Shown here piece after piece: positions 1 through 30,976 of a stretch of DNA of 30,976 nucleotides. Every line of letters starts with the position of its first letter. The first letter of the stretch is position 1. The translations under genes were made by a program, and so were the position numbers. The notes beneath the pieces were generated by a model that saw nothing but the letters and a program-made list of their open reading frames with translations, was not told the origin of the DNA and did not search any database. This stretch comes from a virus: positions 1 to 30,976 of the IMG/VR virus record IMGVR_UViG_3300032093_000571, one strand, 5' to 3'.

Positions 1-328
1 CAATACCGTTCTGTACCCAAGGATCGGCGCGTAACTTCTCAATCTTGCTTTCAAACGTTGACCATCCCGTAGGCGCAATTTCATCACTGATTGACTTGCT
101 ACTTAGTGTACGAAGTACATACGCCACCGGGTCTTGCTCTGGCGTTAATGCGGCCTCTATCTCTTGCTGCACGTCAGTAAAACGCTGCAGTGGCTCTGGC
201 TGCGCCAGCCTCTCGCCTAGTGCGGCGATGGCTTCGCTGTGTCCATCCAAGTCTTTGTTTGAGTTTGAATATGGATGTGCTTTTATCAGCGCCTCCAGCG
301 CTTGCTGCATCAGTTTACGGTCAGTCAT
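1..328 (-). CDS. Unknown phage protein, 3' end beyond window
   Basis: At least 109 residues, starting MTDRKLMQQALEAL and still open at base 1, so the C-terminus is missing. The start is fixed by an ATGA overlap with the stop of the 27-residue ORF upstream (stop 325-327, start 326-328). The N-terminal helix, followed by an ERLAQPEP segment and a DPVAYV segment, resembles small early-region phage proteins of unknown function that carry an ALEAL...ERLAQPE...PVAW pattern; this is recall, not a search. No catalytic motif is visible. It belongs to the leftmost operon, driven by the promoter at 749-776. Confidence 0.7.
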   Translation of the reverse strand, partial: MTDRKLMQQALEALIKAHPYSNSNKDLDGHSEAIAALGERLAQPEPLQRFTDVQQEIEAALTPEQDPVAYVLRTLSSKSISDEIAPTGWSTFESKIEKLRADPWVQNGI

Positions 329-408
329 ACCCACCCCGCAGCACTTACAAACTCATCCCACGTCATGTCTATTACTTTGTCTTCTAAAATGATTATGGTC
401 ATTTTCAT
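325..408 (-). CDS. 27-residue small ORF
   Basis: A very short ORF, MKMTIIILEDKVIDMTWDEF followed by seven residues. It has a good Shine-Dalgarno (AGGAGA) six bases before the ATG and its TGA overlaps the next start as ATGA, which is why I accept it despite its length. Hydrophobic beta-like start, acidic middle, two tryptophans; no membrane segment long enough to span a bilayer. Function unknown. It may act mainly as a leader peptide coupling translation of the following gene. Confidence 0.5.
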   Translation of the reverse strand: MKMTIIILEDKVIDMTWDEFVSAAGWV

Positions 409-469
409 TCTCCTGTAGGGGCTTGCGCCACTGTTTTTATTATTAAAAAACTTTATTGCTGGGTTGCAA

Positions 470-700
470 TTATTTGAAATGATTGATGTTCCAATCGTTA
501 TCCCACCATTCGAGTAAGTCAGGCAACGCTGATATAGAACAGTTCACGCCGTCACCCTCTTGTACACATTTGAAAATGTTGTCTCCCAGACCGATTAAAG
601 AAAACCTGTCTCCGAACAATTCTTGCGCGACTGTTTTGGCTTCATCTAGCTCAGAATCTGCGTCAAAAATAAAACTGTTGTTTTTTACAGTGATGCTCAT
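470..700 (-). CDS. Unknown acidic 76-residue phage protein
   Basis: Not recognised. An acidic small soluble protein (FDADSELDEAKTVAQELFGD) with a tryptophan-rich end (LLEWWDNDW). It is the first gene after the promoter at 749-776, with AGGAGAATGAAAAATG as its initiation region. The roughly 60 bases between it and the next ORF contain only an A/T-rich stretch and a weak GC hairpin. Confidence 0.65.
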   Translation of the reverse strand: MSITVKNNSFIFDADSELDEAKTVAQELFGDRFSLIGLGDNIFKCVQEGDGVNCSISALPDLLEWWDNDWNINHFK

Positions 701-748
701 TTTTCATTCTCCTGGTGTTAATTAGCTTTATTGCTAACCATGCAGAGA

Positions 749-776
749 ATTATACACACTTAAACAGACTATGCAA
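749..776 (-). promoter_or_regulatory. Sigma70-type promoter, class with GTGTG before -10
   Basis: Minus strand: -35 TTGCAT (771-776), 16-bp spacer ending AAGTGTG, -10 TATAAT (749-754). It overlaps the 3' end of the RuvC-like gene and drives the leftmost operon. It is nearly a copy of the promoter at 9320-9347 and shares its layout with those at 1346, 3704 and 7703. Confidence 0.7.
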
Positions 777-1200
777 GCCTTTTTATCCCACCATGTGAGA
801 AAACACACATTGCCGCATCGCGCTCGTGTTGGTTGCTTTTTTTCTGCCAGCCCGTCAGCTTGTTAAAAGTCTCAGCGTCCAGCTTGCGCCCTTTGTGCTT
901 CGGGCTTATTCCGTGGGCGTTTATTTTCATTTCTTCACATAAAGCGCATATTAGGTTGCATATAGCGTCAACCTGCCCGACATTCCGGGCTATCTTCATG
1001 CGTGCAGCTTGGCTAGTGCCCCGGCTCCAGACTGGCGAAGTCAAGCGCGAATCCTCAAATATCACGCTTGTAACGGAAAGGCTAGGAAGCAGCGTTATTA
1101 GCTGAATCGGCGTCCAGGTGGTTAGCTTTGTGAGCTTTCCGTCCTCAAATATAGCTACTCCCGTATTTGTACCGGGGTCAAGTCCGATTAGCATACTCAT
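769..1200 (-). CDS. RuvC-like Holliday junction resolvase
   Basis: 143 residues with an RNase H-like resolvase pattern: N-terminal strand IGLDPGTNTG with D8, second acidic position at E49/D50 (VIFED), and the C-terminal HERDAA motif (E126, D128). The middle NVGQVDAICNLI segment fits the helix that precedes the third acidic strand in RuvC-like phage enzymes. In phages such enzymes cut four-way or branched DNA before packaging or during recombination. It overlaps the ribbon-helix-helix gene upstream by 23 bases and shares its promoter. The start could instead be the third codon (M3, 1194). Assignment to a resolvase rather than a generic RuvC-fold nuclease is inference. Confidence 0.82.
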   Translation of the reverse strand: MSMLIGLDPGTNTGVAIFEDGKLTKLTTWTPIQLITLLPSLSVTSVIFEDSRLTSPVWSRGTSQAARMKIARNVGQVDAICNLICALCEEMKINAHGISPKHKGRKLDAETFNKLTGWQKKSNQHERDAAMCVFSHGGIKRLA

Positions 1201-1339
1201 TTATCAGCTTAGTCACGCCAGCAGAAAAATTCCCGCCGCCGATCTTTTTCGCTTTTTCATGCGCTTTTTTTGAAATGTAGATATTCACGCGCTTTGCGTC
1301 TTCAATTGTTTTTGGCTTGCCGATTTTTTTAGTGTCCAT
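1178..1339 (-). CDS. 53-residue ribbon-helix-helix-like protein
   Basis: Starts MDTKKIGKPKTIEDAKRVNI. The short strand RVNIYI followed by two helices (KKAHEKAKKIGG and FSAGVTKLINEYA) matches the layout of Arc/CopG/MetJ ribbon-helix-helix DNA-binding domains, which bind operators as dimers through the strand. It is the first gene after the promoter at 1346-1373, with the ATG only 7 bases from the -10, so the transcript is leaderless or nearly so. It is a candidate transcription regulator of the phage. Binding site and target are unknown; the repeated promoter motif is an obvious candidate operator. Confidence 0.7.
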   Translation of the reverse strand: MDTKKIGKPKTIEDAKRVNIYISKKAHEKAKKIGGGNFSAGVTKLINEYANRT

Positions 1340-1345
1340 AATCTC

Positions 1346-1373
1346 ATTCTACACACTTACGCGGCAGGTTCAA
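1346..1373 (-). promoter_or_regulatory. Promoter for RHH-RuvC operon
   Basis: Minus strand: -35 TTGAAC (1368-1373), 16-bp spacer ending TAAGTGTG, -10 TAGAAT (1346-1351). Same spacing and pre-(-10) GTGTG as the other four promoters. The start codon at 1339 is so close that a leaderless mRNA is likely. Confidence 0.65.
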
Positions 1374-1470
1374 GCCTTTTGTCCCAATCACACTCAAAAG
1401 AAAATGGAAGCCTGCCGAATATCTGCATTAGCTCCCGCTCTTTAGCGCTTAACGCGCAGCCTTTCGACAT
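1357..1470 (-). CDS. Possible 37-residue ORF
   Basis: MSKGCALSAKERELMQIFGR and 17 further residues. It overlaps the 3' end of the preceding 73-residue gene by 29 bases and has no clear Shine-Dalgarno. An upstream ATG in the same frame (1647) would make 96 residues and has an ATGA junction, but that extension lies opposite frame to the better-looking 73-residue ORF and is probably its shadow. Its stop sits within the promoter at 1346-1373. Weakly supported. Confidence 0.35.
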   Translation of the reverse strand: MSKGCALSAKERELMQIFGRLPFSFECDWDKRLEPAA

Positions 1471-1663
1471 CTCTAAGCCAGCCTGTTGACTTCCCACAGG
1501 CAAGAATACTGGTTTTGACGCGCTCGGCAATGTCGCGTCCAAGTCGGGCTTCAATGTCTCGCAAGTAGTCCGCGACTTTATCTCTTTCCCCATCATGAAA
1601 ATTCTCGACGGCGCAGCAGAAACGCTCAAAAGTCTCGGCGCGTTCATTCGTTTGCTGCCTCAT
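1442..1663 (-). CDS. Helical 73-residue phage protein (DUF7696-like)
   Basis: Starts MRQQTNERAETFERFCCAVE. The segment ADYLRDIEARLGRDIAERVK resembles the short helical phage proteins with a YL..IE.RRG......L...I core that I associate with DUF7696; this is from memory. Charged and soluble, no known activity. I chose 1663, leaving a 20-base overlap with the upstream gene; an ATG at 1684 is also possible. Confidence 0.55.
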   Translation of the reverse strand: MRQQTNERAETFERFCCAVENFHDGERDKVADYLRDIEARLGRDIAERVKTSILACGKSTGWLRDVERLRVKR

Positions 1664-1814
1664 AGGTTTCTGCGATGTATTCAATTATTTTTTGCGATGC
1701 AATAATATTTTGAGACAAGAAAGCAAGCGCCATCTGTCTGTCTTTAATAATAAGCTCTGGCAGTTTGCGCCCGGCTTCTTGTATTTTGAGTACGTCTTCG
1801 CTGTAGTCTTTCAT
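1644..1814 (-). CDS. Unknown helical 56-residue protein
   Basis: MKDYSEDVLKIQEAGRKLPE followed by an amphipathic helical stretch (ALAFLSQNIIASQKIIEYIA). A strong Shine-Dalgarno (AGGAGGT) seven bases before the ATG supports it. It follows the left edge of the attC-bounded region, in the operon from the promoter at 3704. Function unknown. Confidence 0.65.
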   Translation of the reverse strand: MKDYSEDVLKIQEAGRKLPELIIKDRQMALAFLSQNIIASQKIIEYIAETYEAANE

Positions 1815-1876
1815 TTAGTAACCTCCTGCTTTGCAATATAAAGCAATAAATTTACATGGTGTAGCAATAAATGCTG

Positions 1877-2040
1877 CAATAGCTTTAAGCTTTGTAATAA
1901 TCCAAAAGTAAACCAATAACGCAAACAAGAACAAGTAAAATCCAAGCAACGCCTTCAGCAGAAATTTTCATCATTTTTCCTTTTCACATAACCCTACGTT
2001 CCAGCGGATTCGCTACGCTCACCGCTTAACTCTGCGTTAG
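1877..2040. repeat. 164-bp direct repeat, copy 1
   Basis: Bases 1877-2040 match 2950-3113 at a constant offset of 1073 with only two mismatches that I can find (1882/2955 and 1993/3066). The repeat contains the 29-residue membrane ORF, its ribosome-binding site, and almost all of an attC-like element. Its left edge does not coincide with an attC core site, so it is not a simple whole-cassette duplication. Confidence 0.95.
1885..1974 (-). CDS. 29-residue single-pass membrane peptide, copy 1
   Basis: MMKISAEGVAWILLVLVCVI then nine residues ending LLLDYYKA. One hydrophobic segment (about residues 9-24), good Shine-Dalgarno (AAAGGAAAA) just before ATGATG, stop TAA. An identical ORF recurs at 2958-3047 within the duplicated segment. 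Two start codons are adjacent (1974 and 1971). The alternative +1 frame also encodes a hydrophobic stretch but lacks an ATG. Function unknown; small single-pass peptides in phage early regions often target host membrane proteins, which here is inference only. Confidence 0.55.
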   Translation of the reverse strand: MMKISAEGVAWILLVLVCVIGLLLDYYKA

Positions 2041-2042
2041 GA
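1986..2042 (+). repeat. attC-like site 1
   Basis: Plus strand: left core ACATAAC (1986-1992), inner arm GTTCCAGCGG, central CGCTACGCTC, inner right arm CCGCTTAAC, spacer TCTGC, right core GTTAGGA (2036-2042). This is the R''-L''-L'-R' layout of integron attC sites: the right core fits GTTRRRY closely and the left inner arm carries one extra base relative to the right arm, as in known attC sites. The left core is a partial fit to RYYYAAC. The minus-strand 62-residue ORF reads through this element and stops at 1994-1996. Confidence 0.82.
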
Positions 2043-2182
2043 ACTATTACGCCGTGTCTTTCGCATACAGCACCACGTTCGTCATCCAGTTCAAGAATGC
2101 ACCATTTGTCAGTGCCTTCACATTTTGGGCACGACCAAATACCACTTTTTTCTTTCATTTCACTATATGTAGGCCAAGCCAT
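1994..2182 (-). CDS. 62-residue zinc-ribbon-like protein ending in attC
   Basis: MAWPTYSEMKEKSGIWSCPK then a CPKC...C...C series (C18, C21 and two later cysteines plus a His) suggesting a small metal-binding knuckle. The final 14 residues (NAELSGERSESAGT) are encoded by attC site 1 and are identical to the end of the 95-residue ORF at 3067-3354. A GAGG sequence lies ten bases before the start. The start lies in a CCATGG palindrome shared with the plus-strand ORF that begins at 2181, so both genes cannot be initiated from overlapping sites without interference. Function unknown. Confidence 0.55.
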   Translation of the reverse strand: MAWPTYSEMKEKSGIWSCPKCEGTDKWCILELDDERGAVCERHGVIVPNAELSGERSESAGT

Positions 2183-2366
2183 GGTTATTAATCCTCAAAA
2201 ATGTATTGCTTGTAAAAAACCAATTCAAAGCAAAAACGGCATAGAAGGAAACGGAAATCCTTATTACGTTACATGCAAAGAATGTGGTGCAAAAAACGAA
2301 ATAATTAAAACATCGGGCGGTAATGGTGAACCATTAAATTTTTCTGTAGTTAAATTATTTCCCTAA
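2181..2366 (+). CDS. Plus-strand 61-residue zinc-ribbon cassette protein
   Basis: The only convincing plus-strand ORF of the window: MVINPQKCIACKKPIQSKNG, later YYVTCKECGAKNEIIK. Two CxxC pairs (C8/C11 and C32/C35 approximately) around a short beta-like linker are typical of a rubredoxin-type zinc ribbon. It is A/T-rich compared with neighbours. Its TAA stop (2364-2366) lies inside the left core CCCTAAC of attC site 2, the expected arrangement for an integron cassette ORF in its normal orientation. The ribosome-binding site is weak and no plus promoter is obvious. A longer frame from 2097 exists but is probably not used. Confidence 0.6.
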   Translation: MVINPQKCIACKKPIQSKNGIEGNGNPYYVTCKECGAKNEIIKTSGGNGEPLNFSVVKLFP

Positions 2367-2414
2367 CCCATCGTTCCAGCGGACGCTCCGCACCGCTGAA
2401 CTTATCCGTTAGGA
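2361..2414 (+). repeat. attC-like site 2
   Basis: Left core CCCTAAC (2361-2367), inner arm GTTCCAGCGG, short centre ACGCTCCGCA, right arm CCGCTGAAC, right core GTTAGGA (2408-2414). The shortest and most divergent centre of the four sites while the arms stay complementary, which fits selection on hairpin shape rather than on primary sequence. Its right arm (GAACTTATCCGTTAG) is shared with site 3. Confidence 0.8.
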
Positions 2415-2638
2415 CTATTGCTTAATGAATCTGCCCATTTCACTTCCACAAGAAGCGGTTTCTCTCCTACGTTTGCGTACAAGTACCAATGATCCCCATG
2501 GCGAAGTTCATTGCTATCTAGTGTGGTGTGACCGATTACATGAAATTCACGAAACGGAAATCGAACTCGCTCAGATGGTGGCGTTATCAAAATACCTAAA
2601 CGACGAAGGTCTTCAATTGCCTTTAACTGTTCATCCAT
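2402..2638 (-). CDS. Unknown 78-residue cassette protein
   Basis: Starts MDEQLKAIEDLRRLGILITP; a beta-rich second half (FHVIGHTTLDSNE, DHWYLYANVGEKPLLVEVKW) suggests a small alpha/beta fold. AGGAAG ahead of the ATG supports this start over one at 2698. The TAA stop and last residues come from the right core of attC site 2. A plus-strand ORF of 71 residues (2425-2640) lies opposite and starts close to the cassette boundary. I prefer the minus frame because of its ribosome-binding site and protein-like composition, but the plus frame cannot be excluded. Confidence 0.55.
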   Translation of the reverse strand: MDEQLKAIEDLRRLGILITPPSERVRFPFREFHVIGHTTLDSNELRHGDHWYLYANVGEKPLLVEVKWADSLSNSPNG

Positions 2639-2661
2639 AATTCTTCCTTTTTCATTAAAAA

Positions 2662-2719
2662 ACCTAACACTACGTTCCTGCGGATTCGCTACGCTCACCG
2701 CTGAACTTATCCGTTAGTC
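2662..2719 (+). repeat. attC-like site 3
   Basis: Left core ACCTAAC (2662-2668) is a perfect RYYYAAC; inner arm GTTCCTGCGG, centre CGCTACGCTC, right arm CCGCTGAAC, right core GTTAGTC (2713-2719). The left half resembles sites 1 and 4, the right half site 2. The minus-strand 75-residue ORF ends in its right core. Confidence 0.8.
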
Positions 2720-2941
2720 GCCAAAGCACCCGGGCTTGCCGCACCACAGCCGTTCAATTACCGGCTTGATGCCGCCGCTCCAATCTTGTTCGCCTGCGAC
2801 GGTCACGGCCTTGTATGCCAACACCGCGCCGCCGACCCAGATGCACAGGATTAGCACGAGCACGCCGCCAATAAACCACGTCACAAAACGTTGCATGCGA
2901 TTGAATCGCTTGTCGAAGTCGCTGTTCCAGCTTTTCATCAT
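2714..2941 (-). CDS. Unknown 75-residue single-pass membrane protein
   Basis: MMKSWNSDFDKRFNRMQRFV, then a transmembrane segment (about residues 20-45, WFIGGVLVLILCIWVGGAVL) and a tail ending WCGKPGCFGD with two cysteines. The basic N-terminus suggests N-in orientation, leaving the cysteine tail in the periplasm. GAAGGAAA directly before ATGATG gives the start; a longer TTG-initiated frame from 3022 overprints the 29-residue ORF and is less likely. The stop TAA is donated by the right core of attC site 3. Function unknown. Confidence 0.6.
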   Translation of the reverse strand: MMKSWNSDFDKRFNRMQRFVTWFIGGVLVLILCIWVGGAVLAYKAVTVAGEQDWSGGIKPVIERLWCGKPGCFGD

Positions 2942-2949
2942 TTTTCCTT

Positions 2950-3113
2950 CAATAACTTTAAGCTTTGTAATAATCCAAAAGTAAACCAATAACGCAAACA
3001 AGAACAAGTAAAATCCAAGCAACGCCTTCAGCAGAAATTTTCATCATTTTTCCTTTTCACATAACACTACGTTCCAGCGGATTCGCTACGCTCACCGCTT
3101 AACTCTGCGTTAG
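2950..3113. repeat. 164-bp direct repeat, copy 2
   Basis: Second copy of 1877-2040, two mismatches. It includes the second copy of the 29-residue membrane ORF and almost all of attC site 4. Copy 2 sits between the 75-residue membrane gene and the 95-residue gene. Confidence 0.95.
2958..3047 (-). CDS. 29-residue single-pass membrane peptide, copy 2
   Basis: Identical in sequence to the ORF at 1885-1974, with the same Shine-Dalgarno (AAAGGAAAA). The next gene's ribosome-binding site follows 17 bases after the stop. Preservation of both the frame and the translation signals in both copies fits a functional peptide, but the copies are so recent that this is weak evidence. Confidence 0.55.
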   Translation of the reverse strand: MMKISAEGVAWILLVLVCVIGLLLDYYKA

Positions 3114-3115
3114 CC
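3059..3115 (+). repeat. attC-like site 4
   Basis: Left core ACATAAC (3059-3065), inner arm GTTCCAGCGG, centre CGCTACGCTC, right arm CCGCTTAAC, right core GTTAGCC (3109-3115). It is identical to site 1 apart from one base in the left spacer and the outermost right bases, since both lie in the 164-bp duplication. No fifth site is visible to the right. Confidence 0.82.
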
Positions 3116-3354
3116 GTCAGGGTGAAATTGACCGTGTTGAACCACTCTTCGGGGAATTCGCGCAAGTACAGCGTCGTTGAAAATCCGCTAATCTCCGTTT
3201 CCTCAACCGTGAATTCGGCTCCCACTTTTAGACCTAGCCGCCCGAGCCTGTCCTTGTCCACCTGTTCTCCGTTGTTCGGGAACGCAAACACCACCTTCGT
3301 TCCTTCCGGTGCGTCAATCGGCATGCACTTCATTTCTTCATAGGTTTTTACCAT
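3067..3354 (-). CDS. Unknown 95-residue protein ending in attC
   Basis: MVKTYEEMKCMPIDAPEGTK; mixed alpha/beta composition, no membrane segment or motif recognised. A strong Shine-Dalgarno (AAAGGAGAG) precedes the ATG. The last 14 residues (NAELSGERSESAGT) are encoded by attC site 4 and match the end of the 62-residue ORF at site 1, so the native C-terminus was probably replaced when the site arrived next to the gene. Function unknown. Confidence 0.65.
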   Translation of the reverse strand: MVKTYEEMKCMPIDAPEGTKVVFAFPNNGEQVDKDRLGRLGLKVGAEFTVEETEISGFSTTLYLREFPEEWFNTVNFTLTANAELSGERSESAGT

Positions 3355-3357
3355 GTT

Positions 3358-3528
3358 TTACTCTCCTTTAGGTAGTTCTGGTAACGGCATCCAAAGGGTA
3401 GGTTGCCACTGCAAATATCTTTGTGCACAATGAGAAAACCATCCATCAACGAGCCATTCGACAGTACCGCCAGATACAATTATGCTAGTCCCATCCTTCG
3501 GTGCAGTCTCTATAGGTTGCCAAGTCAT
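3358..3528 (-). CDS. 56-residue DUF551-like phage protein
   Basis: MTWQPIETAPKDGTSIIVSG then a tryptophan-rich middle and the end WMPLPELPKGE. The WQPIETAPKDGT opening and WMPLPE closing are typical of the small early phage proteins of the DUF551 type, whose function is not established. Too short for standard ORF cut-offs, but start, Shine-Dalgarno (AGGAGAGATGAA) and recognisable ends make it convincing. Second gene after the promoter at 3704-3731. Confidence 0.8.
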   Translation of the reverse strand: MTWQPIETAPKDGTSIIVSGGTVEWLVDGWFSHCAQRYLQWQPTLWMPLPELPKGE

Positions 3529-3529
3529 T

Positions 3530-3679
3530 TCATCTCTCCTTTGTTTTTTTGAAGCATGTATTGGACTGCGCTACCGCCTCTATAAGTACTTCCATTTCAT
3601 GAATAAGAAATTTTATAATTTCAATCAGTTCCTCTCGTGAAAGCGTGTCAATTTCTTTTCCCTTCCATGTATGTATCAT
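3530..3679 (-). CDS. Unknown 49-residue helical protein
   Basis: MIHTWKGKEIDTLSREELIE, then a predicted helix (IIKFLIHEMEVLIEAVAQ) and a basic tail. The TLSREELIEII pattern is common in small phage early proteins with one helical hairpin. First gene after the promoter at 3704-3731, with AAGGAGAGTGAA ahead of the ATG. Function unknown. Confidence 0.65.
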   Translation of the reverse strand: MIHTWKGKEIDTLSREELIEIIKFLIHEMEVLIEAVAQSNTCFKKTKER

Positions 3680-3703
3680 TTCACTCTCCTTCATTTTGTG
3701 TGT

Positions 3704-3731
3704 AGTTTACACAATAAAATATAACTGTCAA
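3704..3731 (-). promoter_or_regulatory. Promoter for the cassette-containing operon
   Basis: Minus strand: perfect -35 TTGACA (3726-3731), 16-bp spacer ending ATTGTG, -10 TAAACT (3704-3709). Same geometry as the other four promoters but with a stronger -35 and weaker -10. It partly overlaps the 3' end of the preceding 155-residue gene. Confidence 0.7.
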
Positions 3732-4195
3732 TCAAAAACTATCCCATCAAATCCTAAATTGCGCGGTTTTTTGTTTTCTTGCTTCATGTACTCATCTTCA
3801 ATCTGTTTCGACTTTGCGGTTAAATAAGCGTCAACTTTATAAAGCCATTTCGCTGGCATTATTTTCCCTTTTTCGTCCAAATCAGTCTTTTTAGGCATCA
3901 GTTCAGGGTAATGCTGTTTGAGTATAGGTTTGTAATAGTGCCAAGGAAAGGCTATACGACCCACCATTGCTTTTCTAATGTCTGCCGATAGTTCCACCAC
4001 ATCCTTGCCATCTTCTTGCATCCAGCGCGTTATAGCCATGCTTGCGTATGGTGCGCGTCCAAAGTGGCAATTACAGTACCAATGCTGGCCATCAATGCTG
4101 TTACCGGCTGGCGCATCGCAGTTGTGAGCATTGCATCCTGTTGACTTTGGCTCTTCCTGTTCTTTTTTAACGGTCAATTCCTTAAACTTTTTCAT
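3728..4195 (-). CDS. Unknown 155-residue protein with Cys cluster
   Basis: The N-terminal third contains several cysteines (C21, C26, then CNCH about residues 42-45) that could bind zinc, followed by a helical domain with WHYYKPILKQHYPEL and a basic C-terminal region. It starts at an ATGA overlap with the DUF1376 replication gene upstream, so the two are translationally coupled and probably function together in replication. I do not recognise the family beyond that context. Confidence 0.7.
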   Translation of the reverse strand: MKKFKELTVKKEQEEPKSTGCNAHNCDAPAGNSIDGQHWYCNCHFGRAPYASMAITRWMQEDGKDVVELSADIRKAMVGRIAFPWHYYKPILKQHYPELMPKKTDLDEKGKIMPAKWLYKVDAYLTAKSKQIEDEYMKQENKKPRNLGFDGIVFD

Positions 4196-4953
4196 CTGTG
4201 ATATTTCCCTTCTAAAACCTTAGCAAAGTTATTTGGCCTCATCAGCCATTCAAAATCAGCCCGGAACGGAACTTTCCCATTCCTGCCATCAGCGCTACCA
4301 ATCAAAAACTTAGATTCAGCCACTTTCAAAAAATACGATTCAAAAAACTCAAGACCTTCGCTTTCCGTTTCCCAACTATCAGCCTGGCAGACTTCCCGCC
4401 ATCGGCTTGCAGCATAAGCCTGTCGGGTTTTTGTCATTACCGCCACTTGTGGGCAGGTTGGCAGCGCTTTGTGGTACAGATCAACTAACTTTTCAACAGG
4501 GCATCTTAAAGGTGCATCGCGTGAGCGATCACTAAGATACGTAGTATCTTTATCTTTTATATTGGTTATTGGTTTATGGTTAGTGGTTAGGTGGAGGTTC
4601 GTGTCTTGTTCGTTCACGGTTCGTTCACGGTTCGTTCGTCTTTTTTCTTCGCGCTCTTTTGCTATTCTTGCGTTAGTGCTTGAATTTTCGTGATATTTAT
4701 CAATTTCATCCTGTATTCTTGACTGAAAATACACACCGTTGTTTTCTGTAAAGAATTTTTCTAAAACAAACCGGACTGCCTCTTTTTCTTGGTCAGTTCT
4801 AGCCCAACACCAGTCATAAGCCTGTTCGATTGTCGGGAATTGTTCACGGTCATAGCACGCATCCATCAGAAGCGTGTACGCTCCGTGCTCAAGCATGGAA
4901 AGCCTTCCAGCTTTTTTGTGGTAATCCCCGATGTTTCTTTTGAAGTAATGCAT
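4192..4953 (-). CDS. DUF1376 (YdaU-like) phage replication protein
   Basis: 253 residues. The first about 90 (HYFKRNIGDYHKKAGRLSML, EHGAYTLLMDACYDRE) match the DUF1376/YdaU N-terminal domain of phage replisome-organiser or helicase-loader proteins. A charged, low-complexity linker follows (about residues 95-140), then a C-terminal helical region containing FFESYFLKVAESKFL. Such proteins bind origin DNA or recruit the host helicase; the exact role here is inference. The linker DNA contains a short tandem repeat of GTTCGTTCACG. Its ribosome-binding site lies in the 3' arm of the leader hairpin at 4960-5048. Confidence 0.75.
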   Translation of the reverse strand: MHYFKRNIGDYHKKAGRLSMLEHGAYTLLMDACYDREQFPTIEQAYDWCWARTDQEKEAVRFVLEKFFTENNGVYFQSRIQDEIDKYHENSSTNARIAKEREEKRRTNRERTVNEQDTNLHLTTNHKPITNIKDKDTTYLSDRSRDAPLRCPVEKLVDLYHKALPTCPQVAVMTKTRQAYAASRWREVCQADSWETESEGLEFFESYFLKVAESKFLIGSADGRNGKVPFRADFEWLMRPNNFAKVLEGKYHR

Positions 4954-4959
4954 ACAATC

Positions 4960-5048
4960 CTCTTTGGTGGACGATCCCGTGTGAGAATTACCGGGAGCAT
5001 TCGACTCGGTGGAGTCATTGAGGCGGCATCGAGACCGTCCCCAAAGAG
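4960..5048 (-). promoter_or_regulatory. Structured leader sequestering RBS of replication gene
   Basis: An 89-base segment without a convincing ORF. Its ends form a long stem: CTCTTTGG pairs with CCAAAGAG, then after a bulged base five further pairs (GGACG with CGTCC). Inside are a perfect hairpin GACTC-GGTG-GAGTC (5003-5016 on plus) and a second hairpin CCCG...CGGG, giving a three-way junction. In the minus-strand mRNA the 3' arm of the outer stem contains AAAGAGG, the Shine-Dalgarno of the DUF1376 gene, so folding would block its translation. It could be a cis-regulatory RNA or protein-binding site, or DNA structure linked to an origin. I do not match it to a known riboswitch. Confidence 0.6.
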
Positions 5049-5087
5049 AACTGTATCAATGCTCCATTTACGCTTCTCACGGCGCAA

Positions 5088-5390
5088 TTAGATTTTATTC
5101 GTTTGCTTCAAAAATGCAAGCCCCTGCTTAGTAATCGCCCACACTCGTGCGGGTCGTCCTTTTTTGCTCAGCCTTGTATCAGTCGTAACTCTGACATAAT
5201 TTGTCATCTCTGGCAGTCGTCTGCTTATCTGGTACTTGTCTAACCAGCAATAATCTGCTATTTCGTCAGCCGTTTTGTTTTTCATGTCGGCTAATGCCAG
5301 CAAAATAGCTCGATAATGACGAGGCGCAAAGTTTGCCGCATTCTCGCCAGCCAGCTTACTTGTTGCCGGGTCTGTCTTTCTTGCTCTCAT
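5088..5390 (-). CDS. Winged-helix DNA-binding protein
   Basis: 100 residues: MRARKTDPATSKLAGENAAN, helix, then a helix-turn-helix (TADEIADYCWLDKYQISRRL) and a wing (VRVTTDTRLSKKGRPARVWA) ending in TKQGLAFLK. This resembles the small MarR/winged-helix phage proteins found beside replication genes. AGGAG is six bases before the ATG at 5390; the ATG at 5396 abuts the Shine-Dalgarno with no spacing and is less likely. It may regulate transcription or act in replication initiation. Confidence 0.75.
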   Translation of the reverse strand: MRARKTDPATSKLAGENAANFAPRHYRAILLALADMKNKTADEIADYCWLDKYQISRRLPEMTNYVRVTTDTRLSKKGRPARVWAITKQGLAFLKQTNKI

Positions 5391-5556
5391 TTTCATCTCC
5401 TATAAAAGAATCACAGCCTTTGTCGGGAATTAAAAACGCTTCAAAGTCGCGCACTAATTGATACCCAGGTCGCCAAGGTGAAGTGAACCGCAAGCATTTA
5501 TTACGCTGTTCGCACTTTTTAGCCTCGCATCTTGCCATGTCATAAGGTAATGTCAT
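5356..5556 (-). CDS. 66-residue Cys-rich phage protein
   Basis: MTLPYDMARCEAKKCEQRNK, with four cysteines including C..CEAKKCEQRNKC spacing and a later C, suggesting a small metal-binding or disulfide motif. The start is set by an ATGA overlap with the upstream gene's stop. The 3' end overlaps the winged-helix gene by 35 bases. Similar short proteins with an MARCEA..C.....C opening occur in phage early regions; no function known. Confidence 0.65.
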   Translation of the reverse strand: MTLPYDMARCEAKKCEQRNKCLRFTSPWRPGYQLVRDFEAFLIPDKGCDSFIGDENESKKDRPGNK

Positions 5557-5864
5557 ATTTGACCTTTGCACGGCCATGTAGCGCCAAACACTGCTATAAC
5601 TATGACATATCCGTCTAAGTGCCGATATTTTGGGTCTATCTTTAGGTAGTTATGCACAACATCACGCGCTTGTCCGAAAGTAACTCCATCGGGTGAACAG
5701 TGGGCAGTCCCTCGCGTAAACTGAAAAATGCCTGTTATGTATCCTAATGCATGACTTTTGAGCATATATTCACTGCTTTCTATGTTGTCCAGGAGTGTGT
5801 TTCCTGTCACTTGTGCGCTTGCGGTAGAAGCGGCGAACAGCAGGGCGGCTAATAACTTTTTCAT
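5553..5864 (-). CDS. Secreted Rap1a/Tai-immunity-like protein
   Basis: 103 residues. Clear Sec signal peptide MKKLLAALLFAASTASA with likely cleavage before QV. The mature part has the pattern of the Rap1a/Tai immunity family: hydrophobic GYITGIFQF, HCSPDGVTFGQARDVVHNYL, a P.YRHLDGYVIVIAVFGATWPC end, with two conserved cysteines. Family members are periplasmic immunity proteins against type VI secretion amidases such as Ssp1/Tae4, and paralogues of unknown role occur in phages. Here it is expressed in the early recombination operon, which suggests a host-envelope function rather than lysis. The match is from pattern memory. Confidence 0.7.
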   Translation of the reverse strand: MKKLLAALLFAASTASAQVTGNTLLDNIESSEYMLKSHALGYITGIFQFTRGTAHCSPDGVTFGQARDVVHNYLKIDPKYRHLDGYVIVIAVFGATWPCKGQI

Positions 5865-6043
5865 GCTTTCTCCTTGATAGTTTCAATCAATAAACGTATT
5901 CCATTTGAACTGTCTAACGGTCTTTTGCCGTTTTCTTTTAAGTATTTCCTTCCCTGCTCGTCAATCCATAGTTTTCCTGCTTGACGTATATTTACTGTTT
6001 TAGCAACGTTCAGGCGTTGTAGTGTTCCAGTGTGCGTGTACAT
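5861..6043 (-). CDS. Unknown 60-residue protein
   Basis: MYTHTGTLQRLNVAKTVNIR; the segment KLWIDEQGRKYLKENGKRPL suggests a short beta-hairpin followed by a helix. Start overlaps the DUF1364 gene's stop as TAATG, and its own stop overlaps the next gene as ATGA, so it is inside a coupled series. Function unknown. Confidence 0.65.
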   Translation of the reverse strand: MYTHTGTLQRLNVAKTVNIRQAGKLWIDEQGRKYLKENGKRPLDSSNGIRLLIETIKEKA

Positions 6044-6330
6044 TAAATCACCTTTATCAGTTCACGTTCAAAAAGTTGAGCTATCGTCTTTCGGTGTGCT
6101 TCTTCCCAAATCTCTATGCGCTCTGTTTTGTTTAATATGCTGCCCTGGTCAATATCAGCATGACACCTGAAACACAAAGCCGCTACCCTGTAATCATGTG
6201 CTTTTATTCCCTTTCCTTTGCCGTCTCTGAGTTGGTTCGAGTGTGCCGCCACTACCGTGCCATCTTCCGCACCGCAGTGCTGGCATGGCATCTCACGGCA
6301 AGCCTCAAGTAGTTTCTTGTTGCGGTACAT
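6043..6330 (-). CDS. DUF1364 HNH-like putative nuclease
   Basis: 95 residues with the DUF1364 layout: a CQHCG knuckle (about residues 16-20), VVAAHSNQLRDGKGKGIKAH, then AALCFRCHADIDQG. The CxxC, AHSN and CxxCH elements match a treble-clef HNH-type metal-binding fold. Members are common next to NinB and ERF in phage recombination regions; a DNase or RNase role is inferred from fold. The start lies 26 bases inside the NinB gene. Confidence 0.82.
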   Translation of the reverse strand: MYRNKKLLEACREMPCQHCGAEDGTVVAAHSNQLRDGKGKGIKAHDYRVAALCFRCHADIDQGSILNKTERIEIWEEAHRKTIAQLFERELIKVI

Positions 6331-6694
6331 TTTCAGCCTTCCATGCTTTTATGTATTCAATCAAATCTGTCATTTGCGACTTGCTCAGAGTGCTAGTACG
6401 CTGATACAAAACATCCATGCCCTGACCGTCCACGGCTTGAACATACAAAACGCCGCCCTGTTGAGTAGCACGCATCCATGCCGAAGTTAATAAGCGCTTC
6501 CATTGCTCTACCTCCAGCGTCATGTTGCACCATTTTTTATTTGCTGCCAGCTCCTGCAATTCAGCGTGTAAAAGCGCATTCTGTTCAAGGTTGCGGGTTG
6601 GCTCAGTTACTTTCACCATCCAACCATCAGGCGCTTGCCTAATGGCTTGAATGGCATTTTCTCGTGCAGCCTGGTGAACTAAACGAAACATCAT
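6305..6694 (-). CDS. ninB: NinB recombination protein (lambda Orf family)
   Basis: 129 residues. LEQNALLHAELQELA and MTLEVEQWKRLLTSAWM are hallmarks of NinB/Orf, a recombination mediator that binds single-stranded DNA and can replace RecFOR functions. Length is near the family norm (about 140). It starts directly after the ERF stop (TAAATGATG) and is followed by a DUF1364 protein, a common phage recombination layout. Confidence 0.87.
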   Translation of the reverse strand: MMFRLVHQAARENAIQAIRQAPDGWMVKVTEPTRNLEQNALLHAELQELAANKKWCNMTLEVEQWKRLLTSAWMRATQQGGVLYVQAVDGQGMDVLYQRTSTLSKSQMTDLIEYIKAWKAENVPQQETT

Positions 6695-7438
6695 TTATTT
6701 ACTTCCCGCATCTTTGCCGTCGCACTGTGCAACATCAGTCCATGTATTTTTTTCTGCATTCTTAGCTTGGCCAATGTTTTTAATAGCCGTCCGTTTTTGG
6801 CTACTGACTTTTGACCATAGCGCCGTTTGTTGTTCGGTGTCCAGCGTTTGCTTGGCTTTTGTGTATGCGTCGAATGTTGCCTGGTCGGTTTCAGCGCCTT
6901 CAATTTTCATCGCAAAGTCCAGAATCAGGGCGCGTTCCTGTTCGTCACACTTGTCAAAATAGTCCTGACCACCTACGTTAGCGGGTATTTGCATTTTTTT
7001 TTCAGCGGGTTTCAGTTTGCTTGCAGCGTTGCCATCGTCATCTTCTGGCGCAATACCACTTGCCGCCATTAAGCTGTTGCGTCTAGCATAAGTAAGCGCC
7101 GAGGCATACCCCTGCGGGTCTTGTTTGCCGGCTGGTACTCGAAAAATCCCGCCGCTGATCTGTTCACCGCTTTCGTGTATAAATATGGTCTCAATCGCAA
7201 CTCCGTTTTCGCACTCGTGGGTTTTTTGCATCAGGGCAAAGCCGTTTTTGTGCAGACTGTCGATTACAGCTTCGATGCAAGCGCTCAAATCTGCATAACG
7301 GCTGCGGAAATGCGGGTTAGTGCTTGTTTTCAGTGCTGCGCCGAATCCAGCTTGGGCGCGTACAAATGCGGCTGATGCTTTCATGTCTAAATACTCCCGT
7401 TCTTTCATCACTGTTTCTAAAAATTCTTGTTGGCTCAT
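6695..7438 (-). CDS. erf: ERF family single-strand annealing recombinase
   Basis: 247 residues. N-terminal ERF domain with ALKTSTNPHFRSRYADLSAC near residue 40 and the signature ALTYARRNSLMAASGIAPED followed by DDGNAA. The C-terminal about 90 residues are helical and less conserved. ERF proteins (P22 Erf type) anneal complementary single strands, for example to circularise terminally redundant genomes. Its stop abuts the NinB start, so the two are co-translated. Confidence 0.92.
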   Translation of the reverse strand: MSQQEFLETVMKEREYLDMKASAAFVRAQAGFGAALKTSTNPHFRSRYADLSACIEAVIDSLHKNGFALMQKTHECENGVAIETIFIHESGEQISGGIFRVPAGKQDPQGYASALTYARRNSLMAASGIAPEDDDGNAASKLKPAEKKMQIPANVGGQDYFDKCDEQERALILDFAMKIEGAETDQATFDAYTKAKQTLDTEQQTALWSKVSSQKRTAIKNIGQAKNAEKNTWTDVAQCDGKDAGSK

Positions 7439-7678
7439 TTACAGAACGCCTTTAGAAATGGTAGGCGGAACCTGTTTTGGTTTTAACTCAACTTTTTTAT
7501 ATGTAGGCTGTATGGCTAGAATATCCAGTTCCAAATGGTTTACTATTGCATCTATTACTTGATTTATTGGTATTGGTTGAGACATTAAGTAGAAACCTTT
7601 TGTCGGATATATAGATACGTTACTTTCTAGTGCATCTAACCGTTTTTTTAATTCAGCTATTTCTTTATTACTAAACAT
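7439..7678 (-). CDS. Unknown 79-residue protein before ERF
   Basis: MFSNKEIAELKKRLDALESN is a helical start; then a beta-like, proline-containing stretch. First gene of the recombination operon, beginning 25 bases after the -10 of the promoter at 7703-7730, with AAGGAG upstream. The TAA-ATG junction with the ERF gene is immediate. A start at 7711 would lie upstream of the likely transcription start and is rejected. Function unknown. Confidence 0.65.
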   Translation of the reverse strand: MFSNKEIAELKKRLDALESNVSIYPTKGFYLMSQPIPINQVIDAIVNHLELDILAIQPTYKKVELKPKQVPPTISKGVL

Positions 7679-7702
7679 TTCATTTCTCCTTGTAAAACTA
7701 TA

Positions 7703-7730
7703 ATTATACACACTTAATCTATTAAATCAA
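7703..7730 (-). promoter_or_regulatory. Promoter for recombination/replication operon
   Basis: Minus strand: -35 TTGATT (7725-7730), 16-bp spacer ending TTAAGTGTG, -10 TATAAT (7703-7708). Same class as the promoters at 749, 1346, 3704 and 9320. It drives the 79-residue gene, ERF, NinB, DUF1364 and probably everything to the DUF1376 gene and its partner. Confidence 0.72.
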
Positions 7731-7953
7731 CCTGCCCCTTAATATATTTTTTTCGGTGTAGCTCCCAACGCACAATTGTTAGCTGTTGCGAAATAATCCT
7801 CCGCTGTCTTTCTAGGTCGTCTATGGTGGCTTGCAGCGCGTCGAGTTCAGCCTGGTCGCCGTCGGGCGCAAAAAAAGCAATGGCGTTTTGCCGGGCTCGT
7901 CTAAATTTTGATGCTGGAAAGTACAGTTTGAAAAACTCTTTGATGTCAGTCAT
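7714..7953 (-). CDS. Unknown 79-residue coiled-coil protein
   Basis: MTDIKEFFKLYFPASKFRRA then a long heptad-like helix (ELDALQATIDDLERQRRIIS) and a basic end. Probable coiled coil about residues 33-62. The ATG overlaps the upstream stop as ATGA. Its 3' end overlaps the promoter at 7703-7730. Function unknown. Confidence 0.65.
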   Translation of the reverse strand: MTDIKEFFKLYFPASKFRRARQNAIAFFAPDGDQAELDALQATIDDLERQRRIISQQLTIVRWELHRKKYIKGQVDLID

Positions 7954-8237
7954 TTCTTACCCCTTGCTTTTGCAATAGCGGCACTGGCGCGCTCAAACAT
8001 GCAACCGTCGCCGTCGTCGTTAAAGTTTTCTTGACGTTGGCACATGGCTAACAATTCTTCTAACGCTCCAAGCAAATCAGGCGCAGCGGCAAATAATTGA
8101 GCAAGCGCCAAGGTTTTATTAAAATCGCCGTAATTCAATACATAAGCCACCTGAATGTCGGGGTTATCTACTTCCTGTATATACATTTCACAGTCACTGC
8201 ATTCGCCGTATGTAAGAGGTTTAATTGTGCTAGTCAT
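7950..8237 (-). CDS. Unknown 95-residue early phage protein
   Basis: A beta-rich N-terminal half (CSDCEMYIQEVDNPDIQVAY) and a C-terminal half with AAAPDLLGALEELLAMCQ and an AIAKARGKK end. The AAPDLL.ALEELL...AIAKA element is widespread in small phage early proteins of unknown function. ATGA junctions on both sides show coupled translation. Confidence 0.7.
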   Translation of the reverse strand: MTSTIKPLTYGECSDCEMYIQEVDNPDIQVAYVLNYGDFNKTLALAQLFAAAPDLLGALEELLAMCQRQENFNDDGDGCMFERASAAIAKARGKK

Positions 8238-8467
8238 TTCTTCCCCCTTGCTAGTATGGCTTCTAGTGTTGAGGCAAATGTATTCCAGTCACCCCCAAGC
8301 AAGTCCATACCTGCTGAATGCCATGCTTCATATACTGCATCAAAGAATAACCCTTTGTGTAATTCAGCGAAGCGTTCAAGCGAGCCGTCAAGCCTAAACT
8401 GTATTGACCCGGTTCCCGTCATGGCTCCGGCTTCTTGCGCTATGCGAATAATGTCTTCTTTAGTCAT
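8234..8467 (-). CDS. Unknown 77-residue early phage protein
   Basis: MTKEDIIRIAQEAGAMTGTG opens with the short helix often found at the N-terminus of small early phage proteins; then SLERFAELHKGLFFDAVYEA and a C-terminal ILARGKK. No catalytic motif. Its start region is duplicated 67 bases upstream (see 8450-8551). Function unknown. Confidence 0.65.
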   Translation of the reverse strand: MTKEDIIRIAQEAGAMTGTGSIQFRLDGSLERFAELHKGLFFDAVYEAWHSAGMDLLGGDWNTFASTLEAILARGKK

Positions 8468-8551
8468 TTATGTCCCCAATGCGTCTTGCTGTTTTGTATT
8501 TACTGTACCTTTTCAAAATGTCGTCTTTAGTCATTTATGCCCCCAATGCGT
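8450..8551. repeat. Duplicated 35-bp gene-start region
   Basis: Bases 8450-8484 and 8517-8551 are the same 35-bp sequence with two mismatches. It contains the last bases of one ORF, a GCATTGGGG stretch and the start ATGACTAAAGA. It gives the 77-residue gene and the 24-residue ORF the same first three residues (MTK), both followed by a D(D/E)II/DIL-like stretch. Confidence 0.85.
8460..8534 (-). CDS. Possible 24-residue ORF (remnant of duplicated gene start)
   Basis: MTKDDILKRYSKYKTARRIG and four more residues. It starts immediately after the stop of the membrane ORF and ends eight bases inside the next gene. Its first codons derive from the 35-bp duplication of the start of the 77-residue gene, so it may be a truncated copy rather than a gene with a role. 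Confidence 0.3.
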   Translation of the reverse strand: MTKDDILKRYSKYKTARRIGDIND

Positions 8552-8666
8552 TAAAAATAGCCTGCACTTGCTCATAAGTCAGGCCGAAAGAAAGAATTAG
8601 CAAAGCCGCAAAACTTACTCCGGCCAGCCCCCAGGTTATGCACTCCATTACAATGCGTCCTATCAT
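8535..8666 (-). CDS. 43-residue single-pass membrane protein
   Basis: MIGRIVMECITWGLAGVSFA then ALLILSFGLTYEQ; one transmembrane segment (about residues 9-28), short polar tail. AAGGAGAATGAA precedes the ATG. Too short for usual ORF cut-offs but the signals and composition are good. Function unknown. Confidence 0.6.
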   Translation of the reverse strand: MIGRIVMECITWGLAGVSFAALLILSFGLTYEQVQAIFNALGA

Positions 8667-8676
8667 TTCATTCTCC

Positions 8677-8880
8677 TTAATCTCTATCGCCACCATTTTC
8701 GTGACGGCACGAAAATGCTATGCTTTCTAAATAGTAATCACGTTGTGCGTTTTTTGCTTTGCGTAGCGTCTCATCATCAATCTCAATTAGATTTTTGCCG
8801 TGCAACCAAACAATATATGAAGGTTCTATTTCTATCACCTCTTCTATTGTTTTACCTTTGAATTTTCCGAATTCAATCAT
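8677..8880 (-). CDS. DUF3820-like 67-residue protein
   Basis: MIEFGKFKGKTIEEVIEIEP then SYIVWLHGKN. The FGK(F/Y)KGKTIEEV...P.YI.WL pattern is that of the small DUF3820/exonuclease-X C-terminal-like domain, found as a stand-alone phage protein or attached to DnaQ-type exonucleases. A role in DNA metabolism is inferred. ATGA overlap with the upstream gene. Confidence 0.7.
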   Translation of the reverse strand: MIEFGKFKGKTIEEVIEIEPSYIVWLHGKNLIEIDDETLRKAKNAQRDYYLESIAFSCRHENGGDRD

Positions 8881-9056
8881 TTCACCCTCAACTCTTCCAA
8901 TTTTTCGCGCAGGCAGTCAGTTAAATACGGGTAACTTGTGCCAGCATTGCCCTCTAAAATTACCGAAACCAGTGTTTCTATGCTGTAATTGCCGAATCCG
9001 GCAATTTCTATGCGTTCATCTTTGAAAATTACTGCGTATTTAAATATGCTATTCAT
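8877..9056 (-). CDS. Unknown 59-residue protein
   Basis: MNSIFKYAVIFKDERIEIAG, a beta-hairpin-like opening, then helix TLVSVILEG and a charged C-terminal helix. ATGA overlaps at both ends place it firmly in the operon, although it is below common length cut-offs. Function unknown. Confidence 0.65.
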   Translation of the reverse strand: MNSIFKYAVIFKDERIEIAGFGNYSIETLVSVILEGNAGTSYPYLTDCLREKLEELRVK

Positions 9057-9295
9057 GCTAATCGCTCCATAAAGTTAATTACTTCATTGTTGATACGGCT
9101 TTCTTCTTTAACAGTCAATTTTTTTTCAAGCCAGTTTGCTTTGTAACCTTTACGGTCACAAATAACCCAATTCATGCGGCCGCACAATGTGCCTTCGTCA
9201 TCGTCGCTCATATCATAATCAAGCACGGCAGCAATGCAGGGAATGCCGCCTACTGTAGTCTGTACGTCAGCTATGCTGTTATGCGTAAATTTCAT
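9053..9295 (-). CDS. Unknown 80-residue protein
   Basis: MKFTHNSIADVQTTVGGIPC; acidic middle (DYDMSDDDEGTLCGR) and basic, helical end. First gene after the terminator and the promoter at 9320-9347, with CAGGAG nine bases upstream of the ATG. A start at 9328 would precede the transcription start. Function unknown. Confidence 0.7.
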   Translation of the reverse strand: MKFTHNSIADVQTTVGGIPCIAAVLDYDMSDDDEGTLCGRMNWVICDRKGYKANWLEKKLTVKEESRINNEVINFMERLA

Positions 9296-9319
9296 TTCAA
9301 TCTCCTGTCTATGAACATA

Positions 9320-9347
9320 ATTATACACACATTAAAACAGAATGCAA
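9320..9347 (-). promoter_or_regulatory. Promoter immediately after the late terminator
   Basis: Minus strand: -35 TTGCAT (9342-9347), 16-bp spacer ending TGTGTG, -10 TATAAT (9320-9325). The -35 lies three bases beyond the U-tract of the terminator at 9351-9378. About 25 of 30 bases match the promoter at 749-776. Confidence 0.72.
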
Positions 9348-9350
9348 GCG

Positions 9351-9378
9351 AAAAAAAACCCGGCACAAAGGCCGGGTT
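9351..9378 (-). terminator. Rho-independent terminator of the late operon
   Basis: On the minus strand an eight-pair stem AACCCGGC / GCCGGGTT with a six-base loop is followed directly by a run of about eight T. It lies 19 bases after the holin-like gene and separates the structural/lysis module from the early module. Confidence 0.92.
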
Positions 9379-9396
9379 AAGTTACCACAGGAGAGA

Positions 9397-9933
9397 TTAT
9401 TTTGACTGACCTCGGCTTACGAACCAGTAGCCAAGCACCGCCGAAGCCTGCCCGGTTATCCAGGCGAAGGCTTGCATGGCCGCATCGTATTTCTGTTCTG
9501 TACTCAAAGCGTCCCAGCCGGTGCCGAGGCGCTCGACAAGTAGCCAGTTTAGGTACAAAGCCATGCTAACAAGCAACAGCGTCAGCACAGGGCGTATCAA
9601 GCGCCTGAATGCGTCTGTCAGTATCAACAACCACGCCCAACCACCAGCGCTTTTTATTTCCTCTGCGCCCAGATTATCGGCTGCATGGGCTTGTCCGATT
9701 GCTGTCATCCGGGATGATTCTATCTCACCCTCAGATTCCGCAACGGCAACTTGTAGCCTTCCTTCTGCTTCGATTTTCGCAAGCTCTCGATCTTCTTTCC
9801 TCAGTTCTAGCTCGTGAGCCTGGTCAAGCCGTCTGATCTCAATATCAGCCTTTTTGTTCAAAAACGCAAAAATGCCGCCGATCAAACTGCCGACCGTGCT
9901 TGAACCAAGAATCGCTAAAATCGCGCTTAACAT
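9397..9933 (-). CDS. Holin-like membrane protein
   Basis: 178 residues. An N-terminal hydrophobic segment (MLSAILAILGSSTVGSLIGG), a long charged helix (about residues 30-75), then two hydrophobic segments (WAWLLILTDAFRR...LTLLLVSMALYLNWLL and a C-terminal AVLGYWFV). This resembles the three-TM holins of phages and gene transfer agents. It has a near-perfect Shine-Dalgarno, GGAGGTGAT, four bases from the ATG, the strongest I saw in the window. Last gene before the terminator. Holin function is inferred from topology and position. Confidence 0.6.
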   Translation of the reverse strand: MLSAILAILGSSTVGSLIGGIFAFLNKKADIEIRRLDQAHELELRKEDRELAKIEAEGRLQVAVAESEGEIESSRMTAIGQAHAADNLGAEEIKSAGGWAWLLILTDAFRRLIRPVLTLLLVSMALYLNWLLVERLGTGWDALSTEQKYDAAMQAFAWITGQASAVLGYWFVSRGQSK

Positions 9934-10352
9934 ATCACCTCCAAATTAAACGGCTTCCCATCAGCCCAATTCATCAGTTTTCTAAGCGCAGGGCGTGAAA
10001 CAAGCCCGGCAGCCTGCATTTTACCGCTGGGTATCTTAATCGAGCCAAGTCTTTCGGCTGGCGCAATACATCCGTGCAGCTGAGTTATCCACTCCTTATC
10101 CACATCCCCGGCAAGGTTAGATGCGTGAATCAGTATGTGGCTTCTGCCCGGCACGTTTTGTACTCCGTACACTTTCCCGAATCTTGGGCTATTCACCAAA
10201 GCGCATTGATACGTCCCGGTCGGTATGCAACTCACTCGGCGCGCATTGTCGCGCCACGGCAATTCTACGGTGTGCAGTACATTGCCGCCAAAATATAACC
10301 TGCCAAACGTGCCTTGGTCTGTACTGTTTCCGCGCTTTAGCGTGACAATCAT
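9927..10352 (-). CDS. DUF5675 family protein, probable lysis function
   Basis: 141 residues: MIVTLKRGNSTDQGTFGRLY, VELPWRDNARRVSCIPTGTY, SPRFGKVYGV, then VPGRSHILIHASN and LHGCIAP. This is the DUF5675 pattern, with conserved H (ILIH) and C (GC) that recall L,D-transpeptidase-like or related peptidoglycan-active folds. Many phages carry it in the lysis region, where it may act as the endolysin; activity is not established as far as I know. No classical lysozyme is seen, which strengthens the case. I start at 10352 because of its ATGA overlap; an ATG at 10364 adds four residues. Confidence 0.75.
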   Translation of the reverse strand: MIVTLKRGNSTDQGTFGRLYFGGNVLHTVELPWRDNARRVSCIPTGTYQCALVNSPRFGKVYGVQNVPGRSHILIHASNLAGDVDKEWITQLHGCIAPAERLGSIKIPSGKMQAAGLVSRPALRKLMNWADGKPFNLEVIC

Positions 10353-10510
10353 CTGTCTATGCAAGAAGCAATTAAACGATATTCTTTGGGCATATCTTTC
10401 AGCAATTTAGCTTTTGCCAGTTCGCACGTTTGCTGCGAACCGTGAACCGTCGTAATCGGTTGGGTCATCGTGCCGTTTGCCATCACAAAAAACGCTATTA
10501 AGTATGTCAT
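10349..10510 (-). CDS. 53-residue small secreted or membrane protein in lysis cluster
   Basis: MTYLIAFFVMANGTMTQPIT, then a middle with TVHGSQQTCELAKAKLL and an end LIASCIDR. A short hydrophobic start that could be a signal sequence, and two cysteines that could form a disulfide in the periplasm. Exact ATGA overlaps with both neighbours (10507-10510 and 10349-10352) make it a real gene despite its length. The layout recalls small phage proteins such as DUF1482, and position suggests a lysis accessory role such as a small spanin-like component, though no lipobox is present. Confidence 0.65.
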   Translation of the reverse strand: MTYLIAFFVMANGTMTQPITTVHGSQQTCELAKAKLLKDMPKEYRLIASCIDR

Positions 10511-10788
10511 TTGTCTGCTTTGTTTAGTCGTTGCTCAATCTGGGCAATCTTAGCATCAAAAAGCTGGTCTTTTACTTTTAATTCCATCAAATCCCTGCTC
10601 ATCGCGTCTTGTTTTTGCATCACTTCCTTGCCCAAACGAACCGCGCTTTCTAGTTGAATTTTCAGATCAGCGGCCTGCCACCCTGCATAAAACAAAGATG
10701 AAGCAACAACACCAAAACCGCCTATCAGCCAGGTTATCGGCACTTCATAACGAATCGTCATCTTTTGTTGTGGTTGAATTTCGTTCAT
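10507..10788 (-). CDS. 93-residue membrane/coiled-coil protein of lysis cluster
   Basis: One transmembrane segment (about residues 19-37, WLIGGFGVVASSLFYAGW) followed by a long charged helix (KIQLESAVRLGKEVMQKQDA and onward) likely to form a coiled coil. N-in, C-out topology of this kind fits an inner-membrane spanin or a small holin-like protein; neither can be proven. ATGA overlaps on both sides. Confidence 0.65.
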   Translation of the reverse strand: MNEIQPQQKMTIRYEVPITWLIGGFGVVASSLFYAGWQAADLKIQLESAVRLGKEVMQKQDAMSRDLMELKVKDQLFDAKIAQIEQRLNKADK

Positions 10789-11216
10789 AATGTCTCTTTA
10801 TTGCTAATCATCCAAATATGTTGTGGGGTAACTCTTGAAAACGTGCCAGGTCTAAACAATGGTTCGTTAGCTTGTGAAAATGCCCACGCAACAAGTTCAG
10901 AACAAAACCACTTGTCTGTTTTTTCCCAATTGCGCCTGGCCACAAATCCAAAAATAGCGCCGATATCATAAGGCTTTCCGACCTGAGACCGTGCTGCTTT
11001 TATTATTTCAGCATCGTTCCTAGTCTTTACTTCAGCAATTACCCAGCTTTCATATTTATTTTTTGCTTTTTTAAGTTTAGACATTCGCACCCTAGGCCAC
11101 ACCGCTTCGATAATCTCGTCACCGTCAATTATGGCAACGTGGCTCCAGTCGCTCCAAGTAAACACCCGGATTGCCACCGAAACAGGAAGTTTACTTGTGC
11201 AAAACAATAGTTTCAT
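10785..11216 (-). CDS. Permuted papain-like (NlpC/P60 superfamily) hydrolase
   Basis: 143 residues. WSDWSHVAII supplies a histidine (H27) and IIEAV an acid, with the nucleophile in KWFCSELVAWAF (C near residue 105). Histidine before cysteine is the order in circularly permuted members (YiiX/LRAT type). SQVGKPYDIGAIFGF between them matches the family. Such proteins cleave amide or thioester bonds in peptidoglycan or lipids. The start at 11216 uses an ATGA overlap; an ATG at 11249 is less likely. A lysis or envelope role follows from context. Confidence 0.78.
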   Translation of the reverse strand: MKLLFCTSKLPVSVAIRVFTWSDWSHVAIIDGDEIIEAVWPRVRMSKLKKAKNKYESWVIAEVKTRNDAEIIKAARSQVGKPYDIGAIFGFVARRNWEKTDKWFCSELVAWAFSQANEPLFRPGTFSRVTPQHIWMISNKETL

Positions 11217-11587
11217 GGCAAAAAGAACGATTGTCTGAACGGCATCCAAACAGCGATGAAAGCTTGGATGTTGTCTTTAGTAATTACCAACGAGTTTCCA
11301 TTAGCAAACTCAAAGCTCGTTGGCTGGAAGTTAGCGCCTTGCAATTGGTATGCTGCAAGAATTGCAAGTAAACCATTCTGGTCATACATTGTTGCACTGC
11401 ACATGACGCCCTCGAACAATACTCCCACCAGCTTGGGGTCAGGAGGCGGGGCAGGTGGCTGATTAGCCGCTCGAATAGCATTAGCTTCGGCTTCTGTAAT
11501 TTGAACAGAACCGGCGGGAAGCAAATAAACAAAAGATTCGTTTTCTAAGAAATGTAAAGAATTGTCAAGTGCTTTGTAATAAGCCAT
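11213..11587 (-). CDS. Tail-fibre-assembly-like protein
   Basis: 124 residues: MAYYKALDNSLHFLENESFV, then QITEAEANAIRAANQPP and a proline-rich linker, then a C-terminal region. The opening beta segment and the ITEAEA...A...PPPP linker are the layout of small fibre-associated proteins downstream of tail fibres. It directly follows the fibre gene. It could be a fibre chaperone or a minor virion protein. Confidence 0.65.
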   Translation of the reverse strand: MAYYKALDNSLHFLENESFVYLLPAGSVQITEAEANAIRAANQPPAPPPDPKLVGVLFEGVMCSATMYDQNGLLAILAAYQLQGANFQPTSFEFANGNSLVITKDNIQAFIAVWMPFRQSFFLP

Positions 11588-11599
11588 AATGTTTGTCCT

Positions 11600-13393
11600 T
11601 TATCGAAGTTCGCGCCAAACAGCAGTATTTGCAGTTCCAGTAGTTACAGATACTGAATAGGACGCGCCGGGAGGCACGATAAAAAAGAACGGCATTGCTG
11701 GCGCGCCCGAAGCAGCTTGAAAATTTGAAAGAACAGCACCGTTCACAATTGGAGCAATAATTGCACTGCCTGTGTTGCTTGAATACCCTGAGACGGCTAT
11801 TGGTTTTCCTGTCGTGTTGTAGTAGGTAACTCCATGCGCTCGACTACCAACTACATCCTGCCATGTCTGTCCATACCCAAGACTAGACATAGCCGTTATA
11901 GCTTGCCCGCCAGCCCCCTGAATCAGCGACGGCGCAGTAACCCATGTTCCAGCCGTTGCTTGCGTACTGCGAATAATGCCAATGACGCGATAAGCAAGGT
12001 TTGTACGTGCTGTTGTGCTATACACCACTGTCGCACTATCTGCTGCCCCCGCGCCGCCTTCAGCAGTGGTGGATATAAGATTCGTTTCAGACAGGTCAGT
12101 GCCGCCAGCAAGGTTGACCGTTGCCAGTTCAAGCGTTCCAGCGTTATTCATCGCCAGCACCGCAATGTCAGACTGAACAGCGTTGACAGTGCCGAGCGTA
12201 GAACCACTGCTAATGACCAAGTTTGCCGGAGTGCCGGATACTCTAGTGACTGTACCGCTCCCCAACGTCGTCGAGCGAAAGTCAAGCGTTAAAGCCGAAG
12301 CGCTAATTGTTAAAGCGTTACCAGCGACCGATGCGGAAACCGGCTGGATTTGTGGTTGTGGCGTTAATAATGCTTCCAGTGCTTGTCCACCGATACCCTG
12401 AATCAAACTGGGTGCAGTAGCCCACGTTCCCGCTGTTGCTTGAGTTGATCGCACAATACCTATGACACGATAGGAAAGATTAGATCGTGCCGTGGTAGAG
12501 TAAACAACAGTTGCGCTATCTGCCGCCCCCGCTCCACCTTCTGCGGTAGTGCTGACAAGATTTATTTCAGATAGGTCAGTGCCGCCAGCCAGATTCACTG
12601 CCGCAAGTTCAATAGTTCCAGCGTTGTTTATTGCAAGAACCACAATATCTGACTGTACGCCGTTCGTTGTGCCAAGAGTAGAACCGCTACTGATTACTAA
12701 GTTTGCAGGTGTTCCGCACACTCTCGTTACTGCACCACTTCCGAGCGTAGTAGAACGGAAGTCGAGTGACAAATATGATGCGCTAATTGTTAGCGCATTT
12801 CCCGCCACCGAAGCGGAAATAGGCTGGATTTGTGATACAGACAACAGACTTCCATCTGCTTTTTGATACCCGGCAACCCTCCAGCCATTAGCCGGGCTTC
12901 CGCTCGGCACTACAATAGCGCTATCCCCTGCTGCCGTGGTGATGTTAGCCGCGCCTGGCAGTATCAGCGTAGTAGCGTTATGAGTCAGCGTAAGCGCACC
13001 GTCAAAACGAACATATCGCGGCCCGTTATAGTTCGTGCCAAAGCTCGTGATCGTCGTCGTGCCGGTTATGTTCAAAAATACCGAATTTTGCGCGCCTATG
13101 TCCGTAGTGGTCGCGCTTGCCAAGTTTTGGGGCGTTCCTTGGCTGAATAATTGTTCCCATCGCAAAGAATCGCCGGTGGCAGACCCGGCACCTAGCCCGG
13201 TCAGCTTGTTTCCGGTCATCGGCAGGTTCCCCGTGACCGGCGTTTGGCCGTCAGACGAAAGCGACTGCGTAAGCGCTGCCGCTATGTCATTGGCCAGGTT
13301 TTGCCAATCTGACGCAGTAGCGGAAACCCCGTTGATAGCAGGGTTCCAGCTGTTCACTGGTAGACTGTATACTCCGCTTCCGTTACGTGACAT
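11600..13393 (-). CDS. Tail fibre with internal 160-residue tandem duplication
   Basis: 597 residues. Residues 1-90 (SDGQTPVTGNLPMTGNKLTG, GDSLRWEQLF) form the typical virion-attachment end of podovirus tail fibres. Residues about 188-338 and 348-498 are a near-identical repeat at an exact 160-residue spacing, both opening QIQP(I/V)SASVAGNALTIS and closing with GTW.TAPSLIQG.GGQA. The last about 100 residues (with YYNTTGKPIAVSGYSS) are unique and are the likely receptor-binding tip. The repeat DNA is diverged at synonymous sites, so the duplication is not recent. Adsorption function is inferred from architecture and position. Confidence 0.85.
   Translation of the reverse strand: MSRNGSGVYSLPVNSWNPAINGVSATASDWQNLANDIAAALTQSLSSDGQTPVTGNLPMTGNKLTGLGAGSATGDSLRWEQLFSQGTPQNLASATTTDIGAQNSVFLNITGTTTITSFGTNYNGPRYVRFDGALTLTHNATTLILPGAANITTAAGDSAIVVPSGSPANGWRVAGYQKADGSLLSVSQIQPISASVAGNALTISASYLSLDFRSTTLGSGAVTRVCGTPANLVISSGSTLGTTNGVQSDIVVLAINNAGTIELAAVNLAGGTDLSEINLVSTTAEGGAGAADSATVVYSTTARSNLSYRVIGIVRSTQATAGTWATAPSLIQGIGGQALEALLTPQPQIQPVSASVAGNALTISASALTLDFRSTTLGSGTVTRVSGTPANLVISSGSTLGTVNAVQSDIAVLAMNNAGTLELATVNLAGGTDLSETNLISTTAEGGAGAADSATVVYSTTARTNLAYRVIGIIRSTQATAGTWVTAPSLIQGAGGQAITAMSSLGYGQTWQDVVGSRAHGVTYYNTTGKPIAVSGYSSNTGSAIIAPIVNGAVLSNFQAASGAPAMPFFFIVPPGASYSVSVTTGTANTAVWRELR
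11900..12352 (-). repeat. Tail-fibre repeat unit 2
   Basis: Encodes residues about 348-498 of the fibre. Period to unit 1 is exactly 480 bp. Protein identity is high, differing mostly at conservative positions; the DNA differs at many third codon positions. Confidence 0.9.
12380..12832 (-). repeat. Tail-fibre repeat unit 1
   Basis: Encodes residues about 188-338 of the fibre. It carries one cysteine (TRVCGTP) where unit 2 has serine. Separated from unit 2 by a nine-residue linker rich in Pro/Gln. Confidence 0.9.
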
Positions 13394-13402
13394 TTTTATC
13401 CT

Positions 13403-15046
13403 TTATTGGGTACTTAAAACAGGGACGCCAGTAACCGCGCCGCGCCGAAGTGCATCAACAAGTGCGGGGTTAACAAAACCGGCCGCACGGCCTGCGCCGT
13501 AAAATGTTTCCCCCATCAGTCTGGGTGAACTTGATGCGGCAGCTAAAATTGCCTGCGGGATGTTTCCGGTAAGTGCAAGTGCCCCCCCCAGCCCGGTAGC
13601 AGTTGCTGCTTGCATAGCCCTTGGCGTCCAAGATGATAACGATTGACCTGCAAGCGCAGGCATAATTTGCCTGCCGCCTTGCGCCTCAAGTGCTTGCGCG
13701 GCCTGTAATCGAGCGCCATAGTTTGTATTGGCATTGTTTCGCATTAGACTTTGCAATTTTCGCATAGCCGTGTCTGCGCTAGCTCGCTCGTTAAGAGATA
13801 AAGATTTGCTTACTTCGTCTATTAAATCACTTGCTTGGCTGTAATCAGCCATAGCCTTTGCATATTGCGGGTCAGCTTGACGCAGTTCTTTCCCAATAGA
13901 CTGATAAATACGATCAAGCGCATTACGTGCAGACCGTTGCTCAAACGGAACAGATTCGCGCAACGCTCCAATTTGCTGTTTTAGTGCGTCAATGCCTTCT
14001 GGGGCATGAAAACGAACAGGGTCAAGTTGCGCCCAATTGTTTATAGTTTCACGAGCGCGTTTGATTGCTTCTGCCGCCTGCGGATTTCGAGCCTGACCTT
14101 GAAACATAAAATTATCTGCAACGTCATCAACGGCTTTGAAAATTGGTTGCATGTCCATTTGCTTGGTACTAGATCGCATGCCCTCTGTTGTGGCTTTGTA
14201 TTGTGCCAATCTATCAAGTTTAAGTTGGTTCAAATTTGCTTTTGCGTCGTCAAGAACTTGCAACATATCAGACTGGCCGCGCATGTTTTCACGAAACGCT
14301 TGTGCTTGAGCACCACCTGCTTTTCCCGCTTGATAAGCCTGCGATAATGCCTCATCACCAGCGCCAGTGCTAGTACCGATTATTTTGGGGGCAAGCCATC
14401 CAGCCCCACGGACAACACCTTGTGCAAGCGGCAATGCAGCGCCAAAAATTGCACCAGTGTCAGCTTCTTCAGGGTTGACCAAGCCAGCAGCAGTAGCGCC
14501 GGTAGTAGCGCCGCCAGCCGTCCGTAATCCAGCGTTTGCAAGCGTAGCGCCCCTACCGCCTTGAATGCCGGGCGACACTAAACCGCCACCACGCAGCGCA
14601 TTGACTATGGCAGGCGCGGCTCTTAGCGCTTGAGCGCCTTTTGCTAAAATTCCGGGCGCGCCAGCGGTTCCCGCTATTTCAGTAGCAAGTTTACCGCCTT
14701 GATAGCTTAAAGACTCAGGCTCAGCGCCCAAGTTTTTTAGCCCTTCCTCTGTCGCCGCTCGCCTGTCAAATTGTTTGAACCCGCCTACCCCTGTTTTTTC
14801 AGACAGGTATTCAGCCGCTACATCTACTGGCTTTAGCAACGTCGCCCCAATATTAGCAGCGCCGCGAATAGCCCCTAAAGTGCTTTGTACGGGCAGTGAA
14901 CCCATTACCTCTTGTTTAAGCATTTCTCCGAATGACGGTTTTTGCGTTGCGCCAAGTCGTTGTTTAACAACTCTCTGGATCACATCCTGAGAAGTTCCTT
15001 CGGGAAATTCCAATACTGTACCGTCTGGCAATTCGGCTTCTATCAT
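13403..15046 (-). CDS. Internal virion / DNA-ejection protein
   Basis: 547 residues. Starts MIEAELPDGTVLEFPEGTSQ, a small ubiquitin-like opening common in large phage internal proteins. Then Gly/Ala-rich helices (AGTAGAPGILAKGAQALRAA, TAGGATTGATAAGLV) that could insert into membranes, a central alpha-helical region and a Gly/Ala-rich end. Together with the two genes before it, it fits the set of ejection proteins that form the periplasmic DNA conduit in P22-like phages. ATGA overlap with the preceding gene. Confidence 0.7.
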   Translation of the reverse strand: MIEAELPDGTVLEFPEGTSQDVIQRVVKQRLGATQKPSFGEMLKQEVMGSLPVQSTLGAIRGAANIGATLLKPVDVAAEYLSEKTGVGGFKQFDRRAATEEGLKNLGAEPESLSYQGGKLATEIAGTAGAPGILAKGAQALRAAPAIVNALRGGGLVSPGIQGGRGATLANAGLRTAGGATTGATAAGLVNPEEADTGAIFGAALPLAQGVVRGAGWLAPKIIGTSTGAGDEALSQAYQAGKAGGAQAQAFRENMRGQSDMLQVLDDAKANLNQLKLDRLAQYKATTEGMRSSTKQMDMQPIFKAVDDVADNFMFQGQARNPQAAEAIKRARETINNWAQLDPVRFHAPEGIDALKQQIGALRESVPFEQRSARNALDRIYQSIGKELRQADPQYAKAMADYSQASDLIDEVSKSLSLNERASADTAMRKLQSLMRNNANTNYGARLQAAQALEAQGGRQIMPALAGQSLSSWTPRAMQAATATGLGGALALTGNIPQAILAAASSSPRLMGETFYGAGRAAGFVNPALVDALRRGAVTGVPVLSTQ

Positions 15047-16323
15047 GGTATTAAATTCCCTTGAGCGTCATAACGAAGTCGGTTTTTGGGAATGGCAGGT
15101 TGTTCAATTTTAGGCGCGCTTGGCGCTATTCCGCTTTGCGCAGTTCTTGCGCGTTCTACGCCTTTGCGAATAATAGACTGAAATTCTCGTGCAGCTTTTA
15201 TAAACTCAGATTCGCTCCCAGCGGCATCCATTCGAGCAATTGCATCAGTTGCTTTTTTACCTTCAACCTCAGTAATTGCACCCCCTCCTTTAAGAGATTC
15301 AAATGCTTGTAAGAACTGTTGCCCTTTGAGTTGGTCAAGACGAATATCAAAATCTTTAGCAGGAGTGCCTGGAATTTTTTGGATTCCAAGCAAACGACTC
15401 GCCCCGACCGCTTGTTTCATTCCTGGGGCATTTAACAAATCATCAACAAGACGAATTGTCTCTTCACCTTGCGTTATTGCTTTTGGAGCTTCTAATCGCG
15501 ATTCTGTACGCATTTTTGCTTCGGTTGTTGCTGCCGCTTTTGCTCCAGCTAAAGAACCTTGTAAGGTCGGGTCATCAGAAGCTTTGATAACCGGCTGACC
15601 ATTGATGGAGCCAAGCGACAATTCACCTGTACGCGCATTGCCCACGGCGATGCCCTGGGGTGTTCCGATGAACTGGTAATACCCTTGTTGCTGCGGCTGC
15701 ATACTACGGCGCAACTCAACCATTTCGCGCTGGAATTGGCGTTGCATTTCGGCTTGTTCTGCTGCGCTGGCGTTTCTAGCCTGTAGTTCTGCCATGCGCG
15801 ACTCTTGCTGGAATCGAAGCTGGTCCATACGAGCCTGTCGTGCTGTTTCAGCCTCTTGCTGACGGAATGCTCGATCTTCAACCCTTTGAGCCGCTGCCGC
15901 TTCCAGTTCAGGAATTCGACTAATTCCTTGCATTGCCATCTGACGATAGCCAGCATCAGGCGCACCCATCAATGCTCTATAAGCGCCTGGCATATCTTGT
16001 GGCTCTGCGGGTCTTGGTGGGCCAGCAACATCGGGCGGCAATACTTCAGCCGGTCGGCCTAACGCTTTTTCGGTGAAACCGCGAAGCGCGTTAGCTAAAG
16101 CTTTTTCTCTTTCACTTCCGATTTGCGTTATTTCTTCCTGCGCCATTTGTTGCCCACGCATACCGCCGAGCGAACGAAGGCCAGCGGCTAGATATTCAAG
16201 CGGGTTAGGGGCAACGTATATATTCCCCACCATGCGGCCTTGCGGAGCTTGGTATTGAGCTTGCTGGCCGTAGCGTAATGCTCTTTCACGCGCTAGTTGC
16301 AGTTGTTGTTCGTAGTCTGTCAT
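15043..16323 (-). CDS. Coiled-coil virion protein, probable ejection protein
   Basis: 426 residues. N-terminal Gln-rich region, then a long charged coiled coil (about residues 150-215, with RQARMDQLRFQQESRMAELQ), then a helical C-terminal domain rich in Ala/Lys/Glu (KGQQFLQAFESLKGGGAITE). The latter motif recurs in phage internal virion proteins. Position between two other ejection candidates supports the assignment. Confidence 0.65.
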   Translation of the reverse strand: MTDYEQQLQLARERALRYGQQAQYQAPQGRMVGNIYVAPNPLEYLAAGLRSLGGMRGQQMAQEEITQIGSEREKALANALRGFTEKALGRPAEVLPPDVAGPPRPAEPQDMPGAYRALMGAPDAGYRQMAMQGISRIPELEAAAAQRVEDRAFRQQEAETARQARMDQLRFQQESRMAELQARNASAAEQAEMQRQFQREMVELRRSMQPQQQGYYQFIGTPQGIAVGNARTGELSLGSINGQPVIKASDDPTLQGSLAGAKAAATTEAKMRTESRLEAPKAITQGEETIRLVDDLLNAPGMKQAVGASRLLGIQKIPGTPAKDFDIRLDQLKGQQFLQAFESLKGGGAITEVEGKKATDAIARMDAAGSESEFIKAAREFQSIIRKGVERARTAQSGIAPSAPKIEQPAIPKNRLRYDAQGNLIP

Positions 16324-16325
16324 GA

Positions 16326-17192
16326 TTACCTTCCAAACAAACTAGGGAATTGTTTGCCAAAGAAATTCCCGCCCAAAGAACCGCCGCCAGCAACCGGCAG
16401 CCCGGCAATTCCCATCCCTAATCCAAAAATGCCGCCCAACGGGCTGGAGGCTTGCTCGGCGTTGTAAGCGTTCAATTGTGCGCCGTATTGAGCATTAGCA
16501 GCATTCAGGTAATCAGGGCCTTGCGTAGCGTTTTGCAGTGCAAATTGCTGGAACTGAGGCGCTTGCACTTGGTTGCCAGAGCGTAGCGCGTTAATCAGGT
16601 TGAGCGGTCGGTCTTGCAGATAAGCCTGTTCTTGAAGTGCGGCAGCACGGTTAGCTTGGTCAAGACTGATACCCTGCATTGCAGCTTGCGTCATCAGATC
16701 ATTAGCTTGCTGGTTTTGCATCGCCATCTCACGCGAGAATGCGTCAGAACCGAGACCAATGCCGGTATTAGCCAGCCGTTGCCGGGTGGCTTCTTCTTGC
16801 GCTTGCAGTTGCGGTCTAAGTCTAGCCAAAATCGCATCTTGCGCGGTCTGTCCGACATTGATGCCTCTGGTCGGTAAACCGCTAACGTCTAGCTCAGGGT
16901 TTTCAAATATCCGGCGAGCGCGGTCAAAACCAAGGTTGGCAACCTCGCCGTATTTCCGATTGAGCGCTAGTTGCTCGTCAAGTGCGGATTGGGCTTCCGG
17001 GGTCAAATTGGTGTATTGTTCCCATACGCCATCATCATCGGTCGGTCTTTTATAAGTCAAAGAACCCCAAGGGGTGTATTGATTTATGCGGTTCGCTTTA
17101 GTAGCGTATTTTGCGGCCTCTAAATTGCCAGCCGCCGTTTGTTCTGCCGCGCCGCGATAATCTGGCGGGGGGGGTGGGCTAGAGCTGCACAT
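16326..17192 (-). CDS. Probable virion/ejection protein with Pro-rich N-terminus
   Basis: 288 residues. MCSSSPPPPPDYRGAAEQTA opens many podovirus proteins located just before the ejection genes. The body is helical and Gln/Ala-rich (QEEATRQRLANTGIGLGSDA, QQANDLMTQAAMQGISLDQA), and the C-terminus is a Gly-rich hydrophobic region (GGIFGLGMGIAGLPVAGGGS). MCSSS looks superficially like a lipobox but lacks a preceding signal segment. Likely structural or ejected with DNA. Confidence 0.65.
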   Translation of the reverse strand: MCSSSPPPPPDYRGAAEQTAAGNLEAAKYATKANRINQYTPWGSLTYKRPTDDDGVWEQYTNLTPEAQSALDEQLALNRKYGEVANLGFDRARRIFENPELDVSGLPTRGINVGQTAQDAILARLRPQLQAQEEATRQRLANTGIGLGSDAFSREMAMQNQQANDLMTQAAMQGISLDQANRAAALQEQAYLQDRPLNLINALRSGNQVQAPQFQQFALQNATQGPDYLNAANAQYGAQLNAYNAEQASSPLGGIFGLGMGIAGLPVAGGGSLGGNFFGKQFPSLFGR

Positions 17193-17194
17193 AT

Positions 17195-17656
17195 TTACCT
17201 CAATTCATAAACCATTTCGGTTGCCATATTCTTAAACCCCATTCTTTGCCATAACTTGCTAACTCTTAAGTCAGTCACGGCTGTACAATAGGCTTTTTGA
17301 ACGTCAAGTTTTTTTAGTTCAGCCAATACATGCTGCACTAATTTCTTTCCTATGCCATTCCGATGGTTTCGGGTAACGAATAACGCATCTTCTTTGGCTA
17401 TTTTATCACCGTTATGCATATCATTGGTAATATAAATCAAACAATATCCGACACATTCAGCGTCGTGTTTTACAATAAAAAACTTTAACCAGCCATCATT
17501 ATTAAATTTGATGTACCTGTCTAGTTGCGGATTAAATGGCGAAATTTTTATGCCATCTTTTTCTAATCGTTCTTTCATTTCTTGGTAATGCTCACTCGTC
17601 AATCGGCAAAAATCAGGCAAATTGTTTGCTATTTTTGCTTCATGAAAAGTGTACAT
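17195..17656 (-). CDS. GNAT family N-acetyltransferase
   Basis: 153 residues. Canonical GNAT elements: strand pair KFFIVKHDAECVGYCLIYI, then the acetyl-CoA-binding loop RNHRNGIGKKLVQHVLAELK (motif A, R-x-x-G-x-G/A) and a motif B end (VSKLWQRMGFKNMATEMVYE). A complete, apparently functional domain without extra parts. It is placed between the tail nozzle and ejection genes, so it could modify a virion protein or act on host targets; the substrate cannot be read. Confidence 0.88.
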   Translation of the reverse strand: MYTFHEAKIANNLPDFCRLTSEHYQEMKERLEKDGIKISPFNPQLDRYIKFNNDGWLKFFIVKHDAECVGYCLIYITNDMHNGDKIAKEDALFVTRNHRNGIGKKLVQHVLAELKKLDVQKAYCTAVTDLRVSKLWQRMGFKNMATEMVYELR

Positions 17657-17664
17657 ATTTAGCC

Positions 17665-19188
17665 TTATAAAACAGAGTTGGCAGGCTGGTAGACATAATC
17701 GACATTGGTGAATCGTACTTCTGCCCCGTTATTTTGCACTTTAAGCCTTAGTGCGGCAGAGTTTGCCACCGCCCCGACAGTATTCCAGCCAGTCGTCGAA
17801 CGTAACCCGCCGCCCCAAACCATTGAACCCCATGTCATTGAACCCCACACCATACCCGTAGGTGCGACAAAACTTAACGTACCTTGTGGGTCTTGTGCCA
17901 GATAGTTTGTATTCAGACCGTAAACAGCAGTCGGGTTTCCGCTTGTTAAAATGTACGGGCGCACCATGGTGAAATACTTATTGAATGCCTTGTTGCCAAA
18001 GTAACCGAAGGCGGTCAGGCAGTCAGATTGAATAGGCGCGGACACGTCAACATTAGACACCCACGCTTTGTAGACTTTGGTGTTGTCTGCGTAATAAAGC
18101 CCTGTTGAGGCACGCAACAACACGTTCGCATTCCAGCCGGTGAACTTAGTCCATGCGCCAGTAATTGTGTTTTGTGCGAACTGATACGCCCCGCCGGTTG
18201 CCGGTACGTTCAATAACATCATGTTTTCTTCGGGGAAAAGACACAATTGCCACCCGAATGCTGACGAGAAAGAATTGGCAGCTATTGAGACACTATTCTG
18301 TATTTTGTCGGTCAAAGCCACTCGTCTATCGACACTTGCGGACAATAACCCTCTGCCTAAAGGAAATACACCCTCGGTCGTATTAACAGCTAGATCGCCG
18401 CCGTACTTTGCCGCGCATCGTCTGCCTAGTGGTCGCCCAAGCTGAAACACGCCAATGATCGAAAAATCACCGCCCGCACCTGGATTGCTTCCTCGATAAA
18501 CCGCTACCTCGCCATTAGTAGATAGCACGACAAAGTGATCGTCAGCGCCAGAGCCAGCGTCAACCGTCCATGTATAACAAGCCTGAATTGAACCGCCATT
18601 TCTAAACACGCTTGACAAGTCAAGAGTGCCAGCAGCGCCCCCAACCTGACCAACCGGCAGAAATGCCACCGTCATACTGTTTTTAACGACAAAGTACAAC
18701 CTCGACTTAAACACGCAAACATGCACCAGGCTGGTAGTTGTAACGCCAGTAATCGAAGGCGACGACGCACCATCAATGGCCGTCCAGGTGGTGCCGTTGA
18801 ATAACTGAGGCTTATCTACCCCGTTCACTAAGTACAGAAAAGACCCGCCAGCGGTCGTCACGTTAGCATCTTGCCACTGAGCCGAAGTCTGGCCGGTAAC
18901 GACTGCCGCGCCAAGCGTTCCAGCGGTTGTAACGTCAAATATAGACCCACCCGCCGCAGCAAATAGCTTAGATACGCCTGACGTTGGAAGATACTCAACC
19001 AGCGTTTGCACTGGGTTTGTAAAGCCGGTAACGTGGTTTGCGCTACCTTTTCTGATGCCTAAGTAACCCGGATATGGCCACCAGTTTTCAAGAATGGGCG
19101 CGTACTGAGCAGGCATGTCGGCAATGCTATCGCGGTCATTGAGACCACCAACTGGGGCGGGAATAGAGGTAGCGCGTGCTGTTGCCAT
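17665..19188 (-). CDS. Tail nozzle/hub protein (P22 gp10-like)
   Basis: 507 residues, predominantly beta, with repeated blade-like segments such as LFAAAGGSIFDVTTAGT, LVNGVDKPQLFNGTTWTAID and YFVVKNSMTVAFLPV, suggesting a beta-propeller. The opening PVGGLNDRDSIADMPAQYAP is a common start in podovirus tail proteins of the gp10/packaged-DNA-stabilisation type. A late segment has a double MVWGSMTWGSMVWGG repeat. TAATG overlap with the ADP-ribosyltransferase gene. Confidence 0.72.
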   Translation of the reverse strand: MATARATSIPAPVGGLNDRDSIADMPAQYAPILENWWPYPGYLGIRKGSANHVTGFTNPVQTLVEYLPTSGVSKLFAAAGGSIFDVTTAGTLGAAVVTGQTSAQWQDANVTTAGGSFLYLVNGVDKPQLFNGTTWTAIDGASSPSITGVTTTSLVHVCVFKSRLYFVVKNSMTVAFLPVGQVGGAAGTLDLSSVFRNGGSIQACYTWTVDAGSGADDHFVVLSTNGEVAVYRGSNPGAGGDFSIIGVFQLGRPLGRRCAAKYGGDLAVNTTEGVFPLGRGLLSASVDRRVALTDKIQNSVSIAANSFSSAFGWQLCLFPEENMMLLNVPATGGAYQFAQNTITGAWTKFTGWNANVLLRASTGLYYADNTKVYKAWVSNVDVSAPIQSDCLTAFGYFGNKAFNKYFTMVRPYILTSGNPTAVYGLNTNYLAQDPQGTLSFVAPTGMVWGSMTWGSMVWGGGLRSTTGWNTVGAVANSAALRLKVQNNGAEVRFTNVDYVYQPANSVL

Positions 19189-20357
19189 TATTTGATGCCC
19201 ATTAAGCCTAATGGCTGATTGTTGCGCTCCAATATTCTGAGCATGTTTTCATTTCCGGGAAATACCACAAAGTTTGAAGTGCCAGCGCCAGCGCCGCGAC
19301 TGCCTTGATCTAAGTATCGAATGCCGGGGATACCTAGCTCATTGAGTCGCAAAGAAACGGCTTGGGGAGTGTTGCCTAAGTTTGTTCTTCCTGAAGTTAT
19401 ATTGAACCCAGTTGCATCTTCCAATGCTTCACGCTTTGTCGCGTACGTATTGCCGCCATATTCCCAATAGTCGCCGCGATTAACAGGCGCATCGTTTATA
19501 GCGTTAATTATTGTTTTGTCGCCTGACTTTAGTAGCGCCGCCCGCACTTCCGGTGCTTGCTGACTTAATGGCTTATCCCAATCCAGCATTTTTGCTATAG
19601 CTTCGTCTGGTAGGTCTACTTTGTAAAGCGCGCCTTCTGGTTTAATAGTTTTTACTATTGGGCGCTCGCCAGCATCTAATAATTTTAATGCTTGTTTTGC
19701 GGAATCGGTAACGGATTTTGCCCCTCCCGGTCTAGCTAATACAGCAAGAGACTGCCGCGCAGCTTCAACATTTCCAGATTCGTCAGACAATATGCGCGCC
19801 AAAAAATGTTTGGGAATTCCTGAATCAAGCAATTGCCCATCAACGTAATCATCAGAATGTGTTAATGCTGTTTGATATGCTTTTGCCACATCCGGCGACT
19901 CTGCCAGATACAACCCATGCCCATACGCTTGCGCGCCTTCGCCAGTTCCGATCTTGCTTGCGTCGAAACGGTCGAATTTGTGTGGGCTACCGTGCCATAC
20001 AATCGCCCCGCGTTGTCCAGCAAAGCCAGGGGTGTTTAATGTAGCTGGTGCCATAGCGTTTTCAATTGCGCGGTTAGCACCTGCCGCTATTTGTGGCGCT
20101 TTGGCTGTGGCCGCCATAGGCACAATCATCCCCAAAGTTTCGCCTACGGTTTTCGGTATTCCATCCTGTACTGGAATGGTCAAGCCTACATCTTCCATCC
20201 AGCGCGAGCCTCCCAACGCATTCTCAGGAACAGGTACGCCCATTTTGCGAAGCCCAGCGGCTATTAAGTCCACCGGCGCAGAGACACCGCTTGCTATGGT
20301 GTTCGAGGCGCTTTGTGCGGTATCGCGTAGTGCTTTAATAAGGGCTTTTTTGTCCAT
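19188..20357 (-). CDS. ADP-ribosyltransferase-domain (ART-PolyVal-like) virion protein
   Basis: 389 residues from M at 20357 (two bases after the adaptor gene's stop; an ATG at 20393 would overlap that gene). Residues 1-115 are helical and Ala-rich. Then VWHGSPHKFDRFDASKIGTG (about 120-139), AQAYGHGLYLAES (about 143-155) and, near the end, RYLDQGSRGAGAGTSNFVVF. The HGSPH...FD...GTGEG.....GHGLY series with the late strand is the mark of ADP-ribosyltransferases in phage polyvalent proteins. These would use NAD to modify host proteins. Position inside the tail genes suggests it is carried in the virion and delivered with DNA; that is inference. Confidence 0.8.
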   Translation of the reverse strand: MDKKALIKALRDTAQSASNTIASGVSAPVDLIAAGLRKMGVPVPENALGGSRWMEDVGLTIPVQDGIPKTVGETLGMIVPMAATAKAPQIAAGANRAIENAMAPATLNTPGFAGQRGAIVWHGSPHKFDRFDASKIGTGEGAQAYGHGLYLAESPDVAKAYQTALTHSDDYVDGQLLDSGIPKHFLARILSDESGNVEAARQSLAVLARPGGAKSVTDSAKQALKLLDAGERPIVKTIKPEGALYKVDLPDEAIAKMLDWDKPLSQQAPEVRAALLKSGDKTIINAINDAPVNRGDYWEYGGNTYATKREALEDATGFNITSGRTNLGNTPQAVSLRLNELGIPGIRYLDQGSRGAGAGTSNFVVFPGNENMLRILERNNQPLGLMGIK

Positions 20358-20359
20358 GA

Positions 20360-21067
20360 CTAGCTCGGGAAGTTGCCGTCTTGTATGTTCCACTCAGTCA
20401 GCAATATATTGCGCGGCAAACCGCCGAGTGTAAGTTTTGGTGCCGACTTGTCCTGTGCTTTAATCGTGTCAAGCATGTTTATAAACCCCGGCAAGTCTAA
20501 GCCAGGGTCAAGTCCTTTAGAGGCTTTCCACTGTACTTTTAGACCCGTCACCATCAGCGAATCGTCAAATATCGCTCTGTCGGTGTCGGCTTGGTACTTG
20601 TACCGATAAACCCCGCCGCCAGCATCAATCCAGTTTTTCGAGACATAGAAAAACGAAAGGTCAAGGCCGCCAGTCGCAGGGTCAACCTCGACGAAGTTAT
20701 TAGCTATTCTGAAACGAAGATTGGGGCCTTGGCTGATAATGGCTGATTTGTATATCTGCCACTCTTGAGTAGTCGCAGGGCCTATCAGCGGCCATCGTGA
20801 CGTTCTATCCCATTCGGTCTGCGGTATTTGTCTGAGCCAGTCAACAGGTAGAGCATATTGCGACTGCCCTTGTACTGTGGTGAAGCTGTACTCTTTATTT
20901 AGCTTCTGCCATTCATACTGCCGAGAAATGTCACGTCCGAGCCTGTTTGCCAGCGCCAGCAATTGAACGACCTGCGGGTCTGTATTGCCGACAACAAAGC
21001 TCGGACTTGGTAATAACCCCAACTCGCCGGTGACTTGTTGTATCAGTTCGAGCAGGGTGTAATTCAT
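20360..21067 (-). CDS. Tail adaptor / accessory factor (P22 gp4-like)
   Basis: 235 residues: MNYTLLELIQQVTGELGLLP, then LLALANRLGRDISRQYEWQK and FTTVQGQSQYALPVDWLRQI. This pattern (helix, YEWQ, LP.D..R) is typical of the Gp4-like head-tail adaptor of short-tailed phages that joins portal and tail. Starts directly after the upstream stop (TAAATG). Confidence 0.8.
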   Translation of the reverse strand: MNYTLLELIQQVTGELGLLPSPSFVVGNTDPQVVQLLALANRLGRDISRQYEWQKLNKEYSFTTVQGQSQYALPVDWLRQIPQTEWDRTSRWPLIGPATTQEWQIYKSAIISQGPNLRFRIANNFVEVDPATGGLDLSFFYVSKNWIDAGGGVYRYKYQADTDRAIFDDSLMVTGLKVQWKASKGLDPGLDLPGFINMLDTIKAQDKSAPKLTLGGLPRNILLTEWNIQDGNFPS

Positions 21068-21604
21068 TTATTCCTCGACTTCCTCTTTGATTTGTCGTTT
21101 GCGTTTGATTTCAGGGTTTTGCAATGAAGCTTTCAGCGCTTCAAATTCTTGCTTGAGCTTTTCGTTTTCAGCCTGCAACGCGCTAATCGGCGCATTTCCT
21201 GCCGCAGCCGCAAGATAATCACGCGCTTTCTTGCGTAATTCCATCCAGCCAATACCAATACGCTGTAATGCAGCATCGTTGACTTCGGCCAAGTTTTCAA
21301 CAGTGCGAATGCCAAAATACTCGGCTTCTTTACACTGAGACTTTGTTACCTGCGGCCATTGCGACAAAGGCGTTCCGATCACTTCGCCAGCCAATCCCGC
21401 CTCAAATTCACGCCACTGGCGGTTATATTTTTGTTTGTAATGATCGTCTGCTTTTACTTCGAGAATGTTCAAACGATCACCGGGGTGTTGAATACGAATG
21501 AAAGGCATTTCCTTAAAAATAGGACGGCCAGCCTTTTCGCTTTCGTACTTCAACTCAACGGATTCCATGAAAAACTCTACAAAACTAGACTGAGGATTGC
21601 TCAT
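21068..21604 (-). CDS. Unknown 178-residue virion-region protein
   Basis: N-terminal PIFKEMPFIRIQHPGDRLNI and a helical middle (VTKSQCKEAEYFGIRTVENL, AALQRIGIGWMELRKKARDY), with a coiled-coil, Lys/Glu-rich C-terminus. Proteins of this type, with an IRTVE.LA...D..L...G.G....R..A pattern, are common next to podovirus coat genes. Helix-hairpin-helix-like segment; function unknown. Confidence 0.65.
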   Translation of the reverse strand: MSNPQSSFVEFFMESVELKYESEKAGRPIFKEMPFIRIQHPGDRLNILEVKADDHYKQKYNRQWREFEAGLAGEVIGTPLSQWPQVTKSQCKEAEYFGIRTVENLAEVNDAALQRIGIGWMELRKKARDYLAAAAGNAPISALQAENEKLKQEFEALKASLQNPEIKRKRQIKEEVEE

Positions 21605-21637
21605 ATCGACTTTCTAAAAATGCCCGAAGGCGTTGAT

Positions 21638-21660
21638 AAAACAGGGGCGCGAAGCCCCTG
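21638..21660 (-). terminator. Terminator-like hairpin after decoration genes
   Basis: Minus strand: seven-pair GC stem CAGGGGC / GCCCCTG with loop TTCGC followed by TTTT. It lies between the 118-residue decoration gene and the 178-residue gene. Partial termination here would keep coat and decoration transcripts more abundant than tail transcripts. Confidence 0.65.
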
Positions 21661-21663
21661 CCC

Positions 21664-22020
21664 TTAAAACGTAACCCAGTTAAGGTTATTACGACCTAAA
21701 AAACGACCTTGGCCAGCCGCCGCAATAGAAAAACCAGCATTAGCAGCTAAAGCGTTAATAGCACCACCCGTTGCCGGATAGACTAATAAAGCGTTAGCAC
21801 CAAGGTTTTTCACGGTCACATCAGCACCCGGCTGTGCCGGCGGCAGAATCACCCCCGTACCAGCCGCAGCCGTAGTGACAATGCAGTGATCGCCGTTCAA
21901 CAATACCGCAGTACCTTGGGTTGACCCGGCAGCTGTAATGTTGTCTTGCACATCACCGCAGATTTGCGTGGCAACGGCAGCAGGTAGGCCAACGCCGCAC
22001 AATCTTTCAGGGTAAGGCAT
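21664..22020 (-). CDS. Putative capsid decoration / head-fibre protein
   Basis: 118 residues, beta-rich: VLLNGDHCIVTTAAAGTGVI, VTVKNLGANALLVYPATGGA and INALAANAGFSIAAAGQGRF. The VKN.GAN.L.VYP.TGG.IN.LAANA pattern is common in small phage head-decoration or fibre-like proteins placed after the coat gene. AGGAGGAAAT gives a strong ribosome-binding site. Role inferred. Confidence 0.7.
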   Translation of the reverse strand: MPYPERLCGVGLPAAVATQICGDVQDNITAAGSTQGTAVLLNGDHCIVTTAAAGTGVILPPAQPGADVTVKNLGANALLVYPATGGAINALAANAGFSIAAAGQGRFLGRNNLNWVTF

Positions 22021-22029
22021 ATTTCCTCC

Positions 22030-22332
22030 TTAAACAGAAGCAGCAGAGAACCAGCCGCGATCACCAGTCGCCATAGCAACAGCAGGCGAACGGTATGAAC
22101 CGCCCGTAGCAGTCACTAAAAACGTGGTGGCGTTGACTGTGCAGACCGCTGTGCTGGCGGTAATAGTCGCGTTAGCTTGTGCGTAAACATAACGACGACC
22201 ATCGGAGCCAAGAGTTTGAGTACCCAATTGCGGTGCATCTTCTGCGCCAGAAGTGGGGCCAACATCAGCGGCCAGAGTGATGGTATTGAAATCACACCCC
22301 AAAACCGGGGAAACGGTAAACGGTGCAGCCAT
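22030..22332 (-). CDS. Putative capsid decoration protein
   Basis: 100 residues: MAAPFTVSPVLGCDFNTITL, then GSDGRRYVYAQANATITAST and MATGDRGWFSA. A small beta-rich protein with a GRRYVYAQA...I....V motif often seen directly after podovirus coat genes. AAAGGAAT upstream. Likely binds the capsid exterior. Confidence 0.6.
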   Translation of the reverse strand: MAAPFTVSPVLGCDFNTITLAADVGPTSGAEDAPQLGTQTLGSDGRRYVYAQANATITASTAVCTVNATTFLVTATGGSYRSPAVAMATGDRGWFSAASV

Positions 22333-22352
22333 TTTAATTCCTTTCAGAAATA

Positions 22353-22366
22353 GGGGCTTACGCCCC
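22353..22366 (-). terminator. Hairpin directly downstream of coat gene
   Basis: Minus strand GGGGC-GTAA-GCCCC followed by TATTTC, six bases after the coat stop. The T-run is weak, so it may act as an RNA stabiliser or attenuator rather than a full terminator. Confidence 0.45.
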
Positions 22367-22372
22367 GTTTAT

Positions 22373-23365
22373 TTAGTCAGTCAGAACGCCTTGATAACGA
22401 GGGCCGGAGCTTGTCAAGTTACCTGCCCAGCCAATCAAGCGCACCATTGCGTCCTGGTTGACGGACATACGGTCGCCGCCAATAGGCACAAAGTTACGGT
22501 CACGATGGGGACGGAAGAACAGATACTTGGTATTCAGAAAGTACATGCGGTTCGTGTTCAATTGACCACCGATACCGCCATCCAAATACACATCGCAGTT
22601 AAAACCGGCACCAAAGTATTTCAGGCTAGTGAAACCGGCACCGGCTGACGTTTCCGAAGTGATACGCTGAATTGCTTGCAGCGATTCCAGATAGAAACGA
22701 TAGTAGTTATTACCGGCCACGATGATATCGGGACGATCTGCACCGCGCACCAACTGAACTGCAACCCGGTTCATGTACGATTGAATGTTAGCCACAGAAG
22801 CAGCAGCGCCGCCGTCAGTGGTAGCATCAAAAGCTACGTTACGCCAGAACGAGAAGTTAGTACGGTTAATGCCGCCGTAAGTACCGGAACCGGGCGAAGC
22901 TGCTACAGCTAAAGCCAAGCCGGTAATATCCTTGCCGCCATTACCAGTGCCGTCAGAGTAAATACCAGCGCTGATATCGTTCATCAGTTGAGCTTCGGCA
23001 ACCTGAACGCGACCCTCTAGCAAGTCGATGATCTGCTCTTTGCCAGCATTTTGCAGCACTTCCAGACCGCTCATTGAAACAGCAGCGGCATATTGCTTAA
23101 TGTCAAACTGAGCAGAAGAAATTGGGCTGTTCGGGGTAATGTCGATAATGTCATACCCTGAGAAAGAGCCAGCATTTTCTGTTGCCGGATCGTTATACAT
23201 AACCTCTTGAAGAATAACGTTACCGCCGGAAAATGGCTTGACGTTACCGCGCTCTTTGAGTTTGTATAACAGTGCGTTGTTGTTGGTAGTGCTGTCGGCT
23301 AAAGTGCCGGAACGAGATTGAACGGTGGTTGCGACAATGTCGCTTAAACCTGCAAAAGTGGCCAT
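22373..23365 (-). CDS. Major capsid protein
   Basis: 330 residues. MATFAGLSDIVATTVQSRSG, then a beta-rich N-terminal arm, QIIDLLEGRVQVAEAQLMND (spine-helix-like), SFWRNVAFDATTDGGAAAS, and a C-terminal part with GFNCDVYLDGGIGG and PHRDRNFVPIGGDRMSVNQD. This series is typical of HK97-fold coat proteins of short-tailed phages. It lies straight after the scaffold gene, as in P22-like phages. Confidence 0.88.
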   Translation of the reverse strand: MATFAGLSDIVATTVQSRSGTLADSTTNNNALLYKLKERGNVKPFSGGNVILQEVMYNDPATENAGSFSGYDIIDITPNSPISSAQFDIKQYAAAVSMSGLEVLQNAGKEQIIDLLEGRVQVAEAQLMNDISAGIYSDGTGNGGKDITGLALAVAASPGSGTYGGINRTNFSFWRNVAFDATTDGGAAASVANIQSYMNRVAVQLVRGADRPDIIVAGNNYYRFYLESLQAIQRITSETSAGAGFTSLKYFGAGFNCDVYLDGGIGGQLNTNRMYFLNTKYLFFRPHRDRNFVPIGGDRMSVNQDAMVRLIGWAGNLTSSGPRYQGVLTD

Positions 23366-23379
23366 GATCGGCTATCCTT

Positions 23380-24351
23380 TCAGTTAGAATCAAATTGCGC
23401 TGCAATAATGTCCCGCAGCGAACCTTTAGTACCGGGCTGAACCCCACCAGAAACAGGACTAGAGCCTTTTACACTTACCGCAGCGGTTCTCGCTTTTTGC
23501 GCTTGTGCTTGCTCTAATGCTTTCTTTTGGGCTTCTGCGCGTTGCTGATCTAACAGGGATTGCCTGATATCTTGACGCATCCATACAGCCATGTCGTACG
23601 CTTCTTCTAGTGTTTTGGCTTTGCCGGTTTCCAGCAAGTCGGCCATATCACCGCGCACAGCGTCGAAGTGCGCTTTGTCAGCAGTCGCAAACTTGGTTAA
23701 TTCAGAATTAGCCCTAGCATGCTCTTGCTGTTGTATCTGATTTTGCCACATTTGTTGCTGATTGCGCAACTGTTGCAGCTCGCTCATTAAATAATTTGTT
23801 TGTGGGTCGAGTTGTGGCGGTTCCTGCACGTTGTTCAGGTCAATGCCGTATTCTCTCGCCAACTGGGAAAAATACTGCGCTTTCGTTACCGGGTCTGATG
23901 TTCTAAGAATGGTATCAGCACGCATCAGGGCAGAAATGGCGGTCGGTGCATCTACGCCTAATCTTTGTAAATGAGTTTGGTACGGAGCAATGGCAGCATC
24001 GTAGGCTTTTGCGCGTTCGCTGTGTGACTTAAATTCGGACACGCCTTTATGGAAGTCTGATTCGCGCCGCTCTGCCTCTGCTGTTAGCAGCTTGATTTCC
24101 TCCGGTGTCAGGGCTTCGCCACGATCAGCCTTCAGAAAAGCCTCTTGCGCCGCTGGTTTCCAGCTGGACGGGGCTTTGCGTGGGGCAGGTTCAGTTTGCT
24201 CAGTTTGCTCGATCTCTTTTGCAAATTTTCCCGCTTCGTCACGAGGCTGTTCGGTCTGTTCCGGCTCTGGTGTTGGCTCCGGCTTAACTTCCGTGCTTTC
24301 CTCGGCTTTTTCTGCGAATGCTTCTTCTAATGCGGTGCGTAAATCACTCAT
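23380..24351 (-). CDS. Capsid scaffold protein
   Basis: 323 residues, acidic and Glu/Pro-rich N-terminus (EKAEESTEVKPEPTPEPEQT), helical middle with SSWKPAAQEAFLKADRGEAL, a Gln-rich coiled coil (about residues 190-215), and a short basic or neutral C-terminal tail that normally binds coat. Composition, coil content and position before the coat gene match phage scaffolds. Confidence 0.82.
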   Translation of the reverse strand: MSDLRTALEEAFAEKAEESTEVKPEPTPEPEQTEQPRDEAGKFAKEIEQTEQTEPAPRKAPSSWKPAAQEAFLKADRGEALTPEEIKLLTAEAERRESDFHKGVSEFKSHSERAKAYDAAIAPYQTHLQRLGVDAPTAISALMRADTILRTSDPVTKAQYFSQLAREYGIDLNNVQEPPQLDPQTNYLMSELQQLRNQQQMWQNQIQQQEHARANSELTKFATADKAHFDAVRGDMADLLETGKAKTLEEAYDMAVWMRQDIRQSLLDQQRAEAQKKALEQAQAQKARTAAVSVKGSSPVSGGVQPGTKGSLRDIIAAQFDSN

Positions 24352-24438
24352 GGTAGGGTTTTCCTATCTGTGCCGCCCAGAATATCCACCTTCCGGTCGG
24401 CGTGGCGCATCTCTGCGGACACAATAAGCCAGTGGGAG

Positions 24439-24813
24439 CTAATAACCTTTAGACGACAATACCTCGGCAATAGTACGTTTTCTCGATTCCCGGTCGTCGC
24501 GGGGCTGTTGTTTCGTCATTGCTGTTTTGATCTCGTTGCCGATCTCAACCAGGCCGTGTTGTTTCAAGTGCGCCCGGTGGTGGCTTCTCGATGTAATCAT
24601 CTCGCCGGTCTGCATACTTTTGTAAGGTTGAATGTCTGGCATGACATAGGGCGAAGTATTCTCCGGTGCGTAATATTGATCTTTCGGCACCAGTTCGCCG
24701 GTTTCAGGGTCTTGGATGAAACTTCCACGAATAGGCTTTTCAGTGAAAATTTTGTCGAAATTTCCTGAAAAGGCATCGTGATTAGTCGGTCTTTGTTTGC
24801 TGCCCTTGCTCAT
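24439..24813 (-). CDS. Conserved podovirus protein of unknown function
   Basis: 124 residues, MSKGSKQRPTNHDAFSGNFD then KIFTEKP. The SKGSKQRPTN...F..NFD.IF opening is widespread in podovirus head regions. Basic and probably largely disordered. Its ATGA start overlaps the previous stop. No function known to me. Confidence 0.7.
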   Translation of the reverse strand: MSKGSKQRPTNHDAFSGNFDKIFTEKPIRGSFIQDPETGELVPKDQYYAPENTSPYVMPDIQPYKSMQTGEMITSRSHHRAHLKQHGLVEIGNEIKTAMTKQQPRDDRESRKRTIAEVLSSKGY

Positions 24814-25160
24814 AACAATAAAACCTCCAGGTCGTCCTCTTCTATCGCGTTTTCTATTTGCTTTTGTATCAGATTTGCAACTATTCTTTGTAATTTTATA
24901 TTGTTTTGCAAAAATTGATAGTCAAAATCTGGGTATTTTTCAAAAATCTCGGCTTTTACTTCCGGTATTTCTTCGATGATTTGCGGGTTTTCTTTTATTT
25001 CCTCGATGATCTCTTTGATCTGAGGTTTTTCCAACATTTTCTTGTACTTATCCAGCCACCATGCGCCGTAATGCCCACCCGTGATAACTGGCTCAGGCGG
25101 GTCAGGCTTCGATGGCGAAGCGCCATCGATTAACTCAAGGCTGAGTAAATGGATCCACAT
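24810..25160 (-). CDS. Unknown acidic Ile/Glu-rich 116-residue protein
   Basis: N-terminal third Pro-rich (DGASPSKPDPPEPVITGGHY), then GAWWLDKYKKML, then a run of short I/E/P/K repeats (KPQIKEIIEEIKENPQIIEE) and a helical acidic end. A/T-rich relative to neighbours. The ATG is three bases after the preceding stop, without a clear Shine-Dalgarno, so translation is probably by re-initiation. Function unknown. Confidence 0.6.
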   Translation of the reverse strand: MWIHLLSLELIDGASPSKPDPPEPVITGGHYGAWWLDKYKKMLEKPQIKEIIEEIKENPQIIEEIPEVKAEIFEKYPDFDYQFLQNNIKLQRIVANLIQKQIENAIEEDDLEVLLL

Positions 25161-25163
25161 GGA

Positions 25164-25430
25164 TCAGCCAAAAGTCAGCGTACTGATGTTGTTTTCTGCG
25201 TCATCTACACGGGAAACGCTGGCAGGTGCTGGCAAATCTGTGGGAGGCGGAATCAAAGTGCGCAAAATGTCAGCGGGCGGAACCGTCAGGATGTTGGGCG
25301 CGTAGCCATTGCCAATAACTACAGTCGAGCCATCGTCTTCGGTTGTGCCATTGGCGTTGTCGCAGCTAATAACCTCGCTGGTTTCTGGATCGCGGATCAA
25401 AACTTGGATGGCAACGGTTTTTGTGGTCAT
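25164..25430 (-). CDS. Unknown 88-residue beta-rich protein
   Basis: MTTKTVAIQVLIRDPETSEV then an acidic loop and GSTVVIGNGYAPNILTVPPA; Pro-rich and polar end. No family recognised. Located among head genes, so possibly a minor virion protein. Confidence 0.6.
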   Translation of the reverse strand: MTTKTVAIQVLIRDPETSEVISCDNANGTTEDDGSTVVIGNGYAPNILTVPPADILRTLIPPPTDLPAPASVSRVDDAENNISTLTFG

Positions 25431-25454
25431 GATAAATCCTTTGTTAATTGAAAA

Positions 25455-26645
25455 TCAAGCGGAAGCAATAAAGCCAGTCACGTCACCCGCCGCAAGTCCG
25501 GTGGCCGTGTTATCGGTCAATCCTCTAGCGGATGTGACTGCGATCTGAATGCCAGTTGAAAAACCTAGCCCGCCAGGGAAATTGACAGTCCGTGCTTGGC
25601 TAGGCTCTAAACAAACCTCAAACAGCGCACTTGTGGTGCCCATAGTGACACTTGTGGCATTAAAAAACTTGACATAGCGCCGAGTAACAGCAGCATTGTG
25701 CAAATCGTATCCCGCCAGTCTACCGGCCGAACCTTTGATGGATTGCCCTGCGGGGGTTGCCGGAGAGGTTACAGGAGCAGCCGATGCCGCACCCGTCGCT
25801 GTGCTTCGGTACTGAATGCCAAAATCACCGATGGCATTAGTACCAGCAGCAATAGAGCCCGTACCGATGTTGGCAGTAACCGTGCCCGATACAGGCTGCG
25901 TGCCACTGATCTGGGCCGCTGGAATTGGCTCCGTAGCGTATGCACCCGGCTGAATCTGAATGGTCGCAGTGCCCGATGTCCACGCAGTGGCGCGCACGCG
26001 GAACCAATTCAGCCCGTTAACCGATAGCTCCCAGCCATAAGCGGGAGGTGCGCCCAATACGCCCGATGTCGTCTCAATTGTGTTGGCGTTTGTGCGTACA
26101 GCCTGAATGCCAAACCAGTTGCCATTGGTGCCGTTCGTGCTGTTGAGCGATCCCTCAAAAGTAAAGTTGACGCCCGCAAACGTACCAACAACGTACACCA
26201 TGACGTTAGACACGCGGCTGACGTTAGACGGCACCGCGCTGCTTGCACTTGTGATTGTCCCGGTCACTAGCGGATACCCGGCAGGCTGCACAGCGACCTT
26301 AAGCCGCCCTGCTTCGTCCATCTTGAGAATGGTGTAGTCGCCGTCATCCGCTGTCGATGTGTCAGTATCTGATCGAATCGCTAACATCAGATTACCGATT
26401 GCGCCTGTAACGTGTAGCGTGTCCTCAGCGTAAGCTGACGCGCTCGTAATCGGCAAAGGCGTTGCCCGTAGCTGCGCGTCAGTCACCGGGCCAGTAACAG
26501 GCATCGGGTTAGCCGCAGTTACAGGCGAAGAAATACCATCGCCGCCGATGTCAAGCTTGCTGTAAGGGTACTTAACACCCGCCACATCATCGGCAGCAAA
26601 CGTATCGCCACCTGTCCCAGGATTGGCCGTAAAGTTATCTGCCAT
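25455..26645 (-). CDS. Beta-rich structural protein, unknown role
   Basis: 396 residues, with repeated P.P(V/I)TG and GTI/GTV segments (NPMPVTGPVTDAQLRATPLP, GTQPVSGTVTANIGTGSI). The PVTDAQLRATPLP element and a YDLHNAAVTRRYVKFFNAT segment are common in virion proteins encoded after portal genes. Predicted almost all beta. TAATG overlap with the portal stop. Possibly a head fibre or decoration; not certain. Confidence 0.65.
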   Translation of the reverse strand: MADNFTANPGTGGDTFAADDVAGVKYPYSKLDIGGDGISSPVTAANPMPVTGPVTDAQLRATPLPITSASAYAEDTLHVTGAIGNLMLAIRSDTDTSTADDGDYTILKMDEAGRLKVAVQPAGYPLVTGTITSASSAVPSNVSRVSNVMVYVVGTFAGVNFTFEGSLNSTNGTNGNWFGIQAVRTNANTIETTSGVLGAPPAYGWELSVNGLNWFRVRATAWTSGTATIQIQPGAYATEPIPAAQISGTQPVSGTVTANIGTGSIAAGTNAIGDFGIQYRSTATGAASAAPVTSPATPAGQSIKGSAGRLAGYDLHNAAVTRRYVKFFNATSVTMGTTSALFEVCLEPSQARTVNFPGGLGFSTGIQIAVTSARGLTDNTATGLAAGDVTGFIASA

Positions 26646-28864
26646 TATTCGCTTTCAATTTCAATGACGCCAATTGCTCGACCATCTTGCCCACGCTCCA
26701 CAATTTTACGCTTCGGCTTGTTCATTTTGGTAACTGCATCAGCCAACATCGCTACAGCTTGCGCCATGTTGTTTTGTTGGTCGCTCAATATGTTAGCGGC
26801 CTGGTCTGCCATCATTTTTACTTCGTCGCCAACTTTTTGTAAATGATTTTCGCCCTCGATTTGTACTGATACCGCTGGCTTTTCTGAGGCCTGCGCGGTC
26901 ATTTGTGCAATTGTGATTTTAGTTTCAGCGTCGATCCTGGCTTTCATTTCTGCGCGTTCTGTTTCAGCCTGCTGGCGCATGATTTCGAGATTCTTGGCTT
27001 GTTCTGCTTTGAATTGCTCAATCTGCAAACTTGCTTGCAGCTTAGCTTGCTCGATTTGCCCTTGCGTTTGTAGTTTGGCCTGCTCAATCTGCGCTTTAGT
27101 CTGCTCAACTTGCGTCATGGCCTGCATTTTCATTTGCTCCGGGTCTGGCTGCGGTTCTGCGGGTGGCTTAGGTTCGTTTAGTTTTGCTAATGCAGAATCA
27201 AAAGCGGCTTCCATCGACCGCCCACCCTTAAATGCCCGGACGCCAAACATGAGCATCTCACCCATCAGCGGGGCAAGTTCCGGCACCTGTTGAGCAACCG
27301 GCAATACCCGCTCCATGAACGTGCCTACTGACGTTAAAAATTCCAGCCGGTTCTGCTTTTCCGTGGCTTCGTCCATTTCGACCAAAGAATCTGCCGCGAC
27401 TTCAATTCTAAAACCCCTAGCCGGCTCACTCTTTAGCAGCATTATTGCCTGTTCAGCGTATTGGGCATCCTGAGTGCCGCCGATACCTGACATTTCGTAC
27501 AGTGTACGTGGCGAGTAAAAGTCGCACATAATCTGTGCTTTTGTTCGCAGAATCTCAGAGGAAAACAAGGCAACCTCGGTTTGTAGTCGCCTCAATCTCA
27601 GACTTGCGTATTGGCTTTTGATCTGTTGCGCGGTAGCAGTTTCCGAGGCCATCGAAGCGCCTCGGATGATGTCTGACAGGCCAGTGATTTCATATACGAC
27701 CTGCTTGGCCTGCTCTCTGGCGTTGTAGCATTGTGCTAATGCTTGCAATACAGATTCCAACGGCAGGAAGTCAACAACACCCTTTAACCCGCCTTTTTCT
27801 GCGAATGCCGCCCAGGTATCGACTGGGATTAACGTATTGTTGGCACCTTCGGACAACATTCTTTGTACGCTTGGCTGGTTTGCGTCATACACTCCAACGA
27901 CCTTAACAGCTTCGACTAGCATACCGATTCGATTGGTCAGCATGTCGATTTCTTCGGCTTGGTCTTGGTATAGCGAAAAATCAGCAACCGGCACCAACGT
28001 GTCAGTGGTTTGCGTCGCAAATAATGGTTTTGGACATGGCCAGAAGTTATCCAAGCCTAAAGGGTCGTCTTTAATGTCCAACGTCTTAGAGTGACCTTGA
28101 GCCACCCAATACACCATTTTCGACGTTTTGCACCAAATTTCCCAGACTTCGGCTTTTTTCATGTCGTCCAGGTCTTCACTTTCAACGCCATTTTTTTGTA
28201 ATTCGTCGAGGCCAATAGGCTCATGGACTAACGGCACGCTGGTGAAGTCTTCACCAAACCGCTTAATACCCTCAGATCGGCTCATGTACACCCGGCGAGC
28301 AACCCACGTCACTTCGTCCCAGCTTCGCGCCGGCGAGTATCTGAAGTCTTTCCAAAAAACATAATCAACCGGGGTGCATTCGTATTTGTAAGCCATCGGC
28401 GTTATTTGCGCCTCGCCGCCCTCAATTCCGGGTGAGGCATCCGTTGGCATTGCCTGTTCTTTTTCCTCAAAACGTACCCAGGTTACACCCCTGCCAGGCA
28501 GCAGTCGGTCAGTAATCGCTAATCTGATCGAGCTGTCAAAATCGCCGTAGTGGTCGATCTCGTACTGTAAACAGCGCTCAAGAATCACTGAAGCGGTACG
28601 TCCGACCGGGTCGGAGTCTTTCCAGCGCCTGGCCACCTCTGCCCGTGGCGTTTTGCCGTACAGCGCTGGAATCATGGTCTGGATATTCGACCACAATATA
28701 TTAAAGCGCTTCCCGCTAGTAGCCCAGCCGGCGCGGTCGTCTCGATATCTTTTAACTATCTTATCGCCGCGCTCGATAAATTTTTCATCTTCGCGCTTGG
28801 CAAGTTTTAGCTCTGCATTCCACTTTCGTGCAGCGTCAACCGGATTTATTGAAAGTGCATTCAA
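26645..28864 (-). CDS. Portal protein
   Basis: 739 residues. DRAGWATSGKRFNILWSNIQ near residue 45, FWKDFRYSPARSWDEVTWVA and a long central domain with AREQAKQVVYEITGLSDIIR match the portal family of P22-like short-tailed phages. The C-terminal region (about 575-690) is a long Gln/Lys/Glu coiled coil with repeated QIEQAKLQ units, consistent with a barrel. The start codon is TTG at 28862-28864, overlapping the TGA of the preceding gene, with GGTGGAG about ten bases upstream; the next in-frame Met is around residue 64. Confidence 0.9.
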   Translation of the reverse strand: MNALSINPVDAARKWNAELKLAKREDEKFIERGDKIVKRYRDDRAGWATSGKRFNILWSNIQTMIPALYGKTPRAEVARRWKDSDPVGRTASVILERCLQYEIDHYGDFDSSIRLAITDRLLPGRGVTWVRFEEKEQAMPTDASPGIEGGEAQITPMAYKYECTPVDYVFWKDFRYSPARSWDEVTWVARRVYMSRSEGIKRFGEDFTSVPLVHEPIGLDELQKNGVESEDLDDMKKAEVWEIWCKTSKMVYWVAQGHSKTLDIKDDPLGLDNFWPCPKPLFATQTTDTLVPVADFSLYQDQAEEIDMLTNRIGMLVEAVKVVGVYDANQPSVQRMLSEGANNTLIPVDTWAAFAEKGGLKGVVDFLPLESVLQALAQCYNAREQAKQVVYEITGLSDIIRGASMASETATAQQIKSQYASLRLRRLQTEVALFSSEILRTKAQIMCDFYSPRTLYEMSGIGGTQDAQYAEQAIMLLKSEPARGFRIEVAADSLVEMDEATEKQNRLEFLTSVGTFMERVLPVAQQVPELAPLMGEMLMFGVRAFKGGRSMEAAFDSALAKLNEPKPPAEPQPDPEQMKMQAMTQVEQTKAQIEQAKLQTQGQIEQAKLQASLQIEQFKAEQAKNLEIMRQQAETERAEMKARIDAETKITIAQMTAQASEKPAVSVQIEGENHLQKVGDEVKMMADQAANILSDQQNNMAQAVAMLADAVTKMNKPKRKIVERGQDGRAIGVIEIESE

Positions 28865-29199
28865 GGTACTATCTCCACCCTAACCGCGCCGTTTGCTACC
28901 ATCGGCGTGCCGTTAGAATATGTCGCCAGTGCGCCTGTCGAGACACACAAAGCGCCGTCGTTAGCTCTAGGCAGTCCGTTAGACCACACCACACCCACAG
29001 GAAGTCCAGCAGTCGCGTCAAAGTATCGAATCTGCCCTGCGTCTGTCATTAAAAGACCATTAGCGTACTCATCGCCACCTGTAGCAATAGCCCTGTTCAA
29101 ATCACCAGATAAAAGCACACCGTTCTGAAATGTGTCTGTCGGCTGAATAGCGCCAGTTCCTAATTGCACCAGGTCATTAACCACTGTAAATATAGACAT
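28861..29199 (-). CDS. Unknown 112-residue protein between TerL and portal
   Basis: MSIFTVVNDLVQLGTGAIQP then three similar beta segments with NG.L/NGV.. turns (FQNGVLLSGD, YANGLLMTDAGQIRY, YSNGTPMVANGAVRVEI). The repeated D....FQNG and VWSNGLPRANDGALCV pattern suggests a small beta fibre or head-decoration protein. TAATG overlap with TerL. Function unknown. Confidence 0.65.
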   Translation of the reverse strand: MSIFTVVNDLVQLGTGAIQPTDTFQNGVLLSGDLNRAIATGGDEYANGLLMTDAGQIRYFDATAGLPVGVVWSNGLPRANDGALCVSTGALATYSNGTPMVANGAVRVEIVP

Positions 29200-30617
29200 T
29201 AGTATCTTTCCTGTGGGCGTTTAACGTCTTGCCATAATTCATCTAGAGGTGCCGTAATTATGACACCGTTTTGTGCTTTTATGTTGAATTTTGCGGGTTT
29301 TTCGGGTTCTTTTGGCTTAATTTGTTCCGCTATCAGGCATCCGTAACTGAATCCGTCGCCATCATGTGATGCCCAATTGTGGTCTGGGTCGCTTGAAAAT
29401 ATGCGTCTTTCCTCGTCCCATATATAACTCCAAGCGCTTAAACCTTCTAGCCCTTTTTCACATTTGTCGGAAAATTCGCATCTTTGAATAATCCTTCTGG
29501 CGGCGTTTACTCTGTCTGCTTTTTTGCTGTCTGGCGTTATTTTGACGTGCGAAGCGCCGAAATACTTAAGGAAAATCTCTACTGCGCTATATTTTGCCGC
29601 AAAAGTCTTATTTCTTGCGTCATGGGGTAGCCATATATTGCCTAAAGCAGATGAACCATTGGCTCGTTTGTACTGGCTTATTTTGTCGCGCAAACGATCA
29701 CACCACTGGTCAGCGTCTAAACCAAACCCGCAGTCATAGTCAAAAATCGTATAACCGCCGATTGTTGGCTGCCAGAAATACCATGTTGACGTATCTTTTC
29801 TGCCTATGTCTGCACTGATATAAAAATCAGCGCCATCTGGGTCAAATTCAACATGAGAACCTATCCGACCCTGTTTTTCCAGCTTTGATATTCCAGCCGC
29901 TAGTATCGCGCCAATGTTCGACGCAGTAAAGCTGCACATATATTCTTGGTCAAACTTAGATAATCCGTAATCCTCGCCAAACTCGTCAATAAATGCTTTT
30001 TTCTCTTTCGCTATTTCTTCTAACGTCAAGACTTTTGTTTGCTCAACGTCTAAAATTTCTGCATAAGCGTCCGGGTTGTTTCTTGCCGCCTGGAATGTCT
30101 TGTATGCGTGATTTTTGCCGCGTGGCGTTGTAATAAATATCTGCCAGCCTTTATTTTCTGCAAGAATCGGGCGAAAATGCGCTCTGGAGTTTGGATTAGC
30201 AAGCGCCCACTCTGAATATACAATCCCGGCTGGCGTAGCGCCGACAAGACTGTTGTAACTATCGCTCCCGACAACTTGCCACGTTGACCCGTTTTTGAAC
30301 TCGATCATCATTTCCTGATTTCGGGTCGTTTTTCGTAGCTCAACCGGGAAAGCCTCATCTATTCGCTTTTTGCCAGTGTGCGGGTTTACAGCATCCCAAA
30401 TAGCTTTACGTGCTTGAGAGTATTCCGGGAGCATGTGCCAATAACCTGCCACTCTCTCAAAAACAGCACACGCCGCGCGGTGCAATGCTATTTCGTCTTT
30501 GCCTGACCGCCTGTGCCAGATCAATTCAGCATGCCGACCACCGCGCTCTAAGTATTTCCACGCTTTCTTTTGATAACTACGTGGCTCCCAGTTGTTGGGC
30601 AATACGATTTTAGTCAT
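29199..30617 (-). CDS. terL: Terminase large subunit
   Basis: 472 residues. Walker A WHRRSGKD (34-41), Walker B GIVYSEWA (131-138; the usual acidic residue E136), coupling motif ITTPRG near 160, and nuclease-domain motifs ADIGRKDTSTW and HDGDGFSYG with the expected acids. It packages DNA by ATP hydrolysis and cuts concatemers. Overlaps the small subunit gene by eight bases. Confidence 0.95.
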   Translation of the reverse strand: MTKIVLPNNWEPRSYQKKAWKYLERGGRHAELIWHRRSGKDEIALHRAACAVFERVAGYWHMLPEYSQARKAIWDAVNPHTGKKRIDEAFPVELRKTTRNQEMMIEFKNGSTWQVVGSDSYNSLVGATPAGIVYSEWALANPNSRAHFRPILAENKGWQIFITTPRGKNHAYKTFQAARNNPDAYAEILDVEQTKVLTLEEIAKEKKAFIDEFGEDYGLSKFDQEYMCSFTASNIGAILAAGISKLEKQGRIGSHVEFDPDGADFYISADIGRKDTSTWYFWQPTIGGYTIFDYDCGFGLDADQWCDRLRDKISQYKRANGSSALGNIWLPHDARNKTFAAKYSAVEIFLKYFGASHVKITPDSKKADRVNAARRIIQRCEFSDKCEKGLEGLSAWSYIWDEERRIFSSDPDHNWASHDGDGFSYGCLIAEQIKPKEPEKPAKFNIKAQNGVIITAPLDELWQDVKRPQERY

Positions 30618-30939
30618 CAGAAAATCGTTTGATTACAACCGTCAAAGCTCCACCATTGTCCCCAACATGCTCAGTTCGTGCTAACTTGGGCGCAGCAAAC
30701 TCAGCCAGCTTTGCCAACAGGTCAAGGGCTTTGCCGGGGTCTGGCTTGATTTCTCTTTCTAAATCACCTTCTGCCACTATTGTTAGCCACTTGGCAACGT
30801 TATCGGCATTACCCTCCAACAGCTTATTGATCGTTTCCCTGAATTCGCGTGTGGCTTTGTTCGGTGTCCCGGCAGTTCTTCCTCCGGTCTTCGGTGTTCC
30901 TTTAGGCCGACCAAAGCCGGATTTCGGCTTAGTAGTCAT
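30610..30939 (-). CDS. terS: Terminase small subunit-like protein
   Basis: 109 residues. Basic N-terminus (GRPKGTPKTGGRTAGTPNKA) of the type found in small DNA-binding packaging proteins, then helical (ETINKLLEGNADNVAKWLTI, KALDLLAKLAEFAAPKLART). Placement directly before TerL gives the assignment. Only 37 bases lie upstream, so any late promoter is outside or at the edge; an imperfect inverted repeat CTATC...GATAG (30944-30967) sits there. Confidence 0.78.
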   Translation of the reverse strand: MTTKPKSGFGRPKGTPKTGGRTAGTPNKATREFRETINKLLEGNADNVAKWLTIVAEGDLEREIKPDPGKALDLLAKLAEFAAPKLARTEHVGDNGGALTVVIKRFSDD

Positions 30940-30976
30940 AATCTATCCATTTTTTACTATAGATAGGTTTATTCTA

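Follow-up and report, generated by a model that had tools for sequence, protein, structure and literature searches.

The phage sequence analysed here probably carries a single integron cassette of 372 bp that holds two genes and is bidirectional, its genes running head to head from one CATG; we put the probability of this reading at about three in four. The window, by which we mean the whole stretch of DNA that was analysed, is a virus record of 30,976 bases with its large genes on the minus strand. Integron cassettes are usually described as having one promoterless gene in one direction. The initial annotation had noticed a minus ORF (1994-2182) and a plus ORF (2181-2366) starting inside one palindrome at 2179-2184, and we confirmed these coordinates and the CCATGG. 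It had also described both ORFs as coding small CxxC-type proteins, in agreement with the translated sequences of 62 aa (CPKC...CERH) and 61 aa (CIAC...CKEC). The features of the cassette and its neighbours are given below, where L011 denotes the copy in a second phage and L123 and L124 denote the two bacterial copies.

1983..2042, plus strand: attC1, 52.4 bits
1994..2182, minus strand: minus ORF, the reverse gene, 62 aa, CPKC...CERH; same direction as the phage operon, end inside attC1
2037..2408, plus strand: the cassette, from the expected cut in the attC1 R' box to that in attC2, 372 bp
2179..2184, no strand: CCATGG, the start common to both genes; the 2-nt overlap is also present in L011, L123 and L124
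2181..2366, plus strand: plus ORF, the attC-forward gene, 61 aa, CIAC...CKEC, CxxC-x20-CxxC; stop in the attC2 R'' box
2358..2414, plus strand: attC2, the cassette's own attC, 56.2 bits
2659..2719, plus strand: attC3, neighbouring cassette, 53.7 bits
3056..3115, plus strand: attC4, neighbouring cassette, 52.3 bits

Structure and direction of the cassette

A covariance model of attC, built from 43 attC sites out of 61 bacterial stretches matching an attC pattern, found four sites in the window, all on the plus strand and scoring 52.3-56.2 bits. The sole further match of the model in the window up to E 1 lies on the minus strand and has 12.4 bits. The R' boxes read GTTAGGAA at 2036-2043 (attC1) and GTTAGGAC at 2408-2415 (attC2), and the cassette ends given as 2037..2408 rest on a cut by the integrase at G^TT within the R' box, which we take to be its position. 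The starts of the two ORFs overlap by 2 nt, and the plus frame is open further upstream, to an ATG at 2097 (89 aa). The plus ORF ends in the left core of attC2, as had been claimed for it: its stop codon, 2364-2366, is within the R'' box. Two marks of an integron cassette are therefore present in the window, namely an attC site at the 3′-end of the forward gene (attC2, 56.2 bits, on the strand of the plus gene) and a forward gene that ends at or just before attC. On the opposite side, the minus gene reaches the R' box of the preceding attC, where CCTAAC codes Pro-Asn, and attC1 codes about the last 16 residues of the minus ORF.

A further mark, an array beside an integron integrase gene, is found for the homologous pair of bacterial genome G228 (described below), but not for the window, in which the integron integrase family TIGR02249 has no match. 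With four attC sites and no integrase gene nearby, the window corresponds to a CALIN, for which at least two attC sites are asked, and the record may be a fragment. Rfam gave nothing in the window at gathering scores.

Folding of attC2 as single-strand DNA gave z of -3.4 for the minus strand and -3.7 for the plus strand; the energy folds of the attC sites in the window do not settle the strand. In bacterial genomes with the same attC pattern, a crude measure, the strand of the longest ORF before the attC, agreed with the attC strand at 59 of 66 sites; in the viral set, duplicate contigs included, it gave a mixed 19 of 36. At integrase loci, all five attC matches, which come from four of nine loci, point away from the integrase gene; the other five loci have no attC match. 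An arrangement in which the attC sites point the other way, and the minus genes are ordinary cassette genes, is rejected on the evidence of the model, by the 59 of 66 sites and by the 5/5 matches. In related phages, the model matched 42 times in 19 of 20 loci, a count in which three matches duplicate others, their sites being covered by two excerpts of a single contig (L021/L104, L033/L106), and the attC strand was opposite to the operon in 42 of 42. The attC sites point in the plus direction, and this, backed by the direction of bacterial ORFs and by the integrase loci, supports the view of the plus ORF as a cassette ORF in normal orientation. Its proposed antisense position to the phage operon is likewise supported, as these sites run against the operon.

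Conservation of the pair in other genomes

The head-to-head pair is known in four copies only: the window, the second phage and two bacterial genomes. In L011, as in the window, a relative of the minus gene is flanked by two attC sites and stands back to back with the gene of a 61-aa CxxC-CxxC protein, and the plus proteins of the two phages match at 33% over 49 residues (E 1e-5 for that one comparison). The bacterial set was the order of genome G010 (locus L097, uncultured Methylococcaceae bacterium); NCBI taxonomy places Methylococcaceae within Methylococcales, an order of methane-oxidisers. A profile of the two phage plus proteins matched in 2 of 301 genomes of this order, with E 4.9e-23 and 7.3e-18, and both matches stand back to back with a minus-type gene, the starts again overlapping by 2 nt. 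The plus-type homologues are L011:9778-9963, L123:1501-1686 and L124:533-724, each of them adjoined by a minus-type partner. Every one of the four copies has its plus-type gene on the attC strand. When larger alignments were used, 2 of 311 genomes of the order contained the plus type; the minus type was found in these two genomes, together with one weak match within a 788-aa frame, which is regarded as spurious. Except for this weak match, the two families were found only together in the 311 genomes. The window copy of the plus protein is the most diverged, with 14-17 of 56-59 aligned residues identical to the others.

The attC evidence beside the bacterial copies is real but uneven and partial. 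Beside the L123 pair, one model match follows the plus gene (19.1 bits, E 0.0049), and the folds of attC sites at this locus are weak (z -0.9 and -1.6). In L124, the model matches at the end of the minus gene (31.8 bits) and further off at 2-93 (23.8 bits), and a stem directly after the plus gene is seen only as a 60% repeat and a fold z of -2.4. The G228 copy, one of the two bacterial copies, occupies 533-899 of contig C203; 3.4 kb from the pair, at 4283-5227, this contig also carries an integron integrase gene (494.6 bits against a cut-off of 265, full-length and with no internal stop). Both model-found attC sites on this contig point away from the integrase gene.

The geometry of the shared start is, by itself, weak evidence and not beyond chance. 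Nine of the 99 CATG sites in the window, among them the shared start, open two frames that are each 55 codons or longer, and 100 dinucleotide shuffles gave a mean of 1.08 and a maximum of 5 such sites. These double-frame sites are frequent in the window because real genes carry open antisense frames. That the geometry is mechanically so common (9/99) is the argument for taking the plus ORF as a chance antisense frame, which we regard as hardly credible in view of the profile matches in two bacterial genomes (E 4.9e-23 and 7.3e-18) and of the third-position excess and low dN of the plus type. Although the geometry is common, a chance antisense ORF is rejected because of conservation. What exceeds chance is that the pair has been conserved in three further genomes.

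Wider searches added little to these four copies. For the plus type, one single-protein viral scan gave two weak matches only, L014 and L015, and a second gave L011's own contig only; two profile scans, in which matches were confirmed against the diverged window copy, gave none, and another gave L011's contig only. Elsewhere in phages, there were weak plus-type matches only, at E 0.8 or worse, a further search gave none up to E 1, and plasmids gave none. In 399 genomes of another order, two weak matches lie in 266- and 137-aa frames and were not accepted as homologues; among 321 genomes of the class there was a single weak match, in an 832-aa frame, and 46 other genomes with the attC pattern gave none. 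A search for the minus type in phages gave none up to E 1. A terminase search for the host in 291 genomes of the order found distant relatives only (28-34% identity), in 3 of the 291.

Selection and coding signal

Values of dN/dS were obtained by the method of Nei-Gojobori. For the plus gene, they are 0.26/2.08 (L011-L123), 0.25/1.04 (L123-L124) and 0.35/0.79 (L011-L124), and for the minus gene 0.11/1.74 (L123-L124) and 0.28/1.55 (L011-L123), dS being not computable for L011-L124. The three pairs with the window copy gave 0.75/0.57, 0.88/2.51 and 0.99/0.87 for the plus gene, and 0.41/0.42 (attC-coded tail included), 0.70/1.65 and 0.63/2.03 for the minus gene. In the informative comparisons dN is lower than dS for both genes, and constraint is clear among the L011, L123 and L124 copies; for the plus gene, dN/dS of the pairs with the window copy is uninformative. 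The window plus protein retains both CxxC pairs and ten columns that are invariant among the four copies. Differences between the two phage plus ORFs alone, a single pair, number 35, 24 and 28 by codon position and are uninformative. Scored by phage codon usage, the plus frame has +0.138 and the minus frame +0.132 per codon, and the five other frames of each region are negative.

Both genes look real, in particular because the same back-to-back pair recurs in the second phage and in two bacterial genomes. The initial annotation was to be abandoned if one of the two frames had neither homologues nor codon constraint across related sequences; such signs were sought for both frames and are present for both families.

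Minus-type genes in phages and the origin of the junction

Matches to the minus protein were found at 10 viral loci, at two of which they cover the attC-coded tail alone, and 10 aligned minus-type sequences show no variation at the CPxC and CxxH positions. The family also occurs as solitary genes in phage operons, without attC. In five distinct contexts, the minus gene continues past CTAACG (once CTAACT) into TAGAAAATAAAGGAG or a close variant, and in four copies (window, L102, L008 and L105) it continues into an attC. Comparison of L009 with the window shows 45 identical bases up to the junction, the sequences parting directly after CTAACG, and L008 and L110 have this identical-then-divergent pattern at CTAACG also for another gene. 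The break after CTAACG is presumably within two bases of the position at which the integron integrase cuts. Either cassettes were inserted at the box in phage genes, or the stand-alone copies were derived from cassette copies; the sequences are consistent with both.

Solitary minus genes could suggest that the pair arose separately in the window and in L011, each time by insertions that brought a minus gene of phage origin next to an unrelated plus gene from a cassette. The minus type of the window is solitary in L004 and L006 and that of L011 in L021; moreover, AGGATTAAT before the start is common to the window and L004, and a similar A-rich leader is common to L011 and L021. However, two bacterial genomes carry this pair with its 2-nt overlap, and L011, L123 and L124 resemble each other closely over the 27 bases that precede the minus start. 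Separate insertion seems already largely refuted by these likenesses, and we consider it very improbable.

Predicted proteins

Both proteins probably bind zinc. The two CxxC pairs of a zinc ribbon are present in the plus type of the window and of two of the three other copies, L124 being without one Cys. In Pfam and NCBIfam no family scored above cut-off for either protein, and PHROGs and PADLOC gave weak matches only. The plus type is like TIGR04104 (cxxc_20_cxxc putative zinc finger) in cysteine spacing or weak profile similarity, and membership was rejected at 14.0 (window) and 17.4 (L123) bits against a curated cut-off of 45. A likeness of the same kind exists between the minus type and Trm112p-like PF03966, to which the bacterial copies score 18.8 and 19.7 bits against a curated cut-off of 22, so that membership was again rejected; no PF03966 match is listed for the window minus copy. 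Profile search of the sequences of solved structures returned C2H2 zinc fingers (best 1mey_C, E 2.6e-5), and these matches are taken as cysteine spacing. The model of the L123 plus protein has a mean pLDDT of 83 and strands only; its best matches among solved structures are RNA polymerase II chains, at E 0.5 and worse, and are not significant. An earlier model of the window plus copy, made with a two-row alignment, was poor (pLDDT 66).

Modules of the toxin-antitoxin type are known cassette cargo, and the strict co-occurrence of the two families in the 311 genomes would suit such a module, or another in which two proteins act on each other. This seems improbable to us: no toxin, antitoxin or defence family was matched at a meaningful score in NCBIfam, Pfam or PADLOC, where one minus protein has only a weak YgiT-finger match (E 0.026, below cut-off) and PADLOC gave only one weak partial match (E 0.032), and the minus gene occurs alone in phages.

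Expression of the two genes

Overlap of the starts leaves no room for a promoter between the genes, so that transcription would come from outside, and it also places the ribosome-binding site of each gene within the first codons of the other. The Shine-Dalgarno sequence of the minus gene is plain in 4/4 copies (GAGGAT in the window, AAAGGATT in the others); for the plus gene, both bacterial copies have GAAAGG, L011 has a shortened form and the window has a weak one. No promoter-like site was found on the plus strand near the plus gene. We infer that the forward gene would be transcribed from upstream of the array, and that transcripts of the reverse gene would come from the other side and pass through attC2. 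In the phage, the operon opposes the attC direction and would enter through attC2; the minus gene should therefore be made, by read-through, and the plus gene would be silent unless antisense transcription occurs.

The plus ORF of the phage may then be a passenger, that is, a cassette gene by origin which is unexpressed and drifting, and which is kept only for its place between attC sites. We hold this to be quite possible, while leaning slightly away from it. Its Shine-Dalgarno sequence is weak, the window copy is the most diverged of the four, the plus strand is without a promoter-like site nearby and the ORF is antisense to the operon. However, the frame is open across 61 codons, both CxxC pairs and the ten invariant columns are retained, and its codon-usage score of +0.138 per codon is close to the +0.132 of the minus gene, while every other frame scores below zero.

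A cassette with one gene per strand and a shared start would free expression from the direction of transcription. As a speculation that we rate as rather unlikely, the 370-base unit might give one zinc-binding protein per transcription direction, the complementary mRNAs excluding each other. If this is true, the cassette would pay off in integrons and phages alike, in either orientation of insertion or transcription, and the reverse gene would be the one used by a phage whose operon runs against the attC direction.

Relation to known systems

CALINs, clusters of attC sites without an integrase, have already been published in phages, several of them usable by IntI1 (Qi et al. 2023, PMC9892861). 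According to the available part of that report, phage CALINs are like the window in having several attC sites, no integrase gene and cassettes with small genes; unlike them, the window has all attC sites against the operon, and its conserved divergent pair is also present in bacteria. Promoter activity has been described on both strands of gene-less cassettes (PMC11014356). To judge from the accessible part of this source, those cassettes are like the present one in being transcribed from either strand, whereas the present cassette has a gene on both strands. A two-strand cassette would let antisense transcription of the array, reported there for gene-less cassettes, yield protein.

A head-to-head two-gene cassette was not found described in the titles and abstract openings of the literature searched, which does not imply its absence from print. 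Measured against the available parts of these sources, what is new here would be the conserved cassette with two divergent genes from one start; attC clusters in phages were already known. The pair links an environmental phage family to integrons of a methane-oxidiser order, and this link is testable.

Further observations on the phage locus

The contigs of this phage family differ from one another in what lies between the MTWQPIETAPKDG gene and the MKDYSEDV gene (window 1983-3116; L005-L013, L018, L021, L036 and L100-L110). All attC sites in this variable locus are against the operon, and the genes in operon direction end on an R' box or switch after CTAACG to TAGAAAATAAAGGAG. The MDEQLKAI gene (window 2402-2698) follows an attC, and the gene ahead of that attC is one of four, differing between the window, L110, L102 and L018/L012, as though this unit had been shuffled. 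Between attC sites and on the attC strand, antisense ORFs of 112, 139 and 143 aa are present at L107:3364-3702, L107:3763-4182 and L100:64-495, and they are possibly ordinary forward cassette genes.

Window positions 1874-2040 and 2947-3113 form a direct repeat with 164 of 167 bases identical, each copy holding a short minus-strand ORF and an attC site, which makes it a duplicated part of a cassette. The ORFs at 1357-1647 and 1442-1684 lie on the same strand in different frames with some 200 bases in common, and several related contigs have open relatives of both; either a start is wrong or this is a true overlapping gene pair. Another direct repeat, of 300 bases and 73% identical, links 11901-12200 with 12381-12680 in a 597-aa ORF at 11600-13393.
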